Shown here in pieces: positions 1-64,000 of a stretch of DNA of 64,000 bases (positions within the stretch are counted from its first letter, which is position 1; every line of letters starts with the position of its first letter). A model generated the notes under the pieces. That model did no database searches, was not told where the DNA came from, and saw only the letters and a list, made by a program, of their open reading frames with translations. Source of the stretch: an uncultured Clostridia bacterium (GTDB taxonomy: Bacteria; Bacillota; Clostridia; Christensenellales; Pumilibacteraceae); contig CAMWMF010000004.1 of the NCBI GenBank assembly GCA_947175335.1, forward strand, positions 1-64,000, written 5' to 3'. The position numbers and the translations under genes are program-made.

Positions 1-1
1 G

Positions 2-388
2 CTTTTCATATCGGTATGGCTGCTTATCGCGCCTATAACGTCGTCTACGGTGTGCGTTATTATAATCGGCTTCCTGTGCGGCGCGGTGGACTATCTGGTC
101 GGCAAAACGAAAATAGCGGCATTGTGCGGCATATTTTTAGGTATGCCGATAGGCGACGTCGTGTCGTCGGCGGTTGGAATGTACGTCTACAAAACGCCGT
201 TACGGTTCGGTGCGCCTGCCACGTTTAATGCGATAATTCTCGCCGCCGTCACCGCCGTAGTCATATTCGAAAGCGTTGCGGCAATCAAGCGCACAATGAA
301 CCGCCGCTCGGGACAAAAGGCGAGGGCGGACGCCGAAATCGCCGAGGAATTCGATCCTGACGAATATAAAAAATACTTTGATAAATAG
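2..388 (+). CDS. Membrane protein, C-terminal part (5' end outside window)
   Basis: Frame 2 is open from the window start; hydrophobic segments, charged C-terminus; followed by der. Confidence 0.6.
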   Translation, partial: LFISVWLLIAPITSSTVCVIIIGFLCGAVDYLVGKTKIAALCGIFLGMPIGDVVSSAVGMYVYKTPLRFGAPATFNAIILAAVTAVVIFESVAAIKRTMNRRSGQKARADAEIAEEFDPDEYKKYFDK

Positions 389-455
389 GATTTTATAACA
401 ACCTGTTAAATACATTTTACATTTTATTATAATTGTGGTAAACTACGATTGTATT

Positions 456-1766
456 ATGAAACCTATCGTAGCAATCGTGGGGCGTCCCAATGTCGGCAAA
501 TCCACACTTATAAACCGAATAAGCGGACGGCACGTCGCAATAGTAGACGACATGCCGGGGGTTACGCGCGACCGAATTTACGCCGACTGCGAGTGGTGCG
601 GTAAGGAGTTTACGCTTATCGACACGGGCGGTATCGACGAGAGCGACGACGATATTGCGCGCTCTGTCAAGCGCCAAGCCATGGACGCTGTGGAAATTGC
701 GTCCGTCGTGGTGTTTGTTACCGATATCAAGCAGGGCATGCTTGCGGGCGACGGCGATATAGCCGAAGTATTACGCAAAAGCAAAAAGCCCGTCGTGCTT
801 GCCGTAAACAAAGCCGACGCGGCAAACCGCGACAACGTATACGATTTTTACGGACTCGGACTGGGCGAGCCCATACTTATTTCCGCCGAACACGGTTCGG
901 GCGTGGGCGACCTTTTGGACGAGGTGTGCAAGGAGTTTGAGCTGTCGGAGGACAGCGGTGAAAACGCGCCGCTCAAAGTGGCTGTTGTCGGCAAACCCAA
1001 CGTGGGTAAGTCGAGCTTAGTTAATAGACTGCTTGGATACGAGCGCACTATTGTGTCTGATATAGCCGGCACGACGCGCGACGCAATCGACACGCCCATA
1101 ACCGTAGGCGGCAAGGATTATATTCTGATAGACACGGCGGGAATGCGCCGCAAACGCGATATAGAGGACAAGTCAATCGAGCGGTATTCGGTTATGCGTG
1201 CAATAGCGGCGATTAAGCGTGCGGACGTGGTGCTTATCGTCATGGACGCGTCGCAGCCGATAGCCGAGCAGGACGAAAAGATAGCGGGGCTTGTGCACGA
1301 ATCGGGCAAGCCGTCCGTAGTCGTACTAAACAAATGGGACGCAGTGGAAAAGTCAACCAACACGTTGAAGGAAAAGACGGACGACCTAAAAGAACACCTC
1401 GCGTTTATGAGCTATTTTACAAGCGTGTCGGTGTCGGCGCTTACAGGCCAGCGCGTGGAAAAGATTTTGCAGACCGCCGAATACGTTTGGCAAAACGCGT
1501 CGCGCAGAATATCCACAGGGCTACTTAACGAGCTTATAGGCCAAGCCGTTGCAATGACCGAGCCCACGGCGCGCAAGGGGAGAAAGGCTAAAATACTGTA
1601 CGTATCGCAGCCGAGCGTATGTCCGCCGCTTTTCGTGTTTAAGGTGAACGACGCCAAGCTAATACACTTTTCGTACGAGCGGTATTTGGAAAACTCTCTA
1701 CGCCGCGCATTCGACTTTACGGGCACGCCGATAACTTTAAAGTTTATAGGCAGGGAAGAAAAATGA
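456..1766 (+). CDS. der: Ribosome biogenesis GTPase Der (EngA)
   Basis: Two tandem GTPase domains with GRPNVGKS and GKPNVGKS P-loops, DTGG/DTAGM, NKAD/NKWD; C-terminal KH-like domain; start chosen at ATG 456 ([16 protein letters not shown]). Confidence 0.96.
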
Positions 1767-2479
1767 CGATATCTACACCTATGCAAATCCTTGCGGGCGT
1801 ACTGGTTGCGGTAGGCTCGTACTTTGTGGGAAATATCAATAACGCCATACTTATAAGCAAGCTCAAGGGCAAAGATATTCGTCAGTGCGGCAGCGGCAAC
1901 CCCGGCACGATGAATATGCTTCGTACATACGGTAAGCTGCTCGGCGTACTTACGCTGGTACTTGACGTGTTAAAGGGCGTAGTGCCGTGCTTGCTCGGCT
2001 GGTTGTTTATGGGCAACGGGCAGTTTTTGCGGCTGGGCTCTGATAGGCTTGGCATGTACGTAGCGGGCATTTCCGCAGTGTTCGGGCATATCTATCCCGT
2101 TACTATGAAGTTCCACGGCGGCAAGGGCGCGGCGACGATAATAGGCGTATGCCTTACGTTGCAGCCGCTGTACACGCTTGCAACCTTCGCATTCGGCGTG
2201 GCGTTTTTGATAATCACCAAGGTGGGCTCGCTTACTTCGTTTATAATCATAAGCGCACCGCTCGCGATGGAAGGACTACATGCGGCGCAAAACCCCATAG
2301 GCGTATACGCATCGGTCATACTTTTTGCAATGTACTTGCTAAGTCTGTTTGCGCACCACAAAAACATGTATAAGCTGTTTTACGGCAACGAGGGGCGGGT
2401 AGTGCTGTTCAAGCCCAAAAAGATAAAACCGCAGCCCGACCGTTCGTTCGTTTACGAGGACTATATAATAGCCGAATAA
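1763..2479 (+). CDS. plsY: Acyl-phosphate:glycerol-3-phosphate acyltransferase PlsY
   Basis: [15 protein letters not shown] and FHGGKGAAT motifs, multiple TM segments, overlaps der stop. Confidence 0.93.
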
Positions 2480-2651
2480 AAAGCATCATGATTACGCCGT
2501 GCAAAAATGCGCGGCGTTTTTTCGTGCGCAAAAATTTATAGTTCTTTTAAGAAATATTTTTGCATAGATTAAACCGTAATGAATTGCGGCGGCATATTAC
2601 GCACGCACGCAACATATATGTAAGATTAGTAATCACGCCCATGGAGGTAAT

Positions 2652-4127
2652 ATGGAAGAGTACGACGTTTATAACGATATCAAGGAGCGCACCGGCGGAG
2701 ATATTTATATCGGCGTCGTAGGCCCGGTGCGGTCGGGTAAATCAACGTTCATAACCAACTTTATGAACACCTTTGTTTTGCCGTCGGCAAGCGGATACGA
2801 GCTTGAGCGTATGCGCGACGAGCTGCCGCAAAGCGCCGAAGGCAAAGCGGTTATGACTACCCAGCCCAAGTTTGTGCCGGCGGAAGCCGTAACGGTCACG
2901 CTAAGCGACACGGCCAAAATTTCGGTGCGGCTTGTCGATTGCGTAGGCTATATGGTGGAGGGTGCGACCGGACATAAGGACGGCAAGGAAGAGCGCATGG
3001 TCAAAACGCCGTGGAGCGATTCGCCCATGCCGTTCGAGCGCGCCGCGGAAATCGGCACCAAAAAGGTTATTGCCGATCATTCCACCATAGGCGTGGTAAT
3101 GACGAGCGACGGCTCTATCAAAACCGAGCTGCCCAGAGACGCATACGTTGCGGCGGAGGAGCGCACTGTAAACGAGCTTAAAAATTTGGGCAAGCCGTTT
3201 GTTATCGTGCTCAACTCGTCGGTGCCTAATTCGCAGGAAACTAAAAAGCTTGCCAAAGCGCTTTCGGAAAAGTACGGCAACGCCGTTATCCCGCTCAACG
3301 TAAGTGCGCTTACCAAGGCGGACGTCGTTAAGCTGTTCGAAACAGTGCTGTACGAATTCCCGCTGCGCGATATATATATCCAGTCGGCTAACTGGATCAA
3401 GGCTTTGGACGGCACAAACCCGATAGTAGGCGAGCTGCTTACGCGTTCGGTCGCCGTCGCCGAGGGCAAAACCAAAATGCGCGACTGCGTAGCCGGCACG
3501 ACCGAGCTTGACAGCGAGTTCTTCGATACCGTCGAGCTTAAAAGCGTCGAGCTTGACAAGGGCAGGGCGGTTTACGCCGTCAAGGAAAAGGACGGATTGT
3601 TCTACCGCGCGTTGCAGGAAGAGTGCGGTCTGGAAATTAAGGACGAATTCGACCTTATGGCAATGCTCGGCGATTTGGTTAAGGCCAAGCGCCAGTTCGA
3701 CAAGCTTAGCAAAGCGTTAAACGAGGTAGCGGAAACAGGCTACGGCGTCGTTACGCCCACCATAGACGAAATGTCGCTTGACGAGCCGCAAATATTCAAG
3801 CAGGGCTCGAGGTTCGGCGTAAAGTTAAAGGCGTCGGCGCCCAGCTTGCACATAATGCGCGTGGATATAGAGACGGAGGTTTGCCCGGTAGTAGGCACCG
3901 AACAGCAAAGCGAGGACTTGGTTCATTATTTGCTTAGCGAGTTCGAGCAAAATCCCAAAGGCATTTGGCAAACGAATATGTTCGGTAAATCGCTTGACTG
4001 CTTGGTAAACGAAAACCTGCACAACAAGCTTACCGCAATGCCTGCCGAAACGCAAAAGAAGATGCGCAAAACCTTGTCGCGCATCATCAACGAGGGCAGG
4101 GGCGGCATAATCTGCATACTGCTGTAA
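2652..4127 (+). CDS. spoIVA: Stage IV sporulation protein A
   Basis: YNDIKERTGGDIYIGVVGPVRSGKSTFI N-terminus, 491 aa, C-terminus GGIICILL; RBS ggaggt. Confidence 0.96.
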   Translation: MEEYDVYNDIKERTGGDIYIGVVGPVRSGKSTFITNFMNTFVLPSASGYELERMRDELPQSAEGKAVMTTQPKFVPAEAVTVTLSDTAKISVRLVDCVGYMVEGATGHKDGKEERMVKTPWSDSPMPFERAAEIGTKKVIADHSTIGVVMTSDGSIKTELPRDAYVAAEERTVNELKNLGKPFVIVLNSSVPNSQETKKLAKALSEKYGNAVIPLNVSALTKADVVKLFETVLYEFPLRDIYIQSANWIKALDGTNPIVGELLTRSVAVAEGKTKMRDCVAGTTELDSEFFDTVELKSVELDKGRAVYAVKEKDGLFYRALQEECGLEIKDEFDLMAMLGDLVKAKRQFDKLSKALNEVAETGYGVVTPTIDEMSLDEPQIFKQGSRFGVKLKASAPSLHIMRVDIETEVCPVVGTEQQSEDLVHYLLSEFEQNPKGIWQTNMFGKSLDCLVNENLHNKLTAMPAETQKKMRKTLSRIINEGRGGIICILL

Positions 4128-4155
4128 GCATATAAACATTGCAAATCGGCAAACA

Positions 4156-4184
4156 AAAACGGAGTACATTATGTACTCCGTTTT
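4156..4184. terminator. Bidirectional intrinsic terminator
   Basis: aaaacggagtac-attat-gtactccgtttt hairpin between convergent genes. Confidence 0.8.
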
Positions 4185-4202
4185 ATGTTTAATTAACACT
4201 TA

Positions 4203-4907
4203 TTAGGCGATAGTATCGTTATTAGTGTTGTCGTTTTCTTCCGTGGCAGGCGCTGCGGGCTGTTCTGCTGCGGGCGCAGTAGGCGCTTGTGCGGCAGTAT
4301 TTGCAGCGGGTTCTTCGGAAAGCTTAATCGGGTCGAATGCGGGGATGGCAAGCAATATGCTGCCGATAAGTGCAATCACGCCGCCGACAATAGCCATAAC
4401 GGAACCGATACCCAAACCGTAACTAATCATCTCCTCAAGAATGGTCATTGCTTGTATTTCGGTTATACCTGCTTCCGTCAGCATAGCAATCAATACTCTG
4501 TCCATCGCGTCCGCTGCTTGACCTTTGGTAATGAAAATGGATACTATTAAAAGTACAAATCCAACGGCAGTAACCGCAAGACCGCCGTAGTTAAGGCCTT
4601 TGATTTTTCTTTTGAGCTTTTGTTTAATCGACGCATCGGCAGCGACTATTATCAAGCCTACAATCAATACCAAATAGGAGATAATAACGAAAGCGGGGGA
4701 AAGGTCAAGCATGCTCCAATCTTCCGATTCGAATAATTTAAGCGCTGCGCTTTCCATACCCATCGCGGCGCCGTAAACAGGGTTGACGTTTAAGTCGACA
4801 AAGCTCATAAACAGCGAAACCGCTATAAGTCCCAGTCCGAAGCCGACCATTCCGGTAAGAATGTATACGACTAGCTTCAAGTTTTTGTTTTCCATAAAAC
4901 ACCTCAT
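4203..4907 (-). CDS. Multi-TM membrane protein with low-complexity Ala/Pro-rich C-terminus
   Basis: 234 aa, about four hydrophobic segments, acidic low-complexity tail; RBS-like gaggtg upstream on the minus strand. Confidence 0.7.
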   Translation of the reverse strand: MRCFMENKNLKLVVYILTGMVGFGLGLIAVSLFMSFVDLNVNPVYGAAMGMESAALKLFESEDWSMLDLSPAFVIISYLVLIVGLIIVAADASIKQKLKRKIKGLNYGGLAVTAVGFVLLIVSIFITKGQAADAMDRVLIAMLTEAGITEIQAMTILEEMISYGLGIGSVMAIVGGVIALIGSILLAIPAFDPIKLSEEPAANTAAQAPTAPAAEQPAAPATEENDNTNNDTIA

Positions 4908-4925
4908 TTGTAATATGCTATATAT

Positions 4926-4954
4926 ATCTTATCATGTGGGGGGGGGTAAGTCAA
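4926..4954 (-). promoter_or_regulatory. Sigma-A promoter with C9 tract in spacer
   Basis: Minus strand: TTGACT-taCCCCCCCCCacatga(17)-TAAGAT; -35 at 4949-4954, -10 at 4926-4931, G9 on plus strand at 4938-4946. Confidence 0.7.
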
Positions 4955-4995
4955 GTGTTTTTCACAAATTGTATATATTCTTACACATTATTCCA

Positions 4996-5024
4996 TTGAC
5001 AAAAAAAATTACGGGTGGTAAAAT
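4996..5024 (+). promoter_or_regulatory. Sigma-A promoter for ABC exporter operon
   Basis: TTGACA-N17-TAAAAT, 40 bp upstream of the 5065 start. Confidence 0.75.
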
Positions 5025-5064
5025 TTACATGATAAGACAGAATAAAGGATAAGAGTAGATAATT

Positions 5065-6840
5065 GTGATTAAAGTTCTTGCAAAAAGTGTCAGAGAGTAC
5101 AAAGCAGCGTCTATTTTGTCGCCGTTTTTTGTTGCGCTCGAAGTGGTTATGGAGTGCTTGATACCGTTTATAATTTCAAAGCTGGTTAATTCCATCGACG
5201 TTGCGGCAGGCGCTACCGTCAAGATGAGCGAAATTTGGATGTACGGCGGTATACTTATCGCAATGGCGTTTGCTTCGCTGTTGTTCGGAGCCTTAGCGGG
5301 CGCGTTTTGCGCCAAGGCTTCGGCGGGGTTTGCAAAAAACCTGCGTAAGGATTTGTACTACAAGGTACAGGATTTTTCGTTCGAAAATATCGACAAGTTT
5401 TCCACGCCGTCGCTCGTAACGCGTATGACAACCGACGTAACCAACGTGCAGTTTGCGTACATGATGCTCATTCGTATGGCGGTTAGAAGCCCGCTTATGA
5501 TGGTATTCTCGCTTGTAATGACGTTCGTAATGGGCGGAAGTCTCGGCTGGATATTCGTTGCGGTTATTCCGCCGCTTGCGTTGCTTTTGTTTTTAATAGC
5601 AAAAAAGGCAATGCCGTTGTTCCACCGCGTGTTCAAAAAGTACGACAATCTTAACGAGTCGATACAGGAGAATATTCGCGGTATGCGCGTCGTCAAGTCG
5701 TTTGTGCGCGAGGATTACGAAAAGCAAAAGTTCGACCGCGCCGCAACCGACGTGCAAATGGACTTTACCAAGGCCGAACGCATACTCGCGTGGAACCATC
5801 CTATTATGCAGTTCTTCTTTTACGGCGTGCTTTCCACGGTGCTGTTTTTGGGCTCGTATTTTATACTGCGCTCAAACGGAGCAACAAGCGTGGGCGAGGT
5901 ATCGCAGCTTATAGTTTACGGTATGCAAATACTTATGTCGCTTATGATGCTGTCCTTCGTGTTTGTAATGCTTATTATGTCGGTAGAAAGCGCTCGCCGT
6001 ATCTGCGAGATACTTGCCGAGGAGAGCACGATTACAAGTCCCGAAAACGCAGTGACAGAGGTCGAAAACGGCGATATAGATTTTAACGACGTCAGCTTCA
6101 AGTATTCTGCCGCCGCCGAGCGCTACGCCTTAGAGGATGTCGATTTGCACATTAAATCGGGCGAAACGATAGGCATAATCGGCGGTACCGGTTCTAGCAA
6201 GACAACGCTTGTCAACCTTATTTCGCGGCTTTACGACGCCACTGACGGCGCCGTATGCGTTGGCGGGCGGGACGTCAAGGACTACGACCTTACTGCGCTG
6301 CGCAATTCGGTTGCCGTCGTACTGCAAAAGAACGAGCTTTTCTCCGGCACTATCAAGGAGAATTTGCGCTGGGGCGATGCCAACGCCACGGACGAGGAGC
6401 TTGTCGAAGCGTGCAAGCTGGCGCAAGCCGACGAGTTTATCCAAGGCTTCCCCAACGGCTACGACACGTTTATCGAGCAGGGCGGCACCAACGTTTCGGG
6501 CGGGCAAAAGCAGCGGCTTTGCATAGCGCGCGCGTTGCTCAAAAAGCCCAAGGTTCTTATACTCGACGATTCCACCAGCGCGGTGGATACGCAGACCGAC
6601 GCGCTTATACGCAAGGCGTTTAGGGAATATATTCCGCAAACGACAAAGATTATTATTGCGCAGCGCACCTCGTCGGTGGAGGACGCCGATAGGATTGTAA
6701 TAATGGACAACGGCAAGATTAACGCTATCGGCACGCATAAGCAGCTGCTTGGTACAAACTCCATTTATACCGAGGTGTACACCACGCAAAACAAAAAGTC
6801 TAACGACGATATGATTAGCGGAGGTGGCGATAATGAGTAG
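5065..6840 (+). CDS. ABC transporter, fused permease/ATPase (heterodimeric exporter half)
   Basis: Six-TM domain plus NBD; GGTGSSKTT Walker A, NVSGGQKQRLCIAR signature, LILDDSTSAVD. Confidence 0.9.
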   Translation: MIKVLAKSVREYKAASILSPFFVALEVVMECLIPFIISKLVNSIDVAAGATVKMSEIWMYGGILIAMAFASLLFGALAGAFCAKASAGFAKNLRKDLYYKVQDFSFENIDKFSTPSLVTRMTTDVTNVQFAYMMLIRMAVRSPLMMVFSLVMTFVMGGSLGWIFVAVIPPLALLLFLIAKKAMPLFHRVFKKYDNLNESIQENIRGMRVVKSFVREDYEKQKFDRAATDVQMDFTKAERILAWNHPIMQFFFYGVLSTVLFLGSYFILRSNGATSVGEVSQLIVYGMQILMSLMMLSFVFVMLIMSVESARRICEILAEESTITSPENAVTEVENGDIDFNDVSFKYSAAAERYALEDVDLHIKSGETIGIIGGTGSSKTTLVNLISRLYDATDGAVCVGGRDVKDYDLTALRNSVAVVLQKNELFSGTIKENLRWGDANATDEELVEACKLAQADEFIQGFPNGYDTFIEQGGTNVSGGQKQRLCIARALLKKPKVLILDDSTSAVDTQTDALIRKAFREYIPQTTKIIIAQRTSSVEDADRIVIMDNGKINAIGTHKQLLGTNSIYTEVYTTQNKKSNDDMISGGGDNE

Positions 6841-8788
6841 ATCACCTATGCGCGGCGGCAAGGCTATGAGCGGCAGACCGCCCAAGAGAAAAATGGAAAA
6901 GGGCATAATGGGTCGCACAATCAAAGCAGTATTCAAGTGCTATCCCAAGATGATGACCTTTGCGCTTATTTGCTTGATTATAAACGCCGTTATCAGCTCT
7001 ATACCGTCCATATTTATGGAACGCGTGTTCTCCGTTGTGGAAAAGGCGTTAAAGGCGAACGGCGGCTGGGCGGAGTACGGCGCCGAAATAACGTGGAATA
7101 TGCTCACGCTTATCGGGCTGTACGTAGTGTCGCTTATTTTGGGCGCGATTAATAATCAGCTAATGGCTATCATTACGCAGGGCGTTCTCAAAAAGATGCG
7201 CGGGCGTATGTTCGACGGCATGCAAAATTTGCCTATCAAGTACTTCGACGCCAATAGCAACGGCGATATAATGAGCTACTACACCAACGATATAGACTCG
7301 CTCAGGCAAATGATATCGCAGTCTTTGCCGCAGCTGTTGAATTCGACAATAATGGTGCTAACGCTGTTCTTTATCATGCTTTGGTACAGTCTGTGGCTTA
7401 CGCTCATCGTGTTGGGCGGCGTGTTCTTTGTCCTGCTCGTCACCAAGATTGTCGGCGGCGGCGCGGGTAAGTACTTTGTGGGGCAGCAGCGCGCTATGGG
7501 CAAGACCGAGGGCTTTATCGAGGAGATGATGAACGGTCAAAAGGTTGTCAAGGTGTTCTGCCATGAGGAAGCCGCAAAGGCCGATTTCGACAAGGTAAAC
7601 GAACATTTGTACGACCAGTCCAACCGCGCCAACCGTTATGCCAATATGCTTATGCCCATACTCGGCAATATCGGTCACGTGCTGTACGTTATAATAGCAC
7701 TTATAGGAGGCGCGTTCATCATAGGCTCCGTGTCCAATACTTCCATCGGCACCGCGGCGGGTTCGGTAAGTATAGTATTCAATATCGCGCTTGTTGTCGC
7801 GTTTTTGCAAATGACACGTCAGTTTTGCAACAACATCAACCAAGTGTCTAACCAAGTCAACTCGGTTGTAATGGGCGTAGCGGGCGCAAAGCGCGTGTTC
7901 GACCTTATCGACCAGCAGCCCGAAGCCGACGACGGCTACGTCACGCTCGTCAATGCGCGCGAGGTGGACGGCGTTATAACCGAGTGCGAGGAGCGCACCG
8001 ACGTTTGGGCATGGAAGCACCCGCACGGCGACGGCACGGTAACGTATACGAAGCTTTGCGGCGACGTCGTTTTGGACGAGGTGGACTTTGAGTACGAACA
8101 GGGTAAGCCTGTTTTGCAGGACGTTTCCATTTACGCCAAACCGGGGCAAAAGGTCGCATTTGTCGGCGCGACGGGCGCGGGCAAAACCACGATAACCAAC
8201 CTTATCAACCGTTTCTACGATATAGCCGACGGCAAAATAAGGTACGACGGAATTAATATCAACAAGATTAAAAAAGCCGACCTGCGCAGGAGCTTGGGTA
8301 TCGTTTTGCAGGATACCAATTTGTTTACCGGCACCGTTATGGATAATATTCGCTACGGCAAGCTGGATGCCACCGACGAAGATTGTATAGCGGCGGCAAA
8401 GCTTGCGGGCGCGGACGACTTTATCAGGCGCTTGCCCGACGGATACAACACCATGCTAACAAGCAACGGCGCCAATCTGTCGCAAGGTCAGCGTCAGCTC
8501 GTATCCATTGCGCGCGCCGCAGTTGCCGATCCGCCCGTAATGATACTGGACGAAGCTACTTCGTCCATAGATACGCGCACGGAAGCGATTGTGTCGCGCG
8601 GTATGGACGCGCTTATGCATGGCAGAACGGTGTTCGTAATAGCGCACAGACTGTCTACCGTAAAGAATTCGGACGTAATAATCGTGCTCGACCACGGCAG
8701 AATAATCGAGCGCGGCAGCCACGAAAAGCTGATAGAACAAAAGGGTCAGTACTACAAACTGTACACAGGCGCGTTCGAGTTGGAATAG
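6833..8788 (+). CDS. ABC transporter, fused permease/ATPase (second exporter half)
   Basis: GATGAGKTT Walker A, NLSQGQRQLVSIAR signature, MILDEATSSID; overlaps previous CDS; ATG 6833 preferred over 6824. Confidence 0.9.
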   Translation: MSRSPMRGGKAMSGRPPKRKMEKGIMGRTIKAVFKCYPKMMTFALICLIINAVISSIPSIFMERVFSVVEKALKANGGWAEYGAEITWNMLTLIGLYVVSLILGAINNQLMAIITQGVLKKMRGRMFDGMQNLPIKYFDANSNGDIMSYYTNDIDSLRQMISQSLPQLLNSTIMVLTLFFIMLWYSLWLTLIVLGGVFFVLLVTKIVGGGAGKYFVGQQRAMGKTEGFIEEMMNGQKVVKVFCHEEAAKADFDKVNEHLYDQSNRANRYANMLMPILGNIGHVLYVIIALIGGAFIIGSVSNTSIGTAAGSVSIVFNIALVVAFLQMTRQFCNNINQVSNQVNSVVMGVAGAKRVFDLIDQQPEADDGYVTLVNAREVDGVITECEERTDVWAWKHPHGDGTVTYTKLCGDVVLDEVDFEYEQGKPVLQDVSIYAKPGQKVAFVGATGAGKTTITNLINRFYDIADGKIRYDGININKIKKADLRRSLGIVLQDTNLFTGTVMDNIRYGKLDATDEDCIAAAKLAGADDFIRRLPDGYNTMLTSNGANLSQGQRQLVSIARAAVADPPVMILDEATSSIDTRTEAIVSRGMDALMHGRTVFVIAHRLSTVKNSDVIIVLDHGRIIERGSHEKLIEQKGQYYKLYTGAFELE

Positions 8789-8796
8789 AACGAAAA

Positions 8797-8833
8797 AATA
8801 AAAGCGGCAAGGTAAACGCCTTGCCGCTTTTTT
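8797..8833 (+). terminator. Intrinsic terminator
   Basis: aaagcggcaagg-taaacg-ccttgccgcttttttt. Confidence 0.85.
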
Positions 8834-8881
8834 GTAGTCGAACTTACTTATTGCCGCGCGCATATACCGACAGTAGGGTGT

Positions 8882-9457
8882 ATGCGCGTAAACGGATTAT
8901 TTTATTTGAATAGCTTAATGCTCGGCGTAGGGCTTGCCGTGGACGCCTTTATAATAGCGCTCAGTAACGGCGTAAACAGAATAGGCGGACGGCGCGGTGG
9001 TGCGGCGGCAACGCTGCTTGCCGTGTTCCAGTTTGCAGCCGTAATGTCGGGCTGGGCAGTGGCGCATGCCGCATACGAGCAGTTCAGTCGTATTCGGCTG
9101 ATTTTTTCGTGGGCGGCGGTTGTCGTGTTTTTGTATATGAGCGCAAAAATGTTTATGGCGGCGGCGAAAAAGGAGAGCGAAAATGTAACTGTCAAGCAAG
9201 GCGTTTGGGCTGTGATATTGCAAAGCGCCGCGGCGTCGGTGGATGCGCTGACAGTCGGGTTTACGGTGGAGGAGTACGGCGCGCTTGCCGCAATCGTTTG
9301 CTCGGTGATAATAGCGGCGGTAACGTTTACCGTGTACCTGTCGGGGCATTTTTTGGGAAAACGCTTCGGCACTAAGCTGGGTAGGAGCGCAAGCATAATC
9401 GGCGGCTTGGCATTTATCGCAATCGCAGTGGAAATAATCGTTTCCACGTACTTGTAG
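8882..9457 (+). CDS. MntP/YtaF-like membrane protein
   Basis: GVGLAVDAFIIALSNG repeat-type TM motif with second half ASVDALTVGFTVEEYG. Confidence 0.75.
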   Translation: MRVNGLFYLNSLMLGVGLAVDAFIIALSNGVNRIGGRRGGAAATLLAVFQFAAVMSGWAVAHAAYEQFSRIRLIFSWAAVVVFLYMSAKMFMAAAKKESENVTVKQGVWAVILQSAAASVDALTVGFTVEEYGALAAIVCSVIIAAVTFTVYLSGHFLGKRFGTKLGRSASIIGGLAFIAIAVEIIVSTYL

Positions 9458-9462
9458 CGGCG

Positions 9463-10038
9463 GTGGGCGATATGGCGCTGTTAAACGGCTTTCTACTGGC
9501 GATAGGGCTTGCGTTCGAGTCTTTTGTCGTGGCAATGGCAAACGGGCTTCATAATGCGAATTTCGGCGTAAAAAAGGCAATTCGCATTGCGTTGTTGTTT
9601 GCCGTATGTCATGCCGTCGCGCTTATGATAGGATATTTGCTCATCAAGACGGTAGCGCAGGGCATACAAAAAATCGATGGGTGGCTTACTTGGATAGCAG
9701 CGGCAGTGCTCGTTTCGCTCGGCATAAAGATGATTGTGGAAGGGGTGCAGTGTGCGCGCGGAAAAATCGAAAAGCCTGCACGCACTACGACCGAATTTAT
9801 AGTGCAAAGCATAGTGGCGTCGTTCGACGCGTTCGCGTCCGGATTGACAATGGCAAGTTACGGCGTATGGTTTGTATTGCTTACCGCGGCAATCATTTGC
9901 GCGGTGATAATGCCGTTTTATATAGTGGGCTTTATGGTCGGCAAAAAGTGCGGAACAAAGTTCGGCAAGTACTCGGCACTGCTCGGCGGACTTGTTTTTA
10001 TCGGCTTAGCCGCGGAAGTAATCTTCGGCGCGTTTTAG
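9463..10038 (+). CDS. MntP/YtaF-like membrane protein (tandem paralog)
   Basis: AIGLAFESFVVAMANG and ASFDAFASGLTMASYG; same length and architecture as the preceding gene; start may be ATG 9472. Confidence 0.75.
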   Translation: MGDMALLNGFLLAIGLAFESFVVAMANGLHNANFGVKKAIRIALLFAVCHAVALMIGYLLIKTVAQGIQKIDGWLTWIAAAVLVSLGIKMIVEGVQCARGKIEKPARTTTEFIVQSIVASFDAFASGLTMASYGVWFVLLTAAIICAVIMPFYIVGFMVGKKCGTKFGKYSALLGGLVFIGLAAEVIFGAF

Positions 10039-10106
10039 ATACAATTAAATAAATGCTTGCATATTTGAACTTGTTGTGATATACTTAATTCGGTAATATA
10101 AATTAT

Positions 10107-10189
10107 GCGAGCGTGGCGAAATTGGCAGACGCGCCGGACTTAGGATCCGGTGGGCAACCATGCAGGTTCAAGTCCTGTCGCTCGCACCA
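10107..10189 (+). tRNA. tRNA-Leu (anticodon TAG), CCA encoded
   Basis: Acceptor gcgagcg/cgctcgc, anticodon arm cggacTTAGGAtccg, TTC arm ggttcaagtcc, long variable arm, 3' acca. Confidence 0.95.
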
Positions 10190-10197
10190 AATTAAAT

Positions 10198-10236
10198 TTA
10201 ATCCGAATTCAATGCCGATTCGGATTTTTATTTTTT
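10198..10236 (+). terminator. Intrinsic terminator after tRNA-Leu
   Basis: aatccgaat...attcggatttttattttttt. Confidence 0.75.
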
Positions 10237-10295
10237 TGTGAAAATATACTGCACAAAAGTTGACACTTTAACATATATGGGTGTAAAATTAAATT

Positions 10296-10865
10296 ATGGA
10301 CGAAATCGTTTTGGCAAGTAATAACAAAGGTAAGTTAGCTGAATATCGAGCTATGTTAAGCGGTTATAGCGTTATTACGCCTAAGGATTTGAATATTGAG
10401 TTGGACGTAGAGGAAACGGGCAATACGTTTTACGACAACGCGCTACTCAAAGCGAAAGCGCTTTTTGAGCTGTGCGGCAAGCCGTCCATGGCGGACGACA
10501 GCGGATTGTGCGTGGATGCGTTAGGCGGCGCCCCGGGTGTGTTTTCGGCGCGTTACAGCGGCGGCAACGACGAGGATAATATAAACAAACTACTTGCCGA
10601 ATTACATGGCGAGAGTAACCGCGCCGCGCACTTCGAGTGCTGTATCGTCTACTATGACGGAAAGGATATAATTTCCGCCACGGGCAAGGCGTACGGGCGT
10701 ATAACCGAGTCGAAAGAGGGTGACGGCGGGTTCGGTTACGACCCTGTGTTTTTCAGCGACGATTTGCAAAAAACGTTCGGTAGGGCAAGCGAGGAAGAAA
10801 AGAATACGATTAGCCATAGGGCGCGCGCACTGCGTGCGTTTTTGGACAGTCTTTTGTTGGGGTAA
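10296..10865 (+). CDS. rdgB: dITP/XTP pyrophosphatase, RdgB/HAM1 family
   Basis: LASNNKGKLAEYR, MADDSGLCVDALGGAPGVFSARYSG, GDGGFGYDPVF, SHRARALRAF. Confidence 0.95.
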   Translation: MDEIVLASNNKGKLAEYRAMLSGYSVITPKDLNIELDVEETGNTFYDNALLKAKALFELCGKPSMADDSGLCVDALGGAPGVFSARYSGGNDEDNINKLLAELHGESNRAAHFECCIVYYDGKDIISATGKAYGRITESKEGDGGFGYDPVFFSDDLQKTFGRASEEEKNTISHRARALRAFLDSLLLG

Positions 10866-10889
10866 TGACTAGGTTAGGAGATACTTGCT

Positions 10890-11381
10890 ATGTACAATAT
10901 GGCACCCGATCAAATTCTCTATAAGCTTGTGGTCATTTCGGACTCGCACCACGACATGGCGCGGCTGGAACAGCTTTTGCCGGTAATCAATTCGGCTGAC
11001 TATCTTGTGTACTGCGGCGACGGCGTAATGGACGTTATGTGGCTTCGCGGGCGCATAAACGTGCCCATCGTTTGCGTCAAGGGCAACAACGACATAGGAC
11101 TAAACGTGCAAATAACCGACCTTGCAAGCGTGGCGTTCGGCAAGACCAAGGCGCTCGTTACGCACGGGCATAAATTCGGCGTAGGGCAGGGCATAGGCAA
11201 CATACTCGGCATGGCAATGATGAAGGATTGTAAGCTCGTGTTTTTCGGCCACACGCATAGGTATATGGATTTTATGCAGGGCGGCGTACACTTTATCAAT
11301 CCCGGCGCATTGTGCAACGGCTCTTATGCGCTCGTTGCCGGCGACGGCACGCAGTTCGTCAGCAAGCAATGTTTTATTTAA
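10890..11381 (+). CDS. YfcE/MJ0936-family metallophosphodiesterase
   Basis: VISDSHHDM, YCGDGVMDV, KGNND, THGH, FGHTH motifs. Confidence 0.9.
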   Translation: MYNMAPDQILYKLVVISDSHHDMARLEQLLPVINSADYLVYCGDGVMDVMWLRGRINVPIVCVKGNNDIGLNVQITDLASVAFGKTKALVTHGHKFGVGQGIGNILGMAMMKDCKLVFFGHTHRYMDFMQGGVHFINPGALCNGSYALVAGDGTQFVSKQCFI

Positions 11382-11440
11382 TTGCCAAGGATTATCGACC
11401 CCGCATGGCGGGGTTTTTTGTTGCGCGAAAATTCGCAGAT

Positions 11441-11483
11441 TTAAGGAATTATTAAGGATTTGCACAAGCAATTATGTTATAAT
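11441..11483 (+). promoter_or_regulatory. Response-regulator operator and promoter of the two-component operon
   Basis: TTAAGG-N5-TTAAGG direct repeat (11-bp period) 20 bp upstream of TATAAT (11478-11483). Confidence 0.55.
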
Positions 11484-11500
11484 GTGCGTGGAGGATAATT

Positions 11501-12184
11501 ATGAAATATAATTGCCTTATAGTGGACGACGAAAAAATGCTTGCCGACAGCACTGCCGAATACTTTAACCTGTTCGGTGTTACGACTGTCGCGGTATACG
11601 GTGCCGAGCAAACGCACAAGTTTTTTGCGAATAACACAGCCGAGCTTATTTTACTCGATATCAGCTTAGGCGACGGAAGCGGTTTCGAATTATGTAAGTG
11701 GTTGCGGCAAAACACAGACGTACCTATTTTGTTCATATCCGCGCGCGGCAGCGACGACGACAAGATTGTTGCTCTAAGCATAGGCGGGGACGATTATATC
11801 CAAAAGCCGTACTCGCTTGGCGTGCTGCTTGCAAAGGTCAAAGCGGTATTAAAACGTTACGGCAAGGTGAACGTAACCGAATATTCGGACGGATACTTGA
11901 CGGTCAACTTCGAGTCCAAGCAGGTGAGTGCGGGCGGTAACGCCGTCAAATTGACTGCGCTTGAATTCAAGCTGCTTGCGTACTTGATAGAGCGGCGTGG
12001 CAAGGTCGTGTCCAAACAAGAGTTATTCCAAAACGTGTGGGAGGATAAATTCACCGGCGACGGTACGCTAAACGTGCATATACGCCGCTTGCGCGAGGCG
12101 ATAGAGGTCGATCCAACTTCGCCCAAGTATATCGTCACGGTCTGGGGCGACGGCTACAAGTTCATAGGGGGCGACGGTAAATGA
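11501..12184 (+). CDS. OmpR-family response regulator
   Basis: Receiver domain (IVDDE, LLDISLGDGSG, K103-like) plus winged-helix trans_reg_C. Confidence 0.93.
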   Translation: MKYNCLIVDDEKMLADSTAEYFNLFGVTTVAVYGAEQTHKFFANNTAELILLDISLGDGSGFELCKWLRQNTDVPILFISARGSDDDKIVALSIGGDDYIQKPYSLGVLLAKVKAVLKRYGKVNVTEYSDGYLTVNFESKQVSAGGNAVKLTALEFKLLAYLIERRGKVVSKQELFQNVWEDKFTGDGTLNVHIRRLREAIEVDPTSPKYIVTVWGDGYKFIGGDGK

Positions 12185-13443
12185 AAAGAGGTGTTTTACT
12201 GTTTGGTTTAATTGCCGTGTTTGTTGTCGAAATTATTGCGCTGATTGTGTTTGCGGTATTTGCGCCCGATTTTTCGCAAGACGTAGTGGCTGTCAACGAG
12301 GTTGTGCAGTCGGTTACTGCGGACTTTAACGAACTTAACGCGCACAAAAATACGACTGCACTCGACTATGCCGTAATAGACAACGGTGGCAATGTGATTT
12401 ACAAAACCAAATCGGGATTGTCCGAAAGCGTAAACCAAGCGATTGCGCACCGCGACACCATTCTCGATATAACCGACGGCGGGGCGGTTGTCGGCAAAGT
12501 GATTATATACAACGACGGCAGTAGCACGCTAACGTCGCAAAAGCGGACGGTCATTACGGTTTTGGTTGTCGCAATAGCCGTGCAGTGCCTTGTGTGCGTG
12601 GGCTACGTTTTGTATTTGCAGGTGCGGGTTATTAAGCCGTTTCACAAGCTTAAAGGCTTTGCCGAGCGCGTCGCGTGCGGCAATTTGGATATCCCGCTGG
12701 AAATGGATAAGGGTAACCTTTTCGGCGCGTTTACCGAAAGCTTCGATATTATGCGCAGCGAGCTCAAAAAGTCGCGGCTTGCGGAAGCGGCTGCACAGCA
12801 AAGCAAAAAGGAGCTTGTGGCAAAGCTGTCGCATGACATAAAAACGCCGATTGCAAGCATAAAAGCTGTGTCGGAAGTGGGGCTTGCCGTCGCAAAAAAC
12901 GGCAAGGACAAGTCCAATTACACGCAAATAATAAACAAGTCCGATCAAATCAATACGCTTGTTACCAACTTATTTTCGGCTACGTTGGAGGAGTTGGAGC
13001 AACTAACCGTAACGCCGACGAGCTTGGACAGCAAGAGAGTAAAGGAGCTATTGGAAAACGCCGATTATCTTCACCGTGCTGTCATTCCCGATATGCCGCA
13101 ATGTTTGGTATATGCGGACGGCTTACGGTTGCAGCAGGTGTTCGACAATATCTTTGCCAATTCGTACAAGTATGCAAACACCGATATTGCGGTCGCTGTT
13201 CAAAGGTGTGACGACTGCATAGAGGTTGTTATCGAGGACGAAGGCGGCGGTGTGCAGGGCGAGGAGTTACTCACGCTCAAAGAAAAATTCAAGCGCGGAA
13301 GCAACGCTGTAAACATCGAAGGCGCAGGACTGGGACTTTATATTTCCGATTACTTTATGCACGAAATGAGCGGGGTGCTAGATATACAAAACGGCGAGCG
13401 CGGTTTAAAGGTGACGGTTAAAATCCCGTTCAATCACAATTAA
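12181..13443 (+). CDS. Sensor histidine kinase
   Basis: Two TM segments, HAMP, KLSHDIKTPIASI H-box, HATPase GAGLGLYI. Confidence 0.93.
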   Translation: MKRGVLLFGLIAVFVVEIIALIVFAVFAPDFSQDVVAVNEVVQSVTADFNELNAHKNTTALDYAVIDNGGNVIYKTKSGLSESVNQAIAHRDTILDITDGGAVVGKVIIYNDGSSTLTSQKRTVITVLVVAIAVQCLVCVGYVLYLQVRVIKPFHKLKGFAERVACGNLDIPLEMDKGNLFGAFTESFDIMRSELKKSRLAEAAAQQSKKELVAKLSHDIKTPIASIKAVSEVGLAVAKNGKDKSNYTQIINKSDQINTLVTNLFSATLEELEQLTVTPTSLDSKRVKELLENADYLHRAVIPDMPQCLVYADGLRLQQVFDNIFANSYKYANTDIAVAVQRCDDCIEVVIEDEGGGVQGEELLTLKEKFKRGSNAVNIEGAGLGLYISDYFMHEMSGVLDIQNGERGLKVTVKIPFNHN

Positions 13444-13450
13444 TAAAAAT

Positions 13451-13494
13451 TTAAGATTTTGTTAAAGACAGTTAAGATAATAATACGGTAGAAT
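13451..13494 (+). promoter_or_regulatory. Response-regulator operator and promoter of ABC transporter operon
   Basis: TTAAGA/TTAAAG/TTAAGA repeats upstream of TAGAATGTGCGTG; matches the layout upstream of the regulator gene. Confidence 0.55.
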
Positions 13495-13515
13495 GTGCGT
13501 GTAAAAGGAGCTACT

Positions 13516-14274
13516 ATGAACGAAGTTTTATTAAAAACAGACAAGCTGTGCAAAACGTTTTCCAACGGCGGGTTGCAGCAGCATGTGTTAAAGAATATCG
13601 ATTTACAGCTTTATCGCGGCGATTTTACCGTCATTATGGGCGCGAGCGGCGCGGGTAAGTCCACGCTTTTATACGCGCTTTCGGGTATGGATACGCCAAG
13701 CATCGGTTCTATAACGTTCGGCGACACAGTAATATCCGATCTGTCGCAGGACGGGCTCGCGGTGTTCCGCCGCAATCACTGCGGGTTTGTTTTTCAGCAA
13801 ATTTATTTGATAGACGGCATGAGCGTTATGGACAACGTTTTGTCGGCGGGATTGCTCGTAAACAAGGACAAAAAAGCTGTCGTCGCGCGTGCAAAAGAGC
13901 TGTTCGCGGCGGTGGATATATCGGAAGAAACACAGCGCAAGTTTCCCACTCAAATATCGGGCGGGGAGGCTCAACGCGTAGGCATAGTGCGAGCGCTTGT
14001 GAACAATCCCGAAATACTTTTTGCCGACGAGCCTACGGGCGCACTCAACTCGCAAACGGGCTTGGACGTACTCGATACTTTAACCAAGTTCAACGAGCAG
14101 GGCCAAAGCGTGGTAATGGTCACGCACGATATGCGTTCGGCGCGGCGCGGCAACCGCATTTTGTACTTAAAGGACGGCATAATCTTGGGCGAGTGCGATT
14201 TAGGCAAGTACGTGCATGGCGACGAAGCGCGGCACGAAAAGCTGTCTGCTTTCCTTGATGAAATGGGGTGGTAA
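13516..14274 (+). CDS. ABC transporter ATP-binding protein, MacB/BceA type
   Basis: GASGAGKSTLL, QISGGEAQRVGIVRALV, LFADEPTGALNSQTG; ATG 13516 chosen over upstream start. Confidence 0.92.
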   Translation: MNEVLLKTDKLCKTFSNGGLQQHVLKNIDLQLYRGDFTVIMGASGAGKSTLLYALSGMDTPSIGSITFGDTVISDLSQDGLAVFRRNHCGFVFQQIYLIDGMSVMDNVLSAGLLVNKDKKAVVARAKELFAAVDISEETQRKFPTQISGGEAQRVGIVRALVNNPEILFADEPTGALNSQTGLDVLDTLTKFNEQGQSVVMVTHDMRSARRGNRILYLKDGIILGECDLGKYVHGDEARHEKLSAFLDEMGW

Positions 14275-14275
14275 G

Positions 14276-16618
14276 GTGAGAAAGCTTTTTCTTATTGCGC
14301 GCTCCAATATGCGCAAAGCCAAGGGGCAAACCGCCGCAATAGTTGTACTTATTTTGATTGCGGCGTTAATGCTCAATCTTTGGCTCATGCTGTCTATGGA
14401 CTACAAAGCCAACTTTGATAGATGCCACGACAAGCTCAACGACGGGCATATCACTCTTACCGTGGACGACAAAGACGGCGAGGTGAGTGAATTTCTCGAT
14501 AAAATTCTCGCAAGCGAAAAACGCGTTTCGCGGTACAGTTTGGAAAGCTATTTGCATATGACGACGCAAATTCCGTACAACGGCGAGCAGTTCAGTACTT
14601 GGTGCGTGTATATGCCCAAACAAACTGCGTTGTCGCGCAAAATCGGTAGAATGGAAATTGTGGAAGACGGCACGTATACAAGCGGCATATATTTACCCAT
14701 GCTTTACAAATCGGACGACGTCGCAGTAGGCAAAACTGTCGAAATTTCTATCGGCAGCAATAAAGTAAACTACAAGGTTTGCGGATTTTTCAACAACACT
14801 ATGTTGGGCTCGCACAACTGCGGAACGACCGTAATTATTTTCACCGAGGATAAGTACGCCGAACTCGAACAATCGGGTTATGGCGTTAAATCCACCCTTT
14901 GCTCGGTACGCCTTAAAGATAAGTCGATAAACCTCAACTTCGAGGCTGACATAAAAGCCAAGGTTTCACAGCAATTTCCCAATCTGACGATGGTGAGCAA
15001 CTGCTACGACATCGTTACGCAGGCGCGCTATATTTCGCAAATGATATGCTCGGGCATAATCAGCGCAATGGCGTTTTTCGTACTGCTTATCGCGCTTGTT
15101 GTAATAGCGTCCAACATAATCAACTATATACAAGTAAATATGAAAAACCTCGGTGCGCTCAAAGCGGTGGGGTATACGAGCAGGCAGCTTGTTTGTTCGT
15201 TGTTGATACAGTTTTTGGGGCTGACATTGTTGGCTGCAATTATCGGTGCGGGATTGGCATATTGTATTTTCCCTGCGATAAACTCGATGATGATTACGCA
15301 AACGGGCATACCGTATGCTACGCGTTTCTTGCCGCTACCGCTACTTATTACGCTGTTGATTTTGGGCGGAGCCGTCGCGCTTGCCGTGTGGTTGTCCTCG
15401 CGCAAAATCAAAAAAATCGAGCCTATGTCGGCGCTCAGGGCGGGCATAACGACGCACAACTTCAAGCGCAACCATATTCCGCTGGAAAAGACTAAGGCGC
15501 CGCTAAACCTCGCTCTCGCGCTCAAAACGACGCTTTCGAACGTCAAGCACAATATAACGGTGTGTATCACTATGCTCGTGTTGTCGCTTGTGTTGGTATT
15601 CTCAGGGCTGATGACAAAGAACGTAATTATGGATATGACGCCGTTCATAGATCTCATAATGGGCGAAATGGCAGATAGCTGTATAAGCGTCGATATTGAA
15701 AAGGAGAGCGAATTTCTGCAAAATATGAACGCCGACAGCCGAGTGGAAAAAGTGTATCTTTATCACTCTATAAACATTGCGCATGCCGGCGGCGCGGAGC
15801 TTATGGTAACGCTGTGCGACGACTTTTCTACGGTCAACAACAAAAGCGTGGTGTTTGACGGACGGTTCCCTAAGTACGACAACGAGTTGGCGCTCGGTGC
15901 AAAATATGCCAAGGAAAAAGGTATTAAAATAGGCAACGAAATTGAAATCACGGCAAACGGAAAAACGGAGAAGTATCTTGTATGCGGCTTTACGCAGATT
16001 TCCAATTACTTGGGGCGCGACTGCCTTATGACAAGGCAGGGCTATGAGCGGCTGGGAACGCTGGCGTACACCAATTATTATATAAACCTTTCTAATGGTA
16101 CTGACGTTGACGCATTTAATGCCGAAATGAAAAATCTGTTCGACGGACACGTCAATACCGTTATAAATATTCAAACCACTGTGGAAAGCGCGAGCGTCGT
16201 TTACGTGTCGCTTATGACTATAATAGTTATCGCTATGCTTGTACTTTCGGTAATTATCGTAGCCTTTGTTTTGTTCCTTTTGGTTCGCACAATGCTCAAC
16301 AACAAAATGCGCGATTACGGTATTTTAAAGTCGCTCGGCTTTACCACAAGGCAACTTATACTGCAAACCGCATTGTCGTTTATGCCGTCGATTATACTTT
16401 CTACGGTGATAGGTCTTGTCATATGCTGCCTTATAATAAACCCGCTTATGAGTATGTTTTTGAGCAGTATAGGCATAGTAAAATGTACGTTCGGTTTGCC
16501 GATTGGTTTTATTACCGCAACGGGTCTCGGACTAATCGTTTTATCCTTCGGCTTGGCGTGCTTGCTGTCGCTGCGAATAAAAAAGATCGCCCCGCGCAAT
16601 TTGTTAGTGGGGGAATAA
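14276..16618 (+). CDS. FtsX-like ABC transporter permease
   Basis: ~780 aa, two FtsX-type TM domains, follows the ATPase; GTG 14276 start (MRKLFLIARSNMRKAKGQT). Confidence 0.88.
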   Translation: MRKLFLIARSNMRKAKGQTAAIVVLILIAALMLNLWLMLSMDYKANFDRCHDKLNDGHITLTVDDKDGEVSEFLDKILASEKRVSRYSLESYLHMTTQIPYNGEQFSTWCVYMPKQTALSRKIGRMEIVEDGTYTSGIYLPMLYKSDDVAVGKTVEISIGSNKVNYKVCGFFNNTMLGSHNCGTTVIIFTEDKYAELEQSGYGVKSTLCSVRLKDKSINLNFEADIKAKVSQQFPNLTMVSNCYDIVTQARYISQMICSGIISAMAFFVLLIALVVIASNIINYIQVNMKNLGALKAVGYTSRQLVCSLLIQFLGLTLLAAIIGAGLAYCIFPAINSMMITQTGIPYATRFLPLPLLITLLILGGAVALAVWLSSRKIKKIEPMSALRAGITTHNFKRNHIPLEKTKAPLNLALALKTTLSNVKHNITVCITMLVLSLVLVFSGLMTKNVIMDMTPFIDLIMGEMADSCISVDIEKESEFLQNMNADSRVEKVYLYHSINIAHAGGAELMVTLCDDFSTVNNKSVVFDGRFPKYDNELALGAKYAKEKGIKIGNEIEITANGKTEKYLVCGFTQISNYLGRDCLMTRQGYERLGTLAYTNYYINLSNGTDVDAFNAEMKNLFDGHVNTVINIQTTVESASVVYVSLMTIIVIAMLVLSVIIVAFVLFLLVRTMLNNKMRDYGILKSLGFTTRQLILQTALSFMPSIILSTVIGLVICCLIINPLMSMFLSSIGIVKCTFGLPIGFITATGLGLIVLSFGLACLLSLRIKKIAPRNLLVGE

Positions 16619-16629
16619 GGAGAAGTATT

Positions 16630-16884
16630 ATGAACAAAACCGATTTCATCAAAGAGCTGGAACGCCAAACCAAACTTTCCGCCGAACAGTGCGCAGCCGT
16701 CAATGACGTTTTGGAAAACAACTTCATTTTCCGCAAAAAGAACAACCCCAAGATTGTGGCGGAGCTGTCCGAACGCCTCGATATAGACGAAGCAGAAGCA
16801 GACGGTATTTTCGAACTGTCTATGAGCATCATAAAGTCAGAATCAAAACACGCCTTGCGCCATCCGTTAGGCTCAAAACGTTAA
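16630..16884 (+). CDS. Small helical protein, end of ABC operon
   Basis: MNKTDFIKELERQTKLSAEQC..., RBS aaggag, co-directional with the ABC genes. Confidence 0.7.
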   Translation: MNKTDFIKELERQTKLSAEQCAAVNDVLENNFIFRKKNNPKIVAELSERLDIDEAEADGIFELSMSIIKSESKHALRHPLGSKR

Positions 16885-17027
16885 AATGGTAAAACAAATT
16901 CGACTACTGAGTCAGAGGAAGAATTTAAACACAAGATATTGTGTAGTGTATATGGCATCAGCCACCATATAATGTAATTTTCGACGATTTTTAGCCTTTT
17001 ACTCCCAAATTCTCCCAATAATAATAA

Positions 17028-17070
17028 CGGACTATTTAGTCGGATTTTGTCCGTCATTAGTCCGTTTTTT
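17028..17070 (+). terminator. Intrinsic terminator
   Basis: cggacta...tagtccgtttttt. Confidence 0.7.
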
Positions 17071-17158
17071 ATGCAATTTTGCCCAAATTACTCCCAAATT
17101 CATATTTACAGTAACAATGTAGCGATTGTTACGTTGTCTGTCATTAGTTGGATTATTT

Positions 17159-17193
17159 GCGACTAATCTGGAATCTGATTCGAGATTAGTCGC
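17159..17193. repeat. Perfect 11-bp inverted repeat / hairpin
   Basis: gcgactaatct-N13-agattagtcgc. Confidence 0.7.
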
Positions 17194-17363
17194 TATTTTC
17201 TATGCCGCCAACGCGCTGCGCATAAAAAATGAAAAATGATTTTTTAAAAAGCACAAAAAACCTCAAGATAACACAATATCACCGAGTGGAATTCGTCATT
17301 CACTTTTGTATAGATTTATGTTGCTTTTTGTAGTTTTTTTGGTAGAACACACAAAGGGCTTGC

Positions 17364-17393
17364 TTGACAATTAAAGGCACCTTGTGATATAAC
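17364..17393 (+). promoter_or_regulatory. Sigma-A promoter of a leaderless sigma-factor gene
   Basis: TTGACA-N18-TATAAC; predicted start site falls at the ATG (17401). Confidence 0.6.
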
Positions 17394-17400
17394 AAAAGTC

Positions 17401-17928
17401 ATGAAATCTACAAATGAGATAACCAAATACTTGAAGCGGCTGAAAAACGGGGAGAGATGTCTTGAAAATTTTTTCCACGCAGCTTCCGGTTATATTAAGT
17501 TTGTTGCTTATTACTATTTAGTGGACAAATCGTTTGTGGACGATGTTGTTAATAGTACGCTTTATAATATTTTCGATAATATTCAAACTTTCGATGAGAA
17601 TCAAAGCGGAAAAGCGTGGATAAGTAAGATTGCTCAGAACGAAGCATATGTGATTAACAATCGTGAAAGAAAACATAATCATACATCTTTGGACGAAGTA
17701 AGCGAAGAAGTCGCCTGTACAACAGACGATTATAAAAAGTTGGACTTTATGTCTGCTTTGCAAAACTCTTTAAGCGAATTGGGCGAGACAGACCGGCAAA
17801 TATTGATTTTTCGTCTTATCGATGATATGACTTTCGAAGAAATAGCAAGCAGACTGGATATGTGCGTAGGTACCGTTTATAAGCGGTTTAAAAGAAGCGC
17901 CAAAAAAATCAATAAAGATATCTCGTAA
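17401..17928 (+). CDS. RNA polymerase sigma-70 family (ECF-like) factor
   Basis: Region 2-like N-terminus and region 4 HTH (LSELGETDRQILIFRLIDDMTFEEIASRLDMCVGTVYKRFKR). Confidence 0.85.
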   Translation: MKSTNEITKYLKRLKNGERCLENFFHAASGYIKFVAYYYLVDKSFVDDVVNSTLYNIFDNIQTFDENQSGKAWISKIAQNEAYVINNRERKHNHTSLDEVSEEVACTTDDYKKLDFMSALQNSLSELGETDRQILIFRLIDDMTFEEIASRLDMCVGTVYKRFKRSAKKINKDIS

Positions 17929-17981
17929 GAATTGGAAAAATTATCGTGTCGATTGTGATATAGCTAAATAGAGGTGATATC

Positions 17982-18794
17982 ATGAATAAAACAAACAGGA
18001 TAAAAACGATCGCATTATTACTGCTGTGCTTGCCGTTTTGCGGCGGATGGTCAAGCACGCCTGCCGCTGCCGAACAATCGGATAGATACGTCGGCGGTGA
18101 GCTGATAGGTACTTATGCTTCTTCCGAAACTATTCCGTATGTGTCTAAACAAGTTGTTGATGATATCTCTACTGCAAACAGTACACCTAAATACTTTGCC
18201 GTGAATGGTATGCAAAACGGGTGCGGAGCGGTTGCCGGCGGAATTATAATCGGCTTCTATGATAAGTATTACGCAAATTTGATACCGGGATGGGATTCAT
18301 ATTATTCAACCGGTAGATACAAAGGGCAGGACGGAACATATGTACAAGGACTTCTTTTTGATTTGTATGATAAGATGCAAACCAACGTTGTAGCGCCCGG
18401 AGTATCTGAAAGCGAATTTAAAAACGGATTACAAAGCTGTGTCGTAGATCACGGTTATAATATACAATATACTTCGCTTGGTGCGGGAAATAACTTTAAT
18501 TACAGCACATTTAAAACAGCAGTAAATAATAACCAGCTTACCGTGTTGTTTGTTGAGCCGAGTAATATTTACAGCTTGGAGCCTTTTGAAAATGAAGATA
18601 TTTTAGTATCCAGCACCATAAACGGCAATCATATTATGGTAGCGTATGGGTATTATGAAGTTAAGTATACTTTAAGTAACGGAACAAGAACGGACAAATA
18701 TTTGTATGTTGCAACCGGACTGTCTGGTAGTTCCACGGCCTTATACAAAGTCGGTTCGTATGTCAACGCAGCTTACAAAGTAACAATAAATTAG
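17982..18794 (+). CDS. Secreted papain-like (C39-like) cysteine protease
   Basis: Signal peptide; NGCGAVAGGIIIGFYDKYY (Cys) and GNHIMVAYGYY (His) motifs. Confidence 0.65.
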   Translation: MNKTNRIKTIALLLLCLPFCGGWSSTPAAAEQSDRYVGGELIGTYASSETIPYVSKQVVDDISTANSTPKYFAVNGMQNGCGAVAGGIIIGFYDKYYANLIPGWDSYYSTGRYKGQDGTYVQGLLFDLYDKMQTNVVAPGVSESEFKNGLQSCVVDHGYNIQYTSLGAGNNFNYSTFKTAVNNNQLTVLFVEPSNIYSLEPFENEDILVSSTINGNHIMVAYGYYEVKYTLSNGTRTDKYLYVATGLSGSSTALYKVGSYVNAAYKVTIN

Positions 18795-18802
18795 AGGCGG
18801 TT

Positions 18803-19498
18803 ATGCGCGTAGAAAAAAAACTGAACAAAGCAATAAAGCAGGATGGCATCGATACGCAATCAGAAATTCTTGAAGAATTGAAACGTCGCTATCCGCAATA
18901 CGTCAAGCAATCGGATAAGAAACAAGCTCCCGTAAAGAAACGCCGGTTTGCGTTTATTTCCGCAATTGCTGCTGCGGCTGTTTGTGTGGCGGTTATAGTG
19001 CCTTGCGTTGTATTATTGCCTAGAAATAACGGCGGCGGCATTGGAGGAAAAGAGAATATTCGCTATTGTACGCAAGGAGAGTATGATAAGGGTAATGTAG
19101 AATATACAATTGGAGAATATCGCGAAACTAACAATCTTAACTTTTTATATTTCGATTGGTATGAATTCGGTGAAGATTTCAGAACATTTTGTTATACAAG
19201 TAATTCGGATAATGAGGTGCTAGGTTTGGAGGAGCAAACATATTTACCTCAATCCGACGAATTTGTACAATTATCCATAACCAAAACAAATGTATATTTG
19301 GATGTATTAGATTTAATTATTGGAAAATGCCAAAATGAAGATTACGTTGACAATCATAAGGTAGCATGGTCAGTAGCAGGAGAATATGCAACTTGTATAT
19401 TCGAAAATAGTGGATATAGGTATTTTATACAAATAGAACAAGGAAAAGACGAAAACAGACTGTTTGAACTAGTTGCCGAACTTTTGGATACAAAATAG
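18803..19498 (+). CDS. Single-TM membrane protein, possible anti-sigma partner
   Basis: Short cytoplasmic N-terminus, TM FAFISAIAAAAVCVAVIVPCVVLL, extracellular C-terminus; same operon as the sigma factor. Confidence 0.5.
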   Translation: MRVEKKLNKAIKQDGIDTQSEILEELKRRYPQYVKQSDKKQAPVKKRRFAFISAIAAAAVCVAVIVPCVVLLPRNNGGGIGGKENIRYCTQGEYDKGNVEYTIGEYRETNNLNFLYFDWYEFGEDFRTFCYTSNSDNEVLGLEEQTYLPQSDEFVQLSITKTNVYLDVLDLIIGKCQNEDYVDNHKVAWSVAGEYATCIFENSGYRYFIQIEQGKDENRLFELVAELLDTK

Positions 19499-19676
19499 AA
19501 CAACATATTTTTTACTGCTCTACCGCAGGTAGTTGATTTATTACATACAGTCGTTGATAGAGTTGATATGACCAATCCAGCTTCGCGCATAAATAAATTG
19601 TTTAAAATACGAGAAATATTGACTTGAAAAAAGATATAGTTTATGCTATAATTGTTGGTGGAGGTTATATACGAAG

Positions 19677-20633
19677 GTGAACAAAAAGAGTGAACGCATA
19701 ACCGTAGTATCATATTTTTGTGGTTGCGGCGGGCTTGATTTAGGGTTTCGAGGCAATTTTGTCTATCATGGGCAAAAATATGATAGGTTGCCTTTTGATA
19801 TAATTAGTGCATTTGATTTCAATGAGAAATGTGTTGCGACATATAATAATTACTTTGAACACAAGGCAACAGTTGGTGATTTAGAAAAAATCGATCCAAA
19901 TTCTGTAGTCGGGGCCGATGTGTTGATTGGTGGTTTCCCTTGCCAAGAATTCTCATCATGTGGTCCTTTAGGGGGGCTCGAATCACAGCGCGGACAGCTT
20001 TATAAGGCATTAATTAGATATATGAATGCACATAGACCTAAGGTTGTTGTGGGTGAAAATGTAATCAATCTTGAACGAATGAATAAAGGCGAAGTTTTGA
20101 AAACGATAGTATCAGACTTAGAAGCGCCGGGGTACCGAATTGAAGTTTGGAAAATGTTTGCTCCAGACTATGGTGTTCCGCAAAGACGCACTAGACTTTT
20201 TATTATATGTGTAAGAGATGATTTGAAAGGTTTTCCTAAAAAACCTATAGCTGAATATGTTAATAATCACCATAGTGTCGAATGGGCAATTGGAGATTTA
20301 ATAAATATTGTAGATGAGTCGGTTCCCAATCAAAGCCAATTTTTTGCCGCTTCACGGGCAAGAAAAGGAAATGGACAAGGCGATGAAAACAATATGCGAA
20401 ATAAACCAGCATATACTATTCGCGCAAATCCAAAATCACGCGTTCAATTTCATTATGAATTGGACAGGCGTCTGACCGTTAGAGAGTGTGCAAGAATTCA
20501 AACATTTCCTGATGATTTTACATTTGGATTCGCAAAGACAACTAGCATATCGCAAATAGGGAATGCTGTACCGCCTATATTAGCGCATACGGTCGCGCAG
20601 GCTATAGCAAATTATTTTCAAGAATTAAAGTAG
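19677..20633 (+). CDS. DNA (cytosine-5) methyltransferase
   Basis: FCGCGGLDLGF (I), GGFPCQEFSS (IV), VVGENV (VI), QIGNAVPP (X). Confidence 0.95.
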   Translation: MNKKSERITVVSYFCGCGGLDLGFRGNFVYHGQKYDRLPFDIISAFDFNEKCVATYNNYFEHKATVGDLEKIDPNSVVGADVLIGGFPCQEFSSCGPLGGLESQRGQLYKALIRYMNAHRPKVVVGENVINLERMNKGEVLKTIVSDLEAPGYRIEVWKMFAPDYGVPQRRTRLFIICVRDDLKGFPKKPIAEYVNNHHSVEWAIGDLINIVDESVPNQSQFFAASRARKGNGQGDENNMRNKPAYTIRANPKSRVQFHYELDRRLTVRECARIQTFPDDFTFGFAKTTSISQIGNAVPPILAHTVAQAIANYFQELK

Positions 20634-20643
20634 GGAGAATAAT

Positions 20644-23031
20644 ATGAGTAACTCTATCATTAGTTTGGATATAACTCCTACACCGCGTATACTCCGCGTG
20701 CTAGGCGAAATCCCTTTTTTGCCGTGGCAATGTTTAGCTGAGTTAATTGACAATTCCGTTGATGCGTTTTTATCTAGCGAGGCTGCTGGCGGAGAAGAAA
20801 GAGAACAACGGATAAATGTTACATGGTCGTCTGATTCAATGGCGGCCAGTGAACGCACAGTTGAAATTAGTGATAATGCTTGTGGAATGAGCTTGGAGCA
20901 AATTCAAAATGCGGTAAGAGCGGGATATTCGAGCAATGATCCTATTAATAATCTTGGCTTGTTCGGGATGGGATTTAATATTTCCACCGCAAGGTTGGGC
21001 GAATTAACGACCGTGCTTTCGACAAGAAAAGGTGATACTGAATGGGTTGGATTAAGAATTGATTTTGCAGCTATGAATGCGGCAAAAACATTTAGTGCAC
21101 CAGTTATACGAAAACCTAAGGACAACCCAAATGAATGTGGCACAAAAATAATTATATCTAAATTGAGGACAGGAATAAGAACAGACTTGTCGATGCGGGA
21201 AAATGATATAAGACGTCAACTTGAATCGATATATACGCCATTATTAAATTCGACGGATATAACAATTTTCGTTAAAGGAAAACAGCTATTTCCTAGAAAT
21301 CATTGCATTTGGTCACCGCAACGGTATGTGATGTACAATGACCAACAAGTTTCGTCATATATAGAAATTGATCGAGATTTAGGTCATTCGTTATTTGATT
21401 TGGAACGTAATACATATTTAACACCAGATATAGCTGAAGATTATTATGCGGCCATGCAAAGAGGAGAACCGCTACCCGATAATATAATAGAGCGTAGTAA
21501 ACGGTTAAAGGGTTGGTTGGGAATTCAAAGATATGCAGATCCGAATGACTTTGGCATTGATTTTATTCGTAATGGAAGAAAAATCTTAATTCTAGACAAG
21601 TCATTATTTCAATATGTCAATCCTTATACTGGACAAAAGGACTTGCAATATCCCGTCGAGTTAGGAACATCGATAGGCGGTAGAATTGTGGGAGAATTAC
21701 ATGTTGATTATTTACTTCCGACTTATCAGAAAAACGATTTTGATAAAACTGACTCATCTTGGTTTCAAACGGTTGAAGCTATATGCGGGACAGGTCCATT
21801 TTTGCCAAAATTGCGAAAAGCAATGGGATTTCAAGAGCCTAACACATCCCCGCTTGGCTTATTGGTAAACGCATATAGAAGAATAGATGCGGGTACAAAG
21901 TGTTTATTTGCCCCTAATGATATATCAAAAAAATATGCTATGCAGTTTAGGCAGGGAAAACGTGATTATATCAATGACGATATTTGGTGGAAGGCGGCGC
22001 AAGAGGAAGACCAACGACGCAGTATAGGCGGTGCAAAAATTACGACGGCAGTGAATGCCGGAGATGCACCATCAGACAGTTTAGAAGACTATTTGGGAGG
22101 AGCTGCAAATACATCTTCAGCTACTACTACGGGAACTGCTTCGGTTACATCGAATGCGAGTGGGAGTCCGACTGTAGTAGCACCGACACCAGTAGAAGAT
22201 ACATCAAAATTGGATGAGTTGATTCAACGTTCAAGCCACGTTGTACAATTGACCGGAAAATATTCGACAAGTGGCGCATTGCCATTAAATGTACGTGTTT
22301 ATGAATTGAAAAATGGGTATGTCCTTTATAAAGGAATGAGAAAGGCTTGTTTTTTCTCTTCGGAAGGAACAGATTGCAACTTTGTATATGATCCAACGCA
22401 TCCGTTGTTATCGCAATATCCTATTACACCAAAAATGTTATTATTACAATATTTATCTGAAAAGCTTAAAGCGCGTGATGGACTATCTGATATAGTGTCT
22501 GTATATAGTGATTTGGTAATTAATTCGATGAATGAATCGAAAATCGATAAGCAATCGCTACAAGATCGTGCAACGAGCGTATTTACAGCTATAAGAGAAA
22601 GGCTATATGGTGCTTTAAAGAACCATGAAATTGAAGCGCTCCAATGTATTCACGAGTCAGTAGGAGAGGTCGAAGAAACAGTTACGCATTTGCTGGCGGT
22701 TTCGCATTTAATAGTACCATTTCAACAGTGTCAAATTGAAGGATTCGACGCTATTGATTACGTTCCCGAAAAAACGATTATACGATTGTTTGATAAATTT
22801 CCGGAGCTTATTTTTGATGGTCATGTTGTTAATGCCCCGTATTTACAAATTGCATTGTCAGATGAAAATGCTACGATTCGCAGTAGAAATGAGTCTAAAG
22901 AAAGAGTGATTTCTTTTCTAAAAGATGCATTGCGATTAAGCAATAATTCACCTATCGGGCAAAAAGAATTGAAAAACGAATTAGCTCGTGCATCGTTAAG
23001 CATTGATTTCCTTATGGGGGAATTGGCGTGA
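20644..23031 (+). CDS. MORC-like GHKL ATPase of a restriction system
   Basis: LAELIDNSVDAF (N box), EISDNACGMS (G1), LGLFGMGFN (G2); follows the MTase by 10 bp. Confidence 0.8.
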   Translation: MSNSIISLDITPTPRILRVLGEIPFLPWQCLAELIDNSVDAFLSSEAAGGEEREQRINVTWSSDSMAASERTVEISDNACGMSLEQIQNAVRAGYSSNDPINNLGLFGMGFNISTARLGELTTVLSTRKGDTEWVGLRIDFAAMNAAKTFSAPVIRKPKDNPNECGTKIIISKLRTGIRTDLSMRENDIRRQLESIYTPLLNSTDITIFVKGKQLFPRNHCIWSPQRYVMYNDQQVSSYIEIDRDLGHSLFDLERNTYLTPDIAEDYYAAMQRGEPLPDNIIERSKRLKGWLGIQRYADPNDFGIDFIRNGRKILILDKSLFQYVNPYTGQKDLQYPVELGTSIGGRIVGELHVDYLLPTYQKNDFDKTDSSWFQTVEAICGTGPFLPKLRKAMGFQEPNTSPLGLLVNAYRRIDAGTKCLFAPNDISKKYAMQFRQGKRDYINDDIWWKAAQEEDQRRSIGGAKITTAVNAGDAPSDSLEDYLGGAANTSSATTTGTASVTSNASGSPTVVAPTPVEDTSKLDELIQRSSHVVQLTGKYSTSGALPLNVRVYELKNGYVLYKGMRKACFFSSEGTDCNFVYDPTHPLLSQYPITPKMLLLQYLSEKLKARDGLSDIVSVYSDLVINSMNESKIDKQSLQDRATSVFTAIRERLYGALKNHEIEALQCIHESVGEVEETVTHLLAVSHLIVPFQQCQIEGFDAIDYVPEKTIIRLFDKFPELIFDGHVVNAPYLQIALSDENATIRSRNESKERVISFLKDALRLSNNSPIGQKELKNELARASLSIDFLMGELA

Positions 23032-24689
23032 GTACATTCTACACTGATGATATTGCAAATGGTTATAACTGGAAAGGCCTTGAAAGAGCGGTTGCTCGGA
23101 TGATGGCTCACATTGGTTGGAAAGATGTGACTGTAATTGGTGGTGCCGGCGATAAAGGTGGTGATATTCTAGGAACACGAGATGGCGACGGATGTACTAA
23201 GGGATGGGTTGTTCAGTCAAAAGCGGTGTCGGGGGATCGGTATATTGGACCTAGTGCTATTAACGAAGTAATAAATGCCCTAACATTTTATAATACAAAT
23301 GTTGCTGCTGTTGCTACGAATGGAGAATTTACTCACACAGCAATCGAGCGTCAAAAACAGCTTGAAAGAAATGGGTACACATTGAAACTTTGGAATGGCT
23401 CATTTATAAAATCGCTTATTGAAAGAATGCCAAGTGAACACGCAGGACATCGGAGTTTACGTCCTTATCAACAGTTAATTGTTGATAAAGTAACGAAGGC
23501 TTTTGATGATGGGCAGAAAAGGGCATTTTATATAGTAGCAACAGGGCTTGGAAAAACAGTTATAGCAGCAACTATAGCACGAAATTTATGGGAGCGTGGT
23601 TGCCGTAAAATACTTGTTCTATGTCATGCAACCGATTTGGCAATTCAATTAGAATCTGGTTTTTGGCCGCAAATCATGAAAGAAGTCCCTACATCAGTTT
23701 TTTTTAATGGATTGCCGCCAAGAAATTCCGAAGGGATTTCTTTTGGTTTATATCAAAGTTTGTATGGTTATTTGTCTGGCATTGAGCCTAATCAATTTGA
23801 TGTTGTAATAGTTGACGAGGCGCATCATGCTATGGCGCATGGCTTCCGTACTTGTATAAACCACCTTAAACCTCGTTTTTTAATGGGGATGACGGCAACT
23901 CCATGGCGTGGCGATGGACAAAATTTAGAGTCGATTTTTGGTGTTCCATTGGAAAAGGTTTCGCTTGTTGATGGAATGGCAATGGGATATTTATCTAAAG
24001 TCGACTATCGTATTTTCTGCGATAATGTTGATTGGAAAAAAATCCCGTATATGAGCAAGAAAAGTTTTTCGATTAAAGATCTAAATAAGCGTTTGTTCTT
24101 GCCGCAAAGGGACGAGGCCGTAATTAGTGAAATTCATAAAACAATTCAAAATATTTCTATTCCTAAAATAGCTATTTTTTCTCCGTCAATTGAACATTGC
24201 CAAAGATTTGCGGATATGTTGTCCGCAAGCGGGATTCCTTGTGTATCATTATCGTGTCCTGATAAATCGGAGCGCAGAAAAAGACTACTTGCCTTTTCAA
24301 CGGGGAGTGTTTCGGCTCTTACTGCGGTCGATGTAATGAATGAAGGAATAGACATTCCTGATGTTAATGTGCTTGTTTTCCTAAGAGCAACTCATTCGAG
24401 AAGGATATTCGTACAACAACTTGGGCGTGGGTTGAGATTATCAAGCGGTAAAGAAAAGGTCATTGTTTTGGATTTTGTTTCAGATATTAGGCGAATGGCT
24501 GATGTAATAGAAATGAATAATGAGGGAAAAGAGAAAGGACGAGAAAAAGAGGTACTGTATCTACAAAAAGGTTTTGTTTCTTTCTCAGACGCGAGAATGG
24601 AAAAATTTGTGCAAGTATGGTTAGAGGATGTCGCAGATTTAGGCGATTCCAATGATGAAACGAAATTAAATTTTCCTGAGGGCTTTTAA
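23028..24689 (+). CDS. Mrr-type endonuclease domain fused to SF2 (DEAH) helicase
   Basis: GAGDKGGDILG...WVVQSKA (D...QxK nuclease core); VATGLGKTVIAA, DEAHH, MTATPWR, QQLGRGLR; overlaps upstream stop. Confidence 0.85.
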   Translation: MSTFYTDDIANGYNWKGLERAVARMMAHIGWKDVTVIGGAGDKGGDILGTRDGDGCTKGWVVQSKAVSGDRYIGPSAINEVINALTFYNTNVAAVATNGEFTHTAIERQKQLERNGYTLKLWNGSFIKSLIERMPSEHAGHRSLRPYQQLIVDKVTKAFDDGQKRAFYIVATGLGKTVIAATIARNLWERGCRKILVLCHATDLAIQLESGFWPQIMKEVPTSVFFNGLPPRNSEGISFGLYQSLYGYLSGIEPNQFDVVIVDEAHHAMAHGFRTCINHLKPRFLMGMTATPWRGDGQNLESIFGVPLEKVSLVDGMAMGYLSKVDYRIFCDNVDWKKIPYMSKKSFSIKDLNKRLFLPQRDEAVISEIHKTIQNISIPKIAIFSPSIEHCQRFADMLSASGIPCVSLSCPDKSERRKRLLAFSTGSVSALTAVDVMNEGIDIPDVNVLVFLRATHSRRIFVQQLGRGLRLSSGKEKVIVLDFVSDIRRMADVIEMNNEGKEKGREKEVLYLQKGFVSFSDARMEKFVQVWLEDVADLGDSNDETKLNFPEGF

Positions 24690-24690
24690 T

Positions 24691-25257
24691 ATGTCAAATA
24701 AATTACCCAAAGATATAGCTGAAAGTATTCGAACAAAGATATATTCTCGTGCCGACGAGTTTGGGTATGCCGGGCGAAGCAGAACGGAGAATAGCCAGTT
24801 TATGGACGACCTTATAGACGATCCTACGATTGGTGGAGTTCTGAAGTTATATTATCCATCAGAACGTATTCGCACTTACATAAAAGATGCTGTGCTCAAT
24901 TCTTATACTAAATCACGGAACAGGGCTTTGTTAGCAATTCAAGATTTAACGTTGGTATTGCATTCAGTTTTTGGAGTTGAGTCAAGCGAGATACAAAAAC
25001 TCACAAATGATACGTTGCTTTATGGCACTGATGATGATACGCTTATAATAGTTAGTAAGGGCACATATGTTAAATGGGAAACTGCATTAAGAAGAGCGTT
25101 AGAAACCATAGCAAAATCTCCCATACTTAGAGAAAGAGAGAAACAGCCATTAATTTGTTTATTGCTCGCGATTTCTAATGGTGAAGCAACTGAAGCAGAT
25201 AAGGACTTCATTAAAAGCGAATTGTCTGTGATTGGCGTTGGCGTCTATTTTTGTTGA
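24691..25257 (+). CDS. Hypothetical protein of restriction cluster
   Basis: 188 aa; starts 2 bp after the helicase gene. Confidence 0.7.
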   Translation: MSNKLPKDIAESIRTKIYSRADEFGYAGRSRTENSQFMDDLIDDPTIGGVLKLYYPSERIRTYIKDAVLNSYTKSRNRALLAIQDLTLVLHSVFGVESSEIQKLTNDTLLYGTDDDTLIIVSKGTYVKWETALRRALETIAKSPILREREKQPLICLLLAISNGEATEADKDFIKSELSVIGVGVYFC

Positions 25258-25343
25258 CAAATACAATATTATCAACAACGTATCGCATACGATTATGACC
25301 CTAAGAAATTGAATGAAAGAGTTGTTTGAGCGGTGAATAATCA

Positions 25344-26123
25344 ATGAATTATTTTGATGATGAAAATAAAATAATAGAGTGTTTTCAAGGAACTGAAAGC
25401 ACTGATATATTTTTTCCTGTGGAAAAAAATGAGCTTTTTGTTATGTTTGAATCTATATACGATGAGGGAAAATGGAAGCTATGGAAAAATAGTTCAGGAA
25501 AATCTGATCCGCCGCCTGATTTTTATTGTGATGAGTTCAAGTTGATGATGGATGTAATGCGTGTTGATGACCATGCTCATAAAAATAAAAAGGGGAAAAT
25601 CGTTAATCCCACAAATGCTCGTGAGAGTCAGATACAAAAAGAATTGCGCGAAAAAGGTATTTATGACACATTCCCGAACGTAGAAAATATCATTGTTTGT
25701 GCTGATACAGGCTTGCCTACTGAACAAGATCATAACTATGATTATTATCGAAAGAATTTTATTCGTATTTTAGAGGAACATAAACGCAAGATAGAGCTGT
25801 ATAAACAGAATCATCCGGGCTTTAAAATAGTTTTTTTTGTGTTAGATGAATCATCAGCATATACTGAATCAGTAATTAAGCCACAAAAAATGGAAGAGGG
25901 CATGCCAATGCTAGGACGGCCTCATTTTTGGTTTTTTGATAAGTCTTTCTTGCAAGTGTTTATGAACTCTTCAATAGATTATCTAATATGGTATGCGCCG
26001 TATAAGCAAGAGCATTTGTTTTTCGGTTTTGAATTTCCGGAAGTAGTGGTTTATGATACTAAACTATCGATAAATGATTGTATAGAATATGATGCTGCAA
26101 AGATGATTAGTTGTGAAGAATAG
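25344..26123 (+). CDS. Hypothetical protein; possible nuclease-like effector
   Basis: 259 aa; PPPDFYCDEFKLMMDVMRV loosely resembles a PD-(D/E)xK core; RBS weak. Confidence 0.5.
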   Translation: MNYFDDENKIIECFQGTESTDIFFPVEKNELFVMFESIYDEGKWKLWKNSSGKSDPPPDFYCDEFKLMMDVMRVDDHAHKNKKGKIVNPTNARESQIQKELREKGIYDTFPNVENIIVCADTGLPTEQDHNYDYYRKNFIRILEEHKRKIELYKQNHPGFKIVFFVLDESSAYTESVIKPQKMEEGMPMLGRPHFWFFDKSFLQVFMNSSIDYLIWYAPYKQEHLFFGFEFPEVVVYDTKLSINDCIEYDAAKMISCEE

Positions 26124-26231
26124 AGATACAACACTGAATTCTATCTAATATATCAAAAAGCCTAATATAAAGCGAAAAAGGAGTTCTTATAGAGCTTCTT
26201 TTTTTTGCAAAAAAATCAAAAATTGTTAAAT

Positions 26232-26279
26232 GACCGTGTACTTTTTAAGAAAAGTGTACTTGGATATGTAGAGGGGTAT
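26232..26279 (+). repeat. Copy A of a dispersed ~47-bp element (also at 42414)
   Basis: gaccgtgtactttttaagaaaagtgtacttggatatgtagaggggta. Confidence 0.7.
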
Positions 26280-26359
26280 AACAAAGGAAGTTGCACAACG
26301 ATTTTCGTGCTGCTTTATTTCGTGTAAAATTAAATTATTGCTAAATAAGGAGAAAAATA

Positions 26360-27313
26360 ATGCAATACAAAGATTGGTTAAATGAATGGCTTGAATGTTA
26401 TGTAAAGCCGTCGTCTAAACAGAAAACTTACATACGATACTCTGAAATAGTATCTCAACACATTATCAGCGCACTCGGTGATTACGATATGAACGAAATC
26501 ACACCGCTCATATTGCAACGCTTTACAACCGAACTTTTGCAATCTGGCAATATAAAGACAAAGAAAGGTTTGTCGGCAAATTCAGTAAACGGCATAATAA
26601 CCGTAATTCAAAACTCGTTGAAAGCGGCTTATGCTATAGGGCAAATCAAGGAATACTCGGCAAACAAAATAAAGCGCCCGAAAGCGCGAGAAAAGCAGGT
26701 TACTTGTTTTACGCCTACCGAACAAAAACAAATAGAGCAAGCTGTCTTTAACGGAAAGAAGCCTAAAATGTTTGGTGTGGTGTTGTGCCTATATACCGGC
26801 TTGCGTATCGGCGAATTGCTTGCTTTGGAGTGGAAAGACGTAGACTTTCAAAAGGGTACTATTAACGTGTGCAAATCATGCCACGACGGAAAAGACGATG
26901 GTGGTAAGTTTGCTCGAATAACCGATACGCCGAAAACTGAAACGTCACAAAGAGTTATTCCATTCCCGAAGCAACTTATACCGTATTTGCGGAACTTAAA
27001 GAAGGATACAAACTCCGAATATGTGGTTGCGTCCAATTCGGACAAGCTCATATCCGTAAGGGCTTATCAGCGAAGTTTTGAATTGTTCTTAAAGCGATTA
27101 AATATTCCGCATAAAGGCTTTCACTCGCTGCGCCATACTTTCGCTACTCGTGCGCTCGAATGCGGAATGGACGTTAAAACACTATCTGAAATACTCGGTC
27201 ATAAAAATGCCAATGTTACGCTCAATAGATATGTACATAGCCTAATGGATCATAAGCGCGATATGATGAACAGGTTAGGAAAAATGATAGAAAAAAATGA
27301 CTCAAAGAATTGA
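26360..27313 (+). CDS. Tyrosine recombinase/integrase
   Basis: SAM-like N-terminus; TGLRIGELLALEW (Arg), FHSLRHTFATR (HxxR), GHKNANVTLNRYVH (Tyr); RBS aaggag. Confidence 0.93.
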   Translation: MQYKDWLNEWLECYVKPSSKQKTYIRYSEIVSQHIISALGDYDMNEITPLILQRFTTELLQSGNIKTKKGLSANSVNGIITVIQNSLKAAYAIGQIKEYSANKIKRPKAREKQVTCFTPTEQKQIEQAVFNGKKPKMFGVVLCLYTGLRIGELLALEWKDVDFQKGTINVCKSCHDGKDDGGKFARITDTPKTETSQRVIPFPKQLIPYLRNLKKDTNSEYVVASNSDKLISVRAYQRSFELFLKRLNIPHKGFHSLRHTFATRALECGMDVKTLSEILGHKNANVTLNRYVHSLMDHKRDMMNRLGKMIEKNDSKN

Positions 27314-27318
27314 GCCAT

Positions 27319-27334
27319 CTATTGTTGTAATAGG
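27319..27334 (+). repeat. Invertible switch 1, left inverted repeat
   Basis: ctattgttgtaatagg; exact reverse complement of 27446-27461. Confidence 0.85.
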
Positions 27335-27350
27335 CGATTTGAATACGTAT

Positions 27351-27379
27351 ATATTAGCATATTATGCAATCAAAGTCAA
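27351..27379 (-). promoter_or_regulatory. Sigma-A promoter inside invertible switch 1 (OFF orientation)
   Basis: Minus strand TTGACT-N17-TAATAT; -35 at 27374-27379, -10 at 27351-27356. Confidence 0.8.
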
Positions 27380-27445
27380 TAGTTAAGTGCGGATATTTTT
27401 ACTATACTACTGTTTTTAGGTGTACTAAAATACTAATTTTGTTCA

Positions 27446-27461
27446 CCTATTACAACAATAG
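27446..27461 (+). repeat. Invertible switch 1, right inverted repeat
   Basis: cctattacaacaatag, inside the 27-bp palindrome gttcacctatt-acaac-aataggtgaac (27441-27467). Confidence 0.85.
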
Positions 27462-27962
27462 GTGAACAAAACGGAGTATAAATTATCTGCTATTATGTTA
27501 GATATATACCGTGTTTCATTTATAGGACATAGAGAAGTTGATGATTTTATCTTTGTCGAAGAACAGGTATTTTCCGTTGTCAGCGAGTTGATAAGGACGA
27601 AAGAATACGTTGAGTTCTATGTCGGTCGTAATGGCGAATTTGATACCCTTGTCGCTTCCGTTATAAAACGTGCAAAGCGAGAGTTGGGAGAGCATAATAG
27701 CTCGCTAATCCTTGTCGTACCGTATCTGGTTGCGGAAATGGAATCGTATGAAAATTACTATGACGAGGTGGAGTATCCCCAAGAGCTTCATATGGTGCAT
27801 TACAAGTCCGCAATCACAAAACGTAATGAATGGCTTGTAAATAAATCCGATATGCTCGTAGCCTATGTTACACATGAGTATGGTGGCGCAGCACAGTGCT
27901 TGAAAAATGCAATAGTTCGCGGCATTGAAATTCGGCGTGTGGATAGGGCAAGCGTAGAATAA
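27462..27962 (+). CDS. SLOG-superfamily (DUF1273-like) protein
   Basis: FIGHREVDDF, VEFYVGRNGEFDTLVASVIKRAK, LVNKSDMLVAYVTHEYGGAAQCLKNA; GTG start overlaps the IR, real start may be ATG 27494. Confidence 0.7.
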   Translation: MNKTEYKLSAIMLDIYRVSFIGHREVDDFIFVEEQVFSVVSELIRTKEYVEFYVGRNGEFDTLVASVIKRAKRELGEHNSSLILVVPYLVAEMESYENYYDEVEYPQELHMVHYKSAITKRNEWLVNKSDMLVAYVTHEYGGAAQCLKNAIVRGIEIRRVDRASVE

Positions 27963-27963
27963 A

Positions 27964-28134
27964 ATGGGGAGTAATAATTATGGTATCAAGGCGCACCGTT
28001 ATAAGAACCTTATAGTTAATTGTGAGCAACACATACAAATGACTGAACAAGTCTCCGATTTATTCCGAGTACGAAGTAAGCCGTATGAGTTTCAGCCACG
28101 TATTAAATTTATTTGGTGCCGACCTGATATATAA
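27964..28134 (+). CDS. 56-aa small protein (not in ORF track)
   Basis: MGSNNYGIKAHRYKNLIVNCEQHIQMTEQVSDLFRVRSKPYEFQPRIKFIWCRPDI; starts 1 bp after the SLOG stop. Confidence 0.45.
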   Translation: MGSNNYGIKAHRYKNLIVNCEQHIQMTEQVSDLFRVRSKPYEFQPRIKFIWCRPDI

Positions 28135-28135
28135 A

Positions 28136-28166
28136 AGGCATCAGAGACTAACTCCGATGCCTTAAC
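28136..28166 (+). terminator. Hairpin terminator ending the SLOG operon
   Basis: aaaggcatcagagactaactccgatgcctt. Confidence 0.6.
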
Positions 28167-28176
28167 TTTGTCTTCT

Positions 28177-28194
28177 ATTACTATAATAGGTGTA
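28177..28194 (+). repeat. Invertible switch 2, left inverted repeat
   Basis: ctattactataataggtg; 17/18 match to the reverse complement of 28310-28327. Confidence 0.85.
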
Positions 28195-28208
28195 TCTTCA
28201 CAAGAATA

Positions 28209-28237
28209 ATTATACAATCTTTGGTTGAAATAATCAA
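28209..28237 (-). promoter_or_regulatory. Sigma-A promoter inside invertible switch 2 (OFF orientation)
   Basis: Minus strand TTGATT-N17-TATAAT; -35 at 28232-28237, -10 at 28209-28214. Confidence 0.8.
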
Positions 28238-28309
28238 GTGTTTCATAAAAGATAGTCGTTTAAAAAATCTTATCTCATCTATTAGGAGATAAAAAGACTT
28301 CGTTTAATT

Positions 28310-28327
28310 CACCTATTATAGTATTAG
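28310..28327 (+). repeat. Invertible switch 2, right inverted repeat
   Basis: cacctattatagtattag. Confidence 0.85.
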
Positions 28328-28374
28328 GTGTGCAGTGCGTATTTTGAATTATCATCTATATGGAGTTGCTTATA

Positions 28375-31300
28375 ATGCAAACAAATGACTATTACAAAAA
28401 ATATAACAAGTTTTTTCAACAGTCTAAGGTTGAGTCTATCGTATCTAATGCCATAAAAGTACCTAGTTCAACTAGCACGCACAATAAATATGCAGCATTA
28501 GAGTCAAAGCAACTGAATGATAGAATCAGGAATTTTAAAGAAGCATTAAAAGATGCAATATCTAGTAATGATGCTTCTTTGTTATACACTTATATAGATG
28601 ATATTAAAGAAATAAGTTCAAGGAATTCAAATGCAGCTCGAATGCTTGTAGAAAATTACTTGCTGAGCTTAGTAACATCAAATAATATTTTTTATACAGA
28701 AGGTGTCGCGCTGGCTTTTTTGAAAAGAATGTGTGTTACTGTTCCTAAAGATGTGTGTATTGAAAAATGTGGAGAATGCTTTGTAACATTTATTAATAGA
28801 TTTGACGAAATGGAACAAAAAAATATTGCTAATCAGTTTCATATGTCTGCTAAACAAGTAGGCGTGTCTGACGCATGGATATTGTTTCGTGGTTTTAGGC
28901 TTAACTTGGGTTGTAGTAAAAACAAGGATTTTACTGACTTAGACAATATTTGTTATATGAATACTGATGAGGGAAAAATCATATATTCTCTAGCTGATGC
29001 GCAACTTCGTGCGTTATTTGAACAACAAGCGAGAAAATACAACGAGCGTATAGATAAAGAAAAAAGAGCTAAGAAAGCAATTGAAGATGCGGAAAGAGAG
29101 AAAAGGCGAAAAGAAGAAGAAGCGGAGAGTGCAAAACGAGAACAAGAAAGAATTGCTCGGCAAAGAAAAGAGGCGCGTAGTGAAGCGCGAGCATTACGAG
29201 CAAAGATTTTCTTTAAGTTTCTTTTTTTATCTTTGCCGCTTGATTTAACTATAGCATTTATCGTGACTAACGTTATGCTTTTGAAAAACGTCAGCCCTGT
29301 TAGTGATTTTTGGTTGGCTATGTATGTGAAGGTTGAGGATGGTGTAATCACATATAGTTCCGGACGAGTAATAGCTGGCATAGTTTTCGCCGGAATATTT
29401 GCGATATTTCAATTAATGTTCCTTATATTAGCAATGAAAGATGATTTTGATCGTTCTTGGTTTGAATATGAACCGGTTAACGTTTTTAGTTTTGTTACTA
29501 TGTTGATCGGTGCTGTTGTAATCGTGGCTATGAATATAGCTGGTGGGGTCTATTGGGGAAGAGCGGCTAGTGGCGATGATTTATTTCATGAAGAACACGT
29601 GTCTAATAGGTGGTCTAGTGATGTGCCTGAAAGATGCATTGTTTATCTAGATGGAAATTATTTATATTTGAGAGATAGTGTTGTTGCAAATATCTTTCGT
29701 TGTGCTGATGGTACAGATATCGTTATTCCTGCTGAGCATCACGGTAATAGTGTTGGTGTTAGCAGTGATGTATTTAAGAATAACGCTATTTCAAAAGTCG
29801 TTTTTCAAGATGGAACAAAAAATATAGGCAATGCTTTTGCTGGTCGTACTGACTTGGTAAGCGTTGAAATTCCTAATACTGTAACAAGTATTGCTGAAGG
29901 AGCTTTTAAAGGATGTACAAGTCTTGTTAGCATAAAAATTCCGGCTAGTGTTTCAGAAATTAAGAGAGAAACATTCTCTGGATGTACGTCATTGAGAGAA
30001 GTGATTTTAGAAAGTGGGTTGACTAGCATAGAAGCAGGAGCCTTTATGGGGTGTAGTAGTTTAACCAGCATTGAAATCCCCGATACTGTCAAGATTATTG
30101 GCGGTGCGGCATTTACACAGTGTGTGAATTTAAAGACGGTTAAAATGTCATCAAACATAGAAAGCGTAGGTCTACTTGCTTTTTATGATACAGCCATATA
30201 TAATAATCAAGCAAATTGGACTAGTAAAAAAGGTTTATATCTCGGAACTGTTCTTATAGAGGTTAAAAAGAGTGGTTTTGAATATGAGATAGCTTCCGGA
30301 ACGAGAGTAATAGCGGACGGAGCATTTACTTCATTTACATATATGCATTCGTTGACGATTCCTAATTCTGTGAAATTTATAGGAACGGAAGCATTTAAGA
30401 ATTGCAGTGGTTTGCCGAGCGTAGTAATACCTAATAGTGTTGAGCGAATCGGAAAGGGCGCGTTCTCAGGCTGTGACGATCTTATCATGCTCGGTCTGCC
30501 GTTTGTTGGTGAGACAAGAGCTAGTGAGGATAATAACTATATAGGCTATATCTTTGGTGGGAATTCTTATGGCGATAACATCAATGTTGTACCAAAATCT
30601 CTAATATCAATTGTAATTGGAAGTGGCACAAATATTAGTAATTATGCATTTTATCAATGTGAAAGTTTGCATAGCATTACTTTGCCTAGTAATGTTACAA
30701 GTATTGGAGACCATAGCTTCTATGGGTGTATTGGCTTGACAAGCATTTCGATACCTAGTAATGTAAAGAGCATTGGGCGTGATGCATTTTACGGTTGCAG
30801 TGGGCTAACAAGTATTACTATACCCAACGGAGTCACAAGTATTGGTAGTGAAGTATTCGGCGGTTGTAGAAATATCATTATAAGCTGCGAAGCGTCGTCA
30901 AAACCTAGTGAATGGGATAGTAATTGGAATAGTTCTAATTATCCGGTCGTTTGGAATTGTAATAATAATGATAAAGCTAGCGACGGCTGTGTTTACACCA
31001 TAATAGACGGATTGAGATATACCATAAGTGATGGAGTAGCCACAGTTATCAATAATCCTAGAAACACTAATGAAAGTATAGTTGTTCCTGCTAGTATTAC
31101 ATACAAAAATACTAAATATGATGTAACGGCGATAGGGAAAAATGCTTTTTATAACAACACTAATTTGACAAGCATTACGATACCTAATAGCATTAATAGC
31201 ATTGATAGTAGTGCATTCTCTGGATGTAGTAACATAATCAACGCCGTAATACCTACAAGTGCTATATCGGCTATTCCTAAATCAAAGTTACAAACAGTCG

Positions 31301-32550
31301 TAATCAATGGTGGAACAAGTATTGGGTACCGTGCTTTCTCTTCATGTAGTACCTTAATAAGCATAACTATACCCGAGACAGTTACAAGCATAGAAGAACA
31401 GGCGTTCTATAATTGTAGCAGTTTATTGAGTATAACAATATCCAATACTGTCACTAGCATAGGATATAATGCATTTTACGGGTGTAGCAGTTTAATTATA
31501 TACTGCGAAGTATCTTCTAAACAAAGTGGTTGGAATAATAGTTGGAATTCTTCAAATCGTCCTGTAATTTGGAATTCTAAGAGCAACGATAAGGATGGGG
31601 ATGGCTATGCTTATTCAACAATTGGCGGAATACGATATAGCCTGAAATCCGGAATTGCTTCTATAATTAGACAAGCAAATAATATAAGTGGAAGCATTGA
31701 AATTCCTAATCGCGTTTCATATAAGGGTTCGTATTATGCTGTTACAAGCATAAACAATAGTGCGTTTTATAATTGTAGTGGTATAACAAGTATTTCGATG
31801 CCGACCACCGTGACAAGTATTGGTGACAATGCGTTCCAGAATTGTAGTGGATTGACAAGTATTACGATACCGAATAGTGTAACAAGTGTAGGTACTTATG
31901 CGTTCTCTGGGTGCAGTAGTGCTACAAGCGTTTCTTTATCTACTGCTGTTACAAGTATTAGTAATTATGCATTCGAAAAATGTAGTAGTTTAACAAGTTT
32001 AACTATACCAAACGGTGTTACAAGTATCGGTTATAGTGCTTTTTCTAGTTGTAGCGGAATAACTAGCATTACGATTCCTAATAGTGTAACAAGAATTGAA
32101 ACCTACGCATTCTCTAATTGTAGTGCTATCACAACCGCGAATATTCCTACAATCGCCATATCTACGATTAGTAAATCTAAACTGCAATCGGTTGTGATTA
32201 ATGGTGGCGAAAGTATTGATGGTAGTGCATTCTATAGTTGTAGTAGTTTGACAAGCGTAACAATACAAAGTGGCGTTACGCGCATTGGATATCAAGCTTT
32301 CCGAAATTGCAGTAGCCTAACAAGTATATCAATTCCTAATTCTGTTACTAGTATTGAATATCAGGCGTTCGAGAATTGTAGTAGTCTAACAAAAGTGTCA
32401 ATTCCTAGTAGCGTTTCGAGCATAGGGGAATATGCTTTCCGTGGATGTGATGCCCTAACAATACATTGCGCTGCTTCATCTAAGCCTAGTGGATGGAATA
32501 GCAATTGGAATTATTCTAACTGTCCTGTAATATGGAATAGCAAAAACTAA
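28375..32550 (+). CDS. BspA-like leucine-rich-repeat membrane protein
   Basis: Cytoplasmic N-terminus with charged coiled coil, three TM segments (~aa 285-400), then many LRR_5/BspA repeats (LTSITIPNSVTSIGxxAFxxCSS); RBS GGAG 28362-28365 supports ATG 28375. Confidence 0.88.
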   Translation: MQTNDYYKKYNKFFQQSKVESIVSNAIKVPSSTSTHNKYAALESKQLNDRIRNFKEALKDAISSNDASLLYTYIDDIKEISSRNSNAARMLVENYLLSLVTSNNIFYTEGVALAFLKRMCVTVPKDVCIEKCGECFVTFINRFDEMEQKNIANQFHMSAKQVGVSDAWILFRGFRLNLGCSKNKDFTDLDNICYMNTDEGKIIYSLADAQLRALFEQQARKYNERIDKEKRAKKAIEDAEREKRRKEEEAESAKREQERIARQRKEARSEARALRAKIFFKFLFLSLPLDLTIAFIVTNVMLLKNVSPVSDFWLAMYVKVEDGVITYSSGRVIAGIVFAGIFAIFQLMFLILAMKDDFDRSWFEYEPVNVFSFVTMLIGAVVIVAMNIAGGVYWGRAASGDDLFHEEHVSNRWSSDVPERCIVYLDGNYLYLRDSVVANIFRCADGTDIVIPAEHHGNSVGVSSDVFKNNAISKVVFQDGTKNIGNAFAGRTDLVSVEIPNTVTSIAEGAFKGCTSLVSIKIPASVSEIKRETFSGCTSLREVILESGLTSIEAGAFMGCSSLTSIEIPDTVKIIGGAAFTQCVNLKTVKMSSNIESVGLLAFYDTAIYNNQANWTSKKGLYLGTVLIEVKKSGFEYEIASGTRVIADGAFTSFTYMHSLTIPNSVKFIGTEAFKNCSGLPSVVIPNSVERIGKGAFSGCDDLIMLGLPFVGETRASEDNNYIGYIFGGNSYGDNINVVPKSLISIVIGSGTNISNYAFYQCESLHSITLPSNVTSIGDHSFYGCIGLTSISIPSNVKSIGRDAFYGCSGLTSITIPNGVTSIGSEVFGGCRNIIISCEASSKPSEWDSNWNSSNYPVVWNCNNNDKASDGCVYTIIDGLRYTISDGVATVINNPRNTNESIVVPASITYKNTKYDVTAIGKNAFYNNTNLTSITIPNSINSIDSSAFSGCSNIINAVIPTSAISAIPKSKLQTVVINGGTSIGYRAFSSCSTLISITIPETVTSIEEQAFYNCSSLLSITISNTVTSIGYNAFYGCSSLIIYCEVSSKQSGWNNSWNSSNRPVIWNSKSNDKDGDGYAYSTIGGIRYSLKSGIASIIRQANNISGSIEIPNRVSYKGSYYAVTSINNSAFYNCSGITSISMPTTVTSIGDNAFQNCSGLTSITIPNSVTSVGTYAFSGCSSATSVSLSTAVTSISNYAFEKCSSLTSLTIPNGVTSIGYSAFSSCSGITSITIPNSVTRIETYAFSNCSAITTANIPTIAISTISKSKLQSVVINGGESIDGSAFYSCSSLTSVTIQSGVTRIGYQAFRNCSSLTSISIPNSVTSIEYQAFENCSSLTKVSIPSSVSSIGEYAFRGCDALTIHCAASSKPSGWNSNWNYSNCPVIWNSKN

Positions 32551-32564
32551 TTAGAGGAGTAATT

Positions 32565-33749
32565 ATGAGCTATATCGAGTCAATTAACGAGAGCTTAACG
32601 CGCTTAAAAAGTACAGAGGCAGAATTGCGTCGTAACTATGATTCCGAAGTAACTGCGGCTAATAATGCATTTGAGTCTGCACAACAAGATCAGTATTATG
32701 ATAAATTTAAGCAATATTGCTTTGACATGAAAAACCAAGTTGGTGATTTCATCAAGTTTATTAAGTCTAAGATTTTATCATTGCCTAATCAGTATTCAAT
32801 TAGAGAATTCGCTGGAACTCTTGACGTTGAAGGCGCGATTGCTAAGTTGGGCATTTTGGAGTATATAGAAAAATTAGTATCAAGATGTAATGACGAAATG
32901 TCGAAAATTAAAGAGCAGTCCACGCCGGAAGAAGATATAAAGGTCATAGAAAAATTAGAAGAATACTATTGTGAAATATGTGTAGTATGCAATCAATTTG
33001 ATGAATTCTATTACGCACACATTCGTACATCAGAAATGGAACAAACAGTAAGCAATGTTCATGATGATGACGTGGGTAAGCTGAAATATGATTTAGATAA
33101 AAAAATATCTGAAGCGACTGAAACAGCTTTAACATCTATATCTGAGCATAGGTCTACATATAAGTCAATTATTGAAAAGCTCGTAGAGGAGAGCTTTGCG
33201 GCACAAATTGGTAAACAACGTATGGGATTCCCAGAGAAAATTTGTTTGGGTAGTATTCTCCATCCTATAATGAATTATCGAAGAGATCTTGTTTCCAACG
33301 CGCTTTCGTGCGGGGATGAAAACGAACTTGAGGTGTTATTTGAAATGCCGTTAGTGGGTAGATTTGATAACTATGATAATGCGAATGCAGTTGCTGCGCC
33401 GACAAAGAAAAAGAATCTCTTTGAACTTTTTGATTTTTTAGACGATTCGGAAGCAGACTCTGATGACGATTCCGAAGAAAAAGATATTGATCCAAAGAGT
33501 CTGACTAACTACAAGGTCGTTTTGGAAGAAATTGGACCTAGTGAAGTAGTTGTTATTTCATTTATTTGTAAGGTAGCAGAAATTAGCTTTGATGAAGCAA
33601 AAAAGCTTATTCAAAGTTTGCCGTCAACAATTAAGGATAAAGTAACTAAAAGTGACGGCGAAGAAATTGCAAATAATTTCAGGAAAATAGGTGCAAAAGC
33701 TGTCGTTAAAGGTAGAGGTCTCTTTGATGACTTTAACTTTGATTTTTAA
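32565..33749 (+). CDS. Coiled-coil protein with ribosomal L7/L12 C-terminal-like domain
   Basis: C-terminus NYKVVLEEIGPSEVVVISFICKVAEISFDEAKKLIQSLPSTIKDKVTKSDGEEIANNFRKIGAKAVVK resembles L7/L12 CTD; RBS gaggag. Confidence 0.7.
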   Translation: MSYIESINESLTRLKSTEAELRRNYDSEVTAANNAFESAQQDQYYDKFKQYCFDMKNQVGDFIKFIKSKILSLPNQYSIREFAGTLDVEGAIAKLGILEYIEKLVSRCNDEMSKIKEQSTPEEDIKVIEKLEEYYCEICVVCNQFDEFYYAHIRTSEMEQTVSNVHDDDVGKLKYDLDKKISEATETALTSISEHRSTYKSIIEKLVEESFAAQIGKQRMGFPEKICLGSILHPIMNYRRDLVSNALSCGDENELEVLFEMPLVGRFDNYDNANAVAAPTKKKNLFELFDFLDDSEADSDDDSEEKDIDPKSLTNYKVVLEEIGPSEVVVISFICKVAEISFDEAKKLIQSLPSTIKDKVTKSDGEEIANNFRKIGAKAVVKGRGLFDDFNFDF

Positions 33750-33762
33750 CTAAGGAGTGATT

Positions 33763-36240
33763 ATGAGTTACGACAATTGTAATGTTGTTATTGACTGGGA
33801 TGGTGAAGGCAAAGCCATATATGACTTAATGGAAAATTGGATCATAAAATTTGCGTCGAGCTTTTCAGTAAGATATATGGAGCTGTTTACATTTCACAAT
33901 GAAACAGGCTCACCATTGGCTGGAATAGTAGGCGAATTAACAAGAGCTATCGGTAGCGAACTTACGCATGGTGGCATTATCTCCAAGTCAAATATTAGTA
34001 AAGAGCTTGAAAATATTTCTACGATAATTAACTCACGTATCTCGGATTACGGAAAGCGGTTTAATAATATCGCAGAATATAATAAAGCGGCTCCTGATAA
34101 TGCTCAGTCGGCTATCTTTTGCGTGATATGTGATTATCCCAATGGATTTAGTGTGGAAAATCAAAAAGAGCTTCTTGGTATAATGAAAGAAGGTAATCGT
34201 TGTGGCGTTTATACGGTGTTAATTCGTAATAGCCGTTTGCCTGCGCCGGGTAGCGAATACGGCAAAAAAGAAGAAATATTGGATTCATTAAGTAATACTT
34301 TTTCCATTAAAGCGGCTAAAAATAAATTTTATATTAATGGGTATGAATATATTTTTAATTTAGGGGGAGGCGATGAGCAGGTCGTAACTGAATTATTGGA
34401 TTCTATTAAAGAAAGTAAAAAGCAAAAATCAGCACCTATTCCTTTACATTCACTTCAATTACCTAAACGAAAGATGGGGAACGATTTTTCGGAGAACTTA
34501 TCTATTCCTGTTGGAAAGGAAGGTTCGCAAGTCCAATGCGTTGAGCTGTCTAATAATGCTACGCATATGCTTGTTGCCGGCATGACTGGTTCTGGTAAAT
34601 CCGTATTCTTGCATACGTTTATTCTGTCAGCTGCCAATGCATATTCGCCATCCGAGCTTGAATTTTACTTGATTGATTTTAAAGATGGTGTTGAGTTTAA
34701 TTTGTATCGTGACGTTCTTAGAATACCGCATGTTAAAATGATTGCCGCTAATAGAAGTGATGTGCAGGTTACTTATGAGATGCTAAAGGCATTATCAGAG
34801 GAGATGACGCGGCGAAACGAAATATTCAAGAGATTGAATGCAGTTAATCTTATTGAGTATAACGAGCGTGTGTTATCAAATGAATATGATAAGAAAAAAT
34901 ATGGAGAGCTTAAGCCTATACCGAGAGCAGTTATTATCATAGACGAATATCAAGATATGTTCTCTGGCAATACATACGCGAATATGTGTGTTGAAGAATT
35001 GACTGATATGGCGAAAAAGGGAAGGAGTGCGGGTATTAGTTTGCTATTGTCTTCGCAAACAGTGCCGTCTAGTGGATTTGGGGACATAAAAGAACAAATC
35101 GCTAATTTTGTACTGTTTAATGCGAGTGAATCTACAATAGATAAGATTATGCCCGGACAAGCAAGGTATCGTAATGACTTGTTGAGAGAAAAAGGTAATG
35201 CGTTTTATGCCACTTTGGGTGCAAAACCTATTCTCTTTAGAGCGGCATATCCCGGCGATAGAAAAGATTTAACCGAAGATGGTTTGTACGCAAATGCCAA
35301 GCGTATTAATTCTAAATACAAAAATGTGTCAAGTGACATTATTATTGCGGGTGATAATTCGGAATTGGAAGTTATGCAATCTAGACTTGGCTTTATAGTA
35401 GGCGATGATATTCCGTTGCCTAGAACAAGTGATAGCGTTGAATTAACGTATGGTCAATCGGGAAGCACGGGCTATCAGCAAACGGTTAAGTTTAAGAGTG
35501 CAACTGCCTTACTACCTTTATTGGGCGATGCTATTCAATCTAAACATATTGAAGCGACACTGCTTTTATCTGCTATGCATGAGCAGATATTGAATAGCAC
35601 AAATGATGAGATTATTTACTTAGATTGCAATCCTGTTAGGCGGCAAAATATAATTACTGCTATTTCGGGTTGTAAAAAATATCAGTACTATTCGGGCGTC
35701 AATGAATGTGTGAAGGTCATACGAGAATTAAAAAACATTGTACGTTCTCGTGCTAATGATGGATTTAATAATAATATCTTTATTTTTGTTCACCGAACAG
35801 CAGCATTATGTGAAGTTGAAGAAGCCGCGGCTACTGTTTCTGGATTAAGTGCGCTTGCGCAAATCGCGGGAAGTCAAAATGCTAATAAGGCGGGCATGAA
35901 TAAAGATATATTGTTAGAGCTTCGTGAAATAATTAAAGACGCTGGACATGCCGGTGTTTATATCGTTGCTCAAGTAGATAATTCAGATGAATATGCCAAA
36001 GTATTTGGAAAGAATAATGTTTGTAGGCATATGTTGTTTGCTTCTGGAGCAGATGCAAGAGTTGCCATTGATGCTTATGTAAATGTTCCCATAAGCAATG
36101 CCGATAAAAATGCTATTTCAAGCGATGATGTTTGTGTGTTGTATACAAGTGGTGAATCATTAAGCAAGGCACGAAAGATTGTGTATGATGATGATTCTGT
36201 TAAGAGTTTGATTAAGAATATTAATGAGGGCAAATTATGA
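33763..36240 (+). CDS. FtsK/SpoIIIE (EssC-like) ATPase
   Basis: AGMTGSGKSVFLHTFILS Walker A, AVIIIDEYQDMF Walker B, SAGISLLLSSQ; second degenerate ATPase-like region; ATG 33763 after aaggag. Confidence 0.85.
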   Translation: MSYDNCNVVIDWDGEGKAIYDLMENWIIKFASSFSVRYMELFTFHNETGSPLAGIVGELTRAIGSELTHGGIISKSNISKELENISTIINSRISDYGKRFNNIAEYNKAAPDNAQSAIFCVICDYPNGFSVENQKELLGIMKEGNRCGVYTVLIRNSRLPAPGSEYGKKEEILDSLSNTFSIKAAKNKFYINGYEYIFNLGGGDEQVVTELLDSIKESKKQKSAPIPLHSLQLPKRKMGNDFSENLSIPVGKEGSQVQCVELSNNATHMLVAGMTGSGKSVFLHTFILSAANAYSPSELEFYLIDFKDGVEFNLYRDVLRIPHVKMIAANRSDVQVTYEMLKALSEEMTRRNEIFKRLNAVNLIEYNERVLSNEYDKKKYGELKPIPRAVIIIDEYQDMFSGNTYANMCVEELTDMAKKGRSAGISLLLSSQTVPSSGFGDIKEQIANFVLFNASESTIDKIMPGQARYRNDLLREKGNAFYATLGAKPILFRAAYPGDRKDLTEDGLYANAKRINSKYKNVSSDIIIAGDNSELEVMQSRLGFIVGDDIPLPRTSDSVELTYGQSGSTGYQQTVKFKSATALLPLLGDAIQSKHIEATLLLSAMHEQILNSTNDEIIYLDCNPVRRQNIITAISGCKKYQYYSGVNECVKVIRELKNIVRSRANDGFNNNIFIFVHRTAALCEVEEAAATVSGLSALAQIAGSQNANKAGMNKDILLELREIIKDAGHAGVYIVAQVDNSDEYAKVFGKNNVCRHMLFASGADARVAIDAYVNVPISNADKNAISSDDVCVLYTSGESLSKARKIVYDDDSVKSLIKNINEGKL

Positions 36241-36515
36241 TAGGTAGGATTGACCTTGAAGCGCTTGAGCAATATAGGGCATTTTTATCAAATTACAGTG
36301 GGGATATTCTTGGCTTAACTAACAGCTGTTTGCAAAAAGCAAACTCTATGAAAGATCAGTGGAATGACTCTCATGTGGATGAAGTGATAAATGAACTTAT
36401 AGAGTTAAAGAACTGTATAGATAAGTTTTCTGGAAACTGTGAACAGTATGGTCATATCTTGCAAGAAATTATAGAACGGTATAGGCTATATCTATCTGGT
36501 CATTTTAGTGGATAA
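36237..36515 (+). CDS. WXG100-like small helical protein
   Basis: 92 aa, helical, QWND turn, overlaps ATPase stop. Confidence 0.55.
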   Translation: MIGRIDLEALEQYRAFLSNYSGDILGLTNSCLQKANSMKDQWNDSHVDEVINELIELKNCIDKFSGNCEQYGHILQEIIERYRLYLSGHFSG

Positions 36516-36525
36516 TGGAGGCACG

Positions 36526-36816
36526 ATGAAAGACGTAATATCTACAAATCCCGAGGTGTTGGCGGAATTTGCTCTTGAACTCGGAAAATATACAGAGGCT
36601 ATGTGTGATAAAGTGGTTGAGCTTCGTAACTATCATGATCGTGCGGCAGAGTATTGGCAAGGCCCACAGTATGACAGCTTAACTGATAGAATTACCCAAA
36701 TGGCCCAGCAAGTTTTGTCTGAGGCGCAAAAGTTGGAAAACCTTAAGAATTTTATTATTCAAAAAGCCTTGGAGCTGGCAAATGCACAAGGTATTCGTTT
36801 CGGTGGTGATGAATGA
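36526..36816 (+). CDS. WXG100-like protein
   Basis: MKDVISTN...AAEYWQGPQYDSLTDRI: W-x-G turn between two helices, ~96 aa; RBS ggagg. Confidence 0.7.
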   Translation: MKDVISTNPEVLAEFALELGKYTEAMCDKVVELRNYHDRAAEYWQGPQYDSLTDRITQMAQQVLSEAQKLENLKNFIIQKALELANAQGIRFGGDE

Positions 36817-37133
36817 AAATTGACTATGCGTGGACGGCTAATGTTTTGATTGAGAGGATAGTATCGGACTCTCAATCTTATCGAACGTGGCTTGATTTTT
36901 ATTGGCGAGATCGAGTTCGTGAAACGCTAGTTAAAAATAGTGAGGCTATTAAAGAAAAAGCTGAAGAACTTCAGGCTGCTTTTAGGGATGTTTATAAACT
37001 GACTGATAAATTTGTTGATTGCTATATTGACGATCTTATTGATTCCGCAAATAAGAATTATTATAATTGCACACAACTTGAATCTGAAATAATGTCATTT
37101 AAGGTGGCAAGCGATGCAATCAGTAAAGTTTGA
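36813..37133 (+). CDS. Small helical protein, WXG100-like
   Basis: 106 aa; FYWRDRVRETL turn-like segment; 4-bp overlap with previous gene. Confidence 0.5.
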   Translation: MKIDYAWTANVLIERIVSDSQSYRTWLDFYWRDRVRETLVKNSEAIKEKAEELQAAFRDVYKLTDKFVDCYIDDLIDSANKNYYNCTQLESEIMSFKVASDAISKV

Positions 37134-38259
37134 TTCCGCCGAGGTCGAAGCTCGACAGGAAAAGTTGCGTGAATATAAATACAATGTTGAAAAAGCGATT
37201 CAAGAACTTGACAGTAATTTACAATCGCTTATTTATGATACGCAAAAAGTTATTGATGACCTGTGTTATAATAGTAACGTTCGCACTTCCGATGATGGTG
37301 CATTGGGCAAAATTAATTATGTACTTAAAAAAATGCCGCAAAGGATTGGTTATATCAATGGAACGATAGCAAGGGTTAGCGGTACACTTATGTATTGGCA
37401 AAATATTGCTGATAAACTGAGTATTGATTTTAAGGTTTTGAATGATGAGATTGGGGCATGGGAAAAGCAGGTAGAAGATATTCGATATGAATTAATGGCG
37501 ATACCGGATGGGTACTGGGAATCAACAACAATAACTTATTCGGATGGTTCTACTAGCGAATCCAGCGAATGGTATGATCCGTGGGAGGGCGAACGAGATA
37601 GTTTGCGGGCTAAAAGAGATAGCATTTATGAATTTCATTTGACTCCACTTAGATCTGAGCGAAACGAAGTACATGGTAAATTGATAGTTGCGCAAACTAA
37701 CTGTTCGATTGCAAGTGGTGATTTAAATAAGTTAAACTCTTTTTTAACTCGCTGTAATAGCATACTTTCTACAGCAAAAAAAGATGATGAGCATATTAAA
37801 AAGACTTTGAAATCGCTATCAGAGATAATAGAGTCGTTAAAGAAATATCGAGAAAAACTTGGAAACTTTAGTGAATCTGTGATGGGACTTATTCAAAAAG
37901 CAGATAAGATTTTAAATAAAGCTTTATCTGCAATAACAGAGTTAATGGCTATTTCACACAAGCATATACCAGATTTTGAGAATCGTCCTATAAAAGTGCA
38001 ATTCGATATAGACGAGTGTAAAAAGTATAAGGTTAATGGTGATGAGTTTAATGAAGAAATTGAGAGCTTGTATAAATATTTAGTAGGAATTATAAGCGGA
38101 ATATCTTCATGGAATGATAATAATAAAAACAAGGCTTCTACGGCTATATTGAGTCATGCTGAAGCTATGAAATCTGTTGTAAATATTTTTGATAATGAAA
38201 TGGATTTTTTGAAAAAGCAAATAAAAATTTTGACTGATTACTATAATGCTATTGAATAG
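37114..38259 (+). CDS. Coiled-coil protein, possible LXG-type secreted substrate or adaptor
   Basis: 381 aa, strongly helical, overlaps previous CDS. Confidence 0.55.
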   Translation: MQSVKFDSAEVEARQEKLREYKYNVEKAIQELDSNLQSLIYDTQKVIDDLCYNSNVRTSDDGALGKINYVLKKMPQRIGYINGTIARVSGTLMYWQNIADKLSIDFKVLNDEIGAWEKQVEDIRYELMAIPDGYWESTTITYSDGSTSESSEWYDPWEGERDSLRAKRDSIYEFHLTPLRSERNEVHGKLIVAQTNCSIASGDLNKLNSFLTRCNSILSTAKKDDEHIKKTLKSLSEIIESLKKYREKLGNFSESVMGLIQKADKILNKALSAITELMAISHKHIPDFENRPIKVQFDIDECKKYKVNGDEFNEEIESLYKYLVGIISGISSWNDNNKNKASTAILSHAEAMKSVVNIFDNEMDFLKKQIKILTDYYNAIE

Positions 38260-38290
38260 TGTTATATTACTAAATATGGAGTTGTAATTT

Positions 38291-38812
38291 ATGAATTCCG
38301 AGTTAAACAATTTTATTAAGAGCCATTTCAGTTTGTTTGAAGATAATCCGGTCAATCAAATCAAGATTGACCATTATTCTTGGTCGGAAAAGTCCATATA
38401 TAGGTATTATGATAAACAGTTGATTAACAGGCGATTGATTAGACAGGTGGAGATCGCCGTTGAGAATGAGTTTCTTAAATGGGACAATGAAGAATCAAAG
38501 CGATTTATGATAGATGGTCTTAGCTTAATGCGCTGTGACAGGAACATTCCGAGTAGTGACGCATGGGAAGATGCTAATGCTTTGGAAAACGCAGCAATCA
38601 AGTCTTTGCAGTCGCTTATTCAAGAAAACGTCGATTTGGATATTATGAGTGCTGTGTGTGAGGTAGAGTGTCAGTTACAAGAAGCAAAAACACAAGAGGA
38701 CATTCGACTTGTGCAAATTTACGAACGCATCTTGTACGAACTTAACGAATGTTCTATGAGAGAGTTTAACGAGCTGAAGATGGCTACATTGGGTGGAATA
38801 GAAAGTTTATGA
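38291..38812 (+). CDS. Hypothetical protein, end of FtsK/WXG operon
   Basis: 173 aa; RBS ggag upstream. Confidence 0.55.
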   Translation: MNSELNNFIKSHFSLFEDNPVNQIKIDHYSWSEKSIYRYYDKQLINRRLIRQVEIAVENEFLKWDNEESKRFMIDGLSLMRCDRNIPSSDAWEDANALENAAIKSLQSLIQENVDLDIMSAVCEVECQLQEAKTQEDIRLVQIYERILYELNECSMREFNELKMATLGGIESL

Positions 38813-38978
38813 TGGCGTTCCCATTCAAACATTTTTAGCTCGAATATCTTGATGTTTTCGGCATTCTTAAAATACATTAGAGAAAACAAAGCAAAAATAT
38901 AATCATACCATATTCGTATTGGTTGTTGAGTCGATAAAGTATATAATAAAAATTTTAGGAAAATTTTCTGTAAAACGC

Positions 38979-39007
38979 TTGACAGTCTAAAAATCAAGTT
39001 GTATAAT
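38979..39007 (+). promoter_or_regulatory. Perfect consensus sigma-A promoter
   Basis: TTGACA-N17-TATAAT. Confidence 0.9.
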
Positions 39008-39014
39008 GGGCATA

Positions 39015-39044
39015 TTCTATATGGAACAAGTGTTCCATATAGAA
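39015..39044. promoter_or_regulatory. LexA/DinR-type operator
   Basis: TTCTATATGGAACA-AG-TGTTCCATATAGAA: perfect 14-bp arms with GAAC-N4-GTTC core. Confidence 0.8.
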
Positions 39045-39056
39045 AAAGAGGTGCAA

Positions 39057-39653
39057 ATGAGAAGCAAAGATCAAGACCTATTGAACGGAATTCAGCAATT
39101 TATCATGTCGTATTGCGATAGGCATGGATATGGTCCATCAGTCAGAGAGGTGGCTAGTGAACTCGGCATAGGACAAACATCAGCGTTTCGCTATATGGCT
39201 GAGCTTGAAAGGCAAGGAAGAATAACGAAAGGTCGTGTAACCTATGAATCGAACTCACTTGCGGGTGATCGTGAAATGCGGTCGGTGGCAATTGTTGGCT
39301 CTGTTCCGTGTGGTCCGCTTACAGCTGAGGAAGAGTACATCGAAGGATATATAAAATTACCCGAATCGCTTATTGGAACGGGGCAGTACTATTTCCTAAA
39401 AGCAAGTGGCGATTCGATGATAGGCGCAGGTATAGATGATGGTGATTTAGTGCTTATCAGACAGCAAGAAACGGCTGACATAAATGATATAGTCGTTGCA
39501 CTCGTCGAAAACGAGAACACGCTTAAAAGATTGAAATACAACGTAAAAAAGAAACGATACTACTTGCATCCCGAAAATGAAATGATGGACGATATTTATG
39601 TTGATAATCTATTGATACAAGGAGTTGCAGTAAAAGTATTCAAGGATTTGTGA
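39057..39653 (+). CDS. LexA-family repressor/protease
   Basis: N-terminal wHTH, VPCGPLTAEEE cleavage region, ASGDSMIGAGIDDGDLVLI (Ser), ENENTLKRL (Lys); ATG 39057 after aaagaggtg. Confidence 0.88.
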   Translation: MRSKDQDLLNGIQQFIMSYCDRHGYGPSVREVASELGIGQTSAFRYMAELERQGRITKGRVTYESNSLAGDREMRSVAIVGSVPCGPLTAEEEYIEGYIKLPESLIGTGQYYFLKASGDSMIGAGIDDGDLVLIRQQETADINDIVVALVENENTLKRLKYNVKKKRYYLHPENEMMDDIYVDNLLIQGVAVKVFKDL

Positions 39654-39660
39654 GGACATA

Positions 39661-40938
39661 ATGGTACAGACTACACGCATAAACACTTGCATAGATATGA
39701 AGACATTTTATGCTTCTGTCGAATGCCGCGAACGAGGTTTAAATCCTTTTGAAACAAACCTTGTGGTAGCTGATGTGTCGCGTGGATCGAACGCATTGTG
39801 TCTTGCGGTATCTCCAAAGTTAAAAGCGCAAGGAGTCCGAAACCGTTGTAGGCTATCCGAGATACCGAGGGAAATTAAGTATATAATAGCTCCACCGCAA
39901 ATGGCTTTATACATAGAGGTGGCAGCAGATATCTATGACATATATCTTGATTACATTTCGCCGGAAGATATACACGTTTATTCAATCGATGAGTCGTTTA
40001 TAGACATTACGCCGTACCTTAAAATTTACAACATGGACGCTATGTCGTTCGTAAAAATGTTGGTTGATGAGATAGCCATTAGAGCAAAAATTCCGGCGAC
40101 AGCAGGAATTGGAACAAACCTATACCTTGCAAAGATTGCGCTGGATATAACCGCAAAGAAAAACAAATCCCACATAGCGTACCTTGACGAAGAAACATAC
40201 CGCGAAACACTTTGGACACATCGACCTATAACAGATTTTTGGCAAGTGGCAGATGGAACGGCAAATCGGCTTGCGCGGATGGCAATATACGATATGCGCG
40301 GTGTAGCGCATGGATCCGTCGATTTGCTTTACAAGACATTTGGCGTCAATGCTGAGCTTTTAATTGACCACGCTTGGGGAAGGGAGTCGTGTACTATCGC
40401 CGATATAAAGAAATACAAGAGCAAATCTAAGTCGGTGTCATTCTCACAAATACTCCCAAGAGATTATTCGTTTGACGAAGCTCGGATCGTTATGACAGAA
40501 ATGGTACAACACGGCGCATACGAGTTAATGAAACGTCATGTGGTAGCAAGCCGAGTATGTATTTATGTATCATACACGCATAGCGAAATACCGTCAACAC
40601 ATGCTGCGGCAAGGTTAAGAGTAGTAACAGCGCTTAACTCAAAGTTCGCGCCCGTGGTATTAGACCTATATGATAGCTACGTAAACAGAATGGTCAAAAT
40701 CCGAAGACTTGGAATCAGCTTTGAAAATGTGGTCGATGAAGGATGTGAGGGATATGACTTGTTCACAGATATGGAGAATGTCGAAAAGGAAAAGAGCCGC
40801 GAACACGTAGTGTTAGCATTGAAAGCGAAGTATGGAAAAAATGCCGTGCTTGTTGGTACAAACTTTATGAAAGGTGCCACACAACGAGAGCGCAATACAT
40901 TTATAGGAGGTCACAGAGCGGGAGATGACACAAAGTGA
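39661..40938 (+). CDS. Y-family DNA polymerase (UmuC/ImuB-like)
   Basis: CIDMKTFYASVECRERGLNP, VYSIDESFIDITPYL, AGIGTNLYLAKIALDI. Confidence 0.92.
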   Translation: MVQTTRINTCIDMKTFYASVECRERGLNPFETNLVVADVSRGSNALCLAVSPKLKAQGVRNRCRLSEIPREIKYIIAPPQMALYIEVAADIYDIYLDYISPEDIHVYSIDESFIDITPYLKIYNMDAMSFVKMLVDEIAIRAKIPATAGIGTNLYLAKIALDITAKKNKSHIAYLDEETYRETLWTHRPITDFWQVADGTANRLARMAIYDMRGVAHGSVDLLYKTFGVNAELLIDHAWGRESCTIADIKKYKSKSKSVSFSQILPRDYSFDEARIVMTEMVQHGAYELMKRHVVASRVCIYVSYTHSEIPSTHAAARLRVVTALNSKFAPVVLDLYDSYVNRMVKIRRLGISFENVVDEGCEGYDLFTDMENVEKEKSREHVVLALKAKYGKNAVLVGTNFMKGATQRERNTFIGGHRAGDDTK

Positions 40939-41242
40939 TCGCGCAAAACAATTTATGCCTTTTGATGCAATGAAAGGGTTGTCAGAAGCGCTAAGAGAGC
41001 GAGAAGAAAAGCACCTTCGCGTCGAGAAACGAGAACTATCCGAGGAATCGGCGGATCAGTTATCCGCAACTATCAGCAAGGTCGCAAAAGGAATGGCGGT
41101 GAGGATAGAGTATTATCGCTCATTCCACGAAGTAACAAAGCAAGGGAAAGTTACCAATATTGATTATGTGTACAGATATTTTGTCATCGACGAAGAGCGC
41201 ATCTATTTTGATGACTTATACCAACTGCAAATAATAGATTAA
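40925..41242 (+). CDS. YolD-like protein
   Basis: DRAKQFMPFDAMKGLSEALREREEK; overlaps the polymerase gene. Confidence 0.85.
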   Translation: MTQSDRAKQFMPFDAMKGLSEALREREEKHLRVEKRELSEESADQLSATISKVAKGMAVRIEYYRSFHEVTKQGKVTNIDYVYRYFVIDEERIYFDDLYQLQIID

Positions 41243-41407
41243 GTAGATAATAAAAAATTGAGGTATTTGTTTGCTTGAATAGTAGCCCCTGTTTGAGCGT
41301 TTCATATACGGCATACGAATGAACTTGCCACATTGTCGGATTTCCTAACCGATGAGATTAGCAAGTGAACTGGCGCGTTCGTGTGCGTAGGAAAAGGAGG
41401 TATAATA

Positions 41408-41584
41408 GTGAAGAAGTTTATAACGTGTCCAAACTGCGGACATAAGCTGTTCAAAGCTGAGATAGGCTCGTCGATAGACGTAACGTGTCCAAGCTGTAAG
41501 CAGCCGTTCGAAGTGACGGTAAGCAAAGAATCTGTAATAACGATTGATAAAAGTGTAAACAAACCGTGCGCTAAAACCGCATAA
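41408..41584 (+). CDS. Small zinc-ribbon protein (Com/KTR-like)
   Basis: ITCPNCGHKLFKAEIGSSIDVTCPSCKQPFEV; GTG 41408 after ggaggt. Confidence 0.65.
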   Translation: MKKFITCPNCGHKLFKAEIGSSIDVTCPSCKQPFEVTVSKESVITIDKSVNKPCAKTA

Positions 41585-41707
41585 CTACTAACAACAATTT
41601 AATAGCGCGATGCGTTGCAGAGATGTCGATTCCGCAAGCGGTAAGACCTAACGCAAAGCGAGCATTTGTCGAAGAGATGTTTTTACTACACTCATAGAAG
41701 CAGTAAT

Positions 41708-41770
41708 GACCTGACAGATACGCCGAATCCATAAAAGGATAAGGGTTGTCTGTCAGGTCTTTTTTTGTGC
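41708..41770 (+). terminator. Strong intrinsic terminator
   Basis: gacctgacagata...tgtctgtcaggtctttttttg. Confidence 0.8.
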
Positions 41771-41798
41771 CTAAAAATAGATAACTCCTATTTCCGGC

Positions 41799-41836
41799 TG
41801 CGAGATTCGGTATTCGCAGTCGGGCTTTTTCTTTTA
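41799..41836 (+). terminator. Second hairpin with U-tract
   Basis: ctgcga-gattcggtat-tcgcag...ctttttctttt. Confidence 0.5.
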
Positions 41837-41898
41837 TAAGGCTTGGAATCTGTCCGATTGTTATTTTAATTAGACCAAAAAATCGGAGGATTTCAAAA

Positions 41899-42399
41899 AT
41901 GGAAAACAATGGCAAGAGATTTTATCTCACAATCAAGGGACAAGAAGTGGAAGTAAGTGAAGAAGTTTATCGTGCTTATATTCAACCCGTCAGAGCGGAA
42001 CGGCGTAGAAAACAACGAGCGTTCCGGTGCAAGATTAAAGGCAAAAAGGGAAACCTTGTACGTTGTCAAAAAGCCTGCCGTGAGTGTCCGTATGCGCTTT
42101 CAGGGCATAATGCGCTCGGCAATAACCTTTCGTTAGATAGGATGAAAGACGACGGAGTAGAAGTCGAGGATCGTCGCTTGGATGTTGAACAGAACTACAT
42201 AGAAAGAGAAGAAAAGCGAGAGTTATATGCAGCCATAGAGCAACTTACGCCGCGCCAAAAAACACTGGTTAGAATGATTTACTTTGATGGTATGTCGCAG
42301 GAAGAAGTGGCAGCCCGTTTATCAATGTCCAAGCAAGCGGTTAGTAATTCAATGCAGAGAATTTACGCTTCGTTGCGAAGATTTTTAGAAAAAAACTAA
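41899..42399 (+). CDS. Sigma-70 region-4-like regulator of ICE
   Basis: LTPRQKTLVRMIYFDGMSQEEVAARLSMSKQAVSNSMQRIYASLRRF. Confidence 0.8.
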   Translation: MENNGKRFYLTIKGQEVEVSEEVYRAYIQPVRAERRRKQRAFRCKIKGKKGNLVRCQKACRECPYALSGHNALGNNLSLDRMKDDGVEVEDRRLDVEQNYIEREEKRELYAAIEQLTPRQKTLVRMIYFDGMSQEEVAARLSMSKQAVSNSMQRIYASLRRFLEKN

Positions 42400-42413
42400 A
42401 ATAATTTAATTTT

Positions 42414-42460
42414 GACCGTGTACTTTTGCAAAAATGTGTGCTTGGTTAAGTGAAGGGGTA
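42414..42460 (+). repeat. Copy B of the dispersed ~47-bp element (also at 26232)
   Basis: gaccgtgtacttttgcaaaaatgtgtgcttggttaagtgaaggggta. Confidence 0.7.
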
Positions 42461-42497
42461 AGGACATTACTGCTGAGAGTAAGGAGAAAGGGCAAAA

Positions 42498-42743
42498 ATG
42501 AAACTCAATATTGAAGAGTTTGAAAGCTTTGCAAGAAAGCAAGGATACGAGAGTGGAGCTGAACTGTTTGAAGCTCTCGGCTATACAGCAGAAGACTATG
42601 AGGACTATAAGAACGGTAAGAACATTACCCGAATAATGCTCATGCGCATGTATATGGATATAGGCGTATCAGACGTAGTAGGCTTCGTGGACTTCGGCTC
42701 ATACGAGTGGGAAAAGAACATTGACCTATTCGACAAACTGTAA
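42498..42743 (+). CDS. Small HTH-like ICE protein
   Basis: 81 aa, RBS aaggag. Confidence 0.6.
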   Translation: MKLNIEEFESFARKQGYESGAELFEALGYTAEDYEDYKNGKNITRIMLMRMYMDIGVSDVVGFVDFGSYEWEKNIDLFDKL

Positions 42744-42763
42744 AAATTTTTGGAGGTACATAG

Positions 42764-43021
42764 ATGAAACTTAAAATCGAAGAGTTTGAGAATTACGCCA
42801 AGCGTAGTGGAATGACTGCAAGCACCTTGCTCAAAAAAATAGGCGGCGGGAAGCTTGCTTACAATCAACTCAAACAAGGAAAAGCACTTGGGTATGACAT
42901 TGCTCGGAATATGTATAACGCATTGGGCGAGTGGGTCTTTCTTACTTTAATAGATTTCGAGGAGGAAACACTTGATGGCTTCAAATCAAAGTTTGTGCAA
43001 GTCGGCACCAAACTGTATTGA
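42764..43021 (+). CDS. Small HTH-like ICE protein (paralog of 42498)
   Basis: MKLKIEEFENYAKRSG versus MKLNIEEFESFARKQG. Confidence 0.6.
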   Translation: MKLKIEEFENYAKRSGMTASTLLKKIGGGKLAYNQLKQGKALGYDIARNMYNALGEWVFLTLIDFEEETLDGFKSKFVQVGTKLY

Positions 43022-43340
43022 TTCGACGGTCGGTTATCCGCTTAAAAAGCGTCAGCTCAAAGATTGGATATACGATAACGGTAAAACTCAACCGTATGTA
43101 GCAAAGCGGCTTGGTATCACAAAGGACGAGCTGCAACGTAAACTTAACGAGCATGAGCCGTTCGATAAGCAACAGATCCGAAGCCTTGTGTATCTTGTGG
43201 GAGCGGAAACAGCAATAGATATTATTTATTTTCCCACGCTCAAGGAGAAGCGCAAGGTATGGCGAAAGACATTCGGTAAAAAACGAAAAGAGGAGGGCGA
43301 ACAACTGAATGAGCGAAGTAAAAAGACTAAGCAATCGTAA
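42975..43340 (+). CDS. HTH-like ICE protein
   Basis: LKDWIYDNGKTQPYVAKRLGITKDELQRKL; RBS gaggag. Confidence 0.6.
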   Translation: MASNQSLCKSAPNCIDSTVGYPLKKRQLKDWIYDNGKTQPYVAKRLGITKDELQRKLNEHEPFDKQQIRSLVYLVGAETAIDIIYFPTLKEKRKVWRKTFGKKRKEEGEQLNERSKKTKQS

Positions 43341-46300
43341 CGAGCTTATTTCCGCTATGTTGGCGGATGGCGAACAGCTAAAAAGCTTTTATCGGTTCAT
43401 AGCGCAAAACCCGCATATCAGCTTGCACGACGCTTGTCAGATAATCATAGAGCGCCCCAATGCTACGGTGTGTTTTTCGTTCAACGAGTGGGCAGCTATG
43501 GGGCGGCGGATTACGAGAGGCAGAAAAGGTATACCGTACTACAATGCCGACGGATATAAAGAGTTTGTTTTCGACGCAAACGATACCCACGGCGACATGC
43601 GGTATTCACGACCGATACTTCCTATGAAGTGCTTGTTAAGTGGCTTAGATGAACTTAACGATACGGAATTAGCCAATGACGAGCGTAGCGATTATAGAAA
43701 GATTCGTAAGGGTGTACAGCTCTATTTGCAGGAACGCGGCGAGATTTCGGGCGATACGACAAGAGATAAGGCACTTATAGACGGTATAACATATTCGTTG
43801 TATTCCAAAACCGGATTTCCTAAAAGTTCGGGGATAGATATAAGCGGGCTGCCGTATTCTTATATCGAAAACGCGGCTTTTGTAAAAGACGTTTATACTT
43901 GGACGGGTATGCTTGTTCAGGACATAGAAGAGGCGTACCGCGAAAGCACAGAAGAAGTTAAGGTTATCGACGACATAGAAGTAGAAACGGTATCAGACGA
44001 GCCTGTAATTACTGTCGAACAGACGGAAAAGGTTATCGAAGAACATTCGGTAGAGTCAGAGCCGAATCACCCCATGTATCCGCTGTACAAGCGGTATATG
44101 GAAGTACAGAACGAGAAACCGCAAGCAGTTGTTATGACGCGATTGGGCGATTTTTACGAGATGTACGGTGACAGCGCGGTTATTGCTTCGAAAACGTTAG
44201 ACTTAACTTTAACAGGGCGTAATGTCGGTCTGCCAGACAGGGTTGCCATGTGTGGTGTGCCGTATCACGCAATAGACAAGTATTTGGACAAAATGCTTGA
44301 ATCGCGTGGTGTGGTACTTATAGAGCCTGACGCAGAGCCGAAGTATATTATGTCACACGCGGAAGCGCTTGAACAAAACGCGACTGCCGAAAACACGCAA
44401 GCGGATAATACCACGCAAGTAGAAAGCGCCGAGCAAATAACGCCCATAGACGAACAGTCGGACGATGACGATTGGCGCAGTGAACTTGCCGACGAGCTGA
44501 CCGACCTTGATGAAGAGCAAGACGAGGACATCGATGAGCCTTTCGATGACGAGGAAGAGCTTGACGAGGATACCGACGATTTTGACGAGAGCGAGGACGA
44601 GGAACAAACCGTTCGTACAAAACGAGGTAAGAAACAGTCAAAAGGTAAGTCCACGAAAAAAGACGAAAAGGGCATAAAAGACCGAAAACGCAAGGTGAAA
44701 GCACAGCCTACGTTGTTCGATTTAGCCGAGCCGAAAGAACAATCGCCGGAGGAAGCTCTTATCGAGCGGCAGTTGAAATACGGCAGCCGTATACAGTATG
44801 GCAAATTCCGTATTTTCGACAAATATCAGGAAAATCCTACCTTAAAAACATTTGCTGAGTTTTTAAAGAAAGAGTACGGTATAGGCGGTTTTGGCGGTTG
44901 GAATGGAGATAACCAAGATCATAACGGCAAAGGCATCAAAATGGCACATCGTGGTGAAAAGGGCGAGTATCTCGTTCAGGTTACGCTCAAATGGCCCGAC
45001 GTCGCTGTGCGCATAGCCGACCTTATAGACGACGATAACTATTTAACCGAACAGGAAAAGGAAAAGTACGTCGAATATAAAGTCGAGCAAAATCGTTTGC
45101 GTGAGCAACGCGCAGAAGAGGAGCGCCGCAAGAACGACTTTATAAGCAAAGTCATAGTATCGGCTAATGAAGAGCGCAAGCAGCGCATTTTAGACGAGTA
45201 CGCAATCACCACCAAAATTGTAACTTTTTCCGAATTTCTCCAAAACGAATACGGCGTAAGCGAGGAACAAGGCGATGGATTCTATGCTGTTTACAATCAA
45301 GCAGGTGTTTGGCTACACAAAGAAAAAGGCGACGACTACCGAAACAGGATATATCTGAATTGGAATGAGTTTGCCGACAAAGTTTGTTCGCTCATAGAAG
45401 ATAATAAATACATTACGTCGGAGATACAAGTCGCGCCGCGTTTAAATCAATTCAAAGAACTGACAGCAAAAGACAGAGCGTTTTTCGATAGCTACCAACA
45501 AAGATTTATGCTTGAGCCTACCAATTCGATGTGGGACGAAGTGCAGTCTTGCAACACTATTGCCAACGGTATTTATGAGGTGTCTACGGCAGGACACGGC
45601 GGCATTATGATTGATGCCGATCTTGCGCCGCACATTCTTTCACCGGAAGCATTGAAAAGTGGCGTAATCGACGGCGGGTATTATTGTTACGAGGAAGATT
45701 GCGACGCGTGTATTCCGCTCCGTGAACTGTGGGATAAAGGCATCTTAACCGAAGCAAGCGAGTATTTTACGCATTTCTACGTCAATTCAAATAGACCCGA
45801 AGCAAAAAATGGCAGCGTTCATTTCAACGACGCGACCGAAGAGGAAAAGACGGCACACTTCAAATGGTGGAATAACACCATCAACGGGTCGTTGGAAAAT
45901 TGGAACGAAAAGTATTGGCAAGCCCACGAGCAAGCCGAGCTGTCGCCCGTACAGCAAAAGATTAAAGCTATTGTTGATCGTATTGTAAAAGAAGGGACGG
46001 AAAACACAAGCGAGGGTAATTGGGTAGTATACTTCGACGAGTTCGGTGACGACGAACAGTTCGTCAGAGACCATCAAGACGAGATCGCAGATATGCTTGC
46101 TTCGCGTGAAGAAGTGGCTGAGATAGATATAGATAATGACGGTTTCGACACGACCTATTATCTTGATTACTGCCCGAATTACGAAGATACTTGGCACGAG
46201 TTTGAAGATGAGAGCGACACCAAAAACACTGACCTAAACGGCGTTTTAGACCAAAGCGAGTTAGGTGGTGCGAAAACGAGATTCCGCAACAACGTAGCGG

Positions 46301-49300
46301 CAATTAAGCTTGTTAACAAACTGTACGCCGAAAATCGCAACCCTACGGACGCCGAGAAAAAAGTCCTTGCGCAGTTCGTAGGTTGGGGTGGCTTGTCGCA
46401 AGCGTTCGACGAAAATAACCAACAATGGAAAAAAGAATACGCCGAGCTGAAAGCCTTGCTTTCGCAAGAGGATTACGAACAAGCGCGGAGCAGTACATTA
46501 AACGCATATTACACGCCAAACAACGTTATTAGCGGAGTGTATTCTGCGCTCGGTAGGTTTGGCGTAAAAGGCAACAATCGTATTCTTGAGCCGGCGATGG
46601 GTACGGGCAACTTTTTCGGATTTATGCCGAAAGATATAGCCGACGGTAGCAGATTGTACGGCGTGGAATTGGACAATCTTACGGGCAGGATAGCGGCTAA
46701 GCTATATCCGCAAGCAAGTGTGCAGATAAAAGGTTTTGAGGACACAACCTTCCCGAACGATAAGTTCGACATTGTAGTGGGTAACGTACCGTTCGGTGGC
46801 TACGGTGTTGCGGACAGCGATTATAACTCCTACAATTTCAAAGTTCACGACTACTTCCTTGCAAAGTCCATTGACAAAGTAAAGCCGAATGGTATCGTCG
46901 CCATCGTGACGAGCAAAGGCACAATGGACAAACTTAACCCGTCGGCAAGGAAATACGTTGCGGAGCGCGCCGAGTTGATCGGGGCAATAAGACTTCCGAA
47001 CACGGCGTTCAAACAGACCGCAGGCACGGAAGCTGTAGCGGACATTCTTTTCTTTCGGAAACGCACTGAGCGAATTAGCACGGACACCGAGAACATAGAG
47101 TGGCTCGGCACGTGCAAGACAGCGGAAGGCTATGAGATAAATAACTATTTCGTAAGCCATCCCGAAATGGTACTCGGCACACTAACGGAAGATATAGGAC
47201 TTTACGGCGGCAAAGACGTGACAGTCAATCCCAACGGAAGAGATTTGTCCGAAGCAATAGCGGAAGCGGTGAAAATGTTGCCGCAAGGCTTCTTTACAGC
47301 ACCCGAAACTTCGCCCATACAGGACGAAGTAGAAGTTGACTACAATGTCAAGCCTATGTGCTACAAAGCCGACAGTGGGCGTTTATATATGCGTATAGGC
47401 GACGAAATGGTCGAGCAGCGCATACCGAGCTATCCCAAAGACGCTTATCAGCGGATACAAGGCATGATTGCTTTGCGCGAGGAATTACACCGCATTTTGG
47501 ACATCCAAATCAAAGGGTGTTCGGACGAAGTGTTAGCTGACGAGCAAAAGCGGCTCAATGCAATGTACGATAGGTTTGTCGGTAAATACGGCGAGATAAA
47601 CAGTCAAACAAATACAAGACTGTTCAAAGATGATGGGGATAGTGCGCTACTTTTTGCTTGCGAGAATATCGATGAAGAAACCAAAAAGATAAGCAAGGCG
47701 GAAGTATTCTACAAGCGCACCATACGTCCTTATGCAGTACCCACAAATACAGACGATTGCTTCGAAGCGTTGCAAATTAGCCGTAACGAACGCGGCAAGG
47801 TTGACATCGGTTATATTGAGGAGTTGACGGGTAAGGACTTCGATACCGTGCTTTTTGAGCTTGGCGATTCCGTTTTCCGTAACCCCGAAACAGTGGACGA
47901 AACAAACAAGTATTCAGGCTATGAAACTGCCGAGGAGTATTTGTCAGGGCGCGTCGTAGATAAGCTGCACACAGCGGAAATGTATGCCGAACAGTCGCCC
48001 GAATACAAGCGCAACGTAGAAGCTTTACAGCAAGTGCAACCCACGCCGTTGACGGCAAGCGAAATATCGGTAAGACTCGGCGCAACGTGGGTAGACAAGG
48101 AGCTGTACAAACAATTCTACTGTGAGCTTGTCGGCGTTTATTGGTGGCAGCGCAGTGATGTGGAAATGTTCTACAACCCGTTCGACAGCAGTTGGCGATT
48201 GGATCAAAAAGATACAGTGCGCTCATATACGCAAATGAAGCAGAAAGAGGTTTACGGTACACAACGCGCTCCGGCATACAGGCTGTTAATCGACAGTATG
48301 AATTTGAGAGCTACGACCATTTACGATACCGTAGTGGACGCGGACGGCAAAGAAAAACGTGTACTCAATCAAGCCGAAACGATTGCTGCGCGAGAAAAGC
48401 AAAACCAAATCAAAGAGCGATTTGCCGATTGGATATTCGAAAATCCCGAACGCAGGGAGCAGTTGGAACAAACATACAACAGGCTGTTCAACCAAATTCG
48501 ATTGCCAAGCTACGACGGGAGTTATCTGAAATTCCCCGAAATGAATCCGGCGATAGAACTTAAACCACACCAAAAGAACGCAGTACACCGAATAATAACA
48601 AGCCCTAACAGTACGCTGTTGCATCACGTTGTAGGTAGCGGCAAGACTTACACCATGATAGCTTCCATAATGAAAATGCGGCAGCTCGGTATTTGTAAAA
48701 AGGCTATGGTCGCAGTGCCCAATCATCTTACGCAGCAGTGGGCAAGCGAGTGGCGAAAGCTGTATCCAAACGCGAAAATCCTTGTAGCATCCAAAGAGGA
48801 CTTGGAAAAGGACAACCGCCAAAGGTTTGTCAGCAAGGTCGCTTTGGGCGATTGGGACGGTATTATAATAGCGCAATCGAGTTTTGCCAAAATACCTATT
48901 TCGCAAGAACGGCAGATTACAAAGCTTCGGCAAGAAATAAAGCTAATCGAGCAGACCGTAGAAAGGCAATGGGCAGAAAACGGTATGCCGCGCGGCGCAG
49001 TCAAGAACTTGGAGCGCATAAAAAAGAGCCGCGAAGCCATGCTCAAAAAACTTATGGACGGAGATAAGAAAGACGACGTCCTAACGTTTGAGAGCTTGGG
49101 CGTGGATTATTTATACATAGACGAAGCGCACAACTACAAAAACTTGTTCCTGTTCACAAAGATGAATAACGTAGCGGGTGTGTCTAACGCCGCAAGCCAA
49201 AGGGCGAGTGATGTCAAGCTTAAATGCGAGTATTTACAAGAAATGCACAAGTCCGACCGCGGCGTTATTTTCGCTACGGGTACACCCATAAGCAACTCGA

Positions 49301-52300
49301 TGTCGGAAATGTACACTATGCAAAGCTATCTGCAACCGAAAGCATTGGCGGAAAGCGGCATAACTTTCTTCGACGGTTGGGCGGCAGACTTCGGCGAAAC
49401 TATAACGAGTATGGAGTTAAGTCCAAGCGGTCAGGGGTACAGGGCGCGGACACGGTTTGCCAAGTTTACCAACTTGCCCGAACTGCTCACAATGTACCGT
49501 AGCTTTGCCGACGTGCAAACAGCGGATACCGTTAAGCTCGATGTACCCGAAGCGGAACGGCACGTTATAAGTCTTAAACCGTCAGATACAGTAATAGAGC
49601 TTGCAGAACAGATTGCCGAACGTGCGGATAGGATACACGATGGTCTTGTCAGTCCCGAAGAGGATAATATGCTTAAAATCACTTCGGACGGCAAAAAATT
49701 GGCGCTCGATCCGCGCTGCTTTGTATCTAATTCGCAGGACGAAAGCGGTAGCAAGATTAACGAAGCAGCGCAGCGCATTTACGAGATTTGGGAAAGGACA
49801 GCCAACATAAAAGGAACGCAAATCGTGTTCTGTGATTTGTCCACGCCCAAGATGAAATCCGAGAGCTATGAGTACGGCATCAACTTCGACGCATACAACG
49901 ACTTGAAATACAAGCTTGTGCAGAGCGGAATACCCGCCGAGGAAATAGCGTTTATTCACGACGCCAATACCGACGAGCAAAAACAAGCTTTGTTCGATAA
50001 AGTCAACAGCGGCACAATAAGAGTGCTAATAGGTAGTACGGAGAAATGCGGCGCGGGTACTAACGTACAAAAGCGGCTTGTCGCTTTGCACCACTTAGAC
50101 ACGCCGTACCGTCCGTCGGATATGGAGCAACGCGAGGGCAGAATAATCCGTCAAGGCAACGAGAACGAAAAGGTAGATATTTTTACCTACGTTACCGAGC
50201 GCACGTTCGACAGCTACAGCTATCAGATACTCGAAAACAAGCAGAAGTTTATTTCGCAAATCAACCGCGGCGATTTGACAGTACGTGAAGCCGAGGACAT
50301 CGACGAAACGACACTGTCTTACGCCGAGATTAAAGCTATAACTGCGGCTAACCCGAAAATAAAGCGCAAGATGGAAGTGGACACCGAAATAGCGCGATTG
50401 CGTATTTTGGAAGGTCAGCATAAAAAGAAGTTGTACGAATTGCAAGACAAAATCCGCAAAGGCTATCCCGAAGATATCCGTAAACAGGAATTGCTCATAG
50501 AACGCGTTACAGCGGACTTGGCAAGCTTGGAAGAGAACAAGCCTACCGATCCCGAAGCGTTTGAGATAAGCGTAAACGGCAAAGTCTACACGGATAAAAA
50601 AGAAGGCGGTAAGGCACTAACCGACGCGCTGTATTCGAGCAAACCCGAAAAGGTTGTAGCTGAGTATTGCGGCTTCAAGATAAGCATGAATAACATCACT
50701 ACGCTTTCTGGACAGCGAGATATAACGCTTTCGGCGAGTGGTCAATACGTTATAGACATTGGCGAGAGCGCAAGCGGCAATCTTACGCGTTTAGATAACT
50801 TCATCGAGGATTTTCCGAAACGCAAGGAAAAACTTGAAAAGCGACTGCAACAGTTAAAAGACGATTTTGAGATAGCCAAAGAGCAAGTACAAAAGCCGTT
50901 TGAGCATAGGGAACACTTGCTTGAACTCTTGAAAGAACAAACGGAGTTGAACGCCGAACTTGACCTTGACAAAAAGGAAGAGGTCATTATTGCCGAGGAT
51001 GGCGAGAGTGACGGTAATTACAGAATGATACCTACACCGACCAAGATTAAGGAGGACGATATTATAGACAAAGAAGATAAAGTTGCTTCAATGCGAGTGG
51101 ACTTACTGCCCGACTATACCGTAAACGCAGAAGATATGCACGAATACGGCTACAAGTGGGACGGCATGCTGCCTATGCGTAAGAACGCGGCAGAACGTGC
51201 CTTTAACAGAGGTGTGCCTGTATTCAAGCTCGGTAAGGACGATACCGAAACCGAGATAGAGTACGGCGGCAATTTTGAGAGCGGCGTATTGTACGGCGTT
51301 GAGAAGCCGACGTGGAATAAATACTTGGAATCGGAACACTGCAGAGCGTACTTGGCGGCACGACTGCTGTTCGCGGAAGCGGCAGGACATGTCGCGTCGA
51401 AAGAATTGGACTATGTAGACGAGCGGTTTACGATAGACTTCATCGAAACAAACTTCACCGAAAAAGCGGCGCTCAAAAAGTATCTTGCGGACAAGCCGCA
51501 GCCTACGACGGAATCTATGCAATCTTTTGTGCCGCAGCTGTTGGACGAGTACACCGGACGGATTTGGAGTGCTGCGCTTGAACATTACGGATGGGATAAG
51601 CATTCGGTAAAAAGTTCTATCGCGGACAACATAGAAAACGCGGAGCTGAAAGCGGTTGCGCAAGGTGTGGCAAGAAATAAATTCGATCCCGAAAAAGAAC
51701 TAAACATTATCTTAGGCGATAGAAGCAAACAGGAAATTGAGGACATGAATTTGCCCGTATTCAACGATGAGCTTACCGTTGTTGCAAAAGAGCCTGACTA
51801 TCCGTTAAATAATGGTAGTTCGGAAAATCTGTACTTGCCGGGACTGTTGCTGTTAGAAAACAACGTAACAGGCGATTGGTATGTAATCAACGACACGTCG
51901 GCAAGAAACGTGTTCGGTAAAGAGCTTGAAGTAAGGGATAAAACCAACGTTATGACGATACTTGCGTATAACGGTCTAAACGACGGAAATCCCTTACGGG
52001 AGTTCAGTGACAGCGCCCAAGCGCGTAATTATTTCGACGAAAAGGTAAATGAGTTACGTGCGGTGAAAGTAAACAGCCACGACCACATGGAAGCGGTTAT
52101 AAACAGCGTACTTTTAGAGTTCGATACTTTTGAGAAGAGCATGCTTGTAAAATCGCCGCAAGATGTATTCAACAGTAACTATAAAATTCACTTGTACACC
52201 GAGTTTTCGGAACTCATACAATTCGGCAAGGAATATCTGTCGGACAAGGAATTCGATGCTTTGTACGAAGAGCGAGGAAATATTCTCAGCGGACTTTATG

Positions 52301-55300
52301 ACGATTATATTGGCTCGGAGGGCTACAGTGTAGAAACGTACAGCGATACGGCGTCGTTCATTAAAGACTACTGTCTTAGCTATCATAACGAGATATATTA
52401 CCCTATAACAGCCTACGGCAAGGACACCGAGAACAGAGCGTATTACAGCTCGACACAAGGTATATCAATGGAAGATTTGCAATGGCTTGACGAGAACGCC
52501 GATGCCGACATGATAACCTTCGCCGCGCCCGTGTGCTATGTAAATCAAGCCGAGCTTGAGAAGCGACACATCTTTTACCTGAACATCGGTAGGGATATAC
52601 AAGCGGACGAGCTTATCGGTCAAGAAGCTATTGGGAACATGATGAACGCTATGGATAACTACCAACGCATTTATCCGCTTTACTTGCAGACCGCGAAGTA
52701 TGCAAACGAAAATTATGAGATGATCGCTTATAGGAATTCGCATAAGGCAAACACCGACTGTAAACAAGCAATCGATAAAGCAATTACTGAGAATTTCGAC
52801 GGTATGCACTTAAAAGAAGGCTTTGAGGATGAGCTTATCCAAAAGTACGGAATGGAGCGCGTAGCGTTCGTTGTAGCAACTACCATAAACGAACACGATG
52901 ACGACGGCAGGTACAGTCAAGCGAATAAGGAATGGGCAAAGACTATTCCGATGTCGGAAAGCGAGGACGAGCGTCGAAACTGCTGTTTGAACGGGCATCC
53001 CGCAGTATTGGACGGACTTGCAAGCAGAGTCAGAGCAAAGCAAGCCGAGAGTAAAAAAAGTGAGTCGAAAGAAAGAGCGCCCGAAGAAGTTGAAAGGCTC
53101 ATAGAATTTGCCGACAATGGCGAGATTGCTAAGCCTAAAACATATTACACCTTTATCTATGAGCGAGTGGAAGGTGGAGAGGGACACTATCAGGCATATA
53201 TGCTTGACGAGGGTGACGATGAAATGTATGCGCTTTTCGAAAATGGATTTGCGACGGAAGAGGAATTGAAGCGCGAATTTCAACTACGCATGGATAGCGG
53301 AATTTTTGCGCCCGTTGAGCTTATTAAGTGTGAGCCACACGAGCAATTAAAAATGAGCAATCAAAATAAAGAAATCAAGGAGAAACAAAAAGCTATGGCA
53401 CAAGACAAATACAAAAACTTTACAGCGCACGGCGATAAGGTTTTAAGTATCGTTAAGGATAGGGACGATAGAAACATCGCTATCATACAGCGAAAAGAAG
53501 ACTTCGTCGTCGCGGCAAGGTACGACACGACGGACGGAAAATGGGGGCAGGGTATTTACGGCTTCGATACGGTAGAGGACGCCGAAAGGTACAGGGAAGA
53601 ACATTACGCCTTTGAAAACACAGCGGATACAAAAGACAAAAAATGGATTGAATTCAAGGTGAGTCCCGAAGCGCTCATAAGAAAATATCAGTTCAATTCG
53701 CGTTTCAGAATGCCCAAAGACAGCACTTATGAGGGCTGCGCATATTCGGTGTTTAACGACCGCATAAAAGAAAGCACTATAACAACGGACTTGCAAAGCG
53801 ATACACGCGAACGTGCGCTTGCTATTCGTATTCCCGAAGAAAGCATGGTTGAGTTGTACGAAGGCAACGAAAAGATAATATCCATTCCGGCGCAAGAGTT
53901 TGCCAAAATGGTGAACGGCACAACGGCGGATAAGTACAAGCGCGAACTTCGGCTCAATATACGCTTGCCGCGTGAAGCGCTTATCAAAGAATACGGTACG
54001 TCGGTGCTTTTTGCTGCACCTAACGACTCCGAGTATAAAGGCTATGTTTTCTATCTGCCCAATTCGGTAGTCAAAGAGGACACAGAAAGCAATAACGGAA
54101 GCTTGATTGCAAACGTAAGCGATAGCTTTAAAATCACGTTGCGCAAAGGCGAGGAAAAAATCGAGCTTAGCGCCAAAGAGTTCGCGTACAATACCGCGGG
54201 CAAAACCGACTACACGCGCGAGCCTACCGCTATGGACGAGTACCGAGAACAGCAAAGCGACGACGGCAAGAAATGGAACACGGTAGCGGTAAGCGAGAAC
54301 GCCGTTATTTCCAATTACTCAAACAGCACCCTGTTTAAAATGCCGAGCGGCGAATATTCGGGTTATGTCTATTATATACCGAGCGGCATGGTGAAAAAGG
54401 ACGAAAAAGGATTAACCCTGCGAATCCCCGAAGATTTCGAAGTCCATCTCAAAGACGGGGATAAAAATATCGACCTGAACGCCGAGGAGTTTATTGCGGC
54501 GATTGCTGACAAGACCGACGATGACTACAAGAGCGTTTACAGACAACCGAGCGAGGAAGCGAAAAAGCAGTTCGCAAAGGTAGAGAATCAGCTTCGCAAG
54601 AATGTACCTGAAGAAATGCGCAATAAGCCGAATTGGGTAATTGTGCGCACACGCCCCAACGAAGATACGGGCAGACTTGACAAGTTCCTTATAAGTCCGC
54701 ATACGGGTAAGTTCGCAGAAAGCGATAACCCCGAAACATGGGCGGACTTCGATACGGCTTGCAAGTATGCGAAAGAGAACGGCGGTGTTTGCCTTGCCTA
54801 TGCTTTGGAGTGGGATAGCGATATTGCTTGCATTGATCTTGACGGATGTATGCAAGAGAACGGCGATTTCTCGGAGATAGCTCAGCAAGCGTTTAATGCG
54901 GCAAACGGAAGTTACGCCGAAAAATCGGTAAGCGGAAAAGGTTTGCATATCTTTGGGAAAACGAAAGGTGCGGATTTGCGCTCGTTCAGCAAAGATAAGA
55001 CGATGGAGTATTATCAGGGCGGTCATTTTATCGCAATGACGGGCGACAACTACGGCAGTTCCGAGCTTCGTAGCTTCGATACTCCCGAAATGCAGACGGT
55101 GTTGGAAAGCAAGCTTGAAAAGCGCACTCCGTGGGTAAACACGGGCATGGGCGTAGAAGGCTTGTCGTCTATGGGCGACCGTGAAATGTTGGATAAAGCG
55201 TTTGCGGCGAAGAACGGGGATACGGTCAAAAGGCTGTATAACGGTGAAGATTTGCGTGGAAATCACAGCAACTCGGATATGTCGCTTATGAACTACCTTG

Positions 55301-55509
55301 CGTTTTGGTCTAACCATGACATCGACCAAATGCTTCGCGTTTTTTCTACGAGTGGACTATACCGCGCAGATAAAGCGCAAAGCTACTACGAGCATACGGC
55401 GATTAAAGCGGTCAAAGGTACGCCGTGCTACACTCCGCCCAAAGCAAGCGGAGGTGGCAACAATAAGCCGAGCGGTAACGGCAGCGGAAACGATAAAGGC
55501 GGTAAGTAA
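43309..55509 (+). CDS. 4066-aa polyvalent ICE protein: MutS-I-like, N6-methylase, SF2/SNF2 helicase, polyvalent repeat domains, primase-polymerase
   Basis: MutS-I-like RLGDFYEMYGDSAVIASKTLDLTLTGR; LEPAMGTGNFFG and NVPFGGY; HHVVGSGKTYTM, DEAHNYKNL, QREGRIIRQGN; C-terminal DIACIDLDGCM / VSGKGLHIF. Confidence 0.9.
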   Translation: MSEVKRLSNRNELISAMLADGEQLKSFYRFIAQNPHISLHDACQIIIERPNATVCFSFNEWAAMGRRITRGRKGIPYYNADGYKEFVFDANDTHGDMRYSRPILPMKCLLSGLDELNDTELANDERSDYRKIRKGVQLYLQERGEISGDTTRDKALIDGITYSLYSKTGFPKSSGIDISGLPYSYIENAAFVKDVYTWTGMLVQDIEEAYRESTEEVKVIDDIEVETVSDEPVITVEQTEKVIEEHSVESEPNHPMYPLYKRYMEVQNEKPQAVVMTRLGDFYEMYGDSAVIASKTLDLTLTGRNVGLPDRVAMCGVPYHAIDKYLDKMLESRGVVLIEPDAEPKYIMSHAEALEQNATAENTQADNTTQVESAEQITPIDEQSDDDDWRSELADELTDLDEEQDEDIDEPFDDEEELDEDTDDFDESEDEEQTVRTKRGKKQSKGKSTKKDEKGIKDRKRKVKAQPTLFDLAEPKEQSPEEALIERQLKYGSRIQYGKFRIFDKYQENPTLKTFAEFLKKEYGIGGFGGWNGDNQDHNGKGIKMAHRGEKGEYLVQVTLKWPDVAVRIADLIDDDNYLTEQEKEKYVEYKVEQNRLREQRAEEERRKNDFISKVIVSANEERKQRILDEYAITTKIVTFSEFLQNEYGVSEEQGDGFYAVYNQAGVWLHKEKGDDYRNRIYLNWNEFADKVCSLIEDNKYITSEIQVAPRLNQFKELTAKDRAFFDSYQQRFMLEPTNSMWDEVQSCNTIANGIYEVSTAGHGGIMIDADLAPHILSPEALKSGVIDGGYYCYEEDCDACIPLRELWDKGILTEASEYFTHFYVNSNRPEAKNGSVHFNDATEEEKTAHFKWWNNTINGSLENWNEKYWQAHEQAELSPVQQKIKAIVDRIVKEGTENTSEGNWVVYFDEFGDDEQFVRDHQDEIADMLASREEVAEIDIDNDGFDTTYYLDYCPNYEDTWHEFEDESDTKNTDLNGVLDQSELGGAKTRFRNNVAAIKLVNKLYAENRNPTDAEKKVLAQFVGWGGLSQAFDENNQQWKKEYAELKALLSQEDYEQARSSTLNAYYTPNNVISGVYSALGRFGVKGNNRILEPAMGTGNFFGFMPKDIADGSRLYGVELDNLTGRIAAKLYPQASVQIKGFEDTTFPNDKFDIVVGNVPFGGYGVADSDYNSYNFKVHDYFLAKSIDKVKPNGIVAIVTSKGTMDKLNPSARKYVAERAELIGAIRLPNTAFKQTAGTEAVADILFFRKRTERISTDTENIEWLGTCKTAEGYEINNYFVSHPEMVLGTLTEDIGLYGGKDVTVNPNGRDLSEAIAEAVKMLPQGFFTAPETSPIQDEVEVDYNVKPMCYKADSGRLYMRIGDEMVEQRIPSYPKDAYQRIQGMIALREELHRILDIQIKGCSDEVLADEQKRLNAMYDRFVGKYGEINSQTNTRLFKDDGDSALLFACENIDEETKKISKAEVFYKRTIRPYAVPTNTDDCFEALQISRNERGKVDIGYIEELTGKDFDTVLFELGDSVFRNPETVDETNKYSGYETAEEYLSGRVVDKLHTAEMYAEQSPEYKRNVEALQQVQPTPLTASEISVRLGATWVDKELYKQFYCELVGVYWWQRSDVEMFYNPFDSSWRLDQKDTVRSYTQMKQKEVYGTQRAPAYRLLIDSMNLRATTIYDTVVDADGKEKRVLNQAETIAAREKQNQIKERFADWIFENPERREQLEQTYNRLFNQIRLPSYDGSYLKFPEMNPAIELKPHQKNAVHRIITSPNSTLLHHVVGSGKTYTMIASIMKMRQLGICKKAMVAVPNHLTQQWASEWRKLYPNAKILVASKEDLEKDNRQRFVSKVALGDWDGIIIAQSSFAKIPISQERQITKLRQEIKLIEQTVERQWAENGMPRGAVKNLERIKKSREAMLKKLMDGDKKDDVLTFESLGVDYLYIDEAHNYKNLFLFTKMNNVAGVSNAASQRASDVKLKCEYLQEMHKSDRGVIFATGTPISNSMSEMYTMQSYLQPKALAESGITFFDGWAADFGETITSMELSPSGQGYRARTRFAKFTNLPELLTMYRSFADVQTADTVKLDVPEAERHVISLKPSDTVIELAEQIAERADRIHDGLVSPEEDNMLKITSDGKKLALDPRCFVSNSQDESGSKINEAAQRIYEIWERTANIKGTQIVFCDLSTPKMKSESYEYGINFDAYNDLKYKLVQSGIPAEEIAFIHDANTDEQKQALFDKVNSGTIRVLIGSTEKCGAGTNVQKRLVALHHLDTPYRPSDMEQREGRIIRQGNENEKVDIFTYVTERTFDSYSYQILENKQKFISQINRGDLTVREAEDIDETTLSYAEIKAITAANPKIKRKMEVDTEIARLRILEGQHKKKLYELQDKIRKGYPEDIRKQELLIERVTADLASLEENKPTDPEAFEISVNGKVYTDKKEGGKALTDALYSSKPEKVVAEYCGFKISMNNITTLSGQRDITLSASGQYVIDIGESASGNLTRLDNFIEDFPKRKEKLEKRLQQLKDDFEIAKEQVQKPFEHREHLLELLKEQTELNAELDLDKKEEVIIAEDGESDGNYRMIPTPTKIKEDDIIDKEDKVASMRVDLLPDYTVNAEDMHEYGYKWDGMLPMRKNAAERAFNRGVPVFKLGKDDTETEIEYGGNFESGVLYGVEKPTWNKYLESEHCRAYLAARLLFAEAAGHVASKELDYVDERFTIDFIETNFTEKAALKKYLADKPQPTTESMQSFVPQLLDEYTGRIWSAALEHYGWDKHSVKSSIADNIENAELKAVAQGVARNKFDPEKELNIILGDRSKQEIEDMNLPVFNDELTVVAKEPDYPLNNGSSENLYLPGLLLLENNVTGDWYVINDTSARNVFGKELEVRDKTNVMTILAYNGLNDGNPLREFSDSAQARNYFDEKVNELRAVKVNSHDHMEAVINSVLLEFDTFEKSMLVKSPQDVFNSNYKIHLYTEFSELIQFGKEYLSDKEFDALYEERGNILSGLYDDYIGSEGYSVETYSDTASFIKDYCLSYHNEIYYPITAYGKDTENRAYYSSTQGISMEDLQWLDENADADMITFAAPVCYVNQAELEKRHIFYLNIGRDIQADELIGQEAIGNMMNAMDNYQRIYPLYLQTAKYANENYEMIAYRNSHKANTDCKQAIDKAITENFDGMHLKEGFEDELIQKYGMERVAFVVATTINEHDDDGRYSQANKEWAKTIPMSESEDERRNCCLNGHPAVLDGLASRVRAKQAESKKSESKERAPEEVERLIEFADNGEIAKPKTYYTFIYERVEGGEGHYQAYMLDEGDDEMYALFENGFATEEELKREFQLRMDSGIFAPVELIKCEPHEQLKMSNQNKEIKEKQKAMAQDKYKNFTAHGDKVLSIVKDRDDRNIAIIQRKEDFVVAARYDTTDGKWGQGIYGFDTVEDAERYREEHYAFENTADTKDKKWIEFKVSPEALIRKYQFNSRFRMPKDSTYEGCAYSVFNDRIKESTITTDLQSDTRERALAIRIPEESMVELYEGNEKIISIPAQEFAKMVNGTTADKYKRELRLNIRLPREALIKEYGTSVLFAAPNDSEYKGYVFYLPNSVVKEDTESNNGSLIANVSDSFKITLRKGEEKIELSAKEFAYNTAGKTDYTREPTAMDEYREQQSDDGKKWNTVAVSENAVISNYSNSTLFKMPSGEYSGYVYYIPSGMVKKDEKGLTLRIPEDFEVHLKDGDKNIDLNAEEFIAAIADKTDDDYKSVYRQPSEEAKKQFAKVENQLRKNVPEEMRNKPNWVIVRTRPNEDTGRLDKFLISPHTGKFAESDNPETWADFDTACKYAKENGGVCLAYALEWDSDIACIDLDGCMQENGDFSEIAQQAFNAANGSYAEKSVSGKGLHIFGKTKGADLRSFSKDKTMEYYQGGHFIAMTGDNYGSSELRSFDTPEMQTVLESKLEKRTPWVNTGMGVEGLSSMGDREMLDKAFAAKNGDTVKRLYNGEDLRGNHSNSDMSLMNYLAFWSNHDIDQMLRVFSTSGLYRADKAQSYYEHTAIKAVKGTPCYTPPKASGGGNNKPSGNGSGNDKGGK

Positions 55510-55518
55510 GGAGGTGAC

Positions 55519-55659
55519 ATGAAGAAAAAAAAGAACGTTATCCCCGAAATCATAATTCCGAAAGGCTACGACATTGAAGATGTCGTAGACACGGATGAGG
55601 ACGATTTCGGGGATGAGCAACCGATTTTAACGGAGGAGGTAAAGATACGTTTTGAGTGA
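55519..55659 (+). CDS. 46-aa acidic small protein (not in ORF track)
   Basis: gaggtgacATG; MKKKKNVIPEIIIPKGYDIEDVVDTDEDDFGDEQPILTEEVKIRFE; overlaps next start. Confidence 0.6.
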   Translation: MKKKKNVIPEIIIPKGYDIEDVVDTDEDDFGDEQPILTEEVKIRFE

Positions 55660-57352
55660 GAAGGACAAAAAGAGCGTATACGATAAACTTACGCCCCAAC
55701 GCAAAAGGCTTGTCGATTCCATATTATCCAATCTTGAAAACGACAAAAGCTTGTGGCGGCAAGGATGGCGGATTTCCGGCGCACCCGTTTCGGCTATAAC
55801 GGGCAAGCGTTATAACGGCGTCAACAGACTGTTCCTTTCGGCGGCAACAATGGAGCGCGGATATAGCGACAACCGTTGGCTTACTTACAATCAGATGAAA
55901 GAAAAAGGGTGGGAATTTAAGCGCGACGCGGAAGGCAACAGTATGGGCAAGAACGCGGGCGTGTCTATCGAATACTTCTCCTTGTACGATAAAACAACCA
56001 AACAAACCTTTGATAAACACATCCTTGACGGAATGACGGAAGCCGAGCGCGATGATTATATGGACGAAAATGTTATCGCGCTCCGCAAATATTACTGCGT
56101 ATTCAATGGCGACGTCATTGAGGGTATTCCCGAACGCGAAAAGAATGTGGAAGATCCAAGCGGAAAGAATATACGTGCCGAAAACCTTTTGCAGTATTGG
56201 AGCGATAACGAAGCCAAGATAATATACGGCGGCGACGAAGCGTTTTACCGTTCTTCAACGGACGAAATACACTTGCCGGACAGGGAGAAGTTCGTAAACA
56301 AGCGCGAAGAATACTCGACGGGCATACACGAAGTCGGTCACAGCACAGGACACGAAAAGCGGCTCAACCGCAATTTGGGCGACGGATTCGGCTCGGATAC
56401 TTATGCCGAGGAAGAGTTGCGCGCCGAGATTGCATCGATGTTTATCTTGCAAGACTTGGGGATTGAATCGGGCGAAAACCAAATCCAAAATAACAGCGCT
56501 TACATAAAGTATTGGCACGACAAGATAAAGGAAGACCCTAACGTACTGTTCAGGGCGATTGCCGACGCCGAAAAAATTACCAAATACGTAATGGCGAAAG
56601 AGAGCGAGATAAAAAAGGACATCGAGCCGTATGCAATAATCGAGGACGAAAACGAATACGGCGAAAAGGTCTACAAAGTCCAAATGATCGCCGAATACGG
56701 ACAGACAAGGTTGGCGCTCAGCGGTTATCCATTCAGAAGCCGCGAAGCGTTAATGACCGAGTTCGGCAAAATGCAAGAGCTTCCGTTTTGGGCGGGTAAA
56801 GATTTTAAAGAGGTTACGCTTGACGAGCTTGAAGCGGAAAGCCGTAAACGCGCCGAACAGCAAAACGCAAAGGTAGAGCGGTTAAGAGAAATCGACGAAG
56901 AAAAGTCCGACGTTTACTTGCCGCCGAGCGAAGTTGTGGGGCAAGTAGCCGAGGGTGTGGCGCTTGTCGGTACGGTAGCCGTCGTGGATATGACGGGCAA
57001 AGGAATTGAAAGTCTTACGCGAATGGACGATAGGGACATCGTAGACAAAGCGAGTAAGACCAAGCACGGAGAAAAATTCCTTGCGCTGTTTAACGGCGAG
57101 TCGGTACTTGGAACGGAAGAGCAGAACGAGCGGTCGCTAATGGCTCGGCTTGCAATGCATACGGGCGAGAATACCGAACAGCTTTTGCGCATATTCCGTG
57201 CGTCGGGTCAGTTCCGCGACGGAAAACCCGACGGCTATTACGAAGCAATGGCAAAAGAGGAAATGAAGTTTGTTGCCGGATTGAAAACGCCAATACCTGC
57301 GCAGACCGCCGCCAAAAATACGAGGGGCAGGTTTGCTAATACGAAATCGTAA
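55652..57352 (+). CDS. ArdC-like ssDNA-binding/zincin antirestriction protein with C-terminal helical domain
   Basis: N-terminal RQGWRISGAPVSAITGKRYNGVNRLFL; HEVGHSTGHEKRL zinc motif; TTG start after ggaggaggt. Confidence 0.82.
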   Translation: MSEKDKKSVYDKLTPQRKRLVDSILSNLENDKSLWRQGWRISGAPVSAITGKRYNGVNRLFLSAATMERGYSDNRWLTYNQMKEKGWEFKRDAEGNSMGKNAGVSIEYFSLYDKTTKQTFDKHILDGMTEAERDDYMDENVIALRKYYCVFNGDVIEGIPEREKNVEDPSGKNIRAENLLQYWSDNEAKIIYGGDEAFYRSSTDEIHLPDREKFVNKREEYSTGIHEVGHSTGHEKRLNRNLGDGFGSDTYAEEELRAEIASMFILQDLGIESGENQIQNNSAYIKYWHDKIKEDPNVLFRAIADAEKITKYVMAKESEIKKDIEPYAIIEDENEYGEKVYKVQMIAEYGQTRLALSGYPFRSREALMTEFGKMQELPFWAGKDFKEVTLDELEAESRKRAEQQNAKVERLREIDEEKSDVYLPPSEVVGQVAEGVALVGTVAVVDMTGKGIESLTRMDDRDIVDKASKTKHGEKFLALFNGESVLGTEEQNERSLMARLAMHTGENTEQLLRIFRASGQFRDGKPDGYYEAMAKEEMKFVAGLKTPIPAQTAAKNTRGRFANTKS

Positions 57353-57903
57353 TGGTAACGGACATTTTTAGTACGAGTAATAAGTATAGCATCATCTATG
57401 CGGATCCGCCGTGGCAATACAAAGTTTGGTCAGATAAAGGTAAAGGGCGGAGCGCGGAAAGTCATTATCCTACAATGCGAAAAGAGGACATACAGAAGTT
57501 GCCGATAAAAGATATAGCGGCAAAAGACAGTGTATTGTTTTTATGGGTAACTGCTCCTTGTCTAATAGAGGGAATTGATCTTATCCCAACTTGGGGTTTT
57601 ACCTATAAAACAGTTGCGTTTACTTGGGTCAAGCAGAACAAAAAGAGCGACGGCATATTTACGGGAATGGGATATTATACCCGCGCAAACGCCGAATATT
57701 GTTTGCTTGCAACGAGAGGAAAAGTATTGGAGCGTAAGTCACATTCCGTATCTTCGGTAGTGTTATCGCATATAGAGCGACACAGTAAAAAGCCAAATGA
57801 AGTACGGAACAGGATTGTGCAGCTTTTCGGCAATTTACCGAAAATCGAGTTGTTCGCTCGTGAACAAGCGGACGATTGGGATTGTTGGGGCAACGAAGTA
57901 TAA
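57352..57903 (+). CDS. MT-A70-family adenine methyltransferase
   Basis: IIYADPPWQYKVWSDKGKGRSAESHYPTM. Confidence 0.88.
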   Translation: MVTDIFSTSNKYSIIYADPPWQYKVWSDKGKGRSAESHYPTMRKEDIQKLPIKDIAAKDSVLFLWVTAPCLIEGIDLIPTWGFTYKTVAFTWVKQNKKSDGIFTGMGYYTRANAEYCLLATRGKVLERKSHSVSSVVLSHIERHSKKPNEVRNRIVQLFGNLPKIELFAREQADDWDCWGNEV

Positions 57904-57919
57904 AAATTCAGGAGGAATT

Positions 57920-58237
57920 ATGAAAAACATCAACATCAAAAAGGAACACTACGACATTATTAAAGAGCTTACGGACAAGCAAGCGGGCGAGTTCGTCAAG
58001 GGCGTTTGCGCTTATGCCTTTGAGGGCAAGCCGTTCATTACGAAAGACGAGTATCTTAAAGGGTTGTTCATGTACGCCAAGCGTATGTTGGACATTTCAG
58101 CGATGAATAGCATGAACGGTAAAAAAGGCGCGGACAAGCTTGCGGAAAAGAGAGCGAAAGAAAAGATGCTCGGCGTTATTATCGGGAGCGTCTTGGTTGC
58201 GGGCGCTGCGGCAGAGGGTGCGAATAAGGTTGAGTAA
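57920..58237 (+). CDS. Hypothetical ICE protein
   Basis: aggagga-N4-ATG; MKNINIKKEHYDIIKELTDKQAGEFVKGVCAYAFEGK. Confidence 0.7.
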   Translation: MKNINIKKEHYDIIKELTDKQAGEFVKGVCAYAFEGKPFITKDEYLKGLFMYAKRMLDISAMNSMNGKKGADKLAEKRAKEKMLGVIIGSVLVAGAAAEGANKVE

Positions 58238-59180
58238 GATACTTTGCGGCGACGCGGTAGAGATACTAAAATCTCTACCGCGAGAAAGCGCCAATATGTG
58301 CGTTACAAGTCCGCCGTATTACGGACTGCGTGACTACGGCGAAGAAAAGCAAATCGGGATAGAAGAAACGCCCGAAGAGTACATTGCGCGGCTTGTAGAA
58401 GTTTTCGACGAGGTTTATCGGGTGCTTGCAAAGGACGGAACGCTTTGGCTGAATTTAGGAGATAGCTATGCGGGAAGCGGAAAAGGCAAAGGACTTGCCA
58501 AAGAAAAAAACGAGAAAGACAGACCGTTGTATGACGGTAGCAGTACGGTACATACCATGCCTAAATCATGGAGTGGAATAAAGCCGAAAGACTTAATAGG
58601 TATTCCGTGGATGGCGGCTTTCGCGCTACGTGAGCGCGGTTGGTACTTGCGGTCGGATATCATTTGGTATAAGACAAACGGCTTGCCGGAGAGCGTAAAA
58701 GACCGCCCTACAAAGACCTATGAACATATCTTTCTATTTGCCAAATCGAACAAATATTACTTCGATTACAAGTCGATCCAAGAGCCAATAAAGCAAGTAA
58801 CAAAAGAGCGTTATAAGCGCGGCAGGTCGGACAATTCCAAGTATACGAGAGATAAAACATTGCAAGGTATCAATCGGCAGCACGATGACTTTTCGATGTT
58901 CGATCAGGAGTATCGCCGCAAGCGCGACGTGTGGGAAGTCAGCACAAACAGCTACCGAATGGACGAACACTTTGCAATGTTTCCCGAACGGCTTATAGAG
59001 CCGTGCATACTTGCGGGGAGCAAGGTCGGCGGCGTTGTTTTAGACCCGTTCTTTGGAAGCGGGACAACGGGCGCGGTTGCTAAACGCTTTGGACGCGACT
59101 ACATAGGGATAGACCTAAATGCGCGGTATCTTGAAAAAGCAAAAGAGCGGATAGATAAAATTATCCCAGAAATAGCGTAG
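58218..59180 (+). CDS. Site-specific DNA methyltransferase (N4/N6, TSPPY class)
   Basis: CVTSPPYYGLRDYG, DPFFGSGTTGAVAKRFGRDYIGIDLN; start near 58218-58230. Confidence 0.88.
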   Translation: MRIRLSKILCGDAVEILKSLPRESANMCVTSPPYYGLRDYGEEKQIGIEETPEEYIARLVEVFDEVYRVLAKDGTLWLNLGDSYAGSGKGKGLAKEKNEKDRPLYDGSSTVHTMPKSWSGIKPKDLIGIPWMAAFALRERGWYLRSDIIWYKTNGLPESVKDRPTKTYEHIFLFAKSNKYYFDYKSIQEPIKQVTKERYKRGRSDNSKYTRDKTLQGINRQHDDFSMFDQEYRRKRDVWEVSTNSYRMDEHFAMFPERLIEPCILAGSKVGGVVLDPFFGSGTTGAVAKRFGRDYIGIDLNARYLEKAKERIDKIIPEIA

Positions 59181-59289
59181 AGATACCGTAACTTAACCGC
59201 AGGGAAAGAGCGGTGGAAGTGGTAGCTTTACAAGGAAAAAGGTAGGCAGGATAAGGAAAGTGGTATAAATCCCAACTTTCGATGGCAAC

Positions 59290-59340
59290 AAGCGGGAAAC
59301 CCGCTTTTGGCGTCTGCGACGCGAGGAGGGCGTTACTTGG
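59290..59340 (+). other. Candidate oriT / relaxosome binding region
   Basis: aagcggg-aaa-cccgctt (59290-59306) then gcgtc-tgc-gacgc (59310-59322) and gaggagggcgttacttg, just upstream of the accessory and relaxase genes. Confidence 0.45.
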
Positions 59341-59798
59341 ACGAGAAGAAAGAAAAAATAGGAATACAAAAACACATACGAATAACGGACAGCGACATTT
59401 CCGAGCAGATTGAACGCGTAATGGAACACCCCGATTACAAGAGTTTTAGCAAAGTTGTAAACGACGCGCTGTTCTACGGCTTGCCCATACTTTGCGAAAA
59501 ACTATTCGGCGAGGTCACGTTATCGGAAGAACAAGCGCCGCCGTCGCAACGGCAAACGGCAGAGAGCTTGGATGAAAAGAGCTTTAACGTTCTTGCCAGA
59601 CTGCTCAAAGAGGTAGTGCTGAACGTAACGATAAACAAATCGATTTTATCGTCACTGTTCAATAATACGGAACGGATGAATAAAGCTTTTGGTTTGGGTA
59701 AAGACCTAAACGAGCTGTATGAAAAAGGACTGATGAGCGATACGCCGGACTATCTTTACGAGTACGAATTGGAGGGATTAAAGAAAATGCGGAGGTGA
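59337..59798 (+). CDS. Relaxosome accessory protein (MobC-like)
   Basis: IQKHIRITDSDISEQIERVMEHPDYKSFSKVVNDALFYGLP, RHH-like, directly before the relaxase. Confidence 0.6.
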   Translation: MDEKKEKIGIQKHIRITDSDISEQIERVMEHPDYKSFSKVVNDALFYGLPILCEKLFGEVTLSEEQAPPSQRQTAESLDEKSFNVLARLLKEVVLNVTINKSILSSLFNNTERMNKAFGLGKDLNELYEKGLMSDTPDYLYEYELEGLKKMRR

Positions 59799-59834
59799 TG
59801 AGGTATTAGCAATCAACCCGTTATATTCAACATA

Positions 59835-61121
59835 ATGTACACGCCGTATGAGTTGCCAAAGGGCGCGACCATTGAGGAGCGTGACGCACACGCAGGTGCG
59901 AGAGCCTTCTACGATATGACGGGAATAAAAAACATCTACGATTATATCACGACGGAAGGCAAGCGCACAGGCAAGCGTACCGCGCTTGAATACTTGCAAA
60001 AGAACACAGGCGTGTTCAACGACAATGGCATGATACCCCAAGACCAAGTGGACGAGATGAAGGCTCGGCTAAAAGAAAACAAGGGACATATCTTTCACGG
60101 CTTTATATCGCTTAACGAGCAGCAGTCGTACAAGATAGACACGCCCGAAAAATGTATCGAGCTTATAAAGCGAACGTTTCCGAAATTCCTTGCAGACGCG
60201 AAGTTTAAAAAGGACAATGTGGACTTAATGTGCGCCCTACACTTGGACAGGCCGCATCACTTACATATCCACTTCGTGTTTTGGGAAAAAGAGCCGCAGC
60301 ACAAGAAAAAGGACGGAACGCCATGTTACCGTCGGCGCGGCAAGATAGACAAGGTGAGCATAGACAATATGTTTGTTCGGCTCGGATTGTATCTGAGCGA
60401 CAGCAAGGATAAAGTTTACAAAAGCCGTGACAGAGGTATCGCCGAGCTGAGAGTGCTTTTGGGCGTTCGTGCGGTTATGGCGAGTGACGATAAGATAAAG
60501 AAAGAAATCGTGTCGCTTGCAAGGGACTTGCCCAAAACAGGACGGCTGACATACGGCAGCAAGGACATGGAAAAGTTCAGACCGCTCATAGACCGCATCG
60601 TAGAGTTGTTGCTCGGCTCGGATCAAAAGGCGATGAAAGCGAACAAGCGGTTTTACAGTGCCGTCGATGAAAGGGAACGCGAAATAAAAAATATCTGCAT
60701 TAACCCTACGGCATTTTCAAACACAGACGTAACGCCGCAAGAAATGGAAAGCGACCTGCCGAAGTATCACAACAAAATCGACGAGAAAAATATTCACATA
60801 ATCGAGGAATTAAAGACGGACTACAAAAGGCGGCAAGGCAACTTGGTCTTAAATCTGTGTAAGTTCATAAAACCGGAAATCATTGAACGCAAGCGCAAGT
60901 ATCGCCCCGACGATAAGCGCCTAAAACGTTCGCTCGGCATATCCCGAAACAAAATAAACCGTGCGTGTAGAAAGTTCTTCAAATCGTTTTGTGCGGACGG
61001 CGAGTTGTTGGAAAGAGATTTTACGCGGCGCTTACAGGAAATCGAAGAAGAAATCGAGCGGGAGCGGAAAAAGAAAAACAGTTCGTCAGGCAGTGGCAAC
61101 GGCAGCGGCGAAACTAAGTAA
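59835..61121 (+). CDS. MobP-type relaxase
   Basis: ALHLDRPHHLHIHFVFWEKE (HxH metal motif), position between MobC-like gene and TraG; true start may be a non-ATG codon slightly upstream. Confidence 0.8.
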   Translation: MYTPYELPKGATIEERDAHAGARAFYDMTGIKNIYDYITTEGKRTGKRTALEYLQKNTGVFNDNGMIPQDQVDEMKARLKENKGHIFHGFISLNEQQSYKIDTPEKCIELIKRTFPKFLADAKFKKDNVDLMCALHLDRPHHLHIHFVFWEKEPQHKKKDGTPCYRRRGKIDKVSIDNMFVRLGLYLSDSKDKVYKSRDRGIAELRVLLGVRAVMASDDKIKKEIVSLARDLPKTGRLTYGSKDMEKFRPLIDRIVELLLGSDQKAMKANKRFYSAVDEREREIKNICINPTAFSNTDVTPQEMESDLPKYHNKIDEKNIHIIEELKTDYKRRQGNLVLNLCKFIKPEIIERKRKYRPDDKRLKRSLGISRNKINRACRKFFKSFCADGELLERDFTRRLQEIEEEIERERKKKNSSSGSGNGSGETK

Positions 61122-61142
61122 AACGGAGGTAACTAAATTTGA

Positions 61143-63356
61143 ATGAATAGAAAGGAAGCACATCAACACAAAAAGCGCAAGTCATGGAAAACGTGGTTTA
61201 TCGTAGGTGGTGGCATAGCGTTTTTCGTAAGCATACTTGTTGCGTTCTTTTTCGCATTGTCCGGCAAGGACTTCGGCGGCATATTCGGCAACGGCAACTA
61301 TTGGCTGACGATAGGCGTAGCCAACGGACTGCTGCTTGTCGGATTCCTAATGATGTACCGAATTGACGCGCAAAACTTGGCGCTCAAAGAAAACGACTTG
61401 GAAGATACCGAGTGGTTGACCACCAAACGCTTGCGGAAAATGAAAGAGTTTACCGTAACAACGTGGGATGACGTAAAGGACAAGGACGACGAAATCGTAA
61501 TCGGCGCTGAAAGGAAAGGCAAGGCGTTAGAGCTTATATCTACAAGCCAACTTCACGCGCTTATCGTAGGAACGACGGGTAGCGGCAAGACGACAGGCTT
61601 TGTCGATCAGAATATTGCGGTGCTTGGACGAAGCAAAGGCAAGCCGAGCATGCTCATAGCCGACCCGAAAAAAGAGCTTTACGAAAAACACGCCGAGCAG
61701 TTAAAGAGCGAGGGATACACAATATCTACGCTCGATCTGCGAGAGCCGTACAGTTCGGAGCGGTGGAATCCGATGCAGGTACTTATACGGCGTATCCGTC
61801 AAGTCAAGGAATTGCAAAACAATCTTAAATGTCAGGACGGTAAGTATCTCGCTTGCGGCGAAGTGTTCTTATCTTACGATGACGCTCGGACAAGGGTACA
61901 GGAACTTAAAGACGAAATCTTTGAGAACACGATGGACTTGGTATATACGCTTTGTCCTATACAAAACAAAGACCAACCCACTTGGGAAGAGGGCGCGCGA
62001 AACCTTATATTCGGTCTTATCTTAGCGTTTTGCGAGGACGTCATTAGCGGCAAAATGGATGAGAAGCAGTTACAGCTTTTCAATGTATACCATAACATTA
62101 CCAAGTATTGCTCGGAAGATACTACCGCGCTCAAACAGTATTTGCTTGAAGGGCGCGACGAGTATTCAAAGGTAAGAGGTCTTGTAAACACCGTGCTTAT
62201 AACGAGCGACAAAACGCTTACAAGCTATCTGTCCGAAGTCAACGCGTACATACAGCAGCTTGCCGACGACGGAATACTGTCGATGACGAGCGAGAACGAT
62301 ATAGACATCGTGAACATGGACGAAAAGCCAAACGCCATATTCGTAATCGTTCCCGACGAGCGTTTTACAAGACACCGCTTTGTAACGCTGTTCATCACGC
62401 AAACGTACAAAGAGCTTGTCGAAAAGGCAAATCTAAACTTGCGGCGCAAGGATACGGAAACGGCAATACTCAAACGCAAAGCGTACTTCATCTTGGACGA
62501 GTTCGGCAACCTTCCAAAGCTTGAGAACATAGAGGGTATGGTTACGGTAGGTCGTTCGCGCGGCATAAGGTATCTGTTCGTATTGCAAAGCTTTTCACAG
62601 CTAAATGCGAAGTACGGAAAGGATATAGCCGACATTGTCAAAACTAACTGTAACGTAAAAATCTTCATAGGCAGCGACGATCCCGATACGCGTAAAGAGT
62701 TTTCGGAATTGTGCGGGCAGAAGAAGATAAAAAACTTCTCGGTCAACACAAGCGCCGAAGTCAATGCAAGCAGTAACACGGGCGCGACAAATCAGCCGCT
62801 TATAACAATCGGTATGCTTGAAAGACTGAACGGCAACGAGAAGGGCGACGCCATTGTATCGGTCAGGGGTTACGAGCCGATTTGGTCAAGATTTACACCG
62901 TCGTATGAACTTGCGGACGTTTACTTCGAAGCAGGGAAAGCGGACATAGGAAAGCGCGAAGCACGGCTGTTTGAGAAACGTGATTACGTTTTCGATATTC
63001 TCAACGGCAACCCGACTCAAGAGGAAGATGCAGCGTTGGACGCATTGGAACGCCGAGAGCAAGAACAAGCCGAACAGGAAAGGACGAAAACGGTCAATGT
63101 TGACGAGTTGGACAAGCAGTGGAACGCCAAAGTAAAAGAAGTCCATGACAAAGTGTTCCGTGCGGCGGAAGCGCTTTTGGAAGAAGACGCGGCGGCGCTT
63201 ATTCGTGCGAAGCTCGAAGACAAGATAACGCTTATTAAAGTGTTTATAAGCAATTACGATATAAGCGTACAGCAAAAGTTAAAAGCGCTCATCAAGTTCT
63301 TGGAAGAAGAGCTGCCTAAACTTTTGGACTTGCAAAACCAAGCAAAAAACAAATAA
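61143..63356 (+). CDS. VirD4/TraG type IV coupling protein
   Basis: VGTTGSGKTTGFVDQ, YFILDEFGNLPKLENIEGMVTVGRSRGIRYLFVLQS. Confidence 0.93.
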   Translation: MNRKEAHQHKKRKSWKTWFIVGGGIAFFVSILVAFFFALSGKDFGGIFGNGNYWLTIGVANGLLLVGFLMMYRIDAQNLALKENDLEDTEWLTTKRLRKMKEFTVTTWDDVKDKDDEIVIGAERKGKALELISTSQLHALIVGTTGSGKTTGFVDQNIAVLGRSKGKPSMLIADPKKELYEKHAEQLKSEGYTISTLDLREPYSSERWNPMQVLIRRIRQVKELQNNLKCQDGKYLACGEVFLSYDDARTRVQELKDEIFENTMDLVYTLCPIQNKDQPTWEEGARNLIFGLILAFCEDVISGKMDEKQLQLFNVYHNITKYCSEDTTALKQYLLEGRDEYSKVRGLVNTVLITSDKTLTSYLSEVNAYIQQLADDGILSMTSENDIDIVNMDEKPNAIFVIVPDERFTRHRFVTLFITQTYKELVEKANLNLRRKDTETAILKRKAYFILDEFGNLPKLENIEGMVTVGRSRGIRYLFVLQSFSQLNAKYGKDIADIVKTNCNVKIFIGSDDPDTRKEFSELCGQKKIKNFSVNTSAEVNASSNTGATNQPLITIGMLERLNGNEKGDAIVSVRGYEPIWSRFTPSYELADVYFEAGKADIGKREARLFEKRDYVFDILNGNPTQEEDAALDALERREQEQAEQERTKTVNVDELDKQWNAKVKEVHDKVFRAAEALLEEDAAALIRAKLEDKITLIKVFISNYDISVQQKLKALIKFLEEELPKLLDLQNQAKNK

Positions 63357-63367
63357 AAGGAGAAGTA

Positions 63368-64000
63368 ATGAAAAGGACAATTAAATCAACCGTTGTAACG
63401 CTCACGGCATGTGCGGCGTTATTTTTTGCCGGAATATTCTGTGCCGGATTCACTACGGCAAGCGCGGAAGGCGCGGCAGATCAATGTATCCATGTATACG
63501 AACAAACGGAAGTCGCGCCGACCTGTACCGAACAAGGCTATACGCTCTACACCTGTATGGAGTGCGGCGAAGAAAGGAAAGACGGCTATACGGAAGCAAA
63601 AGGGCATAACTACATCGAAACTTCGGTCGCTGTAACTTGCACATCGGCGGGTTATACGCTCTATGTTTGCGAGGATTGCGGTCACACGTATACTGAAACG
63701 ACAGCAGCGGCAAGCGGACATATATTCTACGACGTCGTAGTCCCGCCGACTTGTACGCACAAAGGGTATACAACGCATTTCTGTAAAACTTGCGGCTTTG
63801 AGTATACGGACAACTACATAAACGAACTCAAACACAGCTACAAGGAAAACGTTGTTGCGCCTACTTGTGCCGAGCAAGGTTATACGGAACATACTTGTTC
63901 GATTTGCGACGAAGTCTATTTCGACAACTACATTGACGCGCTCGGTCACAATTACGAAACGGAAATAACAAAGCCGACTTGCTTGGACGGCGGCTATACG
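63368..64000 (+). CDS. Secreted Cys-rich tandem-repeat protein, 3' end outside window
   Basis: Signal peptide; repeats of C-T-x-x-GYT-x(3)-C-x-x-C-(G/D); open to window end, absent from ORF track. Confidence 0.8.
   Translation, partial: MKRTIKSTVVTLTACAALFFAGIFCAGFTTASAEGAADQCIHVYEQTEVAPTCTEQGYTLYTCMECGEERKDGYTEAKGHNYIETSVAVTCTSAGYTLYVCEDCGHTYTETTAAASGHIFYDVVVPPTCTHKGYTTHFCKTCGFEYTDNYINELKHSYKENVVAPTCAEQGYTEHTCSICDEVYFDNYIDALGHNYETEITKPTCLDGGYT

Follow-up and report, generated by a model that had tools for sequence, protein, structure and literature searches.

Short invertible promoters (invertons) close to tyrosine recombinases have already been reported from Clostridia. In a published survey, Clostridial invertons near a tyrosine recombinase appear as inverton group 139, statistically associated with invertase group 35; 32 of the 33 members of group 139 come from Clostridia, and a tyrosine recombinase gene lies no more than 5 kb away (PMC11892184). 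In Clostridioides difficile, a single tyrosine recombinase, RecV, inverts several promoter segments, including those of flg and cmr (PMC8844915, PMC7446863). Given these precedents, the locus described here belongs to an already known kind of switch, of which it is a new example with unusually clear anatomy. It lies at 27319-27461 of a 64,000-nucleotide stretch of DNA from an uncultured Clostridia bacterium (the window). We hold with considerable confidence that this interval is a phase-variable promoter switch (inverton), flipped by the adjacent recombinase and accompanied by a second switch alongside.

A repeat search of the sequence found CTATTGTTGTAATAGG at 27319-27334 on the plus strand and at 27446-27461 on the minus strand, identical at 16/16 positions. 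This confirms the exact inverted repeat enclosing 111 bp that the first-pass annotation had described; the 5-bp distance it gave from the recombinase stop codon to the left repeat likewise agrees with the end of the reading frame at 27313. The best 18-nt window in the region matches at 17/18 positions, where 12 Markov-shuffled versions of the region reached no more than 15/18, and the repeat motif, with no more than one mismatch, occurs 10 times in the window where 1.2 are expected (maximum of 6 across 100 shuffles). Since the real matches outnumber and outscore those of the shuffled copies, the repeat is above chance. Each repeat forms the core of a 21-bp near-palindrome of the form CACCTATT-N5-AATAGGTG, whose 8-bp arms and 5-bp spacer are the layout expected of two recombinase monomers. 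The left site reads CATCTATT-GTTGT-AATAGGCG and the right site, on the opposite strand, CACCTATT-GTTGT-AATAGGTG. In the 1.96-Mb assembly, CACCTATTN5AATAGGTG with up to two mismatches occurs at just four sites, all at this locus and arranged as two inverted pairs; with three mismatches, counts over the whole assembly are no higher than for a reversed control pattern, and are thus at chance level. A search of viral contigs found no copies of the switch. The exact 16-mer is also present at C22:30563, without a partner. The features of the locus are collected in Table 1.

Table 1. Recombinase, switches and proposed target genes, in positions of the window.
Feature	Position	Strand	Description or basis
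Tyrosine recombinase, 317 aa	26360..27313	+	PF00589 (Phage_integrase) 1.5e-29; PF14659 (SAM-like N-terminal domain)
Intrinsic terminator facing the switch 1 promoter in the present orientation, shielding the recombinase	27295..27320	-	Terminator scan; family pattern
Switch 1 left recombination site	27316..27336	+	Core 27319-27334, spacer GTTGT
Switch 1 invertible segment	27335..27445		111 bp
Switch 1 promoter, TTGACT-N17-TAATAT with TGn	27351..27379	-	Points to the recombinase (OFF)
Switch 1 right recombination site	27444..27464	-	Core 27446-27461
SLOG-fold gene, 155 aa, proposed switch 1 target	27495..27962	+	Motifs, predicted model
Terminator between SLOG gene and switch 2	28135..28163	-	Best on minus strand, z -5.0
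Switch 2 left recombination site	28172..28192	+	Spacer ACTAT
Switch 2 promoter, TTGATT-N17-TATAAT	28209..28237	-	Points away from the LRR operon (OFF)
Switch 2 right recombination site	28310..28330	-	Spacer ACTAT
BspA-type LRR protein, first gene of proposed switch 2 operon	28375..32550	+	PF13306 2e-176
Protein with ribosomal L7/L12 C-terminal domain	32565..33749	+	PF00542 8.9e-11
FtsK/SpoIIIE ATPase, EccC/EssC-like	33757..36240	+	PF01580 1.3e-29
Three small helical proteins	36237..37133	+	One with WQG motif, weak WXG100 match
Coiled-coil protein (381 aa) and 173-aa protein, possible operon end	37114..38812	+

The recombinase carries all of its catalytic residues (R149, K192, H255, R258, H281 and Y291). 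Among proteins of solved structure, Int proteins (6en0, 6emz) and XerA come closest to it in sequence, and no close paralogue was found in its own genome. About 50 relatives, at roughly 35-70% identity, are spread across 74 genomes of the same family. Directly upstream, at 19677-25257, lie a C5 DNA methyltransferase, a MORC/HSP90-like ATPase, an Mrr-DEAD helicase and two small genes, which we read as a restriction or defence cluster. At the other end of the window, 38291-64000 holds conjugation-type genes (a relaxase, a VirD4-like protein and a very large helicase-methylase), and a second integrase follows beyond the window at C4:72161; we take these to be an integrative element adjoining the switch cluster.

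The minus-strand TTGACT-N17-TAATAT that had been noted inside the segment is indeed present, at 27379-27351, and has an extended -10 (TGn). A promoter scan of the window alone gave 5 promoter-like matches against 5.9 expected, which is not above chance in this AT-rich stretch. As the match is not significant by itself, it is the family comparison that lends the promoter its support. From the direction of the promoter we infer that switch 1 is currently OFF and that inversion would turn the SLOG gene on; with the promoter of switch 2 also facing away from its genes, both switches appear to be OFF. No plus-strand terminator was found between the recombinase and the SLOG gene, so that some read-through transcription may occur in either state. 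It should also be noted that, while switch 1 is OFF, its right site forms the centre of a 17-pair hairpin (27436-27472) just 5' of the SLOG gene's GGAG; flipping the segment would make this hairpin shorter, which might affect read-through translation.

Switch 2 starts about 710 bp beyond switch 1. Its arms, which are imperfect, are shared with switch 1, while its two spacers match each other and read ACTAT, as against GTTGT. Tyrosine recombinases generally require matching spacers in partner sites. Hence, the difference between GTTGT and ACTAT should separate the two pairs and keep the intervening SLOG gene from being deleted, and with shared arms but different spacers, each pair should flip alone.

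To compare the locus with its relatives, we retrieved the DNA surrounding related recombinases, set it in the direction of the recombinase gene and looked for inverted repeats. Besides the window, 30 loci (L011 and L056 among them, apparently a single contig) have an inverted pair 3' of the recombinase that matches at 15-18 of 18 positions, with shuffles reaching at most 15. The repeats are about 100-190 bp apart and mostly within 110 bp of the recombinase end. Three additional loci, L042, L050 and L069, have their pair farther off, 320-800 bp downstream. Overall, a pair is present in 31 of the 46 loci where the recombinase is intact and sufficient sequence follows it, and no repeat pair was found near the recombinase in the other 15. 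Plasmid-borne relatives (34-36% and 31%; Ruminococcus, Bacteroides, Enterococcus) lack a switch-like pair downstream. Consistent with a recombinase dedicated to its own promoter inverton, an intact enzyme adjoins the sites and the two diverge jointly: site matches between loci average 12/26 at less than 40% recombinase identity and 18.6/26 at more than 70%, and recombinase and site similarity are correlated (Mantel rho 0.48; 0 of 2000 permutations as high).

The annotation had also called for both orientations to be sought in related genomes, and one pair of loci from two species provides them. Both flanks of L065 (G049) and L066 (G052) are nearly identical and the inner segment is reversed, the L065 segment being the reverse complement of the L066 segment except for a 3-bp length difference. 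Their opposite orientations indicate that loci of this type invert in nature. An outward sigma-70-like promoter stands near exactly one segment end in 23 of 29 loci, compared to 1.25 in dinucleotide shuffles; where orientation is clear, 9 loci are ON (toward the next gene) and 12, counting the window, are OFF. The original proposal, a promoter switch inverted by the tyrosine recombinase beside it, is thus well supported by the family. Two further observations concern assembly and site number. The contigs of L045 and L055 stop inside or at the first repeat 3' of the recombinase, as would be expected if assembly broke at a segment of mixed orientation. L083 has three site copies instead of two, at +35, +190 and +238 after the recombinase, and is possibly a nested or three-way switch.

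The genes behind the relatives' switches are diverse. Surface proteins, LRR proteins among them, occur there, as do restriction-modification genes of type IIG and other types, HA-domain helicases, NusG-like proteins, an NRPS and a binding protein. In a Clostridia bin from sheep colon (L010:4001-8912), the recombinase switch stands, OFF, before a non-ribosomal peptide synthetase. In L117 (L117:4659-12750), an FtsK-like ATPase cluster with small helical proteins follows the recombinase and switch, and phase-variable FtsK/WXG-like clusters may therefore be recurring.

The downstream gene had been called SLOG-type, an identity upheld by motif alignment and by structure comparison of the predicted model. 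Translation likely starts at ATG 27495, with a GGAG at 27473 that is distant from it. The alignment displays the motifs FxGHR, GxxGxFD and GGA, and the model (pLDDT 92) has its best PDB matches in DprA, ShosA, the Moco carrier protein and LOG, with the ThsA SLOG domain lower. The predicted fold and the glycine-rich motifs support membership in the SLOG superfamily. The protein, which stands alone with no partner domain, has no Pfam or NCBIfam match. Among the recombinase loci, no SLOG homologue was found behind a switch, and the two closest SLOG homologues have neither a tyrosine recombinase nor a short switch-like repeat pair alongside; the SLOG target is thus not conserved.

For switch 2, we propose that the target is a secretion-like operon combining LRR, FtsK/EssC-like and WXG-like proteins. 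The LRR gene has a GGAG 9 nt 5' of its ATG at 28375. A type VII secretion locus would be expected to pair an EssC/EccC-type ATPase with WXG100 substrates; here the ATPase scores 1.9e-31 against TIGR03924 (EccCa), which is below the NCBIfam cut-off, and the WXG100 match of the small helical protein is likewise below cut-off (E = 0.016). Among the papers searched, none links type VII secretion with both phase variation and DNA inversion.

We next consider other readings of the locus. The first-pass annotation had suggested that the present-orientation promoter yields antisense RNA on the recombinase, feeding back on switching. The promoter does face the 3' end of the recombinase gene; the minus-strand terminator at 27320-27295, however, separates it from nearly all of the coding region, and a minus-strand terminator occupies the same place, between recombinase and segment, in 19 of 28 relatives compared to 1.3 in shuffles (threshold of -8 kcal/mol or better; by a strict count, 10 loci compared to 0.8). 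Plus-strand terminators occur there in 7 of 28 loci, and in several relatives the left recombination site doubles as a terminator hairpin. Because the OFF-state transcript appears to end before most of the recombinase gene, the antisense suggestion is left unsupported and we consider a real switch with such feedback improbable.

We regard it as no less improbable that the switch has become locked or inactive here, this strain carrying a relic segment kept OFF. Such a relic would be in keeping with both switches being OFF in the assembly, with the imperfect arms of switch 2 and with the want of a known inverted copy of the window's switch. An assembly, however, by design displays a single orientation, the recombinase is intact down to every catalytic residue, the switch 1 cores are identical at 16/16 positions and the switch 2 spacers match. 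The conjugation-type genes downstream and the second integrase at C4:72161 raise the suspicion that the recombinase instead serves a mobile element as its integrase, with the repeats acting as attachment-site arms or as binding sites and not as an inversion switch. That element, however, has an integrase of its own; the sites are inverted pairs enclosing a promoter, and relatives carry the recombinase-switch unit beside unrelated genes, with the one inversion seen between L065 and L066. We therefore hold this possibility to be very improbable indeed.

Taken together, these observations favour an invertible promoter switch that would work as follows. The recombinase would bind both 21-bp palindromic sites and flip the 111 bp that they enclose. 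As long as the switch is OFF, the promoter would aim at the recombinase and its transcript would end at the terminator; once inverted to ON, the promoter would drive transcription across the right site and into the SLOG-fold gene. The same recombinase would run switch 2, toggling the LRR / FtsK-EssC-like / WXG-like operon, and the spacer difference would keep the pairs independent and guard the intervening SLOG gene. The window's two segments probably flip, letting cells randomly turn on the SLOG gene and, separately, the secretion-like cluster. A more far-reaching reading combines two propositions: that one recombinase and two spacer-orthogonal switches produce four clonal states (of the SLOG gene and of a WXG-FtsK-type contact/secretion system), and that recombinase, terminator and switch form a plug-in module set in front of numerous unrelated systems (restriction, surface, NRPS, NusG-like, WXG-FtsK) in one Clostridia family. 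We advance this combination tentatively, giving it slightly less than an even chance.

The locus, from an uncultured Clostridia family, presents a compact unit of phase variation in which recombinase, insulating terminator, promoter segment and target gene are adjacent. Since each enzyme adjoins its own sites and diverges jointly with them across a range of 35-70% identity, the family offers ready material for studying site choice by tyrosine recombinases; and since the two switches share their arms but not their spacers, what the spacer does can be tested directly. If true, a phase-variable SLOG gene and WXG-FtsK-like operon would widen the known range of switched functions.

With regard to known systems, the SLOG target resembles the DprA, LOG and ThsA SLOG proteins in its predicted fold and glycine-rich motifs, but unlike them it is a stand-alone protein of 155 aa with no partner domain. 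The recombinase may be likened to RecV, by description and not by sequence, as one enzyme apparently serving several promoter segments; unlike those of RecV, its sites lie less than 1 kb from the enzyme and nowhere else in the genome. The closest counterpart in arrangement, be its recombinase of the same family or another, is inverton group 139, which shares with the locus a short intergenic inverton, a Clostridial host and a tyrosine recombinase nearby (PMC11892184). The window differs in having its repeat 5 bp from the recombinase stop codon, two switches with different spacers and an enzyme insulated by terminators.
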